This document shows positions 1-64,000 of a DNA stretch of 64,000 nt, piece after piece. A program made the translations under genes and the position numbers. The notes under the pieces were generated by a model that was given only the letters and a program-made list of their open reading frames with translations, made no database searches and had not been told where the DNA came from. The stretch comes from Diacronema lutheri (Eukaryota; Haptophyta; Pavlovophyceae; Pavlovales; Pavlovaceae): the NCBI GenBank assembly GCA_019448385.1, contig JAGTXO010000001.1, positions 1,736,001 through 1,800,000 of the forward strand, given 5' to 3'. How positions within the stretch are numbered: position 1 is the stretch's first letter; each line of letters begins with the position of its first letter.

Positions 1-458
1 GTGTCCTCGCTGCTCGGCAGGCGCGAGTGCGTGCAAAAGTCGTATTGTGGCACGCGTACCTCGCGCGCGCCCTGCTGCAGCGTGCGCAGCAGCTCGAGCT
101 GCTCGTCAAAATCCATCGCCGCCGGGTGGTCAAAGTTGTGGTCGGCGACGTTGCGCGCCTGCTCGGGCGTGAGCGGGCGATAGAAGCAGTCCTGCGAGAT
201 GGAGACAACCCGACCCTCTGCCGAGCCCATCCGCGACATGATTGACTCGACCACGGTCGTCTTCCCCGACGCCGAGCCGCCGCCGATGCCGATAATGAAG
301 GGCCGCCGGCCGGGGGCGGCATCTGCGCTCATCTGCGGCGTCCGTCGGCGGGCGAGGGCACGCGAGCGCGTCGGCGCCGTGCGCTGCGCCGTGCGCGACG
401 CGGCCGAGACCGCCGACACGAGCGCGAGCGAGCCGAGGAGCGAGCGGACGCGCGTCAT
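1..458 (-). CDS. UCK: Uridine kinase, probably plastid-targeted (partial, runs off left edge)
   Basis: The N-terminal part of a uridine/cytidine kinase, which phosphorylates uridine or cytidine in the pyrimidine salvage pathway. The P-loop GIGGGSASGKTT is at residues 52-63, followed by SQDCFYRPLTPEQ, DHNFDHP and a VPQYDF-type nucleoside-binding stretch; the order and spacing are those of the UCK family. The in-frame ATG at 458 adds 42 residues before the internal ATG at 332. These start MTRVRSLLGSLALVSAVSA (signal-peptide-like) and continue Arg/Thr/Ala-rich, which is what a bipartite secondary-plastid leader looks like; targeting is inferred. Phosphoribulokinase has a related fold but a different P-loop and lacks the DHP motif. 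The C-terminal half lies outside the window. It is head-to-head with TRAPPC2L, 83 bp between starts. Confidence 0.85.
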   Translation of the reverse strand, partial: MTRVRSLLGSLALVSAVSAASRTAQRTAPTRSRALARRRTPQMSADAAPGRRPFIIGIGGGSASGKTTVVESIMSRMGSAEGRVVSISQDCFYRPLTPEQARNVADHNFDHPAAMDFDEQLELLRTLQQGAREVRVPQYDFCTHSRLPSSED

Positions 459-541
459 GATGGCCGGCCGGGTTGGGCACGCTGGAGCACGCGGCTGGCA
501 CGTGCTCGAAGCGTTGCCAACGTTCTCTGGGTCGAACAACG

Positions 542-979
542 ATGGCGGCCGCGGACGCGCGGGCGCAGGCCGTGTGCGTCGCGGTGGTGAGCAGGGCGAA
601 CCGGCCGCTTTTCGTGTGCCGCGTCGCCGAGGGAGTGGATGAGCTGCGCCTCCACCACGTCGTGCACAGCTGCCTCGACATCTTTGATGAGCGCCGCGCC
701 GCGCCCACGCCGCCGGGAGCGCAGGCGGACGCATACCTCGGCCTGCTCCAGCCGGCCGTCGACTTTCGCGTATACGGCTACGTGACGAACACGGCGACCA
801 AACTGGTAGTGGTCATGTCCGATGGCGACGTCCGCGAACTTGAGCTCCGACAGCTCCTCCGCCGCCTCCACGGCCTCGTGATCCATGCCGTCTCCAACCC
901 ATTCTACGTCGCCGGCACGCCGATCGTGTCAACAAAATTCGAGGCGGGCGTGCGCCAGCTCGTGGCTAGCGCGCGGTGA
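542..979 (+). CDS. TRAPPC2L: Trafficking protein particle complex subunit 2-like
   Basis: A 145-residue longin/sedlin-fold protein of the TRAPP tethering complex, acting in ER-Golgi and Golgi traffic. Recognisable family stretches are AVCVAVVSRANRPLF near the N-terminus, HHVVHSCLDIFDER, DAYLGLLQPAVDFRVYGYVT in the middle, and SNPFYVAGTPIVSTKFE near the C-terminus. Length and motif order match the animal and plant proteins. The frame is open upstream to 473, but the ATG at 542 gives the family-like start, so it was chosen. It has no intron. It is divergent from the uridine kinase gene, with which it probably shares a promoter region. Confidence 0.9.
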   Translation: MAAADARAQAVCVAVVSRANRPLFVCRVAEGVDELRLHHVVHSCLDIFDERRAAPTPPGAQADAYLGLLQPAVDFRVYGYVTNTATKLVVVMSDGDVRELELRQLLRRLHGLVIHAVSNPFYVAGTPIVSTKFEAGVRQLVASAR

Positions 980-1333
980 GTCGCTCACGGTGGAAAGAAT
1001 ACGCGGCAACGTCCGAGCGGGAGCGGATGACTTCCTGGCGGACGTCGTAGACGCGCACGCGGCACGCCGTGCTCGTTGATCAAAGCGCGCCACACGCGCG
1101 CAACGAGCGGCGAGTGCCCGTCTGGCGGCGTCCATGCCGGGATATGTAGCGCGCCGTCTGGCGGCAGCAGAATGTTCCGGCTCACGGAGAGGGTGTTCCT
1201 CGCGTTGCTTGCAAGAGCGGAAAGCGCCCTGTCATGCCTCTTTCCAATGACCATGGCCATTGGACAAATTTTAAAAATCGAACATATCTGAGCGGCGCCA
1301 CAGTCATGGAGGAAGCCACGACGTCGTGAAAGA
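980..1333. other. Intergenic region upstream of the RCC1-repeat gene
   Basis: About 350 bp with no supported gene. Base composition falls near the right end, where an A/T-rich patch around 1260-1290 lies just upstream of the RCC1 gene start and may belong to its promoter or 5' leader. Short open frames here give low-complexity Arg/Ala translations and match nothing. Confidence 0.4.
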
Positions 1334-4300
1334 ATGCGCCGCTCGCTCCTCCTCACGGCGCTGCTCCTGCGCGCTGGCACGGTGGACAGTGGCGCGCATG
1401 TGGACGGGGTTGCACTTGCTCCGGGCGACGACCCTCTGGGCTGGTCGCACCGGCCGCCGCTCGTGCAGCTGCTTGAGCTCCCGATTCCGCCGGACGACGT
1501 TGTCGTGCGCGCGTGCGCGGGCGATGCGCACCTGGTGCTGCTCACCAGGCATGGGCGTGTGCTGACGGCGGGCAGCAATCGCTATGGCCAACTCGGCCGC
1601 TCGCCAGACGGCTCGCTGCCCGCCGAGCCCGCGCTCGGCAGCGGCACGCACGCGTTGGTGGCACGCGAAATCGAGCCCACGGTGCGCGTGCCGCTCGCTG
1701 AGTTTGCGTGCGGCCCGATCAGCACGGCGCTGATCGCCGAGGAGCGCGTGCTCACGTTTGGCGACAATTCGAACGGCCAGCTGGGGCGCGCCACTGACGC
1801 CTCGCACATGGATCGCACGCCTCGGCCGATCGATGTCGGCACGCGCCCCGCGCGCGCAGCCGATTCGGCTTGGCAAACGCTGGGCGTGAAGGTCGGCGTT
1901 GGCGCGCCGTTGCTCTCGCCGCGCTTCGCGCTGGTAAGCATGTCCGAGTTCCTTGGCGCGGCGGTGACGATCGATGGCGAGCTGTATCTCTGGGGCAGCG
2001 AGGATGGCGGCGGCGGCGGCGGCGTGCGCGCCGAATGGTCGCCACGCCAAGTGCGCGTGCCGCTGCACGCGGACGAGACGATTGTGCAGCTCGCGGTGGG
2101 GTCAGCGCACGTGCTCGTGCGCACGAGCCGTGGTCGCATCCTCTCCGCTGGTGAGAATGATGTCGGCCAGCTGGGCAGGCATGCGCACGAGCACGAGCCC
2201 CTCGACGCCTTCGCGCCCCTCCACTTGCCCTTCCGCGCACACGCCTACGTCGACGTCTCGTCGACCGAGCTGCACGCTGCGGCGCTCACCGCGGATGGGT
2301 CGGTGTGCACGTGGGGCGACGATGATGCGCTGCAGCTCGGCCGCGCGCTCGGCGAGCGCGAGTCGACCGACGGCTGGGCGGAGCGGCCGGGCTGGGTGGA
2401 CATGAGGCCGACGCTCGGCCACACGGCCGACGGCGCCGAGCGCATCGTCAGCGTGAGCGCGGGCAGGTACCACACGGTCGCGCTCACGAGTGGTGGCGGG
2501 CTGATTGGCTGGGGCTCCAATGAAGAGGGCCAGCTCGGCGTGCAGCCCCTCGCCGACGCGCCCGCGCGCGATGCCGAGCGCGCATCGACGGGGGCGCGGC
2601 CAGGCGGCGGCGGCGGTGGCGCGCGTGACGGCGAGGGCGACGCACGCGCGCGGCGCGCACGCGGCGCGCGGCGCAGCGGCGCAGGGCGCGCGCGGGACGC
2701 AGGCGCCGCCGGCATGCCGGACGCGGTCGCCGGCGCGCGCGCCGCGCGCGGCGGCGCCGACGGCGGCGCGCGCGCGCCACCGGATGGCAACGGCGCCGGC
2801 GGCGGTGGCGACGGCGCTGGCGGTGGCGAGCTCGCGCCCGGCGGCTGGGCGGTTGGCGATGATGGCGGTGCAGACGATGGCGAACACGGCGAGGGCGATA
2901 GTGATGACGACGACGATGGCGAACACGGCGAGGGCGATGGTGATGACGACGACGATGGCGAATACGGCGAGGGCGATGGTGATAACGACGACGATGGCGA
3001 ATACGGCGAGGGCGATGGTGATGACGACGACGATGGCGAATACGGCGAGGGCGATGGTGATGACGACGACGATGGCGAATACGGCGAGGGCGATGGTGAT
3101 AACGACGACGATGGCGAATACGGCGAGGGCGATGGTGATGACAGGGAGGACGGGGAGAAGGAGGAGGAGGAAAGGGATTTCGACGACGCCTTCTTCGCAC
3201 CGCTGCCCGTCCGCCTCTCGCTGCAGCTGCCGGACCACGCTGCGCCCTTTGAGCCGAACTCGGCCGCGCCGAATTCCGTCGACGCGGCGGCGGCGGACAG
3301 CGCAGACGCGGGCGCGCGCGGCGTTGCGCGCGACGCGGAGGGGGACGCGGCGCGGCGCGCCTCGCGCGACGGCGCGCCAGTCGAGTCGCGCGTCGAGCCT
3401 CGCGTCGTGCGTGTTTTCGCAGCGGCGAGCATCACTCTCGCGCTGCTCTACGATGGGCGACTGCTTGCGCTTGGCGACGTGGCGCACATGCTCAAAGAGG
3501 CGGAGCAGGTTGGCTCCGCGGCGGAGCCGCACGTCGTCGGCATGCCGTCGTTCGTGCACGAGACGGAGCTCGTGACGCACGTCGCGGCGGGCGAGGCGCA
3601 TTCGGTGCTCCTCACCTCGCACGGCCAGCTCCTCGCATGGGGCTCAAACGCGCACGCGCAACTCGGACAGGTGCGCTCAGTGACAAGGTCGGTGGCGCCC
3701 GCGCCTGTCGGTGATGCGGTCGTCCGGCTCGGCGTGGGCGAGCAGCTCGTGCTGCTGCTCGGAAGCGACACGCGCTCCGCGGCGATCAGCGACTGGGGGC
3801 GCGTCTTCGCGTGGGGCGGCCAGACCGCACAGGCCGGCGGCGGCTCGCACGCCGGCGCGCGGCGGCCGCCGGCCGCCGAGGCGCCGAAGGGCGGGAGTGG
3901 CGCGCGTGGCGGCGAGGGCGAGGAGGGCGGCGATGGCGGCGAGGATGGCAGCAGCGGCGGCCGCGACGCCGAGGGCGCGCAGCGCGCCGCGCCGCCGCCG
4001 TGCGCGGGCGCGGGCCTGGCAGAGGGCGCGGGCGCGCTGAGCGTGCGCGGCCTGGCAGAGGGCGAAGGCATCATGCGCGGCGCGCTCAGCGCGCAGGGGC
4101 TGCACCTCGTCACGAGCGAGGGCAGGCTCGTCTGGTTCGCGCCGCGCGCCGCGTCAGAGCGTGCGCCCGACGGCGCCGCCGATGCGGCTGCCGCTGGGCT
4201 CGTCCAGGCGCCGCTCGGCCTCGATGCGGCCGTTCGCGTGCTTGACGTCGCGTGCTCTGATGCGCACTGCGCTGCCATGCTGAGCGACGGGCAGCTGCAC

Positions 4301-5743
4301 CTGTGGGGAGCAAACACTCGCGGCCAGCTTGGCCCAGCCGTGCCAATTTGGCCCGCACGCGTCCTCGGCGCCGACGCGGGCACGCGGCTCGCGCTGCCGG
4401 GCGGCGCGCGCGCGGTGAGCGCCTGCGCGGGCGCGGAGCTCACGGTCGCGCTCTCGGCTGACGGGCACGTCTTCTCGTGGGGGGCAAACGACGAGCTGCA
4501 GCTTGGGAGGCGTGCACACCGCGCGTTTGACAGCTCGCCCGCACGCGTGGCGCTACCTCTCGTCGATGGCGATTCGGCGCTGCAGGTGCGCCAGCAGAAC
4601 GGCCGCGCTGAGAGGGCTTTCGCCGTCTTTTCCCTTCTTCTCCCCTTACCCCCCCCCCCCCCCCCCCCCCCCCCCCCGCCAGCAGAACGGCCGCGCTGAG
4701 AGGGCTTTCGCCGTCTTTTCCCTTGTTCTCCCCTTACCCCCCCCCCCCCCCCCCCCCCCGCCCCGCTCTCTCTCGCCTGCCTCACACGCGCACCCCCTGC
4801 CATGGGCGCCCCCACCGCAGATCTCGTGTGGTGCGCAGCACGTGCTGCTCACTACGGCTAACGGGCATGGGCTCAGTTGGGGCAGTAACGTGCGCGCGCA
4901 GCCGCGCTGCGCGCGCGCACGCAACCCGCCCGCCGTCGCGCTTCCGCGCGCGCGCCGCCCACCGCCGCACGCTGCACCGCGCTGCACCACGCCGCGCGCA
5001 CGCAGGAGCACGAGCAGCTTGGGCGCGGCGCTGCTGCCGAGGAGTCGCTGGGCGAACTCGACGACGACGCGGCGGCGACGGCGCTGAGCCTCCCCGGCGC
5101 CGTCGAGCTTGAGCTCTACGAGGACGAGCACCTCTGGCAGATGCATGCCGGCCGCTCGCATTCCCTCGCCCTCAGCTCGTCAGGGTCGTTGATTGCATTT
5201 GGCAATTGCCGCGCGGGGCAGTGCGGGCTCGCGACGGGCGAGCCGGCGGCGCCCCCGCATGCGTCGTCCGGCAGCGCGCGCGCCGACGAGCCCGAACCCG
5301 CGCCGGCCGAGGGCGGGGCAACACGGCCGCGCGAACCTGCGCGCGGCGCAATGCCGCCGCGCGGGCCGCCGCGGCCGATGCGGTCGCCCGCGCAGGGCGC
5401 CGGTGCGGGCGCGGGGCGCGGCATGAACGACGGCGTGCGCGGCGTAGTCACTGACGCGCGCGCACAGCCGCCGCCGCCGGCGGCGCCGCCGCAGCGCGCA
5501 CGCGCGCAGGTGCGCGCGGGGACCCGCAGGCCCGAGCGGCACGGCGGCGACGCGCACGAGCCCGCGCCCGCCGAGAGGCGCGATGACGCTGCGCCGGCGG
5601 GCGCGACGGAGCCGAGCAGCCGCGCAGAGCGCCACGGCACGCCTGCGCGCGTGGCCGGCGAGCGCGAGCCGAGCACCGGTGTGCATGTGGGCGCTGACGC
5701 GGACGGCGTCGTGCAGCCGACGCGCCCGGCTCTGGAAGAATGA
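1334..5743 (+). CDS. Large RCC1-repeat protein with acidic and basic low-complexity inserts
   Basis: Join 1334..4585, 4821..4889, 5006..5743, giving 1352 residues. RCC1 propeller blades recur: LTAGSNRYGQLGRS, LTFGDNSNGQLGRA, LSAGENDVGQLGRH, IGWGSNEEGQLG, LAWGSNAHAQLGQ, HLWGANTRGQLGP, FSWGANDELQLGR. Both introns were placed because they restore a blade: exon 2 reads ISCGAQHVLL and then LSWGSN joined to EHEQLGRG from exon 3. An acidic insert (39-bp tandem repeat) and Gly/Arg-rich inserts interrupt the blades. Residues 1-20 (MRRSLLLTALLLRAG) look like a signal peptide or anchor, unusual for nuclear RCC1/RanGEF, so a Ran exchange role should not be assumed. The last 180 residues are Pro/Arg/Ala-rich with no recognised domain. 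The function is unknown beyond the propeller fold. Confidence 0.8.
2876..3148 (+). repeat. 39-bp tandem repeat, about 7 copies, coding
   Basis: Seven consecutive 39-bp units begin at 2876, 2915, 2954, 2993, 3032, 3071 and 3110; the last is degenerate. Because 39 is a multiple of three, each encodes a 13-residue acidic module (DGEYGEGDGDDDD and variants) inside the RCC1-repeat protein. Units differ mainly by GAT/AAT and CAC/TAC changes, which suggests recent expansion. Confidence 0.95.
4590..4759 (+). repeat. 88-bp tandem duplication with poly-C tails, inside intron 1 of the RCC1 gene
   Basis: Copy 1 covers 4590-4677 and copy 2 covers 4678-4759. Each begins GCCAGCAGAACGG and ends in a long C run (29 C at 4649-4677, 23 C at 4737-4759). 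The non-C parts differ by one base. Both copies lie inside intron 4586..4820. Run lengths may be affected by sequencing error. Confidence 0.9.
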
Positions 5744-5807
5744 GCCGCGGAGGCTCAGGGGCGTCAGAGTGTCGAGGGGGCCGTACCGACAGACTTCAAG
5801 ACTCTGC

Positions 5808-6503
5808 TCACAGCATGCCGCTCGCACTGCTCGCGGACGCGGCGGCGGCAGCGCGCGCGCGCGAAGGGGGCACTTGCGGGAACGGCAGCTCGGCTGACGC
5901 GCGCTGCCTAATTTGAAGCGTCTGCGCGAGAAGGGCGACGAACGGCACGGCAACGAGGGCGCCGAGGAAGACATGCGACGCGCGCGGCGCGGCGTGCGCG
6001 GTGGCCGAGCTGACGGGCGCGCCCGCGCGCCCGTCGGTGCCCGGGCGCGTGGCACCCAGCGCCGGCAGATCGGCCGGTGGAGCCGCCGGACGCAGCGCGT
6101 CGCAGCGCTCCTGCAGCGCCGCGGGCAGGCCGCCGTTACAGTCGAGCAAGCTCAGACCTGAGCACGCCAGCGCCGTCGCACCGTCAAGCTGCGCGAGCTC
6201 GCGCGAGCACGAGTTGCCGCTTGCGCAGATACCGAGGCACTCGCCGACCGCGCCAAGCTCGCCGATCAAAGCGCGCACGGCGCTGCCCTCCGCGCCGTCG
6301 CCGTCGCGCCCGCTGACGCCGAGCCGCGCGCACAGCACGGCGCGCTTTGCGTCGCCCAAAAGCACGGTCTGGAGCAGCGGCGCGAGCTGCTTCTGGTCCC
6401 AGCCGACGACGAAGTCGCGCGCCGAGCGCATGAGCGCCGCGCACGGCGGCGGGGGCGCAGTGGCAAGGGCCGCACCAACGGGGATCAGCATGAGCAAGCC
6501 CAT
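5808..6503 (-). CDS. Predicted type I membrane protein, Cys-containing ectodomain
   Basis: A 231-residue protein not recognised as any family. The N-terminus (MGLLMLIPVGAALATA) is a good signal peptide. The middle holds a Cys-containing domain (ECLGICASGNSCSRE, ALACSGLSLLDCNGG) that may form disulfides. One hydrophobic helix (HVFLGALVAVPFVALLA) near residue 190 is followed by a short Arg/Ala/Ser-rich tail. This predicts a lumenal or extracellular Cys domain with a single membrane anchor. It converges on the RCC1 gene, 64 bp away. No intron is needed. Confidence 0.6.
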   Translation of the reverse strand: MGLLMLIPVGAALATAPPPPCAALMRSARDFVVGWDQKQLAPLLQTVLLGDAKRAVLCARLGVSGRDGDGAEGSAVRALIGELGAVGECLGICASGNSCSRELAQLDGATALACSGLSLLDCNGGLPAALQERCDALRPAAPPADLPALGATRPGTDGRAGAPVSSATAHAAPRASHVFLGALVAVPFVALLAQTLQIRQRASAELPFPQVPPSRARAAAAASASSASGML

Positions 6504-6672
6504 GACGAGAAAAACCGGCCGGCTGTGGGATTTTCACTCACTATTTTAAAGGCGCAGCAATGGCGTCCACGGCAACGGAACAGGGCGTCGGCGTGGTGTG
6601 GCGGGCGCGGGCGGCAGCGCGAACCACGGAAAGCCGCACAGCAGGGGGCCTGGAGGCGGCCGGCACCCGCAC

Positions 6673-6729
6673 GATCGTCGCGCCGTAGAGTAAAAGCTTC
6701 GATCGTCGCGCCGTAGACCAAAAGCTTCG
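6673..6729. repeat. 28/29-bp direct repeat downstream of the tRNA
   Basis: Two adjacent near-identical units, 6673-6700 and 6701-6729, both start GATCGTCGCGCCGTAGA and end AAAAGCTTC; they differ by a GT/CC change and one A. They lie just 3' of the tRNA on its strand. Confidence 0.85.
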
Positions 6730-6741
6730 GTTTGCGAAAAG

Positions 6742-6814
6742 ACCGAGATGGGGTTCGAACCCACGCCCGCTGCTTTAGGGGAGCAGCGCTCTAATCCACT
6801 GAGCTACACGGCCA
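6742..6814 (-). tRNA. tRNA-like gene, most likely tRNA-Arg (anticodon CCU)
   Basis: The reverse complement folds as a 73-nt cloverleaf: acceptor GGCCGTG/CTCGGTC, U8-A9, D arm GCTC/GAGC with a GG-containing loop, anticodon arm CTGCT-CCCCTAA-AGCAG, variable CGGGC, and T arm GTGGG-TTCGAAC-CCCAT. Read canonically, positions 34-36 are CCU (Arg AGG codon) followed by A37-A38, as in other tRNA-Arg(CCU). A T run (TTTT) follows at once as a Pol III terminator. Oddities are C instead of U at position 33, a T-T mismatch at pair 6:67, and a U discriminator. It may therefore be a degenerate copy. No intron is seen. Confidence 0.65.
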
Positions 6815-6985
6815 GTCCCAAAAAGACTATGGTGTTGTTACATAGGCTGAAAACACGCTATATGAACTTTTGTTGCGATGCATGGGTGTGCATGTCCGTT
6901 CAGAGTCTAAATTCTTCACTAGACTCCCCACTAAAGCGGAGTCGTACGCCCGCGAGCCCCCGCCGTGCGGAACGTCGGCGCGCTC

Positions 6986-7651
6986 TCACTTGCGCCCGCG
7001 CGAGCCCTTTCTCGTGCCCGCGCTTTTCCGCCCACTCACATCCGCCGCCGGCGCGCGCCGCCCGCGCCCGTTCTTGCCCACCTTGCCGCCGCCGCCGCCG
7101 CCGCCCGCGCGCCTCGGCGCGCGCGCGCCTTTCGCACCGCGCGCACGGCGCGCCTTCGCCTCGCGCGCGAGGCCAGCGGTGCGCTTGAGCTGCTGCGCCG
7201 CGCGCCGCGCGGCTAGACGCGCCGCCAGCGCCTCGCTCGTCTCCTCCGCGTGCAGCTCAAACGCCGGGTCGCTGCCGTCGAGCAGCTGCGTGACCGTCGT
7301 CGTCGTGAGCGTCTGCTCAAACACGTGCCGCCGGGTCGAGAGGGTGGACGCGCGTGCGTCGCGCGCGCGCTCACCGACGCCAGCGTTTTCAGCGTCGTCC
7401 CCCTCCGCCGCCGTCCGGTGCACGATCCCGCCGCTCAGTGCGAACGCGAGCGCCTCGCGCTTCTCACGACGCGCGGCAATCTTGGCGTCGCGCGCCTTGC
7501 GCTCGTTCTCCTGGCGCGCTACCTCGCGGCGCTCGTCTTTGCGCCGTTTAAAGCCCGTCACATATGACTTGCGCGCCGACTCGTCGAAGACGATCGTGTC
7601 CCGCTGCTTGGACGGCTTGCGCTGCGCGCGCAGCAGGTCGTTCACCTTCAT
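6986..7651 (-). CDS. NOL12: Nucleolar protein 12 / Rrp17-Nop25 family ribosome biogenesis factor
   Basis: A 221-residue basic protein. The N-terminal part carries the Rrp17/Nop25 signature: DTIVFDESARKSYVTGFKRR followed by a long charged helix (ERREVARQENERKARDAK). This family binds RNA in the nucleolus and takes part in pre-rRNA processing. The C-terminal third is Gly/Arg/Lys-rich, like a nucleolar retention tail. The frame is open upstream to 7879, but the ATG at 7651 begins directly before the conserved domain and avoids overlapping the neighbour, so it was chosen. It is head-to-head with the GNAT gene, 46 bp between start codons. Confidence 0.8.
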   Translation of the reverse strand: MKVNDLLRAQRKPSKQRDTIVFDESARKSYVTGFKRRKDERREVARQENERKARDAKIAARREKREALAFALSGGIVHRTAAEGDDAENAGVGERARDARASTLSTRRHVFEQTLTTTTVTQLLDGSDPAFELHAEETSEALAARLAARRAAQQLKRTAGLAREAKARRARGAKGARAPRRAGGGGGGGKVGKNGRGRRAPAADVSGRKSAGTRKGSRGRK

Positions 7652-7697
7652 GCCCGGCGGTTCCACGCGTCGCGTTTTTCCTCGCAGAGGTAGCGAG
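7652..7697. promoter_or_regulatory. 46-bp bidirectional start-to-start interval (NOL12 / GNAT)
   Basis: Only 46 bp separate the two divergent start codons. If both starts are right, core promoter elements must overlap or lie within the opposite gene's 5' region. No TATA box is seen. Inference from gene arrangement only. Confidence 0.4.
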
Positions 7698-8540
7698 ATG
7701 GCGCGCGCGAGCGCGCTCTGGGCTGTCGGCATGCTCGCGTACGCGCGCGCGCCGGTGGGGGCGGCGGCGGCGGTGGCGGTGGCGATGCGGCGGCTGGGAG
7801 CAGCGAGCTGCGCCACCTCGATGGCCGCGCCCACCGGCGGCGTGACCCTCGAGGTGACGACCGCGTACGGCGCGATCAAGGAGGCGGCCGACTTTTTCGC
7901 GCGCGAGTTTTGGGCGAGCGCAGGCGAGCTGAGCGACGCGCAGCGCGGTACGCTCGCCGATCAGCACCGCGCTGATTTTGAGCGGCGATATGGCGAGCTC
8001 ACGGGCAAGCGCCGCTTCCCCTCCGCCCTCATTCTTGCGCTCGACGGCGAGCGGATCGTCGGGTGCGCGGGCGTCGAGATGACGGTCGTCGACGCCGCGG
8101 CCGGCCGCTTCTGGGATCGGCCACAGGCGGAGGCGCTCTTTTCGGAGCGATTCGCGGCAATGGGCGGCCGTGAGCGTAGCCAGTACCGCAAAGCAAATCT
8201 CGACGAGCTCGCCGCCGCCTTCCTTCAGGGCACGGGCGCCGTGCGGCCGGTGCTCTCCAACCTCGCCGTGCGGCGCGAGAGCCGCGGCACCGGCCTTGGC
8301 GAGCGCCTCGTGCGCGGCTGTGAGGAGCTCGTGCGCACGGCGGACGGCTGGGCGGGCGACGACCTCTGGCTCCTCGTCGACGAGCAGAACGCTCCCGCCG
8401 TCGCGCTGTATATGCGGCTCGGCTTCGAGGAGGTGTGGCGCTCGGAGGAGATGGCGACTCGGCTCGTGCGCGCTGCGGGCGGCGGCCTCGAGGTCGGGCA
8501 GGAGCCGAGCTTCCTGCTCGCCATGGCCAAAAAGCTGTGA
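7698..8540 (+). CDS. GNAT-family N-acetyltransferase with organelle-type leader
   Basis: A 280-residue protein. Motif A of the acetyl-CoA-binding fold is RRESRGTGLGERLVRGCEEL (R-G-T-G-L-G), preceded by LSNLAV and followed by LWLLVDEQNAPAVALYMRLG, the usual motif B with the N-A-x-A-x-x-x-Y-x-x-x-G-F pattern. Residues 1-45 are hydrophobic, then Arg/Ala/Ser-rich (MARASALWAVGMLAYARAP and on), resembling a plastid leader; the acetyltransferase proper starts near MAAPTGG. The layout resembles plastid GNATs of plants and algae, but the substrate cannot be told from sequence. The frame is open far upstream; the ATG at 7698 was chosen because the upstream frame is antisense to NOL12. Confidence 0.75.
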   Translation: MARASALWAVGMLAYARAPVGAAAAVAVAMRRLGAASCATSMAAPTGGVTLEVTTAYGAIKEAADFFAREFWASAGELSDAQRGTLADQHRADFERRYGELTGKRRFPSALILALDGERIVGCAGVEMTVVDAAAGRFWDRPQAEALFSERFAAMGGRERSQYRKANLDELAAAFLQGTGAVRPVLSNLAVRRESRGTGLGERLVRGCEELVRTADGWAGDDLWLLVDEQNAPAVALYMRLGFEEVWRSEEMATRLVRAAGGGLEVGQEPSFLLAMAKKL

Positions 8541-8575
8541 CGCAGACTGAGTCTAGATCGGCGGCATAGATCGGG

Positions 8576-10502
8576 TCACCAGTCCTTGCCCCAGTCGTCG
8601 TCCGCCGCCATCTGCGCCTTGCTCGCAGCAGGCAGCCGCCTGCTCTTCAAGCTGCCAGAGCTCGCGCCGGCACGGCTGACGGCTGGGCAGGCGGGCGCCC
8701 AATCGTCCGTACTGCTCAGGAGCGCGCCCATGGCCGGCTTTGGCGCGGCGGCTGGCTCCGCTTCATATGCGGGCTGCGCCGGTGCGTGCCGGCCCGCATT
8801 GTCGTCGCCATCCGCCTGCGCGCGCGACGGGGCGCGCGGCGCGGGCAGCGGCGGGCGGCTTAGCGCGCGCTTCTCGCGCGCGCGTGCGCGCGCGCCGCCG
8901 TGCGGGCAGCGGTGGCCGGCGGGCTCGCCTTTGCGAGGAGATCTGAGATGTCGCGCGAGAGCGGCGGCTCCGAGTCAGTCGAGCGAGAGCGCAGCCGGCC
9001 GAAGAAGCCGCTCGGCTGCTTTGCCGCCGGCTGCGGCTGGGAGGCACCAGCCCCCGCCACCTCGTGCGCGTGCGCACCCGCGCTGCGCGCCCAGCCGCTC
9101 GAGCCCCAGCCGTCGTCGTCGGCGTCGTCGCGCCGCGCCTCCGCCGCCACGTCCCGCTCGCTCAAGCCGTGCGTGTCCACACCAAAGCCGCCGCGGCCGG
9201 AGCCGCCCGCCTGCGCAGCTTGTTCGGTGCACAGGCCGCCAAAGCCGCCAAAGCCGCCAAAGCCGCCGGCTGCGTCGCTGCCGCCGGCCGCAACGGTCGG
9301 CGAGCCGCCGCTTCGCGCGCTGTCGCCGTCTCGGCCGATGCGCAGGTGCTGCAGGTCGCGTGCCGGGTCGAACGAGGCCGCCTCGTGCAGTGTGCTCGAG
9401 TAGGAGCTGTGCACGGCAGGCATCGTTGGCAGGGGCGCGACGAGGCGCCGCGTCGGCCCGCGCGTGGCGCGTGCGGGCGAGACCGGCGCGGCGGACGGCG
9501 CGTGCGCGCGCGCGCGCGCGCGCACGCGAGTCCCGATGCGAGGTTGCCCACGAGCGGGCGCGTGCTCTCGAGCGACGATCTGACGAGCGGCACGGCGGAG
9601 GTGACGACGGACGCCGTTGCTGAGACGAGGCCCGAGAGCGCGCCGGAGAGGAGGCCGCCACCCGAGCCCGAGCGGGGCGAGGCGTTCTCGAATGCCGGGT
9701 TGCCAAAGCCCTTCATCGCGCCCGTAGAGTAGGCGCCGCTCGACAGCTTTGGCGGCGGTGCGGCGGACGCGGGCGGCGGCGGCGGCGCGTCGCCGCTCGG
9801 CGCACGCACGATGGCCGGCGCGAGACGGGCGCCGGCCGGCGCGGCGCGGCCGGCGGCGTGCGCGGGCACCGGCGCGGAGCTGCCCCAGTCGTCATCGTCG
9901 TCGCCCCACCCGCCGCTGCTCACGGGCTTCGCCTTGGCGTGCGCCGTCGGCGCATGCGGCGCGACCAGCGCGGAGGCGGTGCCGCCGCCGCCCTTCTTAA
10001 AGCGATGCGCCTCGTACTTGTCGCGGATGAAGCGGTCGAGGACGGCGGTCTGATTGTCCGCGTCCGCCGCGCTTGGCAGCGGGTAGCCCGCCGGCACGCT
10101 CGCCTGCCAGAGCGCATTCGCTCTGACGTTGCCCCAACGCTCGAGGTTCTCAACCCAGTCGTCGTTGAGCGCGTCCATCGAGACGGAGCGCACCTTGGAG
10201 ATGTGCACGCCGAGGTTGCGGTGGATGCCCGAGCAGGGCAAGCAGATGAAGACGCCAAAGTTGATCGAGATCCACCGAGGGCCTGCGCGCGAGCGGCAGC
10301 CAGCAGCCCTCGCGTGCCCCGCGCGCGTGAGCGGCGCGCGCGGACCAACGTAGGTCCTCCCGCCGCGCGAGCGCGCGCGGCGCGTACCGAGCAGTGGGCA
10401 GTCGGCGCAGACCTTGTTGTCGGGCAGGTCGGCGAGAACCTCGACGCGCTCGCGATTCCGCGCCGCCTCGACCGCGTCCGCCTTGTAGGCCGACAGGCTC
10501 AT
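8576..10502 (-). CDS. ArfGAP-domain protein, SMAP/Age2 type
   Basis: Join on the minus strand 10502..10388, 10282..9526, 9406..8929, 8815..8576, giving 529 residues. The zinc finger CxxC-x16-CxxC is visible once intron 1 is removed: DNKVCADCPLLGPRWISI then FGVFICLPCSGIHRNLG, including the catalytic Arg. VHISKVRSVSMD and DRFIRDKYEAHRFKK match the SMAP subfamily, which activates Arf GTP hydrolysis in clathrin traffic at the TGN and endosomes. The tail has repeated Asp/Trp motifs (DDDDWGSS, DDDGWGSSGW, final DDDWGKDW) suited to coat or adaptor binding. Intron 2 is GT-AG, phase 2. Intron 3 (8816..8928) is GC-AG and is required to reach the DDDWGKDW end instead of an early stop at 8860. It is divergent from the TPR gene. 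Confidence 0.82.
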
Positions 10503-10586
10503 GTCGAACGAGCCGGGTCGGAGGCAATCGGAGGATGCCTGTCGTTTTCGCTCCCAGCAGGGCGTGAGCGGTTCGGCTGACGCGCG

Positions 10587-11939
10587 ATGGGCGCGTGCGC
10601 GTCCACCGCGCGCCGGGCGCCGTTGAGCGTCGTGCCCAGTCCGCCCATGCAGCCCGCCGCCGCCGCCGCCGGCGGCGATGCGCCCGCGAGATTGCACACC
10701 TGCGCCGACGCGCCGTCCGCCGCCGCGCATCCGGCCGACGGCGCGGAGCGCGGCTCGGGCGACAAGCGCGGCGCGGAGCGCCAGCAGTCCTGTGCGCCGG
10801 CGGCGGAGCCGGCCGCTACCCAAGTTGTCGACGCCACGCCGCGCGAGGCGTCCATCGTCGCGCAGCTCGCCGCCGACGGCCGGCTCGCCGACGCGGAGCT
10901 GCACGCGCGCGCTGCGCTGGCTGCGTGTGACGCGGCGCTCGGCGAGGCGCACCCGGCGACACTCGCGAGCGCGCACGAGCTGGCGAGCCTGCTCGTTGCG
11001 CTGGGCGCGACGGCCGAGGCGGAGCTGCTGCACCGCCGCACGCTCGCCGGCCGCGAGGCCGCGCTCGGCGCCGACCACGCCGACACGCTCGCGAGCTGCG
11101 CGGGTCTCGCGGCGGCGCTCCGCGCGCGCGGCGAGCTCGCGGCGGCCGAGCCGCTGCTCCGGCGCGTGCTCGGTGGTCTTGAGGCCGCGCTCGGCGCGGA
11201 GCACGCCGAGGCTGCGGTCGCGGCCGCGGCGCTCGGCTCCGCGCTGCACGAGCTCGGCCGTTTCGACGAAGCCGAGCGGCTGATGCGCGCGGCGCTCGCG
11301 CGGCTCGAGGCGGCGGTCGGCGTGGAGCACGCCGACGCGCTCGCGTGCGCCAACGCGCTCGCCAATGTGCTCTCCGAGCGTGGCGTGCCGGACGAGGCGG
11401 AGGCGCTCTACCGCCGAGTGCTCGCCGAGCGTGAAGCGGCGCTCGGCGCTGAGCACATTGATGCTCTCGCGACGCTCAACAACCTCGCGGTGCTCCTCGC
11501 TGCCGACTCGGCGAGGCTCGACGAAGCGGACGGCGCCCTCGCGCGCGCGCTCGGCGGGCTCAGCGCGCAGCTCGGCCCCGCGCACCCGGCTGTGCTCGGC
11601 TGCGTGCACAACCTTGCCGGCCTGCGGCGCGCGCAGCGCCGCGACGACGAGGCTGAGCGCCTCTTCCGCTCCGCGCTCGACGGTCGCGAGCGCGCGCTCG
11701 GCACCGGCCATCCGAGCACGCTCTCGAGCTGCGCCGCCCTCGCGGCCGTCCTCACCGACCGCGCCGAGCTCGGCGAAGCCGAGGCGCTCTGCCGGCGTGC
11801 GCTACGCGGCAAGGAGGCCGCGCTCGGCATGGCGCACCCGTCGACGCGCCGCGCGGCCGCGGCGCTCGCCGCCGTGCTACGCCGGCGCACAGGCGCAGAG
11901 CACGAAGCCACGCTGCTCGAACAGCGCGCCGGCGGCTAG
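10587..11939 (+). CDS. Kinesin-light-chain-type TPR repeat protein with N-myristoylation signal
   Basis: A 450-residue intronless protein. Residues 1-7 (MGACAST) fit an N-myristoyl glycine followed by a palmitoylatable Cys, so a lipid-anchored protein is predicted. From about residue 90 there are eight 42-residue TPR units of the kinesin light chain/nephrocystin type, with repeating A-L-G-x-x-H-x-x-x-L and EAExLxRRxL patterns (EAELLHRRTLAGREAALGAD, EAEALYRRVLAEREAALGAE). Such arrays are protein-interaction scaffolds. The repeat family is clear but the partner is not. No kinesin-light-chain coiled coil is present, so it is not an obvious KLC orthologue. Confidence 0.75.
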   Translation: MGACASTARRAPLSVVPSPPMQPAAAAAGGDAPARLHTCADAPSAAAHPADGAERGSGDKRGAERQQSCAPAAEPAATQVVDATPREASIVAQLAADGRLADAELHARAALAACDAALGEAHPATLASAHELASLLVALGATAEAELLHRRTLAGREAALGADHADTLASCAGLAAALRARGELAAAEPLLRRVLGGLEAALGAEHAEAAVAAAALGSALHELGRFDEAERLMRAALARLEAAVGVEHADALACANALANVLSERGVPDEAEALYRRVLAEREAALGAEHIDALATLNNLAVLLAADSARLDEADGALARALGGLSAQLGPAHPAVLGCVHNLAGLRRAQRRDDEAERLFRSALDGRERALGTGHPSTLSSCAALAAVLTDRAELGEAEALCRRALRGKEAALGMAHPSTRRAAAALAAVLRRRTGAEHEATLLEQRAGG

Positions 11940-12024
11940 CGTCCTTTGGCAGGAGGGGGGAAGAAAGGGAAGGCAACGCAACACAGTCTGAAATACACTT
12001 GCAGCTCCTGCCGACGGCCGCGTG

Positions 12025-12834
12025 TCACATCTTTGGGACGGCGGTCGGCGCGACGTAGTGCGCGACCACGCGCACAAAATCCACGAGCGACGCGCACGCC
12101 AGAACGAGCGCGACGGCGCCGAGCACGCCGGCCGGCTTGCCGTGCTCAGGCGCGCGGACGACGAAGCGCTCGAACACGATGCGCGCGTAGCACCACCAGA
12201 GGTGCCCAAAGTGCCGGAAGTTGACCAGCGTCATGTTGTACAAGCAGAGCATGTACGAGAGCGACGAGCCCGTCATGCACAGGAGCGCGCGCGCGAGCAG
12301 CGGTGACTCGCGCCCGACCTCGACGTAGACGCGCAGCGTGATCGCGCCGACAAAGCAGAGCACGCCGGTAAGGAAGTGCACGCGCACAGACAAGAAGAAA
12401 AGCGGGTACTCGCGCAGCATCATCACAAGCGGGTCGCGCGCCATCGCGTCGTGCTGCTTGGAGAGGAGGCGCGTGATCGCCAACGACGACACAAATACGG
12501 TGATGAGCGAGTGGCAAAACGACGATGCGGCGAGCGCGAGGTACGTGCGCTTGAGAAAGGCGGAGGCCTCATCGTCTCCGTGGCGCAGCGGGAATGCGAA
12601 CAGAATTGTGATCGCCGAGCCCGCCATCAGCGCCGCGGGCGTGCGCTCCGAGCCGAAGAAGCCGACGGACTCGCTCGTCTGGTCCTTTGCCTCCACGTCA
12701 TCCGCCGTGTCGCGCGCGGCCGCCGCGTCCACGCACGGGATGCGGATGGTCGTCGTCTTTGCGCGCATCAGCCGCGACGCCGGCGTTGCCGCCATCGCGT
12801 CCGACGGCGGCTGCGTGCTCCGCTGGCGCAGCAT
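12025..12834 (-). CDS. Predicted multi-pass membrane protein of unknown function
   Basis: A 269-residue protein. The N-terminal 60 residues are polar (Arg/Thr/Ala/Asp-rich). About five hydrophobic segments follow: AALMAGSAITILFAFPL, LALAASSFCHSLITVF, FLTGVLCFVGAITLRV, LCMTGSSLSYMLCLYNM and GVLGAVALVLACASLVDFV. No transporter or enzyme signature was recognised. The stop is 85 bp from the convergent TPR gene. The start is head-to-head with the giant lectin gene across about 99 bp that includes an A/T-rich TTTTTAAAAA patch. Confidence 0.6.
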   Translation of the reverse strand: MLRQRSTQPPSDAMAATPASRLMRAKTTTIRIPCVDAAAARDTADDVEAKDQTSESVGFFGSERTPAALMAGSAITILFAFPLRHGDDEASAFLKRTYLALAASSFCHSLITVFVSSLAITRLLSKQHDAMARDPLVMMLREYPLFFLSVRVHFLTGVLCFVGAITLRVYVEVGRESPLLARALLCMTGSSLSYMLCLYNMTLVNFRHFGHLWWCYARIVFERFVVRAPEHGKPAGVLGAVALVLACASLVDFVRVVAHYVAPTAVPKM

Positions 12835-12933
12835 TAGCTCCGACGCGACGGCGGCGTGCGAGACTCGTTTTTAAAAAGCGGACGCCAAATTTTGGGTCGA
12901 AACCGAGGCGAAACGGTCAACCGCGCCAGAACG

Positions 12934-15276
12934 ATGCGCAGGCTCTCCTTCATCCGGAGGGGCAAGGGCGCCAAGGGTGAGGAGCCGGAGCTCGACGGCG
13001 CGGTGGCCGAGGTGACGCCTCGCGACGGCGCGGTGGCCGAAGGGACGCCGGCCGTGAAGAAGCGCAGCTTCTCCTGTAGCCGCAGCGCCAAGCCCCGCGC
13101 TGCCGCCGGCACACCCGTGACCGTCGGCGGCTCGGCCGAGCCGCCGACGGTCGCGCGCCGCCCAGAGCCGATCGCGGCGCCGTCCGAGCCGGGCGCGGCG
13201 AGCGCGGTGCGGCGCGCCGATGCGTCAAACTCGCCGCCAATGGCCACCGAGGCCGACCGTCTCGGCGTTGGATACGCGGCGTGGGACACGGGAGGCGCGG
13301 ACGACGCGCACGCGGACGCGGACGATGCGGATGACGCGCGCGGTCCATCGGGCCAGCCGGGCGCGACGGAGCTGCCCGCCGACTTTTTGGCAGCGGAGAT
13401 GCGAAAGGAGTGGCTGGAGTGCGTGCGCACCGCCAAGCTGCCTGGCCGCGCCCTCAGCGAGCCGGCTGTGCCCGTGCTGCCCGCCGAGCAGTCGCTGCGC
13501 GACGCATGGCCCGAGCGCGAGGCGTCGCAGACGTCCATCCTCGACCGTGCGAGCGTCGCGGGGCAGGGCGCGCGCGCGGAGACGCGGCGGCGGTTCAACG
13601 AGTTGCTCGAGCTTGTGCTGCGCGCGCGCGCCGAGCGCCCGCGGCTTGCGACGGCCGACCGCTCGTCGGCCGCGCCCGCGCCGCGTCTCGCGACGCGCGT
13701 GGCCGGCGTCTCGCGCGCGGCCGGCGGCGTACCATTGTCGTCGCGGCCGGCGGACACGCCGGAGGAGCTACTCGTCGCGCTCAAGGAACGCGCGGCCGAG
13801 GGCGGCGGCAAGCTCGCGCTCGAAGCCGCCGCGACCATCGCCGAGATCGAGCGCGGCATCTTCCCGCCGCACGCAGAGTTCGCCGGGCTGCCGGGCGACG
13901 AGGCGGGCATGGCGGGCGCGGGCGCGCAGGACGCGGCGCATGGCGGCGGCGCGCCGGTGGAGAAGCTGCGGCAGTCGGCGCTGCACACCTCGCTCGAGGG
14001 TGTCAAGGCGCTCGTCGCGCGCGCCTGGCGCCTGACGCGCCGGCTGTCTGCGTCCGAGCTGCGCGCTCTGCTGTCCGACATGTACCACCGATCCGCAGAA
14101 TCCGCCGCGCGCTTCTCCATGCTGCTTGCGCTGTGGACGCAGATGCTCGGGCAGGCGGAGGAAGGGCCGCGCGTCTTCCTTGACGAGAACCGGCTCACGC
14201 TCATCTCCTTCCGCCAAGCCTTCCTCTCGTCGCCCGCTCTACACCTCGCGGTCACGCACGCGATCTCCAAGGGCGGGCGGCCCGACCGGCGCGACGACGC
14301 CTGGTGGCCACAGCTTGGCCAGCTGCTCGAGCAGTGCGTCGCGCCGCGCGCGCGCGCGCAGCTGCTCACGATCGTACCCGAGCTGCGCAGCATGGCGCAG
14401 CTCGTCCGCCCGCGCGAGCCCGCCTCGCTGGTCGTCTCGTCCGCGACGATGGACATGCACGCCACCGCACGCGTCGTCGCCGACGTCGTCGCGTCCTTCG
14501 CCGACGGCGCGCTGCCGACGCATGCGGTGCGCTCGATCGACGCGGCAGTGGACGACATCGAGCGCACGATGCTCCTCCGCGCGCAGCTCGGCGCGCAGCT
14601 CGACGCGCTGCTCGTCGCGTACGCGCGCGCCGAGTCGGCCGTCGACGCGCGCGAGGCCGAGCTGGTGCGCGCGCTGCTCGCGCTGCTGCCGATGGAGCGG
14701 CTCGGGCAGATCAAGGAGCGGATGGCGGCGGAGGCGCTCGTCGCGTGTCCCTCCGTCGACGAGACCATCGGCGCGCTCAACGCCGTCAAGGCGCGCGTGC
14801 TCGGCCGCGGGTGCGCGCTCATCCGCGCGGAGGACCTGCGCGGCGCGCCCGGCCGCGCGCAGCCGGCGCACGGCGCCGGCGCCGCGTCGCGCGCGGCGGC
14901 GTCGCGGGCGGACGAGCACATCGGCCTCGTATACGTCGACGTGCGATCCGTCGCCGGGCTGCCCGCCGGGACCGGCGAGGTGCTCGCGCTCGTGCGGTGC
15001 GGGCGCGACAAGGCCAAGAGCGCTCCGCAGCGCGTCGGCGCGGACGGCGGCGCGCCAATCCGGTATGGATGCAAGTTCTCGCGCGTGCGCGACACGGCGG
15101 CGGTGACGATCTCGCTGCTCGCGCGCAGGCCACTCGTCGACTCGTCGCTTGGAGAGGTGACTCTGAGCGTGCGCGACGTGGTTGGCGGGAGCACGGGGCG
15201 CGGCGTCGCGCGTGCGCGCCTCGCCAAGGGCGCGGGCGTCGGCGCGGTCGTCGAGGTGCAGCTGCGCTTCGAGAAG

Positions 15277-15307
<31 letters not shown>

Positions 15308-18300
15308 TGGACGAAGCGAGCGTCTCCGACCTCGCGCAGCGCCTCTCGGGCGTGTGGACTGGCCAGGCCGAGCACCGCAGCACGTCACAACTCGTCGAGA
15401 CGAAACTCACCTTTGCGCTCGACGGCACGGTCACCGGCACGGGCGCCGACTTGCTTGGCGCGTTCGAGATCGCCGAGGGGCAGATCACATACGAGGAGGA
15501 CGGCGAGTGCAAGCTGCAATTCATCCAGCGATACACCGCGCGCGCCAACGATGGCGTGGGGCTCGCAGCCGCCGCGCGCGCGCTCGCCGCTGCACGCGCG
15601 CGCGCGCGGAGCAACGCCGCCGACCGCCGGCGCGCGCCGGCGGCGCGCGCCGGCGCGGGCATCGCGGCCGGCCAGCCGCCCGCGACGCCACGCACGACGC
15701 TCGCCGGCGCGCCCGCCGACCCGCCGCTCCCGCCCGACGCGTCCGCGTCCGGAGCGCAGCGAATTGCGCAGCCGTTGCCAGCTGAGGTCTTCTTTGACGG
15801 CAGGCTCGACGTGGACAAGCAGATCATCGACGGGCAGTGGTACGTCGGGTACTCGGTGCACGCGGTGCGGCAGCGCGAGACGGACACGTGGCACGAGGTC
15901 GACGTCAAGCCGCTCAGGGCGCGCGCGCTCGCCTTTCAGATCAACATGCCCGAGCTGTGGCGCAGGCGCGATGACGTCGTCGACAAGGTGAAGACGTGGG
16001 CGGAAGCGATGGGCGTCGGCGATCGGCCGGCCGAGCTCAGCGACGAGCATTGGGGCGAGCTGGCCGAGCAGTTGCCCGAGTATTTTGGCGACGACGCCGC
16101 CGCCGGCGCCGCCGGCTCGGCCGCGGGCTCGGCTGCGGGCACGGCCGAGGCAGCACGCGAGCGCAAGCGCAGGCATGGCCTCGCGCTCAAGCGGCTCTTC
16201 GATGAGGCGACGACCTCGCGCTCGCGCGTTCTCTTCCTGCCGCCCGTGCAGGAGCGCAAGACGGCGGGCGAGTGGACGCACGCCAAGGTCGTGCGGCCGG
16301 TGCTCGCCGTCGAGGGCACCTTCGTGCTCTGGCCCAAAGGCGCGCCCGCACACCGCGTCTACCCGCACCTGCACGGCAAGCTGCGCGCCCTGCCCACGCT
16401 GCCCGTGCTCGGCGTCCCGCGCACCGCCGAGCGCGCGGGTGTCGCGCAGGCGCTCGTGCTCTACGTGTCGGGCGCGCGCGAGCTCCTCGCGCCCGCGCAC
16501 CTGGGCGGCGACGGCGCGCTGCTCAACCCGTACGTTGAGCTGGCGATCGGCGCAAAGCCGTTGCGCGCCAAGCTGCTCACCCGACCCATCCTGCGCACGG
16601 CGGCGCCCGAGTGGGCTGAGAGGTTCGTGCTGATGGTCAATGGGCCCGTCGATGGGCTCGGCGCGCTGCCCGTGCAGGTGACCGTCCGACACCGCGCGCC
16701 CGACGCGGCCGGCGGCCCCCCAGTGATAGCCGCTGAGCTCGACCGTTGGGTTGACGAGGTGCTGCGCGCCGCGCTGCTCGACGGCATCGAGCAGGACGCG
16801 CAGCGGCACGCGCGCCACGCGCGCGACGCGGCGGCGGCCCAGGGCACGCGCCACTCCAGCGTGATCGGCCACGTGGGCGACGCGCTCAACCGCGTCTTTG
16901 GCGCGGGCTGGGGCGCGCGCGCGCCCGCCGGCCGCGCGGCGGCGCTGGCGCACGGCACGGGCGCGGACGGCAAAGTGTGGCGCTTCCCATCGGAGCGGCG
17001 GCCGATGGACGAGACGATCGGCACGTCGCACGACCTCTTCCTCGCCTCGCTCCTTGAGCGCGACGCGCCGGGCGGGCTGCCCGCCGCTGGCACCGCCGTC
17101 GCGTCTTTCGATCTGCCACGCGCCGCCCTTGACGCGGCGGCGATGGTGCTCGGCGGCAGTGGCGGCGCTGCCGCTGGTCCCGCGCAGCGGCAGCTGCGCC
17201 AAACCGTGCGCGTGCGCACGCACGACGTGCCCGTCTCGATCGCCGTCTCGTCGCTGCTCAGCCACGCGCGCGTGCCCGCGCGCATCGCGACGCGCTCGCT
17301 CGAGAGGATCGCCGCGACGCTGCCCGCTGCGGCGGGCGGCTCCGCGTCCGCGCGGCTGCTCGCATACGGGCTGCACGCGGCGCGCAACTCGTCGGCCGTG
17401 ACGGTGAGCGCTTCGCACCAAGCCGTCCTCGCCCAGCGCGCGCACGGCGTGCTGCGCGAGGACGAGATCGCCGAGGTGCTCGCCGCGGCGCTCGGCAGCG
17501 CGCGCGCGGCGAGCGGCGTCGTGCTCGTCGGCGCGGCCTACGTCGAGTGGGACGTGGACGCGGCGACCGCAGACGTCGAGTCGACGGCACTCATGCTGCC
17601 ACTGCCGCCGCCCGGCGCGCGCGCGAGCGGCGTCGATGCAAGCACCGCCGCGCTCAGCGAGATGTATGCGATGGGTCCGCTGCGCGACGCGCTGCGCGCG
17701 CCCGCGCACAATCCGTATGACCTGCCGGCTCGGCGGTGCGCGCTGCAGCGCTTCGGCTGGGAGTCCGCTGAGGCGGGGCACGTGCGGCTTGTCAAGGACC
17801 ACGTGCTGCGCGCGCTCGACGCGGACGCGCGCGCGCACGAGCAGCTCGTGCGCGCGGCGCGCGAACTGTCGCTGCGCGTGCACGGCCGGCGTCTCGAATA
17901 CGTCTTCGCGGAGAAGCGCGAGCTCGAGCTGCAGCTGCTCGACAGCGCCGCGCGCTTCGTCACCTCGTACGCGCTCGAGGCGCGCAAGCTCTCCGAGGGG
18001 AGGGGCGACGCGATGGCGGCGGGCTCGGGGCTGCTGCAGCAGCTCGACGACGCGCCATCCGACGTCGCCAACGTGCGCTCGCTCGGCGGTGGCAGCGGCC
18101 CTCGCGGCGGCGCGCGCCCGACGGTGACGATGGGCGCGGTGAGCAAGAACCTCGCCGCGGGCACGCGCTCGATGCTTGACGCGGCGCTCGGCCGTGCGTC
18201 GACGGGCACGGCTGAGACGGGCGCCGAGTGGGCCAAGCTGACGGGTGAGCGGCGGCGGTATGAGCTGATGGAGGAGGACGAGGCATGCGTCCTTTTCATC

Positions 18301-19137
18301 GAATCGCTCGTCAGGGTGCAGCACGCGCTCGTCGCCGGCTGGCTCGTCGAGCTGCGAGAGCGGATGGGTCAGGTACGCGACTCGCGACGTGGCGGCAGCG
18401 CCGGCGCGGCCGGCGGCGCGGCCGGCGCGCCGGGCACCGGCGGCTGGCGGCTGAGCGTGACGGGCGGCGGAGGCGGCGGCGCGCACGGCGGCGTCGACCT
18501 GCAGTACGCGCGAGCGCTCACGGAGCTCGCCGAGCTCGAGCACGTGGGCGCGCTCGGCGGCGCGAGCAAGGCGCAGATACGCTTCCGCGTCGAACGGCGC
18601 ATGCAGCTCATGTCGACCCTCGAGCTGCACGACCAGCGACTCGAGGCCGGGTACAATCAGCTGCTGCGCAAGCTGTGGGCGGCGCGCGTCGTGCTCATGA
18701 CCGCGACGGAGGCGCTCGAGATGCTGCTGCCCGTGCATCACCGCTGGGTGAAGACGCTGGACAAGGTTGCCCTCTTCCACGTCTTCAGCAAGTGGGCGCA
18801 ACTGCCCGACGACTGGGACGGCGAGCGCTCGCGCGGCCGTGTCACCCTCGGCCAGCGCGCGCTCGACGCGGTGCAGGGCCGCGGTCGGCGCGAGAAGCTG
18901 CCCGTCGCGTCGATCGTCACCGACCAGATCGCCGCGCTCGCGCCGCGCGACGCGCTGCGCATTCGTCGCACGGCCATCTACGCGCGCCTCGCGCGCTCGA
19001 GCGCGCCGCTGAGCCTCGGCGCGTCGCGCGGCAACTCGCAGCCGCACTCGCCGCGCACCGAGGCGCGGCTCTCGCGCACGTACGGCGGAGGCGGCGCCAA
19101 ATTTGAAACGGGCGACTTCCAGACGCGCGGGTACGAG

Positions 19138-19194
<57 letters not shown>

Positions 19195-22100
19195 ACGCGC
19201 GGGTTCGGCGAGGGGCGGTTGCACGCGCTCGCTTCGGAGGATGGTCCGCTCGTCCTGCCGCCGAGCACGCTCGTGCGCTCCGCCTCCTTCGAGCGGCTGC
19301 TGCAGCGGAACGGCGCGGCCGGCGCGATCGCGCTCTTCGAGGACGACGCCACCGAGACGGGCACGACCGTGCTCGGCGGCGACGCGCACGGCCGCGCGCG
19401 CGGGTACGGCCGCGTCGAGCTCGTGCAGAACGCGGCGGCGGACATCCTGGAGATGCTCGAGTTGGCGGTACGCTCCGACCCCGGGCTTGGCCCGGCAAAG
19501 GTTCGGATGGGCCTCGTGCACACCTTCCATGTGACCGTCACGACCGCGCCGGGCGGCGAGGGCGCACGCGGCGGCTCGCTCGTCTTCGCGCCGCTCGGTG
19601 TCGGCGCGGACGGGCGGCCGCTCGACGTGCAGCTCCTCAAGCTCGACGAGGACAACGTGCTCTCGTCAGAGCCGTCGGGCTCGAGTGGCTCGTCCGGCAT
19701 CTTTGCGCTCTTTGGCGGAGGGTCGGCGCGCGCGCACGCGCCGCTCTTCGGCTCGGCGCGGCGCGAAACCTTTCATCTCGAGTATGCCACGGACATCTCC
19801 GAGTGCACGGGCGCGCGCCTCTTCTTCGAGCCGACGGCGCGCAGCGCGAACGAGCTGCGCATCGAGAGGCTCGTGCTCGCGCACCCGCTCTCTGGCCGCT
19901 CGTGGCTGCTGCACGGCGAGAGCAGCGAGGAGCTGCTCGCGCGCGGCGTCGACGGCGCGTCCGACGGCCGCGCCGCCGCGCTCACGGCGCGCGCCGGAGC
20001 AGCCGGCGCGGAGACGCGCGCGCGCGCCGGGGGCAGCGGCGGCGGCGAGATTGTTGTGCCGGATGGGCTGATCACGGTGCGCGCGAGCCGCACGACGCCG
20101 CTGCCCGTCGTGCTTCGTGCGCAGGCAACCTTTGAAGTACGCGTGAGTGCGCTCGCGAGCGAGGGCGGCATGCTCGGCGGCGGCAGCGCGGGGGCGGCAG
20201 CGCTGCACGAGCTCATTGTCGAGCTGTTCGGTGCGCGAGGCGACTCGTCGGGTCCCATCTCGCTCTCCGAGCAGCACCGCGCGATCTGGGTCGAGAGCGC
20301 GCAGTCTTACGCCGACGGCGCCCTCTCTGCGCGCGCGAGCGGCGGCGGCCGGCGCGCGGTCGACCCAACGCGCTTCGTGGTGCACTACAACGACGAGAGG
20401 CACCCGCTCGGCGAGCTCGGCCCGATTCACACGGTCGAGGTGCGGCGCAGGGGTGGCGCGGGTTCGTCAAGCGCACCGCTCTTCCTGCAGCACATCACCG
20501 TGTGGGCGCGACATACCAACCATGTCTCTCACTTTGAGTGCAATGACTGGCTGCTCAGTGAAGGTGTACGTCAGCAGCTGCACGGCGGCGCGGACGACGC
20601 GGCGTGCGCGCCCGTCTTCGCGCCCATCGACGCGTGGGCTGCGGCGCGGCTGCGCGCGTCGGACGCGCACCTCTGCCTACCGCCCGACGCGCCGCACGCC
20701 GCGCCGCAGCTCAAGCTCGTGCAGGCGACGGCGGGCGCCGCGGTAGACGCGCAGCGAGCGGCCGCGGACGCGGCCGCGATTGCCTCGCGTCGGCCGTCGC
20801 TCAACTCGACGCAGCGCGCGGCGGCGGCGGCAGCGGCGGCGGCGGCGGCGGACGGCGGACAGCTGCTGCGCATCTCGTGGCGCTCGTCGCCCGCCTTTGA
20901 GGAGGCCGCCACGTTCGGCTGCCGCTGGGTCGTGCAGTTTGCGCACGATGGCGGCGGCGGGCTCGACGTGGACGAGGAGGAGGTGCTCGTGATTGCCGCG
21001 CGCGCGGATGGGCTGAGCGCGGAGCCGGGCAAGGCGGGCGAGGTGGTGTACACGCTCGAGCGCCCGCTCAACCGCTGGCTCTCGCGCGTCCAGCCCAACC
21101 GCCCCTACCTCTGGCGCATCGCCGCCGAGCACGAGAGCTTTGGGCGCGGCCCGTTCTCGCCGCCCGCGCGCGCGACGCTCGTGCGCGTCGACGGTGCGGC
21201 CGCCGCGTCGGGCGGGTACCGCTGCGAGCACAAGCCGCTTGGACGGCGCGAGCGGTACGAGCTGGCAGGCAAGGACGTCGGCTGGCGGCCGATGCCCTTT
21301 GATGCGGTGCGCGCGAGCGTGCGGCTGGGTGGCGCGCACCTCGCCGCCGCCGACGCGAGCGGGGGCGATGTGGTGGCGGGCGCGCGCACGGACGGCGGCG
21401 GGCCAAGCGGCGCGTTGCATGCCACCGGCGCGCGCGCCGACGCGCCGGCCGCGCCCAAGCGGCAGAGCGCCGGTTCGCGCCGAATGCCCTTCGCGCATGG
21501 CGTCTCCTCGGGAGCGCTGCGTCTTTGCGGAGACGCCGAGATTGCGGGCAGCGCGCTCGAGCTCACGCCGCTGCGCAAGGCTGTCGGACTGTGCGGCGCG
21601 GCGTGGGCAACGGAGCGCGTGCGCATCGTTGACGGCTTCGAGACCGAGTTCACCCTCACGTGCACGCGCCCGGTTGACTCCCTCGGCGGCGACGGCGTCG
21701 CATTCGTCCTCCACGCGGACCCGGCGGGCGCGGCCGCGCTCGGCGGCGCAGGGCTGCAGCTCGGGTATGCCGGGCTCGTCGAGTGCCTCGCCGTCCAGCT
21801 TGTGACCAACCCGTCGTACGCCGGCCCCGCCGCCACCTCCGGCCCAACCGCCGCGGCCGGCGCAGCGGACGGCGCGGCGGACGACGGCGACGGCCTCGAC
21901 GACGAGGCACCCGCCGAGCTCTGTGTCCTCCCGCCCGAGCGGCACGTCTTCCGCGTGCCGCTCTCGTGGTCGGGGCGGCAGTGCATCGACCCTTACACCG
22001 GCGCGCGCTTCAAGGCGCCATCGTTTGGCGCACGCCGCATGAAGCGCCGGCGTGAGCGGCAGGGCGGCGTGGGCTCGGGCGCGCGCTCCGACGCGACCAC

Positions 22101-22815
22101 GTCGGTCGCCTACGCGCGCGCGCGCTCGCACCTGCACAACACGGTCTCGCTCCAGTCTGGCCGTGCGCGCCGCCGCCGCTGCACTCGCCGCCGCCGTGCC
22201 CGCGAACCATGCCGCATCGGCGCGTGCCGTCCATTCAACAGCCCCCCCCCCCCCCCCCCCCCTCTCCTCTCCTTCCCCCCTCCCGCTCACCCGCATTCCT
22301 TCCCTCAACCGCGCGCGCGCGCGCCGCATTGGCGCAGGCGAGAAAGCGAATTCGCCGCGCGCTGACTGCACGATCGCACGCACGACGCTCACGCACACGC
22401 AGCTCGACGATGGCCGACCAAAGCGGGTGCGCGTTGTGCTCGAGCGCTCGCGCTTTGAGCGCGCGGCCGGTGCGGCCGGCGCCGACTCTGCGATGCGCCT
22501 CATGGTCTACGTCGCCGACCTCTTCGACAACACCTCGCAGGCGCAGGTGCGCGCCCGCCCGCTCTGCACCCGAGGCGCGCGCCGCGCGCGCGCGCGCCGT
22601 GCGCCGCGGCGTCGGCGGCTGACGCAGTGCGCGTGCGCGCGCCGCTGCCTCTCCAGGCGGTGATCAACATGGAGATTGACTTCAACGAGCTCTTTCCGAA
22701 CTGGATGAAGGAGAAGGTGGGCACCATGTACGCCGGCTTCACCGCCTCGACCGGCCGGCTTTACGAAAGCCACGCGATTTCTGATTGGACCTTCTACGAG
22801 GTGAAGAGAAAGTAG
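12934..22815 (+). CDS. Giant multidomain protein: two C2 domains, FN3-like domain, C-terminal L-type lectin domain
   Basis: Join 12934..22162, 22338..22546, 22657..22815, giving 3198 residues. The N-terminal 650 residues are mostly helical and unassigned. A C2-like domain is near 660-770 (HIGLVYVDVRSVAGLP). An unassigned beta-rich stretch (LSGVWTGQ to WYVGYSVHAV) is near 800-1000. A second C2 domain is near 1170-1270 (LLNPYVELAIG, PEWAERFVL). Poly-Gly lies at 2068-2086. An FN3-like domain is near 2640-2750 (LLRISWRSSPAF to NRPYLWRIAAEHE). A legume-type lectin domain covers about 2860 to the end (GDGVAFVLHADP, GLQLGYAG, LDDGRPKRVRV, MYAGFTASTGRLYESH). Both introns were placed by completing the lectin fold. 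No signal peptide is evident, which is odd for a lectin. The whole architecture is not one I know. The function could be membrane-associated glycan recognition, but that is inference. Confidence 0.72.
22242..22262 (+). repeat. Poly-C tract (21 C) in intron 1 of the giant lectin gene
   Basis: A run of about 21 C lies within intron 22163..22337, resembling the poly-C runs of the RCC1 gene intron. It could form the polypyrimidine tract or an i-motif. Exact length is unreliable. Confidence 0.85.
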
Positions 22816-22856
22816 TCAGGACAGGTGGTGGGATCTAGTCTCACATGCAAATGCAA

Positions 22857-25800
22857 TCAGACGCACTCGACGAGCGGCCCATCCGCCGCGGCCGCGCGCG
22901 CGCCAACCGTGCCGATCATTGCAGCCGACTCGCACCCCGCCGCGCGGAGAGCGGCGACGCACGCCGCGGCGCGCTCGGCGGGCACTGCGGCGAGGAGGCC
23001 GCCGCTCGTCTGCGGGTCGAAGAGGAGCGCATAGGTCGGCTCGGCCGTGCGCGCGGAGCGGAGGCCGTGGCGCAGCCGCATGTTTGCAGGCGCGAGCGAC
23101 GAGAAGATGTTGGCGGCCACGCACTCGAGCGCGCCTGTGCGGGGACGGCGCGGCAGGCGCGCGGTGAGGCAGGTGGGCCGCGCGGTGAGGACGAGCGCCA
23201 AGCACGCGCAGCGCATGCACCCGTGGCTGGAAGGGGGCAGGGAGCGGAGGGCGGCGGCTGGGACCACACCTTCGAGGAGCGGGATGGCGTCGAGCTCGAG
23301 CGTGACGGCCCTGCCGCTCGCCTTGCACATCTCGATCATGTGGCCGCACAGCCCGAAGCCGGTCACGTCAGTGCATGCGCGCGCGCCGTGCGCTCGGAGA
23401 ATTCGCGCAGCAGCGCCGTTGGAGGCGCGCATCGACGCGAGTGCACTCGCGATCCAGCGGCCGCGCGCGGCGTGGCGCATGAGCGCGGCAAAGAGCACGC
23501 CCGTGCCGATCGGCTTGGTGAGGATGAGCGCCTGCCCCTCCTCGAGCCCGCCCTTGCGCATGAGCTCGTCCGCGGACGACGCGCCGCCCGTGATTGAGAA
23601 GCCAATCCCCGCCTCGACACCTTCGCTCGTGTGCCCGCCGCCGAGCGCGCAGCCCGCCTCGGCGAGCGCGGTGCACGCGCCCGCCATCAGCTGCACCAGC
23701 TCGTCCTCAGCCGACGCGGACACCTGCAGCGCACGCATCAAGGCCAAAAGCAGGCGCGAAAAAGGGCGCGAATAAGGGGCGATCGGATCATGGCGCGCTC
23801 GCGCGCTCGCGCGTGCGCGGTGCGCGAGCGCACCTGCAGCGGCAGCGTGACGTGCGCGAGCGCGACCTGCGGCTGCGCGCCCATCGCGTGGCAGTCGGAG
23901 AGCGCGTGCACCGCCGCGATGCGCCCGAGCTCAAACGGGTCGGAGACAAAGGCGCGAAAGTAGTCGACCGTGTGCACGCTCACGTGGCCGCCGGGCTTGT
24001 CCTCCCACACCGCGCAATCATCGGCTGCGTGCACGCCCGCGAGGAGCTCCGGCCGCGTGGGCGGTGAGAGCCTCGCCATTGCATTTGAAAGGACCGTCGC
24101 GCCCACTTTGGCGCCACACCCGCCGCAGCGCATCGGCGCGTGCGCGAGAAGGGCGAGCGCCTCGGCGCCTGCCGCGGCGGCGAGTGCACCGGCGGGTCCG
24201 CGCGCCTCGCCGTCGGTCGCGCCCATCTGCGGCAGCCCGTCCGCATACCCGTGCATCCACTTGACGTCGATCCAATCCTTGAGCTCCCACAGCCAGCGCG
24301 TCTCGCGCAGGGCGAGGGAGCCGCGGCTCGCGATCGCGCTGCCGTCGCCCGTGCCGATGAGGCCGAGAAATGAGGCTTGCGGCACGTACTCGACAAGCGG
24401 CTGGCCGAGCAGCGCGGCGCGCAGGTTGCGCTCGAGCGGGGGCCCCATCCGCACGGCGAAAACGCCGCTCTTTGGGCGCGGGTGACCGTCAATACTCGCA
24501 ACGTCACCCGCAGCAAACACGTCGGCGTGCCCGACCGCGGCGAGCGCCGTGCTCACGCGCACAAAGCCCGACGCGTCGAGCGGCAGACCCGACGTGGCGA
24601 GCCAGCCCTGCGCCGCTCCCTCCGTGCACCAAATCGACTCGTCCGCACGCAGCCGCCGCCCATCGCCCAGCACGAGCTGCCGCTTGGCGCCATCGTAGCC
24701 GACAACGGACGTACCAAGCTCGACGCGAATCCCTCGCGCGCGCAGCGCGGCGGCGACGGCGGCGCGGACGGGTGGCGAATGGCTGGGCATCAGCTCGGTG
24801 GCGCGGCCGACGAGCAGCACGCGCGCGCGCGCCGCCGGCTCGGGCTCGCCGCGCGCGCGCAGCTCGGCGTTGATGCGCGCATGAACTGCGAGTGCGAGTT
24901 CTACGCCTCCGCCGCCCGCGCCGACGATGGCGATGGTTGCGGGCGACGCGTCCGCGTTGGCGGCGCCAGCGGCATCGACAATGTGCGCGAGCAGCTCGTC
25001 CCACCGCCGGCCAAACCCGTCGATCGGTTTCACGGCCGTAACGCCGTCGCTGCCACCCGCGCGCGCGAGATCGTCGCCCGAGGCTGCGGCGCCGTAAAGG
25101 CGCGGCGTGCAGCCGATATTGATTGAGAGCACATCGTAGCGGAGGGAGGGGCGGCCGCCCGACAGGTGGACGCGCTTGCCCACCGTGTCGATCCCGCGCG
25201 CTTCCGCATGCAGCAGCCGCGCGCCCGCGAACGCCGCGAGCCGCACCAGGTCGATGTGGCAATCGTCGCGTGAGTACTGGCCGGCGACGTGGCCGGGTAG
25301 CATCCCGGAGTAGGGCGTCTCGACGTCGCGCGTGATGAGGGTGAGACGCACGCCCGGAAGCGGGCGCATGCCCCACGAACGCAGCACGTGCACGTGCGAG
25401 TGCCCACCGCCGATCAGCACGAGCTCCTTGAGGATGGGCACGGGCGCGCCACCGCCCCCCATTGCGCCGCCCGCGCCGCGCGCTCGCGGCCGCAGCCACG
25501 TCCACGGGCGCGACCAGGCGCGCGAGAGCGGGGGGCGATGCGGGCGCAGCAGCCTCCACGGCTCTGCCGCCACGGCCGCCGCGCCGCCGGCCGCAAGCAC
25601 GTCGAGCCGCCGCTCGCGCTCGAGCGCAACGACGACGCGCAGCTCGTTAAGCCAGAGCGCAAACGTGACAGGCGAGCGCACCGAGCGCGCGCCGTCGAGG
25701 AGCGCGTGGCGTGCGAACAGGGCGAGCACGCCAAGCTCGAGGCAGATCCGGCGCGCCACGTAAGCGGGCGCACCGAGCAGCAGGCTCAGGGCGGTCGGCT

Positions 25801-26032
25801 CGGCCGGCGGCGACTTTACGGAGCTCGCCATGTCGACGCGAGCGCGCGTGGCGACTGTGAGGCCCCTCGACGCGGAGTAGCGCGGGCCGAACAACGGCGG
25901 CGGCCCACCCGCAGCCGCGCGAGCCGTTGAGAAGAGAGGCGGCGACGGCGCGGCGCGCGCGCGCGGCGCGAGGGCGAGGACGAGCGCGCAGATACGAGCG
26001 GCCGCGTGAAAGGTCGCGGGCCGGCAGTGCAT
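22857..26032 (-). CDS. SelD: Selenophosphate synthetase with N-terminal pyridine-nucleotide oxidoreductase domain (fusion)
   Basis: Join on the minus strand 26032..23834, 23723..23270, 23134..22857, giving 976 residues. The N-terminus (HAAARICALVLALAPRARA) resembles a signal peptide, hinting at plastid or ER entry. Residues ~195-560 are a two-dinucleotide-binding oxidoreductase (LVLIGGGHSHVHVL, TPYSGMLPGHVAGQY, AIVGAGGGGVELALA, ADVFAAGDVAS), the type known to sit in front of SelD in cyanobacteria and some protists. The SelD part follows: MRCGGCGAKVGA with Cys, not selenocysteine, at the catalytic position, then HAADDCAVWE, HALSDCHAMGA, GGGHTSEG, TKPIGTGV, DVTGFGLCGHM and FDPQTSGGLL. SelD makes selenophosphate from selenide and ATP for selenoproteins or selenouridine. 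An alternative start at 26089 adds 19 residues. Introns 23724..23833 and 23135..23269 restore LPLQ-VSAS and LLEG-ALECV. Confidence 0.88.
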
Positions 26033-26096
26033 TGGCCAGAGAACTTTCAAAAAGGCGGGAGCTATGTACTCGGGAGGGCAGCGCGTCACTCGCGCT

Positions 26097-27257
26097 TCAC
26101 GTGCGCTTGGTGCCCGTGATGAGCACCCACTCGTTCATCTCACGAACCTCGTCAAAGTCAAAGGCGTGCGCGTACGCCTGCTGCACGGCGCCCGCCTGCC
26201 GCGCGAGGACGCCCGAGAGCCCGAGGCGCCCGCCCGGCGCGGTGAGCGCACAGAGCGTCGGAGCCAGCTCAACCAGGGTCATCGCGAGGATGTTGGCAAC
26301 CACGAGCTCGTACGTGCGGCCAGCAGGCACGTCGTCGGGCGTGTGCACCGAAACTCGCTCGGCCAGGCCATTCGCGAGTGCGTTGAACGCCGCGACACGG
26401 TTTGCCTCGCGGTCCGTGTCGACGAGAGTTGCGCGCGCGGCGCCAAAGGCGATGGCGGAGAGCGCAAGGATGCCCGAGCCCGAGCCAAAGTCGAGCAGCT
26501 CTGTGCTGCCCGCCGGCTGACCTGCGAGCTCGCGCTGCAGCCACTCGCAGCAGAGGCGAGTCGTCTGGTGCTCGCCGGTGCCGAATGCCATGCCCGGCTC
26601 GAGGACGAGCTCGGCGTCGGCGGCGGGCGGGCGCGGGTCGGCGTGCCACGGGAAGCGGATGAAAAGCTTGCCCACGAGCAGCGGCGGCCACGAGCGCTGC
26701 ACCTCGACGACCCAGTCCTTCGAGGGCACGTGCCGCGCGGGCGGGCGCGGTAGGACGGCGCCGATCGACTCCTCGACCGCGTCCAGCGTGCCCGCAATGT
26801 CAAAGCCGGTGGCAAAGCCGGCCTCGATCGTGCAGTTGGACCAGTAATTGAAACGCGGTGGCCAGTCGCCGCGCTCGAACGCGGCGAGCGCAGGGTTGAC
26901 CGCACGGTATACGGGCGACTCGTCGGCCGTGTCGACGTACGTGTCCTGGATGCCGACATACAGCGCGCCGAGCTCCATGAGCAGCTCAGCGACCACCTCC
27001 GTGTCGACCGCGGGCGGCACGACAAGGGACACCAGCTCGTACGCGCCCACCTCCGCCGCGCCACCGCTCGCGCGTGCGCACGTGCGCACGGCGCGCGGCG
27101 CACGCATGCCGGCGCCGCACGTGGCGACGTCCGCGGCAAAGCCGCTCGCGCGTGGCACGCGGAGGTGCCCTACCCGCGCGCCACTGTGCGCCGCTCGGCA
27201 CTCTTCGCCGCCGAGCAGCAGCGCCGCCGCCGCGAGCCAGCCGAGCGATCTCCGCAT
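26097..27257 (-). CDS. prmA: Ribosomal protein L11 methyltransferase, plastid-targeted
   Basis: A 386-residue SAM-dependent methyltransferase that in bacteria trimethylates ribosomal protein L11. Family signatures are EPGMAFGTGEHQTTRLC, motif I LLDFGSGSGILALSAIAFGA, LVDTDREANRVAAFNALANG, VVANILAMTLVELAP and LSGVLARQAGAVQQAY. Residues 1-22 (MRRSLGWLAAAALLLGGEEC) form a signal peptide, followed by an Arg/Ala-rich transit-like region to about residue 65, so a plastid ribosome substrate is likely; the leader reading is inference. The ATG at 27257 was chosen because it starts the leader; the frame is open to 27425 but overlaps the divergent synaptojanin gene. Its stop is 64 bp upstream of the SelD fusion start. 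Confidence 0.88.
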   Translation of the reverse strand: MRRSLGWLAAAALLLGGEECRAAHSGARVGHLRVPRASGFAADVATCGAGMRAPRAVRTCARASGGAAEVGAYELVSLVVPPAVDTEVVAELLMELGALYVGIQDTYVDTADESPVYRAVNPALAAFERGDWPPRFNYWSNCTIEAGFATGFDIAGTLDAVEESIGAVLPRPPARHVPSKDWVVEVQRSWPPLLVGKLFIRFPWHADPRPPAADAELVLEPGMAFGTGEHQTTRLCCEWLQRELAGQPAGSTELLDFGSGSGILALSAIAFGAARATLVDTDREANRVAAFNALANGLAERVSVHTPDDVPAGRTYELVVANILAMTLVELAPTLCALTAPGGRLGLSGVLARQAGAVQQAYAHAFDFDEVREMNEWVLITGTKRT

Positions 27258-27357
27258 GGCGTCCTCGTGGGAAGTGCCCGGCGCCGTCGACTTTCTGTGG
27301 GCAAACGGCGAAAGAGGAAGTGACAGCACTTGACGCTGCCCACGGCCGTGGCGACAC

Positions 27358-30300
27358 ATGCAGCGCTGGATCGGGCGGCAGCAGAGTGGCTCGGAGGCAA
27401 ACGCGCCGCCGCCGCCGACGGTCAATCCGACCGTCGTCGTCTATGCGCCCGCCGGCGGCGCCGGCCCCATTGCCCTCGTCGATGTCGCGCGCGCGCGCGC
27501 GGGCGGCTCGGACGAGGCGGTCATCGTCGAGCGCGCCGGCGCCGGCGTGCGCGTGCGGCAGGGTTTGCGCGCGGAGGTGGGCCTCGCCGATCGCGACCGA
27601 CCGCAGCGGCTTGAAGCACAGTGCGTGCTCGGCGTCGTCTGCGCCGGCGAGGGCGCGTTCTTCGCGCTCTGCGTGACCGAGAGCGACGAGGTGATCCGGC
27701 GCAACGTGCTCGGCGCGGGCACGGTTCGCAACATCCGGCGTGTGGCGTTCACGCCACTCGACACGCAGTCGGCCTTCGTGCTCGACAACTCGCGCTCCGC
27801 CGAGCCCTCCCTTCCGTCCAAGATTGTGGCGCAGCTCCGATCCGACCTTGAGGACGAGCGCGGCTTCTTCTTCTCCGATTCGCTCGACATGACCGCAACG
27901 CTGCAGCGCCAGGCGGACGCGGCGCGCGCGGGCGGCGAGGCGGGCCTGCACGCGCGCGTGTCCGACCCGCGCTTCTACTGGAACGCGCAGATGCTCCACC
28001 CGTTCGCCGTCGCCGGCGTCGACGAGCCGTGGCTCTCGCCGGCGATGCGGGGGCACGTTGGCTGCTGCGAGGGTCGAATGTGCGACAACCGGCTCGCGTA
28101 CGCGGCCATCCTGATCTCGCGGCGCTCGTGCGAGCACGCAGGCACGCGGTACCACACTCGCGGTTGTAACGACGACGGCCACGCCGCCAACTTTGTCGAG
28201 ACGGAGAGCGCGCTCGTCGTCGTGCGCATGCCCGGCCAGCAGCCGCCGCCGCAGCAGCAGCCGCCGCCGCCGAGCGGCCCGTGGCGCGCGTCGTGGGTGC
28301 AGGTGCGCGGCTCGGTGCCGCTCTTCTGGTCGCAGTCGGGCATGCAGTACAAGCCCAAGCCGGTCATGCACCGCACCGCCGCGCAGAACGTGGCCGTGCT
28401 GCAGCGCCACCTGAGCCGAGCGAGCCGAGCGTACGGCGAGCCGATTTGCCTTCTGTCGCTTCTGTCAACGCAGCCGTCCTCCGACGAGGCGGAGCTCGCG
28501 CAGAAGCTCAAGGAGACGTGCGAGGCGATGGGCGCGGAGCGCGCGAGCGGCGCGCCGCCACCGCCGCGCGCGTGCTGCCTCCCCTTCGACTTCCACGCCG
28601 AGACGCGCGGCGGCAAGCTGAACGCCGTCTACACGTTTGCGCAGCGCGAGCTCGTGCCGTCGCTGCAGCGGCTCGGCTGCTCGCCCGGCCTGCCGCCCTT
28701 CTTCGTCGTGCCGCGACCGGGCGAGGCACCGGCAGCGATGCAGGCGGGTGTCGTGCGCACCAACTGTCTCGACTGCCTCGACCGCACCAACGTCGTGCAG
28801 CACTGTCTCGCGCGCCTAGTCCTCGCCCAGATGCTTCAGCGCGCGCGGATCGACATGGCGGGCATGCACGGAGGCTCCGAGGCGGGCGCGTGGGAGGCGG
28901 AATGCGCGCGCGCGGCGGACGGCGTGCAGAAGCTGTGGACGGACAATGGGCACGCGCTGTCGCTCCAGTACGCGGGCACCGCCTCGCTCAAGTCGTCGAT
29001 GCTCAAGGGCGGGCCCGAGGCGGACGCGGCAGAGCCCGAGCAGCGCAGCAGGCTGACGGCCGCCGCTGGCCTCGCGTCGTCGCTCGCGTCAAGGGTGACC
29101 GACGGCGCAAACTCGCTGCAGCGCTACTACGTGTCCAACTTTAAAGACGATGTGCGCCAGCAAACCGTCGACGCGCTCCTTGCACCGCTCCCGGGCATGG
29201 GCGCGTACGTGCGCGCGCTGCCGACGGGCGCCTCGACCTCCGGCGGGCAGCCACCGCCACCCGTGCTGCGGCTGCTCGTCGCTTCGTGGAACGTGAACGG
29301 CAAGGGGCCCAAGGAGGACGGCACGCAGGCCGTCATCGATTGGCTGCGCTGCGCCTACCCCGCCGGCGGACAGTCCGAACCGCCCGACGTGGTCGTCTTT
29401 GGCATGCAGGTTGGACCCCGCGCGGCGCGCGGGCGCCCACCGCGCGCGGCGACGCGCGGCTCGCCAGGTGCGCGCGCTGGGCACATCGCTATGCGAGCAT
29501 GCTGAGCGCGCCCGGCTTCTCGCGCGGGCGCGCGCACCGCCCGCTCGCGCAGGAGCTGATCGCACTCGACGTGAAGCACGCGTTGACCGCGGACGTGGCG
29601 TCGCGCATCGCCACCTGGCGGACAGCCATGACGGCGGCGCTCGAGGCGCTCTTCAAGCCGAGTGGCGCCACGTTTGAATGCGTCGAGTCGAAGAATATGT
29701 TTGGCGTGCAGACGTGGCTTTTCATTGACAACCGGTGCGCACCGCGCGCCCCGCTCCTGCCACGCGGCGGGCCGGCGAGATCGGACAGCAAGAACGTGGC
29801 GCGTTGTACGCGACTCGCGTGCCTCGCGGGCGCGCAGCGGCGTGCCGCCGTGGCCGCTCAGCGGGGTATGCGCGGGCGCGCGCACCGCCCGCCGCACTCC
29901 GCTGCGCGCAGCCACGCCGCGAACCTTTCCAAGCTCGTCGCGGAGAGCGTCAAGATCGGGTTTGGCGGCACGGTTGGGAACAAGGGCGGGGTCGGCATGC
30001 GCTTTCGCCTCTATGACAGGGCGATCTGCTTTATCAACGCGCACCTGCCGTCGGGCTCAAAGGAGGTGGACGCGCGCAACATCGCGTACACCGAGATTAT
30101 CAACGCGCTGCACGCGTCGATCCGCTTTGGGCGCGACTGCCGCGCGCTCGAGCACGACGCGTGCGTCTGGTTTGGCGACCTCAACTACCGCGTCGCGCGC
30201 CCCAACGAGCAGGCGCGCGCGGCCGCGGTGGCGCTCCGCTCAGCCCACCCTCCTTCGCCATCGCTCGCGCATGCCTGAGTGCGTGCGCTCCTCCGCTCGC

Positions 30301-31989
30301 CGCGCGCACGGCGACGATCGCGTCCCGGCCGTTGCGCAGGTGCGCAGCGCCGTCGCGGTGCACAACTTTTTGTCAATCCTCGAGCACGACCAGCTCACCG
30401 TCGCGCGCGACAGCCGCGCCGCCTTCTCCCACTTTGAAGAGGCGCCGATCAGCTTCGCGCCTACCTACAAGTACGACCCTGGCACCGACGATTTTGACAC
30501 TTCCGAGAAGGCGCGCACGCCCTCGTGGACGGACCGCGTGCTCTTCCGCGGCGAGGGCGTGAGCTGCAAGCTCTACACGTCGTCGATGGCGCTGCGAGCC
30601 TCCGACCACAAGCCAATCTGCGCGCTGCTCGAGCTCGTGCCCACGCCCGGCTCTGACGCCGAGCGCGCCGCACGGATCGGCGCGAGCGATGGGCGCGCGA
30701 CGGCGCGCAGCACGCCGCTGCCCAGGCCGCCGCCCGCCGTTGACCTGCTGGGCGCGATGGACGACTCGGACGACGACGCCGCCGCGCGGCAGGCCGCCGC
30801 GGGCACGCCTCGAGCGGCTGTGGGCGATGGCGACCCGTTCGGTTTTGGCGCACTTGCTCTCACCGAGCAGCAGCCGAATGCGCAGCTGTGCCTCTCGCCG
30901 CCGGGCTTTGGCGTCGGGTTTGGGCCGTCGAACAGCTCGTTCGCGTCCGATGTGCCGAGCGACGGCGCCAACGGCCCGCACGTCGTGGCCGCCTCCTTTG
31001 GCGACCGCGGCGCGTTTGGCGGTGGCAGGGGCAGCGACCTGTCCGCTGGCCTCGAGAGCCCCACCCACGGCGCTTTTGGCGACGGCGGGTTTGGGATAGC
31101 GACGCCATTCAGCGTCGGCCCGTCTGCGGGCTTCGACTCGGGTGGCGTCGGTTTTGCCGGCAGCGCGCCGTTCGGCGACAGCGCCTCCTTCGGCGACACT
31201 GCCCCGTTCGGCAGCACCGCGCACTTTGGCGGCGGCACTTTTGGCGCAGGCGAAGACGGTGTGGCGCGCGCTGATGCATCGCACGATCTCTTCGCAAGCA
31301 GCGAGAGCGTGCCGCCCTTGCCAGGCAACCCCTTCGCTGACGAAATCGGCGCGGAGGGCGGCGGTGGCTTCCCGCCAGCGGCGGGGTTTGGCGCGCCCAT
31401 CTCCCCAGCGGGCAGCGGTGGCTTCCCGCCAACGGCGGGTTTTGGCGCGCCCATCTCCCCAGCGGGCAGCGGTGGCTTCCCGCCAGCGGCGGGTTTTGGC
31501 GCGCCCATCTCCGCAGCGGGCGGCACGCCGTTTGGCGCGCAGGCTTTTGGCGATGGTGCGGCGCCCACCGCCTTCGCCTCGTCGACGAACAGCGTGTCAC
31601 ACGGTGGCAGCTTCAGCACGTTACCCGCGCTGCCGCCGATGCAGCCCGTTTTTGGCAGCGACATGCAACCGCGTCCGGGCGGCATGACGGCGCAGCCGCC
31701 GCCGCAGCTGCAGCAACCCTTCTTCGGCGCGGGCGGCGGCCTCTTTGGCAGCTGCCTTCCGCCCGCTCCGTCGACGGCGCTGCCCGCGGCGGCCGTGCAG
31801 CAGGCCGGCGGGATGATGCCTCCGCCGCCTGCATGGAGCGGCGGGATGGCGAGCTCACCGCTCGCCGGCGCGCAGGGCAGAATGGCGTGCGGCCCGGCTT
31901 TCGCGCAACCGCCGCCGCCCGCGTCGGGATCCGCTCTCGACAGCCTGACCGCAGAGGCGCTCAAAAAGTTTGGCAGCGTCAAAAAGTAA
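27358..31989 (+). CDS. Synaptojanin-like protein: Sac1 phosphatase plus inositol 5-phosphatase
   Basis: Join 27358..29409, 29553..29734, 29912..30212, 30340..31989, giving 1394 residues. The N-terminal Sac domain has RFYWNAQML, GGKLNAVYTFAQREL and the C-x5-R catalytic loop NCLDCLDRTNVVQ near residue 470. The 5-phosphatase domain has SWNVNGK, GNKGGVGMRF, FINAHLPSG, VWFGDLNYRV, FAPTYKYDPG, TPSWTDRVLF and ASDHKPI. Together they strip phosphates from PI(4,5)P2 and related lipids in endocytic traffic. The tail is Phe/Gly/Pro-rich, with three 18-residue repeats and one NPF motif (EH-domain ligand). Intron 3 is GC-AG (30213..30339), chosen over a GT donor 15 bp downstream because it gives a gap-free RPNEQ-VRSAV join matching known synaptojanins. 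It is head-to-head with prmA. Confidence 0.88.
31363..31524 (+). repeat. 54-bp tandem repeat, 3 copies, coding
   Basis: Units at 31363-31416, 31417-31470 and 31471-31524 each encode GGFPPxAGFGAPISxAGS-type modules in the synaptojanin tail. They are nearly identical, so the expansion looks recent. Confidence 0.92.
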
Positions 31990-32028
31990 GGCGGTCTGCT
32001 GGCAAGCACTCGCGAGTCAGTGAACGCA

Positions 32029-33042
32029 TCACATGGGGGTCGGCTCGGCGAAGCACGCGTTGAATGCGTTGACAATCTCGTCGCGCGGCAGATTCTTGCC
32101 GATGACGATCAGCTTGTTCACGCGCGGGGCCTCGCCCCACGCCTCGATCGTCTCCCCCGAGAAGAGCATATGCACGGCGTGGAAGGCATACTTGTCGTCG
32201 GAGCCGCGGATGGAGAGCACGCCCTTCATGCGGTAGATGTCCACGCCGCGCTGCTGCAGCAGCTTGGAAATCCACGCGTTGAGCTTGTCCATGTCAAGGT
32301 CGCCCTCCTTCTCAAAGCCGATCGACGTGATCCTCTGGTCGTGCTCGTGCTCGCCGTCCTCGAGGAAGGAGGGGTCGATGCTGAGGATACGGTCGAGATC
32401 GAAGGCGTGTACGTCGAGCACCGATTCGATAGGCACCACCGCGTTCTGGCAGCGCGTGATCGGCGCGACCTTGTTGATGGCGCGCAGCCTGCGCTCGACC
32501 GCGGCGAGCTCGTCCTCGGAGAGCAAATCCGTCTTGTTGAGAAGCAGCCGGTCGGCGAAGACGACCTGCTCAACCGCCTCGTTCTCGGCGCCCTCGGGCT
32601 TCTCTTCGTCCAAATGCTGCGTGATGTGCTTCGCGTCGACGAGGGTGATGATCCCGTCGAGCCGCGCGAACTCCTTCATCGACTCGTCCATGAAGAAGGT
32701 CTGCGCGACGGGCGCCGGATCGGCGAGGCCCGTCGTCTCGATGAGAATGCCATCAAGCTTCTCCTTGCGCTTGAGCAGCTTGCCCAGGATCCGGATAAGG
32801 TCGCCGCGCACCGTGCAGCAGATGCACCCATTGTTCATCTCGAAGATCTCCTCCTGCGTGTCGAACCGGCGTGTGATGAGCGCGTCGTCGACGCCCACCT
32901 CGCCAAACTCATTCTCAATGACGGCGAGCTTCTTGCCGTGGTTCTCCGTGAGGATGCGATTGAGCAGCGTCGTCTTGCCGCTCCCGAGGAAGCCCGTCAG
33001 CACGGTGACCGGCACGCGTGTGTCCACCCGCGCGTCGGCCAT
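32029..33042 (-). CDS. CobW/COG0523-family GTPase metallochaperone (CBWD/ZNG1 type)
   Basis: A 337-residue intronless G3E GTPase. Walker A is GFLGSGKTTLLNRIL, then ENEFGEVGVDD, the metal-binding CxCC motif in MNNGCICCTVRGDL, the switch-like ETTGLADPAPVAQT, and NKTD specificity (LLNKTDLL). A His-containing stretch (EDGEHEHDQRI) and the C-terminal CobW domain (YRMKGVLSI, FHAVHMLF, NKLIVIGKNL) complete the family layout. Eukaryotic members deliver zinc to metalloproteins; whether this one handles zinc or cobalt cannot be told. The ATG at 33042 begins shortly before the P-loop and was preferred over the open frame extending to 33276. It is head-to-head with the next gene, 53 bp apart. Confidence 0.88.
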   Translation of the reverse strand: MADARVDTRVPVTVLTGFLGSGKTTLLNRILTENHGKKLAVIENEFGEVGVDDALITRRFDTQEEIFEMNNGCICCTVRGDLIRILGKLLKRKEKLDGILIETTGLADPAPVAQTFFMDESMKEFARLDGIITLVDAKHITQHLDEEKPEGAENEAVEQVVFADRLLLNKTDLLSEDELAAVERRLRAINKVAPITRCQNAVVPIESVLDVHAFDLDRILSIDPSFLEDGEHEHDQRITSIGFEKEGDLDMDKLNAWISKLLQQRGVDIYRMKGVLSIRGSDDKYAFHAVHMLFSGETIEAWGEAPRVNKLIVIGKNLPRDEIVNAFNACFAEPTPM

Positions 33043-33095
33043 TGGAGTCGGGCGAGCGAGGGACCTCGGACCGCCGAAGCCGTTGGGGCCGAGAA
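33043..33095. promoter_or_regulatory. 53-bp bidirectional start-to-start interval
   Basis: The start codons of the CobW GTPase (minus) and the winged-helix/IQ protein (plus) are 53 bp apart. The interval is less GC-extreme than the flanking coding DNA. No TATA box is seen. Confidence 0.4.
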
Positions 33096-35474
33096 ATGGC
33101 AACGCATGCACTCGTCTCGCGCGTGACGACGGAGGCGTTCGACGGTCGCGTTGGCGGCGCTGCGGCGGGCTTTGCGCGCCGCGAGCTACTCGAGCTGCGC
33201 GCACGGCTGCCAATTGACGAGCCCACGATGGTTCGTCTCTTCCAGGCGCAGCCCGGCTACGCGCTGAGCGCGGCATCGCTGCTCACGTCATTTGCGCCGC
33301 GCACCGAAGGCGAGCGGAGGATGCTCACTCTCCTTGTCGCAAAGGTGGCGGACGTGCTCGCGCCGTCGGCGGTGCCGGCTGCTCTCTCGCTCGCGACCGC
33401 CGCTTCCTCCTCCGCCGCCGTCGCCGCCACCGGCCGCGCTGGCGCGCACGGCCGCGGCGTGGTCGACGCGGGCCAACCGGGCTTTTTGAAGCTGCGCGCG
33501 CAGTACGAGGCGGCTGAATACGCGCCGGCGAGCGACGGCTCGATCGAGCGGCAGCTCGATTCGGCGGCGCAGGCGCGCAAGCAACTCGCTGCGGACGCCG
33601 AGGCGCGCGCCAGTGCGCACGCCGCCCGCCGCCTCTCGGTCCACGCAGCGCGAGTCACCGAGCGGCGCCTGGCGCCCGCATCGGCGGGTGCGCGCGCACA
33701 CCGGCCGCCAGCGCACTCGCTCGGCGATGCGCGCGGCCGCGGCCCGTCGGCGAGTCGGGGCGCGGCCGATGCCGCGCGCGCCAGCCGGCCGTCCAAGGCG
33801 CGCGCTGACCTCAGGCACGCAGCCGAACGTCTCGACGGTTACAGGCACGAGTCCCGCACGGACGCGCGCGAGCTGGCCGCCGCGCGCGCCGGCCGTGCGC
33901 GCAGCGGGAGCGCGCCGCGCGAGCGCTCGCGCGAGGCGCTGCCGGCCTGCGTGCCAATCTCGGTGCACGAGGTGCGGCGCGTGCTCGCCGCCGCGCCGGC
34001 TGGCGGCATGCTCGCCGACGAGCTCAAGGCGCGTTTTGAGCTGAGCTCGGCGGAGGCGAGACGGCGGTTTGCGATCTGCGTGCACACGGTCGCGACGACG
34101 GGTCACGCGCCCGCGCAGCCGGTGCCGGGCGGCGAGCAGGCGCCGTCCGGCCACGGCGACGCCGACGCAGCAGCACAGGGGCAGCTCGTCTGGGTCCGGC
34201 TGCGAGCACAGCCGCTCGCCGCCGGCGCGACCGCGACGGCCGTCGTTGATACGACCGGCGGCAGGCGCGCCGCCGCCGCAGCCGCTGCTGCCGCCACGTC
34301 GGGCGCGGGCACGGGCGCAGGCGCAGGCGCGGCGAGCGCACCACCCGCGCACGCGCCGCCGCCGCCAGACGCGCAGCCGTCAGTGACGCCGCTCGAGGCG
34401 ACGGTGCTGCGGCAGGTGCTCTCGACAGCGGGCGCCGACGGCCTCCCCATCGATACGCTCGTCGCGCTTCTCCAGCCGCGCTCGAGGGCGGAGCGCGCGC
34501 GCATCTCCTTCGTCATCTCGCAGCTCGCGCTCGTGAGCGTCGACGCGCATGGCGGCCCACCACGCGTCACGCTGCGCGCGGGCGTCGACGCCGGCGCTGT
34601 CGCTGTCGCTTTGGGCGCGCACGACGCGGCGACTGGCTTAGCAGCGCGAGCGCGCGCCGTGCCCGCGCCCGCGCCCGCGCGCGAGGCGCCGCGCGACCTG
34701 GCGGCTTCTGCGCAGCCGCGCGCTCCATCGTCGAATGCGACATCGGACGAGGCGGTGCCGCCACCACCGCCGCCACCACCCCGCCCGATCACCGGCGCTG
34801 CGGTCGAAGAAGCGCTCGGCGCGGTGGGCGGCGGGATGTTGTCTCTCGAGCTCATCCGCTTCTTCGCGCCGTCGGGCAAGGCGGAGCGGACGGCGCTCTC
34901 AGCTGCGATTGCCGAGGTGGCGACCGTCGCGCTGTCTGGTGACGGCCTGACGGCCAACGTCGTTGCGAACGCGCACCGCGCGCGGTGGGAGGCGCGCGAG
35001 CGCGCGGCCGCGCGAATCGAGGCCGCCGCACGCGCGCGCGCGGTACGCGCGCCGCGCCGCGCCGCTGCGATGGCGCTGCAGGCACGCGCGCGCGGCCGCG
35101 CTGTGCGCGCGCGCGCGGCGGCCGAGGCAGCCGCGAGCGCGCACGCGCGCGAGGCGCGCGCGCGCGCGGACGCGGCGCGCGTCGATCTCGCAGCTGCACG
35201 GCTGCAGGCGGGCGTACGCACCGTGCTCGCCGCCCGCCGGCTGCGCGAGGCGCGGCGCGCGGCGACGGCGCTGCAAGCGGGCGCTCGCGGCCTGGCGGCA
35301 CGACATGACGCGCGCGCGCGGCGCGAGACCGACAGCGAGCGCGACACGAGGCTGCAGCGCGAGAGAGAGGCGAAGCTGCGCGCGCGCGCGCGCCGCGCGC
35401 CCGCCGACAAGCTCGCGCGTGCGAGAGAGGCGGCGCTTGCGAGCAACGCGCGCGCTGGTAGCCTCTCTGGCTGA
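33096..35474 (+). CDS. Protein with four winged-helix-like repeats and C-terminal IQ motifs
   Basis: A 792-residue intronless protein with no recognised orthologue. Four ~45-residue segments share a helix-turn-helix-like pattern at about residues 43-90, 290-335, 434-480 and 567-615: a start like VRRVLAAAPAGGMLADEL, then E(A/R)RR or AERxxxSxxI and a closing hydrophobic strand-like stretch. Similarity to small winged-helix domains (for example the RAP74 C-terminus) is inferred by eye. The C-terminal region (about 650-740) holds three IQ-like calmodulin-binding motifs (AMALQARARGRAVRARA, AARLQAGVRTVLAARRL, ATALQAGARGLAARHD). The linkers are Arg/Ala-rich. A calmodulin- or light-chain-binding scaffold is possible, but no function is assigned. 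Confidence 0.6.
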   Translation: MATHALVSRVTTEAFDGRVGGAAAGFARRELLELRARLPIDEPTMVRLFQAQPGYALSAASLLTSFAPRTEGERRMLTLLVAKVADVLAPSAVPAALSLATAASSSAAVAATGRAGAHGRGVVDAGQPGFLKLRAQYEAAEYAPASDGSIERQLDSAAQARKQLAADAEARASAHAARRLSVHAARVTERRLAPASAGARAHRPPAHSLGDARGRGPSASRGAADAARASRPSKARADLRHAAERLDGYRHESRTDARELAAARAGRARSGSAPRERSREALPACVPISVHEVRRVLAAAPAGGMLADELKARFELSSAEARRRFAICVHTVATTGHAPAQPVPGGEQAPSGHGDADAAAQGQLVWVRLRAQPLAAGATATAVVDTTGGRRAAAAAAAAATSGAGTGAGAGAASAPPAHAPPPPDAQPSVTPLEATVLRQVLSTAGADGLPIDTLVALLQPRSRAERARISFVISQLALVSVDAHGGPPRVTLRAGVDAGAVAVALGAHDAATGLAARARAVPAPAPAREAPRDLAASAQPRAPSSNATSDEAVPPPPPPPPRPITGAAVEEALGAVGGGMLSLELIRFFAPSGKAERTALSAAIAEVATVALSGDGLTANVVANAHRARWEARERAAARIEAAARARAVRAPRRAAAMALQARARGRAVRARAAAEAAASAHAREARARADAARVDLAAARLQAGVRTVLAARRLREARRAATALQAGARGLAARHDARARRETDSERDTRLQREREAKLRARARRAPADKLARAREAALASNARAGSLSG

Positions 35475-35790
35475 AGTGGTGCTCAAGCCTGTAACAAGGA
35501 GGCGCTAAGGGTGCGGTCCGGGCCTGCGTGTGGCCTGCGAGGTTGCGTCAGGCGACAAGCCCCAGGCCCGCAGCCGTCGTCCAGTCGTGTATCGAGTCAG
35601 ACAACGGACAACAGCTGACGACTCAAGGAGACCAGTCCGGTTTTGGATTTCGAAACCCGGAGTCGACCGAGCAGGGTGGTGTGGTGGAGTCGACCAAAAG
35701 GGTGAGTGCAGGAGCTCCATGAACCTCGTGCGCGCGAGCGGGGTGGTGCGTGACGCTGCGCGCCGCCGTCGCGCCGTGCGTGTGGCAGAC
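35475..35790. other. Intergenic / 5' region of the small membrane protein gene
   Basis: About 315 bp of more balanced base composition. No independent gene is supported. The frame of the next gene is open here, and an ATG at 35719 would add 24 Arg-rich residues (MNLVRASGVVRDAARRRR) like a mitochondrial presequence. GTCGAC occurs twice (near 35673 and 35690), probably by chance. Confidence 0.4.
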
Positions 35791-36151
35791 ATGCCGACCT
35801 TCACCACGGGCCTCCCCGCCTTCATGTCGTCGATGTCGCAGTCGTCGGTCGTGTCCGTGAGCACCGCGGCCGTGACCGTCGTCGGCATCAGCGTCTACAC
35901 CATCTTCAAGGCGTCAAGTACGCGCGCGCGCGCAGAGCACGCCTGGCGCTGCCGGCTGTCCGGCGTGCGGACGCTTTGTGTGGCGAGGTTGGCCGCCCGT
36001 GCGCCTGACGCCCTTCCCTCTGCCCGCTCTGCGGCGCGCACTGCGGCGCGCAGTGGCCGGCAAGGTGCCCTCGACGATCACGCCGGAGTGGAAGCGGGCC
36101 ACCATCAAGTATCGCGCTGCGCAGGTGCAGGACCCGATCAGCAACCCCTAA
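35791..36151 (+). CDS. Small single-pass membrane protein, unidentified
   Basis: Join 35791..35917, 36054..36151, giving 74 residues. Exon 1 encodes a Ser/Thr-rich start (MPTFTTGLPAFMSS) and one hydrophobic helix (VSTAAVTVVGISVYTIF). Exon 2 encodes KVPSTITPEWKRATIKYRAA and ends DPISNP. The intron (GT-AG, 136 nt) is phase 1 and its splice creates an ATG codon at the junction. Size, single helix and TPEW-type tail resemble accessory subunits of mitochondrial respiratory complexes, but I cannot name one. The ATG at 35719 would add a mitochondrial-type presequence, while 35791 has the better context (purine at -3). Confidence 0.55.
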
Positions 36152-36614
36152 GGCGTGCACTGCTTTGCTCAAACGGCGGCGTGCTTTTGTTGCATAGCAC
36201 TGGGATGTCCCGTACGCGCGATTTGCGAGCGCCGAGTGGAAGTCCAAGGAGTGCAGCATCTCGACATCGAACCGCAGCGCCAGTTTGAGCTTGATGTTGG
36301 CAGTTCGGGCGTTGCAGCATCCCACGCTGGCCAGTGATTGAGCGCTCGCAAAGGCGCGGAACCGCCATTCTTCGGCCAGCGTTAAGGGTTCCGGCCCATC
36401 CCCGCGGCGGCTGGTGTGCGGCCACGGCTGAGGCACTGAGAATGCGCAAGAAGCGGCCCGTGGCGGTACGGCCGGTGGCGGCACGGCCGGTGGCGGCACG
36501 GGCGCCGGCGGCGCGGTGGCCGCGGCAGGCGGCACGTAGTCTGGCTCATTGGCCAACTGCGCAAGCGACGGGCACGCCGCGGAGTGTACAGAGCGCGCCG
36601 ACGCCCGCGGTTCA
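36152..36614. other. Intergenic region with an unexplained minus-strand open frame
   Basis: About 460 bp between the small membrane protein and the type II protein. Composition is nearer 55-60% GC on the left. The minus strand is open throughout; part of it translates as less biased protein (ANIKLKLALRFDVEMLHS), but no start, splice join or family match was found. The right part is GGCGGCACGGCC-like short repeats. Treated as non-coding for now. Confidence 0.35.
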
Positions 36615-37244
36615 TCAGTGGTACGGCCAGCCCCTTTCAAAGTTGGGTAGGGTGGGCTCGAGCATCGACGCGTTGCATCCGTCCGAGACCTTGCAGGCAA
36701 CCTCACAGCAGCGACACATGCACGCGAAGAAGCCGGCGCCCCACGGGTCCTCGATCTTGTGCTGCGTGGCGCACGGCAGCGAGCGTGGCGGTGCGCCGTC
36801 GGGCCCCGGCCAGCACTTGTGCTCCATGCACGTAAAACCCTTGTGCCCGTCCTTGGCCGGCGGGTCGCGCGCGCAGAACGACGGCGGCTTGGGCCGCACC
36901 GGCGCGGTGAGCGGGCTGCTGGCGGACGACGCGTTTGACGCGGCGTCAGACCCAGACTCTTCGACGGAGAGCTGCACCTTCAGCTGTGACGGTGGCCGTG
37001 CCGGTCCGCGGCCGCGGCGCCGCGGGATAGGGCTGAGCACAGGCGGAGGGTATGGCGGCGGCGCAGGCGGCGTGTACGGCGGCGGCGAGGGTGGCGACGG
37101 CGACGGCGTGCCGTGCGACCTGGAGCTGCTCTGCCGGCGCAACAATGCCACGTCAAAAGGTGCATTGCGCGACGCCACGAACAGCGCGATCACTGCCAGG
37201 AGGGAGCCGACGCCGACGGCGAACGCGGCCCTATGGTGCGCCAT
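36615..37244 (-). CDS. Predicted type II membrane protein with Pro-rich stalk and Cys-rich lumenal domain
   Basis: A 209-residue protein. A short cytosolic N-terminus (MAHHRA) precedes a signal-anchor helix (AFAVGVGSLLAVIALFV), a Pro/Ser-rich stalk (SPPPYTPPAPPPYPPP), and a C-terminal domain with about ten Cys (FCARDPPAKDGHKGFTC, CMCRCCEVACKVSDGC). This is the layout of Golgi-resident or surface-anchored proteins. The Cys domain is not one I recognise. It lies 92 bp downstream of the RCC1-Sfi1-like gene stop on the same strand. Confidence 0.6.
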   Translation of the reverse strand: MAHHRAAFAVGVGSLLAVIALFVASRNAPFDVALLRRQSSSRSHGTPSPSPPSPPPYTPPAPPPYPPPVLSPIPRRRGRGPARPPSQLKVQLSVEESGSDAASNASSASSPLTAPVRPKPPSFCARDPPAKDGHKGFTCMEHKCWPGPDGAPPRSLPCATQHKIEDPWGAGFFACMCRCCEVACKVSDGCNASMLEPTLPNFERGWPYH

Positions 37245-37336
37245 TGAAAGCCTCGCACAATTTTTTGAAAACTGTGCAGGATTTTTGAAGTCAGCGGTAG
37301 GCGCTGACAGGCGACAGCCACCCTCCCTCCCTCACG

Positions 37337-39257
37337 TCAAAAGTGATCGAGCGCATCCGCCCATCCGCCCATCGGGGCGCCTGACGGTCGAGCTGGCGAA
37401 GAAGCGCACGCGCCGACCGGCACGGCGTGCGCCGACTGGCCGACGCGCTGGACGATGAAAGCCGCGCGCCACACGTCCATCGCCTCGCCTACTCCAAGTG
37501 GGCTGTGCCACCTGCCGAGGGCGGACACCACCTTGTCGAAGCCACTCGTCACCGACACGCGCGCGCCAGCCGCGACGGTGAGCGTCGGGCGACTCTCGCA
37601 CGCCGCGCCGTGCGGCGCGCCGGAGGGCGCTGTGGGAGGGATGCGTGCACCGCGCGCGAGCTCGTCGGCAAGCGCGCGCGCTGCGGCCGCCGCCGCGCGG
37701 AGCGAGCCGCGCGCGTCGTGCTCTGATGCCCAGCGCGCCCACGCTTGCACCGCCGCGCGCGTCACGCCATGCGCCGTGGACGCGAGCGCGCGGCGCAACG
37801 CAACGGCGCGGGCGGGTGCAAGCGCCCGCGCGCTCACCGCGCGCTCGCGCCAGCGCGCGCTCGCGCCGACGAGCGCGCGCCGGCGAGCGCGCGCGCGCAC
37901 GCGCGAGAGGGCGCCCGCCGCAAATGCTGCGCGCCTCAGCAGGTCAAAGGCGCGCGACGCGCGCCTCGCGCCGCCGACCGCAGCGGCGCGGCCGAGCGCA
38001 CCCGCACGCCGCCACACGCCAAGTGCCGTGGCGGCGGATGTGCGCCGCGCGCGCGCAGCCCCGGCAGAGCCGCGCCGTGCGACTCGGCTCGAGAAGCGCC
38101 AGCTGCGCAGCTCGCGTCGAGCTCGCAGCGCGCGCCGTGCGCCCGCCATGCGGCGAGCGCCAAGCCGGAGCCAGCGCGCGTGCTGCGCCCGTTGCCACCA
38201 GCGGCGCGCCGTGCGCGCCGCCATCGCCGCACGCGCGTGCGCGCGCACCAGGCGTTCGATTGAGCGCCCAGCCGACGCGGTGCCGAGCGCGCGCCATGCG
38301 CGCGCGAGCGCGCGGCGCTGAACGAGCGCGCGCGCGCTGCTCGCCGAGCGCGCGAGCGCGCGCGCCGACAGCGGTGGCAGCCGTGGCCGCCCAGCCGGTG
38401 CGGCGTGCCGCACGAGCGTGCGCGCGGCCCAGCGCGCGAGCGCGCTGCGCTGCGCGCGACGGCGCTCACGCCTGTTCTCTCGCGCGCTCGCCGCCGTGCC
38501 GCGCCACAAGCGCGCCGCGCCGCGCAGCCGGCAGAGTCGGCCATGGCGGCGCGCGCGAGCCGCGCGCGCGGCGCGCGCCGCCCACGCGCGTAGCACGAGG
38601 CGCGCTGCGCGCCGGAAGAGCGCAGCGTGCGCGAATGACGCCACTGCACGCGCGCTGGTCGACTCCTCCGACGCCGCGCGCCAAGCTTGCAGCCAGCGCG
38701 CGCGCCGCGTACCGCGCCAGCGGCCGGCGTGCTCGCGCGCGCGCGCACGCGCGCGCGCGCGCAGCGCGGCGTGCACGCGGAGCGCCCAGACAGCGTCGAC
38801 CGCCGCTGCATGAGCGCGCGCGCTCTGCGCGTGCGCGACGCGCGCGTGAGAGAGGGCGCGCGAGTGCACATGTGCGCGCCACACGCGGAGCGCGCGCCGG
38901 CCGGCGACGCGGCGCGCGCGGTCGAGGTCGGCCAGGAAGCGCGCGGCGGCTGCGAGCGACGCGTCGCGCTCCGTCGACTCCGCGTCGATGCGCGGCTCCG
39001 CCTCTCGCGCGCGCGCGGCGGGCGGCGGCGGCGCGGGCGGCGGGTCGGGCGGTGGCGCTGCTCGCGGCGAGATCGGCAGCGGCGGTCGCTCGGGCGATGG
39101 CGAGCGCGGTATGAAGATGGGTGAGCTGAGGGATGGCGGGTGCCAGCGCGGCGGTGAGAGCGGCTGCGGAGGCGAGCGCGGCAGGCGCGGCTCGCCCCAC
39201 GGAGGCTGCATGTAATCACTCACAGCGCGCACAGGTAGATGTGAGCCCCACGCCTGC

Positions 39258-39327
<70 letters not shown>

Positions 39328-41167
39328 CTTGCCCTTGCCATTCTCGCCGCGCGCGCTCGTCCTGGCCGACGGATGGCAGCTCGGCAACGAGCTCGTGCGC
39401 GCGCGCCGCGGGCAGCGTGGTCCAGCCGCAACCGCCGCCGTCGGCGCCAACGCGGCCAGCCGGCGCGGGTGCGGGCGTGCCGTGCGCCCAGCCCGGAGGT
39501 TGAGCCGCCGCCTCCGACGCCTCTGCGCGCCAGGGCGTGGCGGCGGGCGAAGCGGTGCGCGAGCGGGGCCGAAAGGGCGGCGGCGAGCGCGAGCGCTCGG
39601 GCGCGGCGGTGAGACGCGGCCAGCCGGCGCGGCCGCGGCTGGGAGGCGACACGCAGCCGTGGGCAACGTGTTCGCGCTCGTGCCCACGGTCGCGCGCAGG
39701 CGAGGCGGGGAACGAGCTCGGTGCGCGCAGTGCGAGTGCGCGGTGCGCTGAGCGAGGCGACGCGCCGCCGCTCCCTGCCGGGCCATCGCTCGCTCGCGCC
39801 GCCGATGGGCGCAGCTGCCACCACGCAGGCGACGTCGCGCGCACGCGGCGCGGCGAGCCCGTCCGACGAAGCGCGCCGCCATCCCAGCCGACAGGCGCGC
39901 CGTTCGAGTCAAACGCGCCTTCCCACACGTCGAGCGCCAATATGAGGGCGCCGAACGGTCCGACACGCTCGCCGCGCTTGGGCGACGCCGGCCGGCCGCG
40001 CGCGTCACGGCGTGCGGCCGGGTGAACGCCGCCGCCGATCGCCAGGCCGAGGAGCGGGGGCGCCTCGAGCAGCGCCTCGAGCAGGCGCGCGCCCCGGTCA
40101 CCGAGCGCGGGCTCGTCAGCCTCCGTGCCCGTCGCCCCCCATGCCACCCAGTCGCTCTCCTCGGGCTCGCGCCCCCTTGCGCGCGCCCACTGCCGCGCGC
40201 GCGCTGACAGATCCGCGCACGGCGTGCCGCCGGCAGTGAGCGCGAGCAGGGTGGCTGGCCCACCGCCCGCCGCGCGCGCACGCCTGCGCTCGTCGGCGGT
40301 GAGCAGCTGCATCGCCTCGACGATGAGTGGTCGGCCCTCCAGCGGTGCGGTCGCGTGCACGACGATCACGAGCCGCGCCGCGCCATTGGCCGCGTCGGCG
40401 CCCACGCCAGCGCCGCGCACGAGCGCGGCCGTGAGCGTGCCTCCCGCCGCACAGCCGGAGCACCGCCCGTTGAGGTCGGCGAGGGGCGTGAGCTCGTGGA
40501 AGCCGTCGCCCTCGGGCCACAACCGCACCACATAGAGCGCCCCGTCCTCCGTCCTGACCGCCGCGTGCCGCAAGCCGCAGCTCACGCCGCCGCGCGCGAT
40601 GCGCACGCCGCTCAGCCTGCCCGTCTTCGCCCAGCGCGGTGAGAGCCAGCTCGGGCCGGTCCAGACGGCGACGCCGCCCGCCTCGCCCGCCGCCGCGCAC
40701 AGGTCCCACCCGCACGCGATCGAGTGCACGTGCGCGCTGACGAGCGGCTGCATGCGGATGGGCGCGTCCGCGCCCTCGGCAAGGGCGTCCGCGTGGCTGA
40801 GCTCGCCGCCGCCGCACACGCCCCAGCCGTACACGTCCGAGCGCTCGGAGCCACCGGGCGCGGCGAGTGCGAGCGTGTGGTACCGCCCTGCACACACGTG
40901 CATGCAGCGTAGGCCGCGCAGCGACTCGACGATGCGCGGCGTCGCGCAGTCCGCGCGGTCGCCATGTCCGAGCGCGCCGAGTGCGCCCCAGCCCCACGCG
41001 CACACGAGTGCGTCACCGCGGAGCGCGACGGCGTGACACGCACCGCACGCGACCTGCACTATCGGTGCGGACAGCGGCACGAGCGCCGGCAGCGCGCGGT
41101 ACGCGTCCTCCGCCTCGTCCGCCGTCGGCTCCGAGCCGATCGCGCGGCCCCACACGAAGAGCGCCAT
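37337..41167 (-). CDS. RCC1 propeller fused to Sfi1-like Trp repeats, with polyglutamine tract
   Basis: A 1276-residue intronless protein. The first ~250 residues carry RCC1-type blades (MALFVWGRAIGSEP, LVCAWGWGALGALGHGDRAD, VYGWGVCGGGELSHAD). Residues ~400-610 are low complexity with Ser-Pro dipeptides (possible proline-directed kinase sites). A polyQ tract lies near 615-636. Residues ~755-1190 hold at least ten spaced Trp motifs in Arg/Ala-rich helices (ALRVWRAHVHSRALS, WLQAWRAASEE, LVLRAWAARAAR, ALARWAARTLVR, LARAWRALGTAS, ALGVWRRAGAL, AVQAWARWASEHD), resembling the centrin-binding repeats of Sfi1. A centrin-linked cytoskeletal role is inferred from these repeats only. It is head-to-head with golgin-84, 42 bp between starts. 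Confidence 0.68.
39260..39322 (-). repeat. CAG/CTG trinucleotide repeat encoding polyglutamine
   Basis: About 21 near-perfect CTG units on the plus strand (CAG on the coding strand) encode an uninterrupted Gln run in the RCC1-Sfi1-like protein, bordered by GQGQ and RQAW. Length polymorphism is likely. Confidence 0.95.
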
Positions 41168-41209
41168 CGCCGTTTGAATCCGCGTCCGCGCTTGGGGACG
41201 GCCGACGGC
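41168..41209. promoter_or_regulatory. 42-bp bidirectional start-to-start interval
   Basis: The start codons of the RCC1-Sfi1-like gene (minus) and golgin-84 gene (plus) are only 42 bp apart, the shortest in the window. There is no space for two separate core promoters. Inference from arrangement. Confidence 0.4.
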
Positions 41210-43434
41210 ATGCTGGCCAGCCTGGAGCAGCGCGCGAGCAAGCTGCTCGAGACGCTCGATGAGAAGACGAGCGCAAAGATTGGCGAGACGCGCGCGGCCG
41301 CACCCAGCGGGTTGCACGGGAGTGACGTGAGCACCCTCCTCGGTGCGCGCTGCCGCCCGACGCCGCGGCGCCGTGCGGCGGCGCGCCGGCACGCGCGGCG
41401 CCGCCAACCTCGCGCGCGTGCGCGCTGCCGCCGCCCGCGCGCAGGTGGTCGCCTGATGTCGGCCGCGGCCGCCGGCGCGCCGGGCGTCGTGGACGCGCCC
41501 GCCGATCCGGCCGCCTCGCCGTCGCTCGCGCCGTCCACGCCCGCTCGCTCGAGCGGCGCGTCGCTCACACCGACGCCCGCGACGGTGCTGCCGGCCGACG
41601 GGTCGCAAGCCGCGCCGCCACACGACGCGGTCGCGGCCGCCGCGCCGGCGCAGCGGAAGGAGCAACTGGCGCTGCTCGCGGCGGACCTGCAGGTCGTCTT
41701 GCAGCACGGCCACGCCCTCCACGCGCGCCTGCAGAAGGAGGGGATGGGCCGGCAGACGCTCGCGCTGCGCGTGCGCGAGCTCGAACGCGCGCGCGAGGAC
41801 GATACCGAGCGCGCGGCCGAGCGCGAGGCGGCGCTGCGTGCGCAGCTCAGTGCGCTGGAGGCGCGCGAGGCGAGCGTGCGCGCGCAGGTGGGCCGCGGCC
41901 ACGACGAGCGCCGCCTACGCGATGAGGAGGTGAGGGCGCTGGAAGGCCGCCTAAAGGAGCACGCGACGCTCGCGAGCACGGCGGCGGCGGAGGGCGAGCG
42001 GCTGCGGGGCGCGCTCGCCGCGCAGGCGAGCGCGCTCGCGGCGGTGCGCGACGATCTCGAGTCGAGCCAGCGCGAGCTCGCCGCACTGCAGGCCGCAAAG
42101 CTCGAGCGCGAGCGCCAGCTCGACGCGCGCGGCTCTGCGCTCGAGGCGCGCGCGGCCGAGCTCGCGACGGCGCTTTCGGCAGCCGCGCGCGCGGCGGACG
42201 GCAGGGCGGCAGACTTGGTGGCCGCGATGGCCGCGTTGGACGGCGCGCGCGCGGACGCCGCGCGCGAGCGCGCGGCGCGCGAGGCCGCTGAGGCGGCGAG
42301 CGCGCGTGCCGCCGCCGAGCTCGCAGAAACGGTGCTGCGCGCGGGGCCGGCGCGCGAGCACGCGGCGGGCGAGCCGACGGCGGCGGACGATGGAGGGGAG
42401 AGCGACGCGGGCGCGCACAGCCGCGTAGCGGCGGTGGCAGCCGAGCTCGAGGGGACACGCGCCGAACTCGCAGCGAGCGAGGCGAGAGGACGTGCCCTCG
42501 AGGCCGAGTTGGTCGCCTTGCGCGCTGAGACGGCGGACGCGGCGCGCGTGCGCGGCTCGGGCGCGCGCGCGCAGAGCAGCGACGAGCTGCTGCTCCGCAC
42601 GCTCGGCGGCGAGGGTGCCCCCGCGTCGGACACCGAGCGCCTGCGCGCGCAGCTCGAGCAGATGGGGGCTCGTCTCTCCGAGCAGCACGAGCTCGTCACT
42701 CAGCTGCGCTCCGACAGGGCGGCGCTCCAGCTCGAGCTCGACGCCGAGACAAAGGCACGCGCGGCGCACGCGCGGCGCACGCGCGGCGCACGCGCGGCGC
42801 ACGCGCGGCGCACGCGCGGCGCACGCGCGGCGCACGCGCGGCGCACGCGCGGCGCACGCGCGGCGCACGCGCGGCGCCCACGTGTGTTCACGCGTGCGCC
42901 CCGTCTCGTGCATCCGTCGGCTGGGCGCACGCGCGGCGCGCAGCGCCGTCGCCTCGCCGAGCAGCTGGGCGCGCGCAAGCCGCACGCAGACGCCGACAGC
43001 CTCGAGAGCGGTGCGCGCAGCCGCGTGCGTGCGCCCCCGCATGCGCTTGCGTCCGCATGTGCGCTTGCGCGCGCTCGACTCAGGCCGACTCACCGCCCGT
43101 TGGCGCACGCGCAGGGGGCGGGGTGGGCGACGGCTTCTCGCCGGCGCAGCGCATGCAGCTTAAGCGCAGGTGGGCGCACAGGCCAAACGTGGCGCGCGTG
43201 ATGGAGGTCGTCGATGAGGCCGCTCAACTTCTCGACCGCGGCTCGCTGCACACGACGCGCTTCCTCTCGCACAATCCGTATGTGCGGCTCGTCGTCGCGT
43301 GCTACGTGCTGCTCCTCCACCTGTGGGTTCTCGTCGTGCTCATGCACGTGGCGCCGGGCAGCAGGAGCCGCGCGCATTCGCACGCGCACCCTGCGCACAT
43401 GTTGAGAGCACAGTCTGTCGGGCCCGGGTCGTAA
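41210..43434 (+). CDS. Golgin-84-like coiled-coil protein with C-terminal membrane anchor
   Basis: Join 41210..41321, 41445..42754, 42944..43010, 43115..43434, giving 602 residues. The N-terminus (MLASLEQRASKLLETLDEKT) and a long central coiled coil (RKEQLALLAADLQVVLQHGH to SELVTQLRSDRAALQ-like heptads) lead to the golgin-84 C-terminus: RGSLHTTRFLSHNPYVRL then the anchor YVLLLHLWVLVVLMHV. Golgin-84 tethers COPI vesicles at the Golgi. Intron 1 must use donor A-GTGACG (41322) because the neighbouring GTGAGC gives a stop. Intron 2 is GC-AG (42755..42943), joins LDAETK to RRRLAEQL in register, and contains an 11-bp minisatellite. Intron 3 acceptor 43114 is the only one that keeps the frame. Confidence 0.8.
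42755..42875 (+). repeat. 11-bp minisatellite, 11 exact copies
   Basis: Eleven head-to-tail copies of GCACGCGCGGC start exactly at the proposed GC donor of golgin-84 intron 2. Because 11 is not a multiple of three and the copies are perfect, coding constraint is unlikely, which supports the region being intronic. Confidence 0.93.
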
Positions 43435-43511
43435 CTCGTGGCGCCGGCTGATCTGAGCCCTCGCACATTGTCACATAGACCCAACGTGACGACTCTTCTT
43501 CAGTTCGTGCG

Positions 43512-46500
43512 TCAGGGCAAGGGCGGCAGCTCGAGGAAGGGCACGATCGTCGGCCGGCCGTGCGCGCACTGGAACGGGAACTTTGCGCGCCCAAGCTCCG
43601 CCACGACGCGCGCGCACTCGGCATGGCTGAGCTGCGTGCCAAACATGATGGCCGAGCGGCACGCCTTCGAGATGATGGCGCGCAGCACGGCGCGCGGCGG
43701 CGACGGGCAGCCGCGCAGCTCGTCGAGGAGCGCGAGGTACTCGGCGAGCGCGGGCACGCGCAACACGTGCGAGCAGACTGCCGGCGCGCCCACGAGCAGC
43801 AAGCCGTGACCGTCGCCGCCCGTGCCGCCGCGCGCGCTCGCCGCGGCGGAGACATCGCCACGCACCTGCCAGCCCCATAGCTGCACCGCGCGCATGTGCT
43901 CGCGCAGCAGCGCGAGCTCGTGCGCGGAGAGCGCGAGCCGCTCGGCCGGCTCGAGCCGCACCGAACGCGGCTCGCGCGGCAGCCCGTCGGCGTCGAGGTG
44001 CACGGCGAGCAGCCGCTCGAGCTGCACGCGCTCATCCGCGGCATGCTGATCGATGAGCGCGAGCGCCGAGCCGAGCGTCACAGCGATCCATTTGCTGTCC
44101 ACCTGCCCGATCACAACCGCCGAGCGTAGCGCCTCGCGACTCACACTGAGCGAACGGACGCCGCCCACGCCGCGCGCCGGCACGAGCGCGCGCGCGCGGC
44201 CGGCGGGTGAGGCGGAGGCGGCGGTGCTCGCCCGCCGCAGCGGCACAATGGCCGTCGTCGATGCGGCGTCAACGGTGTCGACCGCATCCGCCATACGCGC
44301 CTCGGCGCGGCCATCGCGTTCGAGGTCAAAATCGAGGGCGAGGGTGAGATTCGTCGGAGCGAGCATGCCGCTACGCTCGCCCTCTCGCTCCTTGCCTGCG
44401 CGCGCCTCAAGCTCGTCGGCGCTCGCGGGAAGATGCGCGACCGCGAGACGGCGGAGCGCTGGCGGGACGATTGTGGGCCGACTGCGCCGCGTCGGCGCGG
44501 CGCCGGTTGGTGCCGCGCCTCGCTCGCCTCCGAGCGCGTCGGCGAGGCGAAGCGGATCCGCCCAGGCGGCAGGCGGCTCGGAGGGAGGCTCGGTGGCCTC
44601 GAACGGCGGCGAGCTGTGTGGTGTGGGCACGCAGCTCGGCTGCTCCGCCGTGCGCGACGCCGCGTCAATGCCCAGCGGGAGCGGTGCGATTGCCATCGGG
44701 CCCACTCGAGGGCGCAGGACTGGCGGCGGCGCGTCGGTCGCGCCGGAAGCTTGCGCAGCGCCGCGCTCTGCCCAGCCCGTGCCAAGCGCGCCGCCGCCAG
44801 CCGCGCCGAGCGCCAGCGCACGCCATTTGAACGGCTCATCAACCTCGTCATCGAACTGCGGCCCGTCGCGCGAGAAGCGCCGCCATGGGCTGCAGGAGGG
44901 CGGCGGCGGTGAGCAAGGGGACGCGCGTCCGGTTGGGTCGTGCGGCAGACCGCCGCCACCACCGGACGCGCAGCGGCTCGCATCCTCAAGCGCACGCGGC
45001 GCGAGGGGCGCACACGAGACGAGCGCGCGAGGCGCGCGTTCGGGCCGCGCCTGCGCCCTCGGGAGCGGCGCGCTGTCCGAGCTGCCATCGCACGAGCTGT
45101 CCGTGTCGTCCGCGCGTGCCAGGAGGCCAAGATCGCACGCGCTGCCGTGCGCGCGCGCGCGCGCGCGCGCGAGTGGATGCGCGCCGCTCGCTGCGCGCGC
45201 GCACGCCAGCTGCGCGTCCGCCACATCCACTGCCCGCTCCACGCCCGCGCGCATCGCCCACGGCGCGGCGCCGTCGTCGCGAGCGCGCACGCAACCGCCG
45301 CGCGCGAGCGGTGAGGGCGCCGGATCGTTCGCGCGCGGCATCGCGTGGTCGGCCTGCCACGCAGGCAGCCGGCACAGCGCGCGCACGACGACGCTCGAGC
45401 TCGGCTCCGCGAGCCGCTGCCGCTTTGCGATGCGCGGCGGCTGCGCGCTCGCCGCGAGCTGCGCAAGCATGCGCTCGCCCCTCGCGCCAGCCGCTGACTC
45501 GTGGTGCGAATCGCATGCCGCGAGCTGTGCGCGCGCGGGACCACCGGGCACAGCTGGCGTCGCGTGCGACTCGCGCGCCTCATCCGCGCGAGGCCGGCTG
45601 TCGGGCGAGCCGGTCGGTGCGTCGTCAGCATGGCCGGCGGATTTGCTGGCCGGACGCGCACATCCGCTCCCGACGCGGCCAGTGGCGACGGCGCGCTTGA
45701 CAAAGTCGTGCACTGCGCGCTCGTCGGCCAGATGTGCGAACAGGCCTCCCTCGTCGTGCAGCAGCGCGACCTCCTGCCGAGGCAGCTCGACGCGCAGCAC
45801 GAACGCTGCGTGCGCCGCCTCGGCCTCTGCGCGAGACTTGGGAACAGACGCGCCGCCCGCGCGCCGTCCGGGCGTGCGCCGCGGCGAGGGCGTGGCGTCA
45901 TCGTGCGCAGCGCGACTGAGGAGCGAGACAACGAGCCTGACCAGCGGATCCCGCCGCGCGAGCGCCCGTCGGTTGATGAACAGAAGCTGCAGCTCGGCCG
46001 AGCGGTGGCCGGCGTCCGCCGAGCACACAAAGCCAGACAAACGCGCGCCGACCGCCGAGCACTCGGCCGCGACGGCGCGGAAGGCGGCGCGGTGGGGCGT
46101 GGAGCGGAAGAGTTGCCGGAGTTGGCCAAGCATGTCCACGCTCGGCTGCGTCTCGAGCAGCAGCTGCCCACGCGACACGTCGCGCAGCGAGAAGCCGACG
46201 TTGCCATGCGCCAGCGCGATGCGCGCGAGCAGCTGCCGCACGCGCTCGCACGTGGCCGCGATCGCACCGGGGCGGAGGAGCATCTTGCGCTGGACGGGCC
46301 GATTGAAGAAGAGGTCGCGCACCGTTGCGGTCGTGCCACGCGCACGCGCGCTTGCCGCCGCGCACGTCATCACGCGGTTCCCGTTGCGCACAACCGTCAT
46401 GTGCGGCGCCGTCTCGCGCGCGGTGCGCGAGACGATCTCGAGCGTGCTTACGAGCCCGATGGCAAAGAGCGCCTCGCCGCGATAGCCGTACGTCGACGCG

Positions 46501-46748
46501 CTGCCCACGCCCTCAGCCTTGGACGTGCACGCCAGCTCCCCGACGCGCGGTAGCTCGCTCGGCGCGATGCCGGCGCCGTTGTCGCGCACGGCAACGACGA
46601 ACTGGCCCAGGTCGCAGGAGACGGCGACTGCGGTGGCGCCGGCGTCGAGCGCGTTGAGCACGAGCTGCTCCACGATGGCCTCGACCGACGCCGCGTGCCG
46701 CGCGCTCCCGACGTGCCGCGCCTCCGCGTCGGGCAGCCGGCGGATCAT
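43512..46748 (-). CDS. MLH3: DNA mismatch repair protein MLH3
   Basis: A 1078-residue intronless MutL homologue. The N-terminal GHKL ATPase has IVEQLVLNALDAGAT, VRDNGAGI, TYGYRGEALFAIG and a GTTATVRDLFFNRPVQRK transducer entry. A long disordered linker follows. The C-terminal endonuclease domain has the metal-binding DQHAADERVQLE (DQHAxxExxxxE), KACRSAIMFGTQL and FQCAHGRPTIVPF; the CAHGRP form and KACR-AIMFG match plant and animal MLH3 better than PMS1/PMS2 (CPHGRP). MLH3 with MLH1 nicks DNA in meiotic crossover formation and mismatch repair. The ATG at 46748 starts just before the ATPase (MIRRLPDAEARHVGSA). It is divergent from the Mpv17-ACT gene (199 bp). Confidence 0.92.
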   Translation of the reverse strand: MIRRLPDAEARHVGSARHAASVEAIVEQLVLNALDAGATAVAVSCDLGQFVVAVRDNGAGIAPSELPRVGELACTSKAEGVGSASTYGYRGEALFAIGLVSTLEIVSRTARETAPHMTVVRNGNRVMTCAAASARARGTTATVRDLFFNRPVQRKMLLRPGAIAATCERVRQLLARIALAHGNVGFSLRDVSRGQLLLETQPSVDMLGQLRQLFRSTPHRAAFRAVAAECSAVGARLSGFVCSADAGHRSAELQLLFINRRALARRDPLVRLVVSLLSRAAHDDATPSPRRTPGRRAGGASVPKSRAEAEAAHAAFVLRVELPRQEVALLHDEGGLFAHLADERAVHDFVKRAVATGRVGSGCARPASKSAGHADDAPTGSPDSRPRADEARESHATPAVPGGPARAQLAACDSHHESAAGARGERMLAQLAASAQPPRIAKRQRLAEPSSSVVVRALCRLPAWQADHAMPRANDPAPSPLARGGCVRARDDGAAPWAMRAGVERAVDVADAQLACARAASGAHPLARARARAHGSACDLGLLARADDTDSSCDGSSDSAPLPRAQARPERAPRALVSCAPLAPRALEDASRCASGGGGGLPHDPTGRASPCSPPPPSCSPWRRFSRDGPQFDDEVDEPFKWRALALGAAGGGALGTGWAERGAAQASGATDAPPPVLRPRVGPMAIAPLPLGIDAASRTAEQPSCVPTPHSSPPFEATEPPSEPPAAWADPLRLADALGGERGAAPTGAAPTRRSRPTIVPPALRRLAVAHLPASADELEARAGKEREGERSGMLAPTNLTLALDFDLERDGRAEARMADAVDTVDAASTTAIVPLRRASTAASASPAGRARALVPARGVGGVRSLSVSREALRSAVVIGQVDSKWIAVTLGSALALIDQHAADERVQLERLLAVHLDADGLPREPRSVRLEPAERLALSAHELALLREHMRAVQLWGWQVRGDVSAAASARGGTGGDGHGLLLVGAPAVCSHVLRVPALAEYLALLDELRGCPSPPRAVLRAIISKACRSAIMFGTQLSHAECARVVAELGRAKFPFQCAHGRPTIVPFLELPPLP

Positions 46749-46947
46749 GACGGCCGCGCCTCCCAAATGGCGGGAGGTCCAAGTCGGCGTTTCATCAGGC
46801 GGCGTGCATTCATTCACCTGTGACCACGTTTGGTGGTGACGCTTCTTCGCGCGGACAGTCGTGCGCGCGATGCCGCTGTGCTGAGTGTTGTGCACGCCAC
46901 ACACAAACAGCGCGCACGACCTGCGTGCCGACCGAGAGCCGGGTGCG

Positions 46948-48198
46948 ATGGCCGGGATCTTGCGGTTGGCGAAGACGAGCCCGTTTGCCTTCGGCTTCGT
47001 CTACTCGGGCCTGAAGACCTCCTTCTGCGACCTCATGGTCCAAAAGGTGGTCGAGAAGCGCGAGGAGATCGACTGGCGCAGGAACAGCGCGTTCGCCGCG
47101 TTCGGTTTCTTGTACCTCGGCGGCGTGCAGTACACGCTGTACGTGCCCATCTTTGCGCGCCTCTTCCCCAACGCCGCCTCCTTCGCGGCCAAGCCGATCT
47201 CCGAGAAGGTGCGCGACCTGCCCGGCATCCGGTCGCTCTTTGCGCAGGTCTTCCTCGACCAGTGCGTGCACCACCCACTCATGTACTTCCCCGTCTTCTA
47301 CATGATCAAGGATGCCGTTACCTCCGACTCGCCCGACCCGGTCAGGGCCGTCCGGCAGTTTGGCACCAACATGAAGGAGGACATGATCGCGCTATGGAAG
47401 GTGTGGGTGCCGTCGACCTTTCTCAACTTTGCCTTCATGCCCATGTACCTGCGCATCCCGTGGGTCGCGTCGACCTCGCTCATCTGGACGTGCATCCTCT
47501 CCACCATGCGCGGGGGCAGCGATCAGGTGCCCTCCAACGAGGTCATCGGCCCGTACGCCGACGCGACCTCGTACGAGCTGCTCATGCGCACCGCTATGCC
47601 GCCGCCGAGCCTCAACCCGGCGCACGCGCACGTGCTGGTGACAGTGCACGGCGTCGACCGGCCGGGCATGGTGGCCGCGGCCTCTCGTGCCGTCTTCGAC
47701 GCGGGCGGCAACCTGACGACGGGCAAGATGATCAAGCTCGGTGGTGAATTTGCCGTGATGATGCACGTCGAGTGTGAGCCCGCGCAGCTCTCCCAGCTCC
47801 GCGAGAACCTGCACGCAAAGAAGTCGACGGCACTCGCTGGGTGCGACGTGGAAACGCGACAAGTTGTCGTCGTCAACGACGGCTCGCCCCGCCCCGCTTA
47901 CTCCGCGCATGTCCGCCTGACGGGCCCTGACCAGCCCGGGCTCGTCATGCGACTGACCGAGCTCCTTGCGCAGCACGGCCTCAACGTCGAGCACATCCAG
48001 ACGGAGCAGCACGTGCCGCCCCGGAACGCGTCGAAGCCGCGCCTCTTCTCGCTGTGCGGCATCGTCTCGAGCCAGCTCGAGCCCGATAGCCGTGCGATCG
48101 AGGACTCCATCAAGCAGATGCGTGACGAACTCAACGTCACGTGCATGATCGAGCGCGACGACGGCTGGCTGCTCAGGCGCGGCAGCTCGAGGGCATAG
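46948..48198 (+). CDS. Mpv17/PMP22-family membrane protein fused to two ACT domains
   Basis: A 416-residue intronless protein. Residues ~1-210 are an Mpv17-type four-helix membrane domain (KTSFCDLMVQKVVEK, GFLYLGGVQYTLYV, DQCVHHPLMYFPVFY, and the signature WKVWVPSTFLNFAFMPMYLR then IPWVASTSLIW). Residues ~230-310 and ~325-405 are ACT-type domains (HVLVTVHGVDRPGMVAAASR; SAHVRLTGPDQPGLVMRLTE, LLAQHGLNVEHIQTE), like the paired ACT domains of GcvR-type regulators that bind amino acids. Mpv17 proteins are organelle membrane channels. The reading frame is continuous across the joint, so the fusion is encoded as such. Ligand and organelle are unknown. An ATG at 46885 would add 21 residues. Confidence 0.82.
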   Translation: MAGILRLAKTSPFAFGFVYSGLKTSFCDLMVQKVVEKREEIDWRRNSAFAAFGFLYLGGVQYTLYVPIFARLFPNAASFAAKPISEKVRDLPGIRSLFAQVFLDQCVHHPLMYFPVFYMIKDAVTSDSPDPVRAVRQFGTNMKEDMIALWKVWVPSTFLNFAFMPMYLRIPWVASTSLIWTCILSTMRGGSDQVPSNEVIGPYADATSYELLMRTAMPPPSLNPAHAHVLVTVHGVDRPGMVAAASRAVFDAGGNLTTGKMIKLGGEFAVMMHVECEPAQLSQLRENLHAKKSTALAGCDVETRQVVVVNDGSPRPAYSAHVRLTGPDQPGLVMRLTELLAQHGLNVEHIQTEQHVPPRNASKPRLFSLCGIVSSQLEPDSRAIEDSIKQMRDELNVTCMIERDDGWLLRRGSSRA

Positions 48199-48320
48199 CC
48201 GCGTGGGGGCAAAAGTATGGACAGCGGTTCACCTCATCGCTGGCTCCCCCAGCGCGCAACCACATTTCCAACGAGGCTCACGTGCGTTCGCTCAAACGCG
48301 TCGCTAGACTACGGCAATCT

Positions 48321-49229
48321 TCAGCCCTCTTCAGATTCGACAAATGCGGCCTCATTCAACTCCACAAAGCTGCGCTCGAGCATCGGCTTCACGCGCTCCA
48401 TCTCGCTGTCGTCGAGCAGGGCAAAGCGCGTACCCGCTACTTGCCGAGCGAGAATGAACGTGGGCTCGAGCGGCTCTGCGACGTAGTACTGGCGGCCCGC
48501 GTGGAAGAATTTGGCCAAAACCTCCCACGCCGGGGGCGGCGCAAGCGCAACACGCGGAGGGCGCAACACGTGTTGGACGGTGCGTGACGCAGCGAGGGGG
48601 CTGCGCGCGGCGGCGCCCGCGCATCTCACCTCGGCCCCGTCCTCGATCTCGTCCAAATCCGGCTCCGCCTCGTCGTCCTCGTCCTCGTCGTACATGTCCA
48701 TCTCCTCCTCGTCTGACATTTCGTCTGTGTCAAACGCCTCGTCGTCCTCCTCGACGGTCAGCATGTAGGGCGTGCGCTTGAGCTCGAAGCCCTCATCGGC
48801 GAGCACATCCTTCGCGATGCTGAACAGCGCGTCGATCTCCGCCTCATCCTCGATCACGTCGAGCCCCTTCTCCTCGTCCTCGCACGTCGCGATGATTACT
48901 GGGATGTCGACTGGGTGCGCGAGCGCGTAGCGCTTGCCGTCGATCTCGGTCGAGCTCTCCATGTAGCAGCGGATGGGCACTTCGGCCTTCGGATCCTCGA
49001 TCCAAATCATGATCTCCAGCTCGTCGTCGCTCTCGTAGCCGTCGTCGTCGTCGTCGTCATCGGCAGACCGCGCGAGAATCGCCGGCGCATTCCGCGCGAT
49101 GCGCGACGAGCGGACGATGGTGCCCACGGGCGCGCGACGCGGCGAGAATAGGTGCGCGTTTAAGAGCGCGTCGATGTAGCACGCGAGACTGAGCGCGCAG
49201 ACCAGCGCGAGGACCCGCCGGCACGTCAT
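48321..49229 (-). CDS. Plastid-type DUF3727 protein, acidic
   Basis: Join on the minus strand 49229..48630, 48521..48321, giving 266 residues. The N-terminus (MTCRRVLALVCALSLACYI) is a signal peptide, followed by an Arg-rich transit-like stretch to about residue 55. The core resembles the DUF3727 family of cyanobacteria and plastids: IEDPKAEVPIRCYMES, YALAHPVDIPVIIATCED, FELKRTPYMLTVEED, then after the intron VLAKFFHAGRQYYVAEPLEP and LDDSEMERVKPMLE. A run of Asp/Glu (EEEMDMYDEDEDDEAEP) separates the halves. The intron donor GAG-GTGAGA is canonical and the phase-0 join gives EDGAE-VLAKFF. The molecular role is unknown. It is head-to-head with the J protein gene (151 bp). Confidence 0.78.
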   Translation of the reverse strand: MTCRRVLALVCALSLACYIDALLNAHLFSPRRAPVGTIVRSSRIARNAPAILARSADDDDDDDGYESDDELEIMIWIEDPKAEVPIRCYMESSTEIDGKRYALAHPVDIPVIIATCEDEEKGLDVIEDEAEIDALFSIAKDVLADEGFELKRTPYMLTVEEDDEAFDTDEMSDEEEMDMYDEDEDDEAEPDLDEIEDGAEVRCAGAAARSPLAASRTVQHVLRPPRVALAPPPAWEVLAKFFHAGRQYYVAEPLEPTFILARQVAGTRFALLDDSEMERVKPMLERSFVELNEAAFVESEEG

Positions 49230-49380
49230 CGGCGCGACCGCCTCCGGCCGACGCGTGGGTGGGCACGCCCGCGGGCTTGAACTTTTTCCAACGACCTTTT
49301 GTGACCTTTTGGGGCACTTTGTACGACCTGGCTGCCTGCTGGCGCGGTCGCTCCCGCGCGTCGACGCGGCCGCACGAGGC

Positions 49381-51529
49381 ATGTACTCGACCGTTGAATC
49401 GGCGGCCAACGCCGAGGCCGCGGGGCTGCTGTATACCAAAGGTGTGGCGCATCGCGCGCGCGCCGGGCTCGCCTTCATCCCACTCGACCTGCGCGGTCAC
49501 TATTCACCTGTTGGCGCGCGCGCGCGCGCGCCACGCGCTGCGCAGGGCTGCAGAGCGTGGACGCTGGCAACCTGGACAAAGGAGTGCGGCTGCTCGAAAA
49601 GGCGGTGCGCCTCGACCCGAGCAACACGAGCTACGCAGCCAAGCACGCTGCCCTCGCTCGCCAGCTCAAGGCGGTGCGCGCTGAGCAGGAGCGCGACCGG
49701 CGCGAGCGCGAGACAGACGCTGGCGGCGACGGCTGGTCCGACGGGCCGCGGCCGGCGTCGCCCGAGCGGGAGCAGGAGCGCGCGGGCGCGTGGCACGAGG
49801 AGCACGAAAATGCGGACGAGTCCGCCGAGCGCGCCGGCGAGCGCACTGCCCCGTTCCCCGGCCGGCGCTCGCTCGCAGAGATGTGGCGAACCGTCCGTCG
49901 CACGGTCGCATCGCTCTTCCGTGCGCGCTGGGCGACGGGCCTGGGCGAGTGGGCGCTTTCGCTGCTCCCGCGCGACGAGGATCGTGCGCACCGGCTTGCT
50001 TACCTCGGCCACTACTGGCTGCGCCGCCTCGAGCTGCCCCTTTACTGCGCGGGCGTCGTGCTCGGTGTACGCATTGCGTGCGTCTTCCCCTGGGCGCTCT
50101 TCTTTACCGCTTGCGCGGCGGCCGCGCCGCTCGGCTGGCTCATTGGGCGCGCGCTCGAAATACGACGGCGCACGCTCGCGGTGCCAATCGGTTTGCATTT
50201 GCTCTTTGTTTACAGCTGCCCGTACTCTGCGGCATACCTCTACTGCTGCGTCGGCTGGCTAGCGCTGCTCGCTGTCTTCCGGCAGATTGCGCTCGTCGTG
50301 ACCGCGCTCGGCCTGTGGCTCTGGTTCTTCCCGTGGACGACGTTCTACCTGCTGTTGTTCGCAGCGTGGGCCGCGCTTACCTACTTTGAGCCCGCGCCGA
50401 TCCTCGCCATCACCGCCCTCGCTGCCGCCGGCTGGTATTTCCCCGTGACCATTGTGGCGATCGGCTTTTTTGGCGTGGCGGTGGTCCTGGCGCTCGACCG
50501 CTCGCGCTTCGCGGTTGTGGCCGCCAGCGCAGGCGTGCTCACGTTGGTACGGCCGAAGGTTGTGGCGGGCCTCTGTGCTTTCTGCGCGCTCGGCTTCGCG
50601 CTCTCTGCTCGTGCCGCCATCGCCCGCCGCTTGGCGGGCCTGTGGGCGGGCGGCACAGATGACACAGAGCCTGCCCGGCCGCGCAGCGGCGACGCCGCAG
50701 GTGAGGCGGGCTGCGCTGCGCGAGTCGCGCGCCCTCGCACCGAGGCGCAGGCTTGAAAGCGCACCACGCGCGCGCGTCGCCCCGCCCCGCGAACCGCGCC
50801 GCCCTGCGCGCGCCACGCCGTGCGCAGTCACGCACGTGCTTGGCTCGAGCACCCACTATGAGGTGCTTGCGCTCAGACAGTCGGCGACGCTCGGCCAGGT
50901 GCGCTCGGCCTACAAGCGGATGGCGCTCTTGCTGCACCCGGACAAGAACACAAGTGGGCGCGCGCGCGCGCGTGCGCACGCGCACGCGCGCCGTGCAGCC
51001 GCACCGCCCGGCCTGAGGCAGACATGCCGGCCTCCCGCTGGTTGTGCGCGCAGATGGTGGCGCGCCCGCCGCGTTCGAGAGGGTGGCGCTTGCGTACGAA
51101 ACGATCATCTCGCCGCAGCTGCGCGCGCGCTACGACTACGAGCTGCGCTTCCCGCCGAGCAAGGTACGTGCGCCTGAGTCCTGGCAGTCCGGGCACGCCG
51201 CGCCGGGGGTGTCACTCATCGCGCGAATGCGCCGCGGCGCGCGCTGCGACACGCCCGCCGCGCAGGAGGACGAGGTGGAGGACGACGAGGACGGTCACTT
51301 GGCTCGTGCCGCGCAGAGCGGCGCCGAGCACAGAGGGCACCGCCGGAGGCGCCACGAGCAGCAGCCACCGAGCCGGTCAGAGGCGCCGCCGCAGGACGAG
51401 GACCATCGCAGGGCCGATCGCGGGGGCGCTGGCGATCGCAGAGCGCGGGCGGGAGCGCCGACCTCACCCGCGGCGGACGGTGCGGGCGGCGGAGCAGGCC
51501 CGCGCAGACGGAAGGGCGGCCGAAAGTGA
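49381..51529 (+). CDS. Multi-pass membrane protein with N-terminal TPR-like helices and C-terminal J domain
   Basis: Join 49381..49495, 49546..50700, 50828..50953, 51054..51529, giving 623 residues. Near residue 45 is a TPR-like helix pair (NLDKGVRLLEKAVRLDPSNT), as at the start of DNAJB12/14-type proteins. Residues ~185-420 hold about eight hydrophobic helices (YCAGVVLGVRIACVF, LHLLFVYSCPYSAAYLY, TALGLWLWFFPWTTFYL). The J domain follows at about 430-500: THYEVLALRQSATLGQVRSA, then MALLLHPDKN with the HPD motif that stimulates Hsp70, completed across intron 3 by FERVALAYETIISPQLRARY. The basic tail ends RRRKGGRK. Intron 1 is only 50 nt and is the least certain. Membrane organelle unknown; an ER Hsp70 co-chaperone is the likely class. 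Confidence 0.75.
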
Positions 51530-51603
51530 CGCCGTGAGCAAAGTCGTGGACGTCGTGATGAATTTGCGAGTTGCAACTTGTAAGACGGCTTTTCGCGCCA
51601 AAC

Positions 51604-52617
51604 ATGGCTGGGCTCCTTGCCCACAGCGCCGGCCTGAGCAGCGAGCAGGCGGAGGCGCTGGCGCGGGCGGGTGTCACGTCGGTGTGCGATGCGTTGCTCG
51701 TCGCCAGCGTGGACAGCACAGCGACACGCGCGCCGAGCGCGCTCGGCGTGGTCCACGCCGACGCGCTCAAGCGCCTCGTCGAGCACTGCGCGCCCGCCCT
51801 CGTGCCAGCCGACGTGCTGTGGGTGCGGCGCAAGGCCAAAGCGTGCATGGTGCGCACGTGCACCGAGCTCGACGCGCTCATGGGCGGTGGCGTGATGACC
51901 GGCGAGGTGCTCGAGCTCGCCGGCCGCTCGGGCTCGGGCAAGACGTGGCTGTGCCTCGCCACGTGCGCGCACGTGGCGCTTGAGCTGCGCGCGCACGCGC
52001 TCTTCGTGGACACCGGTGCCAACTTTTGCGCGCGCGCGTTCCTCGAGGAGTGCTCGCGCGTGGCGCGCGCGCTGGACCTGCCCGACGAGCAGGTTGCTCC
52101 CGCGCTTCGGCGCGTGCGCGTCGTGCGCGTGAGCGATGCGGACGAGGTCGCGGCGCTCCTAGAGCACGTACGCGCGGCGCGCGCCGCCAAGGCGGACGCA
52201 TGGTACAGCCGCCTCGCGCTGGTGGTTGTCGACAGCCCGGCGCTTGCGTTGATGCCATTGCTCGCACGGGGCAACGCGGGCCATGCGTGGATCGTCACCA
52301 TCTCGCGCGCCCTCCGCGCGCTCACGCACTGCAACCTGGCCGTCGTCGTCACGAACCACCTTGTCGGCGCCGAGGTGGCCTTGCGCGAGGGGCTCATCGA
52401 GGACAGCGCGCGGCTTGCGCTTGGCAGCTCGTGGCGCGCCGTGAGCGACATGCGCGTCTACCTCGACGCGGCACGGCCGAGCGGTGCTACGCTCGCGGCC
52501 GCGCCGACCGCGCCCTGCACCGCGTGGCTCGAGCGTAGCCATCGCTCCGGACCGCGCGAGGGTTCAGTGCGCCGTGCCGTTGCCGCCCGCCGTGCGCCCG
52601 CGTCCGACTGCCAGTGA
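51604..52617 (+). CDS. RAD51D: RAD51 paralogue, RAD51D-like
   Basis: A 337-residue intronless RecA-fold ATPase. Walker A is LAGRSGSGKTWLCL, preceded by GGGVMTGEVLE; FVDTGANFCARAFLEE, Walker B region LALVVVDSPALALMPLL, LAVVVTNHLVG and LALGSSWRAVSDMRVYLD follow in RAD51D order. The N-terminus has a helical Ser/Ala-rich region (HSAGLSSEQAEALARAGVTS) as in the family. RAD51D acts in the BCDX2 complex that assists RAD51 in homologous recombination. The ATG at 51604 was chosen over an upstream non-ATG extension. It starts 74 bp after the J protein stop, so its promoter is short. XRCC2 or DMC1 are less likely given the TGEV and VVVTNH context. Confidence 0.82.
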   Translation: MAGLLAHSAGLSSEQAEALARAGVTSVCDALLVASVDSTATRAPSALGVVHADALKRLVEHCAPALVPADVLWVRRKAKACMVRTCTELDALMGGGVMTGEVLELAGRSGSGKTWLCLATCAHVALELRAHALFVDTGANFCARAFLEECSRVARALDLPDEQVAPALRRVRVVRVSDADEVAALLEHVRAARAAKADAWYSRLALVVVDSPALALMPLLARGNAGHAWIVTISRALRALTHCNLAVVVTNHLVGAEVALREGLIEDSARLALGSSWRAVSDMRVYLDAARPSGATLAAAPTAPCTAWLERSHRSGPREGSVRRAVAARRAPASDCQ

Positions 52618-52899
52618 CCTCGTGAGTCATGAGCGCTCTCCGACGCGACGCGCACGCAATATTATTCCGGCCTCGCTGCCCGCTCGCTGGTGACCGGGAT
52701 GCGCGGGGATGGACGACATTGGTGGCTACTCGATTCCCCCGCAGCTGGTGCTGACCCCGCTGTCCTGACGTAAGCGCCGTTAGTATATTATTCCGTGTGA
52801 ATTTTTACACAACATTTAACTTTGGGAAACACGTTTTCACCTTTTCGCCCTTTCCGCCTTTCCCCCTTCGCGCTCACGGCACGCTCGCGCACGCGAGCG
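52618..52899. promoter_or_regulatory. Intergenic region with A/T-rich patches upstream of the aspartic protease
   Basis: About 280 bp between RAD51D and the protease gene. An 11-bp motif ATATTATTCCG occurs twice, near 52660 and 52783, and an A/T-rich patch (GAATTTTTACACAACATTTA) lies at 52800-52819. In a genome this GC-rich such patches are notable and may be promoter elements; that is inference. Confidence 0.4.
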
Positions 52900-54060
52900 A
52901 TGAGCGAGTGCGCGTGGCCGCTCCGCGCGCCAGCGGCGCGCGACGCGCGGCTCCGCGCGCGACCACAAGGGTACGCGGCGCGGCTTTTGCTTGCTTTGGC
53001 TCTCGCTCTCGTCGTCGCACCTCGGCACGCGCGAGGCACGCGCGCGCCGCGCATGGCGGTCAACCGGCGGGCGATGCTCGAGCAGACGCGCCTCGCGTGC
53101 GCGTCAATGCTGCCCGTATGCTCCCTGCCGCTCGCCGCGCGGGGCGCTGTCGCTGTAGACACGTCGTACCCGCGAACGCTGACCGTCCCGCTTACTGACT
53201 GCGGCGGCTCGTACTGCGCGGTCTTCCGAGTGGACGGCACCCCTTTCCGCGCGGTGATCGACACGGGCTCGCCGTTTCTCTCCGTCGCGGGCTCGTGCAC
53301 GAAGCTCTGGGGCTGTTACACGGGCGAGGGCGAGCCAGCCGGCCTCGCGGAGACGTGGGAGACGTACGACGGCAAGGAGGGCCCGGTAGCGTGGCGCCGA
53401 GGTGCCGTCGCTTTCGGCGCGCATGAGCTCTCGCGCTCGGTCGTGTTTGGCGTGCTGAGCGACGAGCTTGTCGGCCGGCCGGGCGGCGTCTTCCTCGGGC
53501 TGGTCAAGCGCGAGGCCGCGGGCATCCGCCCGACGTTTCTCTCGCAGACGCCTTTCGAAGCGTTCACCGTCGACCTGCGCGCCGAGCCCAAGCTCGTGCT
53601 CTCGACCGCGCCGCTCGTGCCGGTCGACGCGCGCTGGCTGCCGATGGTCGACCTACGGCCGTTTGGCTCGCCGGTGGAGCATTACGCGACGCGCGTGTCG
53701 GCGATGCGCGTGAACGGCCGTGCGATCCGCCCGCCCGACGGCAAGCCCGTGTTCGCAATCTTCGACACGGGCACGACAGGCATGGCCATGTCGGGCGCGC
53801 TGTGGGACGCGTCGCTCGACGCGTGCCTCGCGGCCGCAGGCGCGCGCTGGCCGGGTGTCGTCGACGTCGACCTCGGCATGCCGAGGTCCCCGCCCGTCAC
53901 GATGAGCGTCGACAGGCCGTTTCCCACGACGCCGATCCGCAAGATTCCTTGGAAGCTCTTCGACGGCCATCTGATCGTGCTCGGCCTGTCCTTTTTGCAG
54001 GACCGCGCGCTCACCGTCGATGTGGACAAGAAGCGCATGTGGCTCGGGTACGATGCGTAA
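52900..54060 (+). CDS. Pepsin-type aspartic protease, probable thylakoid-lumen protein
   Basis: A 386-residue protein with two catalytic motifs, AVIDTGSPFLSV and AIFDTGTTGMAM, spaced about 170 residues apart as in bilobal aspartic proteases; VLGLSFLQDRALTVDVDKKR is the usual C-terminal strand pair. The N-terminus is layered: a hydrophobic signal peptide (LLLALALALVV), an Arg-rich stretch, then a twin-arginine signal (NRRAMLEQ, hydrophobic core, Ala-rich cleavage AARGAVA) just before the mature domain. That order predicts ER, plastid, then Tat export to the thylakoid lumen. The location is inference. The ATG at 52900 is the first in frame; a non-ATG extension runs to 52822. Confidence 0.75.
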   Translation: MSECAWPLRAPAARDARLRARPQGYAARLLLALALALVVAPRHARGTRAPRMAVNRRAMLEQTRLACASMLPVCSLPLAARGAVAVDTSYPRTLTVPLTDCGGSYCAVFRVDGTPFRAVIDTGSPFLSVAGSCTKLWGCYTGEGEPAGLAETWETYDGKEGPVAWRRGAVAFGAHELSRSVVFGVLSDELVGRPGGVFLGLVKREAAGIRPTFLSQTPFEAFTVDLRAEPKLVLSTAPLVPVDARWLPMVDLRPFGSPVEHYATRVSAMRVNGRAIRPPDGKPVFAIFDTGTTGMAMSGALWDASLDACLAAAGARWPGVVDVDLGMPRSPPVTMSVDRPFPTTPIRKIPWKLFDGHLIVLGLSFLQDRALTVDVDKKRMWLGYDA

Positions 54061-54425
54061 AATCAGGCGTGACGAACAGAAAATGTCACGTTTTTCTCTT
54101 TTTTTGTCGTCGACCCTGTGCACGCCGGCGGCGGGGACGGCCTGGACGGCAAGGACGCGGCAGGACGCGGCATGGGCGGACACCCACACACGCCTAGCCA
54201 CTTCTCGTCGGCCGCCGCCGCCGTCGCCGCGCCAGAAGCAGACGCCGTCCACACCGCCGCAGGCGTCCACATCCGCCTGGACGCCGCTCAGGCTCCTGCG
54301 GCGTGGCGGTGCGGCGGCGCCTGCCCGCGCGCCATCTGCGCACGCGCGAGCAGGACCTGCGCGTGCCCACGCACGACGCACGCGACGAGCTGTTAGAAGC
54401 CGGCGAGGGCGGAGACGCGAAAAGT
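54061..54425. other. Convergent intergenic region
   Basis: About 365 bp between the stops of the protease (plus) and the SDR (minus). A T-rich run (TTTTTCTCTTTTTTTG, about 54088-54105) may help 3' end formation. Short Pro/Arg-rich open frames are not supported as genes. Confidence 0.4.
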
Positions 54426-55331
54426 TTACTCGCCCGTGTATGGCGCGTCACCCGGCGCGCGGTATTTGTCGAGGGGCGAACGCACGGCGTCGGAACCGAA
54501 GTAGCGCCCGCTCTCGCCAACGGGCCCGAAGAGCAACGCCATCGCGCTGACTGTGCCATCCTTGGGGCTCTTCATGCCCATGTCCGCGGCCGTCTTGCCC
54601 GCGCGTGCCGCCATGGGTGCGCTGAGGTCGGTCTCGATGAAGCCGGGCGTGCACGCGCTCACAAACAGCGATGGTCGCTCGCGCGCGAGCACGTGGTTGT
54701 ACATATTGAGGCATGCCTTGGAGAGGCCGTAAATGTAGTACGCGCCCGGCTCGGAAAAGAAACCCTTGTCCACAAACGACGCGGTCGGCGCGTTCGCTTT
54801 CGCGAGCTCGACATTCTCGGCCATCACGGCCTCAATCGCATCCCACGTGACGGCGGGGTCGATGAATGCGGCGCGGCGCTCCGCGCTGCACTTGGCGACA
54901 AAGCTTGGACCGGCGGCCGAGGAGATGTGGACAATGCGCCCGCCCTGCGCATCCATCAGCGGCACGAAGGCGTCGACGACGCGCTTTGGCCCGCGCACGT
55001 TGACGTTGAGCGTGTCGACCATCGCGCTCGCGTCGGCCGCCGTCGGAAGCATGCCCGCATTGTTCACAAGGCCGTACAGCTTGGCGTCGCCGAGCTTTGC
55101 CGAAACAATTGCCGCGGCAGCTGCGACCGACTCACCGTCGCCCACGTCGAGCGGCACGACTGTCACGCGGTCATGTGCCGCAGCGCCCAGCGACGCCGCG
55201 GCCGCTTGGCCGCGCGCCACGTCACGCGAGCAGAGGAACACGGACGTGTCCGAATGCCGCGCGAGGATCTCGGCGCAAAGCGCGAGGCCGATGCCCTTGT
55301 TGGCACCGGTGACGATGACGTGGCGGGTCAT
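54426..55331 (-). CDS. Short-chain dehydrogenase/reductase, carbonyl reductase-like
   Basis: A 301-residue Rossmann-fold oxidoreductase. The NAD(P)-binding TGANKGIG is at residues 9-16 and FLCSRD follows with Arg, suggesting NADPH preference. LYGLVNNAGML, IVHISSAAG with the catalytic Ser, and YIYGLSKACLNMY with the YxxxK catalytic pair complete the classical SDR set. A ~40-residue insert between Ser and Tyr and the SACTPGFIETDLSAPM segment are typical of carbonyl reductase (CBR)-type enzymes of eukaryotes. The substrate is unknown. The start is the ATG at 55331; the frame is open to 55397 without another ATG. Confidence 0.83.
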   Translation of the reverse strand: MTRHVIVTGANKGIGLALCAEILARHSDTSVFLCSRDVARGQAAAASLGAAAHDRVTVVPLDVGDGESVAAAAAIVSAKLGDAKLYGLVNNAGMLPTAADASAMVDTLNVNVRGPKRVVDAFVPLMDAQGGRIVHISSAAGPSFVAKCSAERRAAFIDPAVTWDAIEAVMAENVELAKANAPTASFVDKGFFSEPGAYYIYGLSKACLNMYNHVLARERPSLFVSACTPGFIETDLSAPMAARAGKTAADMGMKSPKDGTVSAMALLFGPVGESGRYFGSDAVRSPLDKYRAPGDAPYTGE

Positions 55332-55523
55332 GATCGAGATCCCGGACGACGACGGCGAGCAAAGACGGCGAGCAAAGTCGGAGAAAAAGGATGCCAAGGC
55401 GCCACAGTCGGAGACGTCCCAGACCCTTTCTCTTGCCTCTCACCGTGACTCCGACTCGGAGCCAGCCGGGCCGAGGCGAGCGTGGATCACAGTGCTCGTC
55501 AGCGCTGCGTGCCCGAGGCCGCC

Positions 55524-57246
55524 TCACCACTGCACCGCCGCTCGGCCCCTGGCGGACCGCGCTGAGTCGGCGCCGGCGGCGGGCGACGCGGACCGATGCG
55601 CACGCGCCGAGCGCGCCGTGGGGGAATGCGGAGGAGGCTGCGCGCGCGGGGCGCCGCCCACGCCCGACGGCGACGCACCCATTCGCACGGTTGATCGCGG
55701 GCGCACCAATGATCCGGCCGCCGGCGCAGCTGCCTGCCGCGCAGAGTCGGCGCCCGCCGTTGGAGGCCGCACGGCCGCGGCGCGCGGCCACGTGGCCGCC
55801 AGCCGTTCGCGCCACGGCGCGTCCGACGCCGGCGCGCATGGTATGACGCGCGCGAGTACCTCCCACGCCTCGAAGAGCCTCGTCGTGCAGCGGCGTGCGC
55901 GCGAGCCGGGCGCGAACGCGCGGCTGGCCGCGCGGCGCGCCTCCTCCTCCTGGACAGACTGGCGCGCGGTCGCCACCTTCTCGCGCAGTCGCGCGGACTC
56001 GAGCGCATGGTGCCACTTGTCGTCAAGCGGCAGGATCGGAACGACCGACGCGCTGCTCACCGCCGACTCGGCCTGCGAGTGCGACCCGTCGCTCACGCGG
56101 CTCTGGCTTGCATGCGTTGGCGCGATGCGCGGCACGTCGCGCCGGCCAGAGGACCCTGGCCGTGGCTCGTCTTGGCCAAGGCGAAGAATGGCGACGACCT
56201 GCTCCACCACGTCGAGGGCGTCGTTCTCAGCTGCCGTCGCGTCCGCGTACATCTCGATGTCGCACAATTTGCCAAAATAAAAATCGCGTTGCTGCGCAGC
56301 GCAGCGCGGGCCGACCGCGGGCGCAAGCCGGACGTTGCGGGCGCGCGGGCGTTGAACTCCATTCCGGTGTTCGCGTCCTCGTCGAACGAGGAGCCGGCCG
56401 CCGTCGCGAGCGCAGAGCGGAGAGTCGCGTTGGGCGGCGCGCGAGGCAGAGCGCGCGCGCACTCGCTCGGCCTTGGCGTGCGCCCGGCGCAGTTGCTCCA
56501 CCTGGCGCATGGCGCCCTCTTCGGCCGAGTGGTCCGAGCTGGTGGCTGAAACTGGCGCCTGTGCGCACGAGCGGGACGCGGATGTTGCGACAGCGCTCGC
56601 CGCCCAGCTGCTGCCCCTGCCGGGCAGCGGCGAGCTTGGTGACGGCGTGCGCAGCTTGGAGCGCCGCATTGACACGGGCGGCTCGAGGCCGGGGCCAGCG
56701 CTGGCGCCGTCCGACGCCGGCCTCAGCTTGGCGCCAACCTGATCGAGCCGTCCGGCCGCATCGTACTCGGGAACGCCGGCGATGAGCCTGCGGTCGTGCA
56801 CCACCTTGAGCCACTGCGAAAACTCGAGATGCGCGGACACGGACGGCCTAAGCAAAGAATCGACCGGCACATGCCTGCGGGCGCGAGGCGACGGTGCGCG
56901 CCAGCCGCGGCGGCGCGCTCGGTGCGAGTCGCGGTGGTCGGCCTAGGAAGGACGCGCACGCGCGCGTGCGCGCGCACTTCGTGAGCTTGGCCCTCTCGAG
57001 ACCCGCTTGGAGGACCTGGAAGTTTGTGAGCCGCTCCTTCTCCCCCGCGGCGTTCCACTTCACGCGCTCGAGGGCCACGGCGCCGGGGTAGACGGAGTCA
57101 AGGACCTGGCAGTAGACCGCGCCCGTGCTGAGATCCTCGAGGCGCTGAAAGTTTGGCTGGTATTTGCCACGGATCCACTGCACCAGCTCCCGCCGCGTGG
57201 CCAGCTCCCATGCGTTGGTTCCGGCGGCGGACAGGTCGCATGCCAT
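55524..57246 (-). CDS. EB1: EB1-family microtubule plus-end binding protein
   Basis: Join on the minus strand 57246..56978, 56874..56463, 56291..55524, giving 482 residues. The N-terminal calponin-homology domain reads RRELVQWIRGKYQPNFQRLE, LSTGAVYCQVLDSVYPG, ALERVKW and, across intron 1, LTK-HVPVDSLLRP then AHLEFSQWLKVVHDR. The EB-homology coiled coil starts MRQVEQLRRAHAKAER and, across intron 2, continues QRDFYFGKLCDIEM, matching human EB1 without gaps. EB1 tracks growing microtubule ends. The C-terminal ~200 residues are an unusual Ser/Arg/Pro-rich extension; the animal EEY tail is absent. Both donors are GTGCGC. It is divergent from the kinase gene (116 bp). Confidence 0.88.
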
Positions 57247-57362
57247 TCCGGCCTCCCGCAGCGCGGAAACTTCTCTGACTCCAGGTTTCGTGGCAAGCGC
57301 GAGGGGGAACGGCGAGAGGCGAAAGGACGGACGAGCGCGAGGGAGAGGAGGACGAGCGGGCA

Positions 57363-59399
57363 ATGCATCCCGGCCGGCTGGTCGACGCGCTCGTCGTCGC
57401 CGTCATGGCTGCTGCGCGCGGATCCGACGCGGCGGATATGTTGCTCACCGACGACGACGGCACGCAGCCAGGCCATTACACGCTTATTGAACGCCTCTCC
57501 TCCCCCGTCGCGACGGCCGCGCTGACGACGTGGGCGCCGCGCTACGCGGACGAGCACGCGCTCATGCTAGTGCGGCGCGTGATGCCCACGCCCCTCCCGC
57601 TCCCGCTCGTTCCGTCCGATGCACTTTCGTGGATGACGCACGTGCTCAGCTGGAGCTCACACCTGCTCGGCCACCCGGCGCTGAGCGACGCGGACGCCGA
57701 GGTTCTGCGTTGCCGGCCGTTCTACTACCTGGAGCAGCAGTTGGCGCGCGGTGGGCACGGCGAGGTATGGCGCGCCATGTCGAGCACGCCGCGCCACGGC
57801 GCCTACTCCTTCATTTTGAAGCGGATCTCGCGCGACGCGACAGGCGACGCGCACTACCGCTCGGGGCTGCGCGAGGCGCATTTTGGGCGCAAGCTGCGTG
57901 GCCTCCCGCACGTCGGCCGTTTCGTCGAGGCGTTCCGCGCGACGACGCGGGGCGAGGCAGGTCAGACCCTTTCCGTCGACGGCGAGCTGCGCGCCGCCGA
58001 CCCGCTCGACGGCGCCAGTCTGTGGCTCGCCTTCTTCGACGAGGGCGCATCGCTCCACGACCTCATGCACGAGCTCAGCGCGCCGGCGGGCGAGCGCCAG
58101 CCGGACGGGGAGGGCGACGCTGGCGGCGGTGGTGGCAAGGTCAGGCGCGCGGTCAACTTGAGCGAGGCCGTGGCCACCGCGCGCGCATGGCCGCGCGGCG
58201 GCGGTGCGGATGAGGGCGGCCGCACATCCGATGATGCGCTCGAGCGCGCGGCGCCGCACGCGGCCGAGGCAGGCGCGCCGGAGGCCGCGGCCAGCCTCTC
58301 GGCGCTCGGCTGGCTCGCCGCGCCACTTGGCGTGCGCACGCGCGGCGGTGGCGGTGGCGGCCGAGAAATGCAGCCATCGAGCGCGTGCGCGCTCGCGGCG
58401 GCGACGGCGGCGGCGAAGGTCACGACGGCAGCGGCCGCCGACGCCAACGCGATTGGCGCTGGCGGCGCGCAGCGCGGCCCGGACGCGCGCGACGAGCGCA
58501 CGCGCGGCGCCCGCGCTAGCGCGGGCGCGCCGCCGCCCGTGCGCTTCGTCGTGCCCTCCGCGCTGTGGCGCCGCACACGCACGCACTCCGATGGGCAGGC
58601 GGTGCTGCGCGAGATGATGCGGCAGCTGCTCGCCGCGCTCGCTCAGCTGCACGCGCGCGGGATCGTGCACCGCGACCTCAAGCCGTCGAACCTGATCGTG
58701 CGGCTCGAGCCGACGAGCGCGGAGCCGCGCACGACGCCGCGCGCCGACGACCTTGGCCTGCGCCTGCGGATAATCGATTTTGGCTCCGCCCTCGATGCCG
58801 AGGCGCTCGCCAACGAGCGGCTTTACCCGCCGGGCGCCGACCCGGCCGACGGCGAGACGGCCGCGTACTCGGCGCCCGAGATCGCGCTGCAGGACGGCGC
58901 CCCCATCGGCGCGCGCGCGCCCGCCTACGACCTGTGGTCCGTCGGAGTCATCCTGCTCGAGCTGCTGCTCGGCTCGGCCGACGTGTTCACACCGGACGCG
59001 CGCACGCACGCAATAATCGCGATCGCGCTCGGCGACGCGCCGCCGGCGGTGCAGAGGCGCGCGGCGCTCGCGCACGCTTGGGGGCGCCTCGGCATCCTCA
59101 GCCCAGCGTCGCGACGCGGCGCGAGCGACGCCGAGCGCGAGGCAGCGCGCTCGAGCTTCATCGCCGCGGTCCGCGAGCGCGACCCGCTCCCCGCGTTCGC
59201 CATTTCCGAGCGCGCGCTTGACCTCGCCTTCCAGCTGCTTCAATGGGAGCCAACGCGCAGAATCGCAGCAGAGGACGCGCTCGCGCATCCTTTCTTCCAC
59301 GCGCCCAGCTCGGCCGCGCAAATGGGCCTCGTGGCTGCGTCGCCGGGTGTGCGGAGCTTCAGTTCGAGAGGGAAGGCCTCCGACGCAAGCAGGCAATGA
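57363..59399 (+). CDS. Protein kinase with signal-peptide-like N-terminus and long inserts
   Basis: A 678-residue intronless kinase. The Gly-rich loop is QLARGGHGEVWRA (residue ~127), VAIK-like Lys in FILKRI, catalytic loop IVHRDLKPSNL (residue ~437), DFG in IIDFGSALD, APE in YSAPEIALQ, and subdomain IX YDLWSVGVILLELL; all catalytic residues are present. About 200 Gly/Ala-rich residues separate the N-lobe from the C-lobe motifs, a very long insert. Residues 1-25 (LVDALVVAVMAAARG) look like a signal peptide, so a lumenal, plastid or secreted kinase is possible, which is unusual. The subfamily is not identified. Confidence 0.78.
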   Translation: MHPGRLVDALVVAVMAAARGSDAADMLLTDDDGTQPGHYTLIERLSSPVATAALTTWAPRYADEHALMLVRRVMPTPLPLPLVPSDALSWMTHVLSWSSHLLGHPALSDADAEVLRCRPFYYLEQQLARGGHGEVWRAMSSTPRHGAYSFILKRISRDATGDAHYRSGLREAHFGRKLRGLPHVGRFVEAFRATTRGEAGQTLSVDGELRAADPLDGASLWLAFFDEGASLHDLMHELSAPAGERQPDGEGDAGGGGGKVRRAVNLSEAVATARAWPRGGGADEGGRTSDDALERAAPHAAEAGAPEAAASLSALGWLAAPLGVRTRGGGGGGREMQPSSACALAAATAAAKVTTAAAADANAIGAGGAQRGPDARDERTRGARASAGAPPPVRFVVPSALWRRTRTHSDGQAVLREMMRQLLAALAQLHARGIVHRDLKPSNLIVRLEPTSAEPRTTPRADDLGLRLRIIDFGSALDAEALANERLYPPGADPADGETAAYSAPEIALQDGAPIGARAPAYDLWSVGVILLELLLGSADVFTPDARTHAIIAIALGDAPPAVQRRAALAHAWGRLGILSPASRRGASDAEREAARSSFIAAVRERDPLPAFAISERALDLAFQLLQWEPTRRIAAEDALAHPFFHAPSSAAQMGLVAASPGVRSFSSRGKASDASRQ

Positions 59400-59735
59400 G
59401 GGCACTGCGTTCTGCCCCAGGGTGGCTGCAGACGCTGGGCTGCTTCAGCCCTTGTGGCAATTGTCAGGCCAGCTCGAGCCTGAGCTCAAAAGCGGCTTGT
59501 GGTTGTCGCGTCGAGCGCGAGCTCGACGAAGCACTAGCCCGGCACGTACATCCGCGTTGAGACGCCCGAGGCTTGGTCTCAACGCATCATCCAGTGAGCC
59601 GGCTGTCGCCAAACGCATGCGCTGCATGGCGCGCCGTGTAGCGCGGGGAAGAGCTAGCACCTAGTTGCCGCCGTGGCGGGCGCCCTTGGTCTGCCCTCGC
59701 GGCGCGGGCTGCTGCTGGCTCTTCGTGCCTGTTCG
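59400..59735. other. Convergent intergenic region
   Basis: About 335 bp with lower coding bias. No gene is supported. On the minus strand a short frame just 3' of the small gene reads TKSQQQPAPRGQTKGARHGG before a stop at about 59660; it could be an alternative last exon but no splice join was found. Confidence 0.35.
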
Positions 59736-60137
59736 TCACGGCTTGATGAACTTAGTCTGGCCGTAGTTGGCCTGCAGGCGCGTTTCGCGCACCTTGCCTC
59801 GCCCGTGCGCCTGCGGCGCGCGGCGCGCACGCAGGCGAGTAGCGAGTGAGCGCGGGCACGCAGGCGAGTAGCGAGTGAGCGCGGGCAATCGTTGGGTGCA
59901 CCGCGCGATGCGCATGCGTCGTCGACGCCCACTCGATGTATCTTCCCGTCCGCTCCCGTGACGCGCTGGCCGGCGACCCAGACCGCCTCCCGCCGCGCGC
60001 ACCGTGCCCGGCACGTTTGGCGTTGCGTTGGACAAGAAGACGTCGACGTCAATCTTGGCCTTAGACGATTGCTCGTAGTATGTCCAGCCATCCTCGTCGT
60101 CGTACCACATGTTGCGCAGCGTGCTCATCGCGCCCAT
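59736..60137 (-). CDS. Small hypothetical protein; exon structure or frame uncertain
   Basis: From the ATG at 60137 the frame encodes MSTLRNMWYDDEDGWTYYE, a charged segment (KAKIDVDVFLSNATPNVPGT) and, at the far end in the same frame, GKVRETRLQANYGQTKFIKP before a stop. Between them a different frame reads VWVAGQRVTGADGKIHRVG, which also looks coding. Either one intron (for example GTGCGC near 59995 to an AG near 59800) removes the middle, or a single-base frameshift near 59985 hides a longer protein. I do not recognise the family. A 29-bp tandem duplication lies in the middle. Confidence 0.4.
   Translation of the reverse strand: MGAMSTLRNMWYDDEDGWTYYEQSSKAKIDVDVFLSNATPNVPGTVRAAGGGLGRRPARHGSGREDTSSGRRRRMRIARCTQRLPALTRYSPACPRSLATRLRARRAPQAHGRGKVRETRLQANYGQTKFIKP
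59828..59885. repeat. 29-bp tandem duplication
   Basis: Two identical adjacent units, 59828-59856 and 59857-59885, begin CACGCAGGCGAGTAGCGAG. They fall in the uncertain middle of the small hypothetical gene and are probably intronic. Confidence 0.9.
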
Positions 60138-60225
60138 GGCCGCCACCGCCGGCCCCCGCCCGCGTTAGCGTCAGAGGGGCCCTTGACGGGCGTCCCCGTT
60201 CCGCGTACCCCACCCAAAACACCTT

Positions 60226-60827
60226 GGGAGTTCCGTACTTTTCGACGTTTCAAACTTCGCCTCCGTACTTTTAGACAATTCGTCGAAAAGTACGGAGGCG
60301 CCGTCGAAAAGTACGGAGGCGCCGTCGAAAAGTACGGAGGCGCCGTACTTTTCGACGTGTCATTCCGTACTTTTCGACGCGCAGCTGAACTCATTTAGCT
60401 CTCTGCTGCTTGAGCTCCGGGCAGCTCCTCTTGTTGTGCCCGGGCCTCCCGCACTGCTTGCAGCAGTTCTGCTTCCGCGCGTTCACTTCGCCATGCGGCT
60501 GCTGCTGCGCGCCCATGCTTGTCTTGCGGCGCTTTTTGGGAACGTCTTCAGGCGAATCATCGTAGTCCTCCCAGCCCTCCTCGCCGCCGGCCGGAGGGGG
60601 CGCCGGCGCCGGCGAGCCGGCCACAGCAAAGCAGTGGCCGCACAGGTAGTCGCCGTCGCCCTCGCCGTTGCAGACCTTGTCGCAGAAGATGGCCGTGTGG
60701 ATAGTTTTGGGTCCAGCGTCGAAAAGTACGGAGTCCGGGCGGAGTCCGGGCAAAAGTTTGCAAACACTTTGGAAGTGTCTAAAAGTACGGAGGCAAAGTT
60801 TGAAACGTCGAAAAGTACGGAACTCCC
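60226..60827. mobile_element. Non-autonomous Mutator-like element (52-bp TIRs, 9-bp target duplication)
   Basis: The left end 60226-60277 (GGGAGTTCCGTACTTTTCGA and on) and the right end 60776-60827 are inverted copies of each other over 52 bp with one mismatch. The 9-bp sequence AAACACCTT directly abuts both ends (60217-60225 and 60828-60836), a target site duplication. Long TIRs with 9-bp duplications are the hallmark of Mutator-like elements. Subterminal GTCGAAAAGTACGGAGGCGCC is tandemly repeated three times (60282-60344) with further inverted copies to 60380 and again near 60718. The interior carries only a zinc-knuckle reading-frame fragment, so it is non-autonomous. It sits 48 bp beyond the stop of the CNB-domain gene. 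Confidence 0.8.
60391..60750 (-). pseudogene. Transposon-internal reading-frame fragment with CCHC zinc knuckle
   Basis: An open frame of about 120 residues without an ATG near its beginning. It contains a Cys-rich stretch (FCDKVCNGEGDGDYLCGHC) and ends with a CCHC zinc knuckle, CKQCGRPGHNKRSC, just before the stop. Such knuckles are common at the C-terminus of MuDR-type transposases. No catalytic DDE region is present, so it is read as the leftover 3' end of a transposase or a captured gene fragment inside the inverted-repeat element. Confidence 0.5.
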
Positions 60828-60883
60828 AAACACCTTTGTCGCCTCTGATCAGAATGCTGACTTCAAAAAGCAGTCACTCCGAC

Positions 60884-63333
60884 TCACTCGGCGTCGGCCG
60901 ACGCGAGTGCCTCGGCCCAGCGCGCCTCCAGCGCGTGGGTCCGGTTGAAGAGCTTCCAGCCCGCATGCGACTGCAGCGCCTCCTTGCCGAGCGACGCGAC
61001 CAACGCCTGGCTCGCCTCGTTTGACGAGCGCTGCGCCTTGGCGAGCGCGGGCGAGTGCGCGCGCACAATGGCCGACGGGCGCGGCGATGCGTGCTTCGCC
61101 GGCGGCGAGCCGGTGCGCGCGGGCGACGAGGCGCGAATGTGGCCGCCTGCGCTGGCCGGCCGCTCGCTCTCCGCGCGCTGCGCTCTGCGCAGCTGCGGGA
61201 GCTGTGGCGCCACGTACACGACTCGCACGTGCGCCACGTCCACCGTGGCGGGGCCAGCGGCCCGGCGCAGGCTCGGTGGCGTGCTCGGCGGATTGTGCGC
61301 GTGTGCGATCACCTGCGCGCGCATCGCCGCCTGGCGCGCCCGCTCGCGCCTCGAGTCGATGAGCTGCGGTATACGTATGAAGCAGACCACAGCTCGCAGC
61401 GCGACGGCCATGCGGCCTTTGGTGAGACGCGCGTGGAGTGGCGTGTGCTCGAGCCCAACGGGCGACACGCGATCGCCCGTGTCGGCTGCGCTCGTCGCCT
61501 GCCGCGCCAAAGCGGGCGAGAGGGGCGTGCGCTCGGCTGGCGCGTGTGCACGCAGCCCGAGCACCGCACGCGGTGACGGTGTCGTCGGCGCCTCGCCAGG
61601 CGGGAGCTGCGGCGCACGCGACGGCACAAACGTCGTCTCCTCCGACTCGGAGGCGGGCATGTCCGAGTCGGTCGCCGAGCAGCGCGGCGGGCGCGAGCGC
61701 TGGCGGTGCGGCGCAGGTGAGGCCGGCGCGGCCGGCGCGGCCGGCGCGGCCGGCGGCGCGGCCGCGGTCGCGTTCGCACCGCGCCGCTCCGCGCTGCTGC
61801 CCGCCTGCGCGGCAGCGTGCGCGCCGGGCATCGCCGTCGCGCCGTACACCAGCCGTCTGAGCTCGCGGAAGTGCTCGGTGATCGTCGGGTGGAGAAGCAC
61901 AAGGCGGTCGAGTGACTCAGCGCCCATCGAAAGGAGAATCGACGGCTCAGATGCGCAGGCGGACGCAGAGCGCGGCTTGCCGGGCTGAGCGTATCGTGGT
62001 GCGGCACGCGCGAGGTGCGCGCGGCGCGCGGGTGGTGCGATTGAGCTGCGCGCCGCGTGCGTGGCGCGCGGCGGCGCGCGGCCGCGCGCGCGGCGCTCAC
62101 GCTGAAGAGCGCGAGCTCGCCGAAGAAGGGCGACGTGTCCGTGTGCCGGATGAGGCGCACGTGCCGAATGCTCCCGTCCTCGAGTGGCACCTCGATCGCG
62201 ATCGCACCGGCGACGATCAAGAAGAAGAGCGTGCCCGCCTGCCCCTTGCTGAACACGTATTCGCCCGAGCGCAGCAGCCGCACTTGGAAGAGGTCGGCCG
62301 TCGCGGCCGCGACGCGCTGCGTCGCGCCGTGGAAGAGCGAGAGCGACTGCACCATGCTCGCGCGCCATCGAGCGACGGCGACGCTTGCGAGCGCGCGCGC
62401 GGCGGTCTCGAGCTCGCCCGTGAGGCTCAGCCTGCGGACGGGAACCTTGCGGAGCGCGTGCGCGGGCACTCTGAGCGCCCTGCCAGACTCGATGCACTCG
62501 ACGGTGTCGGGGCGCCAGTGCACGGGCAAGCGCTCGGCATCAGCCTTGCTCACCGAGTGAGCCGGCTGCGCGCGGGAGAGCGCACTGAGCAGCGCCGACT
62601 CGCCGAAGAGCGCGCCGGCGCGCAGCGCGTGCGGTTTTGCGAGCAGCGGGTGGACGGCCACGGCGCCGTCGGCGATGATGAAGACGCACTCAGCCGGCGA
62701 GCCAAAGCGGTAGACCGGCTTGTACCGCTCGATGGGCACCAACTCCGACTCGTCGGCGATCGCATCGAGCACGCGAGGCGGCCACGCCCTCGCCTGTGGG
62801 CCGACGAACACGTCACAGCTGTTCAGCACGTCGAGCTTCTCGCGGCGCAGCACGGCGACCGCGAGGTGCGCCGAGTGCACGACGCGCGCCAGGTGCGCAT
62901 CCGTGGAGGGCTGCTGCGAGGCCATCGGATGGTCCGGCAGCGCAACCGTGTCAAACCAATGGTCGAGGGTGGGAAGCTCGCCCGCGCGCGTGTGCGCCCC
63001 GAGCGAGTTGGCGGATCGCGCGGCCGACGCGCGGGCGGAGCGCGCATCGGCGGCCTGCGGGTCGCCGCCCTCGGTCGGAAGCGCAAGCAAGCGCATATCG
63101 ACCGCAGCGACGGACATTCGCGCATGCTCATCGTCTGCGCCGTTGCTCAAATTTGGCGCAGTTGGCGCCGATGGCGCCGCGGATTCAAGCGAGGCGCGGG
63201 GCGCGCTCGGGCTCACGCCGAGCCGCTTTGCTTTGCTCGTTGCAGCGCAGCCGCGCCAGCGGATGGCCACGAGCGCGTGCGCCGTATGCGCGACGCCGTG
63301 GCCCGATAGGCTCGCGAGGCTGCTCGCCGTCAT
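60884..63333 (-). CDS. Protein with two cyclic-nucleotide-binding-type domains
   Basis: Join on the minus strand 63333..62101, 61984..60884, giving 777 residues. The first CNB-fold domain is near residues 190-260 (RFGSPAECVFIIADGAVAVH, RAGALFGESALLS), the second near 345-450 (LRSGEYVFSKGQAGTLFFLI, SPFFGELALFS then PGKPRSASACASE across the intron), with the phosphate-binding-cassette pattern F-G-E-L-A-L and P-R-S-A. The intron join (GTGAGC donor, phase 0) completes that cassette. No kinase or channel domain is seen. The C-terminal ~300 residues are disordered with an ending KLFNRTHALEARWAEALASA. A cAMP/cGMP-responsive adaptor is possible; nucleotide binding is not proven. Confidence 0.75.
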
Positions 63334-63375
63334 TGGACCTCACATCATCCAATGACATCCATGGCGCCGAGGGCG

Positions 63376-64000
63376 TCAAGATTTTCTTTGGGCCGTCAGT
63401 TTGATGCATTTTCCTAGACTTTCGGAGTGGAAGGTCTCGAGGGCGTCCCGCTGATGCGACTCCTGCGCATCCCGCTCGGTGCCGTTGCCCGACGCGAACA
63501 TGTTGCGCGAGAGGTCAAACGTATACACCACACCCTTCTCGACGTGGTGCACCGAGCCATCGCTCGCGCCGGGTGGCCAAATTAGCTGCATGCGCGATTT
63601 CCAGCGCCGCGGCGCGGGCGGCGAGCGCCGTTGCGGCCGCAGCCTGCGAGAGCACCCGCTGCGTACCATGCCTTTTGTCCGAGGCATGTGCGGCATGCTG
63701 CACGGCCTCGTTCCCGAGCGTGGCGGCCCAGAGCGCATGTGACTGCGCCCTCTCGGGCAGCATGACAATGTCGCCCAGCCGCTCCCAACGGCGCGGCAGC
63801 GCCTCGGCGAGCGCCTCTGCGTGTGCGCGGGCGAGGCCGTGCGCGACGAGCGCGGCCGACACGCCCACCCAAGCCGGTCGTGCGGGCTGGGGCGCTTGGG
63901 GTGCGACGATTTGACGTCCATCGTTGCCGCGCTCGCAAAATCGCCGCCATCGTGCGGAAATGAGAGGCCGGTCGTGGACGCGGCCTCGGTCGTGGACTCG
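63376..64000 (-). CDS. TYW2: TYW2/TRM5-like gene, N-terminal domain only (partial, runs off right edge)
   Basis: Reading from the right edge, one frame encodes RPLISARWRRFCERGNDGRQ and LPRRWERLGDIVMLPER, and a second frame further on encodes SDGSVHHVEKGVVYTFDLSR then NMFASGNGTE. Both stretches resemble the N-terminal domain of TYW2, which transfers an aminocarboxypropyl group in wybutosine synthesis on tRNA-Phe. The frame change between about 63660 and 63600 implies an intron or frameshift I could not place. The gene stops at 63376, right where the SAM-binding domain should begin, and the next gene starts at 63333, so the catalytic domain is missing here. It may be a truncated gene or a stand-alone domain. 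Confidence 0.5.
   Translation of the reverse strand, partial: ESTTEAASTTGLSFPHDGGDFASAATMDVKSSHPKRPSPHDRLGWACRPRSSRTASPAHTQRRSPRRCRAVGSGWATLSCCPRGRSHMRSGPPRSGTRPCSMPHMPRTKGMVRSGCSRRLRPQRRSPPAPRRWKSRMQLIWPPGASDGSVHHVEKGVVYTFDLSRNMFASGNGTERDAQESHQRDALETFHSESLGKCIKLTAQRKS

What the first reader, a model, noticed from the sequence alone, without database searches (positions are those of the whole stretch)
60217..60836. Non-autonomous Mutator-like element with intact ends and target duplication
52-bp terminal inverted repeats with one mismatch and a perfect 9-bp duplication AAACACCTT on both sides are direct evidence of transposition; near-identical ends suggest a recent event. The interior has short tandem and inverted GTCGAAAAGTACGG motifs and a CCHC zinc-knuckle fragment. 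MULEs with 9-bp duplications are known in plants and fungi; one in an alga with this end sequence would be a useful handle on a new family.
Basis: partly seen in the sequence, partly recalled or inferred. Interest (0 to 1): 0.75.

Follow-up and report, generated by a model that had tools for sequence, protein, structure and literature searches.

The report
Short jumping gene in a microalga
This is a short, probably recently moved piece of a Mutator-type jumping gene in a marine microalga, cut down from a larger gene-carrying version also found in the same genome; it is a new branch of a familiar kind rather than a new kind.

Summary
Confirmed. Window 60226-60827 is a 602-bp element with 52-bp terminal inverted repeats (one mismatch) and a perfect 9-bp duplication AAACACCTT. 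The genome matches Diacronema lutheri, a haptophyte alga. I group its matches into about 33 loci. Of 24 copies with both ends placed, 18 have perfect duplications. The nearest copy, with unrelated flanks, differs by 1 of 602 bases.

Longer copies (5.8-5.9 kb) share the ends and encode a Mutator-type DDE transposase (weak Pfam matches), zinc-binding segments and an OTU-protease-like segment. The window element is a deletion derivative; its CCHC fragment is the end of the transposase gene, not captured host DNA.

Targets are 89.5% A+T in a 73% G+C genome.

It works like a MULE and meets the tested features, except that the zinc fingers are inconclusive and tree placement is untested. No full-length copy examined is plainly intact, so present activity is unshown. 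OTU-carrying and A+T-targeting MULEs have precedents; haptophyte MULEs were not found in the literature searched. New member of a known kind.

The parts
60217..60225 (.). left target-site duplication AAACACCTT
60226..60827 (-). 602-bp non-autonomous element (strand = direction of the transposase-gene remnant)
60226..60277 (.). left terminal inverted repeat, 52 bp, one mismatch with the right arm; corresponds to the 3' end of the full-length element
60281..60343 (.). three tandem copies of a 21-bp unit holding the GTCGAAAAGTACGG motif; fewer motif copies at the matching end of the long copies
60394..60703 (-). 3' coding remnant of the transposase gene (part of a Cys-rich PHD-like segment and the C-terminus)
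60421..60462 (-). CCHC zinc knuckle CKQCGRPGHNKRSC
60703..60704 (.). internal-deletion junction (long-copy locus L011 position 426 joined to 5687, 2-bp CT microhomology, so the exact break is ambiguous by 2 bases)
60776..60827 (.). right terminal inverted repeat, 52 bp; corresponds to the 5' end of the full-length element
60828..60836 (.). right target-site duplication AAACACCTT

Best explanation
A non-autonomous Mutator-like (MULE) cut-and-paste element of a D. lutheri family. SHOWN: shared ends; 9-bp duplications; many copies, at unrelated sites; longer copies with the same ends encoding a DDE transposase; one internal-deletion junction in the short class. INFERRED: transposase made by a 5.8-kb copy binds the repeated GTCGAAAAGTACGG sites in the ends, excises the short copy and joins it across a 9-bp stagger in an A+T tract, and host fill-in gives the duplication. 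INFERRED: the short form arose when repair of an excised long copy closed early at a 2-bp microhomology, and then spread in trans in at least two recent bursts.
For: Same ends at many loci. 18 of 24 copies with both ends placed have a perfect 9-bp duplication. The junction 426/5687 was checked in four short copies: the same 2-bp overlap in L039 (window), L029 and L018, and an 86-nt insert in L019. Window copy vs L028: 1 mismatch in 602, no flank similarity by blastn. Five 2.8-2.9-kb copies share another deletion (443/3364, 6-nt filler) and a 3.4-kb copy has a 118-nt filler. Transposase: MULE PF10551 E 7.2e-5 and 2.3e-4, below the curated cut-off; two of the family's copies just over it (27.8 vs 27.6 bits) and three just under in the genome scan. 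D, D, CxxH and E agree in the 10-row alignment wherever a row covers them (the first D in three rows only). A GT-AG intron of 85-87 nt was found in 9 of 11 copies checked, with no stops in the flanking exons of those nine. Summed pN/pS is 0.40 and 0.26 for the two catalytic exons (11 and 8 copies).
Against: No transposition was observed. No full-length copy examined is plainly intact: L011 (duplication 9/9) has D for the catalytic E; L010 has all the catalytic residues but no matching duplication and Trp for a Cys in the Cys-rich segment; C34 lacks its 3' end and C71 both ends. Pfam MULE matches are weak. pN/pS sums pairs that are not independent, and single pairs of long copies are not low (L010-L011 1.53, L011-L070 0.91 in the second exon); it is 1.0 for the C-terminal part and 1.24 for the linker after the OTU segment, and the OTU segment has no synonymous differences. 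L017 has stops in its transposase frames. No empty site found (loci in hand only).
Confidence: 0.93

Rival explanations
1. Pack-MULE: the interior is a captured host gene fragment (a zinc-knuckle gene).
For: The interior holds coding-like sequence with a CCHC knuckle.
Against: The interior is collinear with the 3' end of the family's own long copies and joined by a simple deletion; a related protein P0005 from another source has a similar Cys-rich segment and knuckle downstream of the DDE core.
Confidence: 0.03
2. The 2.9-kb class, not the 5.8-kb class, supplies the transposase: the catalytic core alone is enough and the N-terminal and OTU parts are dispensable.
For: Five loci share one deletion; four of them keep both catalytic exons open with D, D, CxxH, E (L013 has a further deletion in the first exon but keeps the residues); three of the five have perfect duplications.
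Against: The deletion removes the upstream exons including the putative DNA-binding segment, and the shared filler junction shows it is derived. A start codon in frame upstream of the core was not shown.
Confidence: 0.2
3. The family is dead; near-identity of copies reflects gene conversion or segmental duplication, not recent jumps.
For: No clearly intact long copy among those examined.
Against: The window copy and L028 are one base apart yet have different duplications and unrelated flanks; 18 of 24 duplications are still perfect.
Confidence: 0.15
4. A different superfamily with 8-9 bp duplications (hAT, P, Merlin; lengths recalled) moved it.
For: Duplication length alone does not exclude these.
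Against: The transposase between the same ends matches MULE and, more weakly, Transposase_mut models and no other transposase model at E <= 1.
Confidence: 0.03

Closest known systems
Muta1 of Aedes aegypti (Phantom group), PMC5225508 (passages read)
   Same: 8-9 bp duplications, many non-autonomous derivatives sharing the ends, short tandem subterminal repeats, DDE transposase
   Different: Muta1 has 145-bp ends built of 12-bp repeats, is 3198 bp, and shows little or no target sequence preference; here the targets are A+T tracts and the long copy has an OTU-like segment
MuDR-6_HM of Hydra, listed in Dupeyron et al. 2019 Table 1 with 'Ovarian Tumour Gene' (PMC6446971, section 6 read)
   Same: MULE with an OTU-type segment
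Rehavkus, outgroup in the same table
   Same: 9-bp duplication and a PHD finger are listed for it; the Cys-rich segment here is PHD-like by eye
   Different: A C-terminal minisatellite is listed for Rehavkus; relationship not tested
Maize Mu/MuDR and other plant MULEs with Ulp1 protease (Ulp1 point from PMC2836005 passages; the rest recalled)
   Same: 9-bp duplications, internally deleted derivatives, zinc-binding segments; a ubiquitin-type protease is associated in some
   Different: Ulp1 instead of OTU-like protease; different ends
MuTAnT of Medicago and, as cited there, AhMITE of peanut (PMC4486113, passages read)
   Same: MULEs inserting into A+T-rich sites (AhMITE: A+T-rich but not microsatellite); 9-bp duplications in the MuTAnT copies outside microsatellites; microsatellites described as 'safe havens'
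   Different: Plant families; MuTAnT targets mainly (TA)n microsatellites; here mixed A+T 9-mers in a 73% G+C genome

Membership tests
Mutator-like elements (MULE superfamily) | Target-site duplication of 8-11 bp (range from PMC6446971) | tested here: met
   9 bp; of 24 copies 18 perfect, 1 with 8/9, 3 with 7/9, 2 without. The edges of two perfect ones (L021, L037) were set knowing the duplication.
Mutator-like elements (MULE superfamily) | Terminal inverted repeats (14-500 bp in PMC6446971) | tested here: met
   52 bp with one mismatch
Mutator-like elements (MULE superfamily) | DDE transposase of MULE type between the same ends in a family member | tested here: met
   PF10551 weak; D162, D261/D263, C282..H285, E362 of the L010 frame. 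Most Pfam scores are below the curated cut-off; two family copies exceed it by 0.2 bit.
Mutator-like elements (MULE superfamily) | Zinc-binding domains (SWIM, CCHC, FLYWCH and others in PMC6446971 Table 1) | tested here: inconclusive
   CCHC pattern clear by eye; SWIM-like CC..PCHH and an N-terminal C-x4-C..HxC segment by eye only; Pfam gave no SWIM, FLYWCH or CCHC hit on the D. lutheri frames. Motif patterns recalled.
Mutator-like elements (MULE superfamily) | Placement inside the MULE tree | not tested
   No labelled reference transposases were in hand
Non-autonomous internal-deletion derivative (MITE-like) | Keeps both ends of a longer family member, interior removed at one junction, multiplied as a uniform class | tested here: met
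   Junction 426/5687 (four copies); 14 copies of 570-602 bp align throughout
OTU cysteine protease (in the 5.8-kb copies) | OTU fold with catalytic Cys and His | tested here: inconclusive
   For: PF02338 E 0.03 for the whole frame, 0.0048-0.0082 for the cut-out segment of three nearly identical copies, all below cut-off; 10 of 13 PDB profile hits are OTU domains at E 0.13-0.73 (one is named ubiquitin thioesterase, that the polymerase- or replicase-labelled chains are viral OTU domains is recalled); GNC and GGHY kept by eye. Against: a single-sequence PDB search gave 4 hits, none an OTU; protein search found no relative at E <= 0.001; Lys replaces the usual Asp of DGNC (recalled); fold model unusable (pLDDT 34.6).

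The most novel reading that the evidence does not exclude
An OTU-protease-bearing MULE lineage in haptophytes whose transposase machinery reads A+T tracts as targets, so that in a 73% G+C genome it is steered to rare non-coding islands; the OTU part, fused to or co-expressed with the transposase, would take part in transposition or protect the transposase from ubiquitin-dependent removal.
Probability: 0.25. Interest if true: 0.6.

Novelty: new member of a known kind. Interest (0 to 1): 0.4.

Why it matters
It gives a fairly complete picture (full-length, 2.9-kb, 0.6-kb and 107-bp forms with the same ends) of a MULE family in a haptophyte, a group not among the six eukaryotic groups in the survey section read. 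The target preference is sharp enough to be a test case for how MULEs choose sites, and recent short copies could serve as strain markers in an alga used in aquaculture. The OTU-like segment adds to the scattered link between transposases and ubiquitin-type proteases.

Tried and rejected
Structure prediction did not help: mean pLDDT 48.1 for the transposase frame and 34.6 for the OTU segment, so no fold search was run. OTU relatives: 662 candidates, none at E <= 0.001; a single-sequence PDB search gave four hits, none an OTU. Viral contigs: one stretch matched a pattern and none encoded a relative (the tool warns that near records may be left out). Searching with the 10-row alignment raised relatives from 9 to 17, all unnamed or 'hypothetical protein'; only P0009 carries a precomputed Pfam label, MULE. 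Empty sites: joined flanks of 21 copies against the loci in hand plus the window gave no spanning match; the whole genome was not searched for them. A swapped-flank idea for the neighbouring inverted copies L009 and L010 (8 of 9 bases agree on one side, 6 of 9 on the other, by eye) was left unproven. Selection on the OTU segment: no synonymous and up to 5 non-synonymous differences among four copies, no sign of constraint.

Literature, PubMed Central open-licence library only, no bioRxiv set. Haptophyte MULEs: one search listed two papers; their passages report Mutator-like elements in diatoms and mention haptophytes only for retrotransposon sequences, or only in reference lists. One search listed one paper, not opened. 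One search required only two of its three terms; its 10 listed rows all show no 'Pavlova lutheri', and 1,895 were not listed. One search listed three papers, one of them opened. OTU with MULE: one search listed none; (192 papers held three of five terms, 20 listed) I opened passages of seven: PMC6431247, PMC6875170, PMC11069148, PMC2613891, PMC6446971, PMC13359780 and PMC5225508; one search listed seven (one opened, PMC2836005); one search listed three, none opened. The only OTU-MULE pairing seen is the Hydra entry. My recollection that the Phantom group carries an OTU domain was not confirmed by anything read. Supplements were not read.

Full report
OBSERVATION. The 9-bp duplication AAACACCTT is at 60217-60225 and 60828-60836, the element between is 602 bp, and its ends agree at 51 of 52 positions. 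Among 32 inverted pairs of 30 nt or more within 8 kb in the window, the 25 longest were listed, and this is the only listed pair above 90% complementarity.

ORIGIN. The window is positions 1736001-1800000 of contig C9 in an assembly of 43,492,796 bases and 103 contigs; C9 is 3,042,068 bases long. The Diacronema lutheri paper (PMC8379373, passages read) reports 43,502,671 bp, 103 contigs, a longest contig of 3.042 Mb and 73.25% G+C. The identification is an inference, but a strong one. The word stem 'transpos' does not occur in that paper's main text as held; its repeat section names LTR and LINE elements as the majority of annotated repeats (its supplement was not read).

FAMILY. A search of the own genome with the 620-bp stretch gave 126 matching pieces (40 of 44 candidates scored, so a lower bound). 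I group them by eye into about 33 loci. DNA was fetched. For 24 copies both ends could be placed: 18 have identical 9-bp duplications, one 8/9, three 7/9, two none. For two of the 18 (L021, L037) I set the edge knowing the duplication. Rearranged or truncated loci (on C75, C89, C34, C71, C47, C12 and one of two on C46) were not in that count. The smallest copy, L025, is 107 bp, little more than the two ends, and has a perfect duplication.

AGE. In an alignment of 16 short copies (window included), the window copy differs from L028 by 1 of 602 bases and from the C46 copy by 2 of 585; the other 13 differ by 9 to 18. Members of a second group differ from one another by as little as 1 base. L028 and the window copy have different duplications and no flank similarity by blastn. 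So at least two recent bursts are likely (inference).

TARGETS. The 18 perfect duplications are 89.5% A+T, 17 of 18 with at least 7 of 9; in the window 0.52% of 9-mers reach that. The observed mean is 8.06 A/T per site; 20,000 draws of 18 window 9-mers had mean 2.47 and maximum 4.0. Outside the site the A+T fraction drops apart from the base on each side (0.83 and 1.00); the next nine positions lie between 0.22 and 0.72. A sharp peak like this points to insertion preference rather than purging of harmful insertions alone (inference). The 90-nt flanks of 21 copies show weaker codon periodicity than the window (0.152 vs 0.210, p = 4e-4) and lower G+C (63% vs 73%) (the background windows overlap, so p is approximate), so they look mostly non-coding. 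The window copy has the least A+T-rich site (6 of 9) of the 18. It lies between a protein-kinase frame (57279-59396, plus strand; PF00069 E 1.3e-25) and a minus-strand frame (60887-62539, no Pfam hit) whose stop is just right of the element; an overlapping minus-strand frame (61312-63339) carries a cNMP-binding domain (PF00027 E 1.4e-12). Gene models are inferred.

LONG COPIES. Two copies have both ends at 5.8-5.9 kb: L011 (perfect duplication) and L010 (no matching duplication). C34 has lost its 3' end and C71 both ends. Reading 5' to 3' they hold an OTU-like frame, a segment with a C-x4-C ... H-x-C pattern (a GCM/WRKY-type finger by recollection, no Pfam hit), a DDE core, a SWIM-like segment, a Cys-rich PHD-like segment and a CCHC knuckle. 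The DDE core matches Pfam MULE at E 7.2e-5 and 2.3e-4, below the curated cut-off. In the genome-wide scan two of the family's copies pass the cut-off by 0.2 bit while three fall just under it. Relatives align over D, D, CxxH and E. Between the first and second D lies an 85-87-nt GT-AG intron, found in 9 of 11 copies checked, with no stops in the exons of those nine; L017 has stops. pN/pS, summed over pairs, is 0.26 and 0.40 for the two catalytic exons and 0.40 for the putative DNA-binding exon. Against this, single pairs of long copies reach 1.53 and 0.91, the C-terminal part gives 1.0, the linker after the OTU segment 1.24, and the OTU segment shows no sign of constraint.

OTU. Three nearly identical copies match PF02338 at E 0.0048-0.0082 when the segment is cut out, 0.03 for the whole frame, all below the cut-off. 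A profile search of solved structures returned 13 chains; 10 of them are, by name or recollection, OTU domains, at E 0.13-0.73. A single-sequence search returned four chains, none an OTU. The residues around the would-be catalytic Cys and His are kept, but Lys replaces the usual Asp. I call this OTU-like, not proven. Whether OTU and transposase form one protein is unknown.

HOW THE SHORT FORM AROSE. The 602-bp form equals the first 426 positions of locus L011 (flank included, so about 125 bp of element) joined to position 5687 onward, with a 2-bp CT overlap, and with a 21-bp subterminal unit present three times. Five 2.8-2.9-kb copies share a different deletion with the 6-nt filler AGTCTG; L017 has a 118-nt filler; L019 has an 86-nt insert at the 602-type junction. 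Such scars fit interrupted repair of an excised copy (known for plant elements, recalled).

SISTER FAMILIES. Transposase relatives at about 50-54% identity occur at other loci. Three of them (L065, L066, L069) end in 68-70-bp inverted repeats of a different sequence; L069 has a perfect 9-bp duplication TTTTGTCTT, L065 8 of 9, L066 none convincing. Further MULE lineages with stronger Pfam scores are also present (14 matches above 60 bits).

COMPARISON. A eukaryote-wide survey (PMC6446971; section 6 read whole, passages elsewhere) lists MULEs in animals, fungi, amoeba, stramenopiles, parabasalids and plants; its Table 1 lists one OTU case, MuDR-6_HM of Hydra. Ginger transposons and some Helitrons carry OTU, and some Mutators carry Ulp1 (PMC2836005, passages). 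Muta1 shows little or no target sequence preference (PMC5225508, passages); MuTAnT targets TA microsatellites and cites AhMITE for A+T-rich sites (PMC4486113, passages). So each trait has a precedent; the combination and the host were not found in the searches made, which cover open-licence papers only and whose listed papers were opened only in part.

VERDICT. A real, probably recent, ordinary-in-kind non-autonomous MULE with its full-length relatives identified. Present activity, the OTU role and the place in the MULE tree remain open.

Noticed in passing
window 52666-52789 and 54108-54230: Stretches similar (91-93%) to sequences that flank other insertions of this family (L017, L035); A+T-rich 9-mers of the window also occur near here, so these may be another repeat family.
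   Followed up: no
L065, L066, L069 (contigs C82, C15, C71): A sister MULE family of about 2.5-3.1 kb with 68-70-bp ends beginning GGGGGAACAGCACTTTTAGGCG; one perfect and one 8/9 9-bp duplication among three.
   Followed up: partly
L076-L085 and four more places: 14 places with strong MULE-domain matches (62.9-67.1 bits), ten of them in frames of 525-899 aa: other, more canonical MULE lineages in the same genome.
   Followed up: no
L009 and L010 (C69, about 0.75 kb apart, inverted): Neighbouring inverted copies, neither with a matching duplication; one flank pair agrees at 8 of 9 bases across the two elements when reversed, which would fit an inversion between them (by eye).
   Followed up: no
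L011 (C69:535355-541178): The best-bounded full-length copy has Asp in place of the conserved catalytic Glu.
   Followed up: partly
L020 (C46:423552-424630): Two short copies overlap and share an end in inverted arrangement, a nested or fold-back insertion.
   Followed up: no
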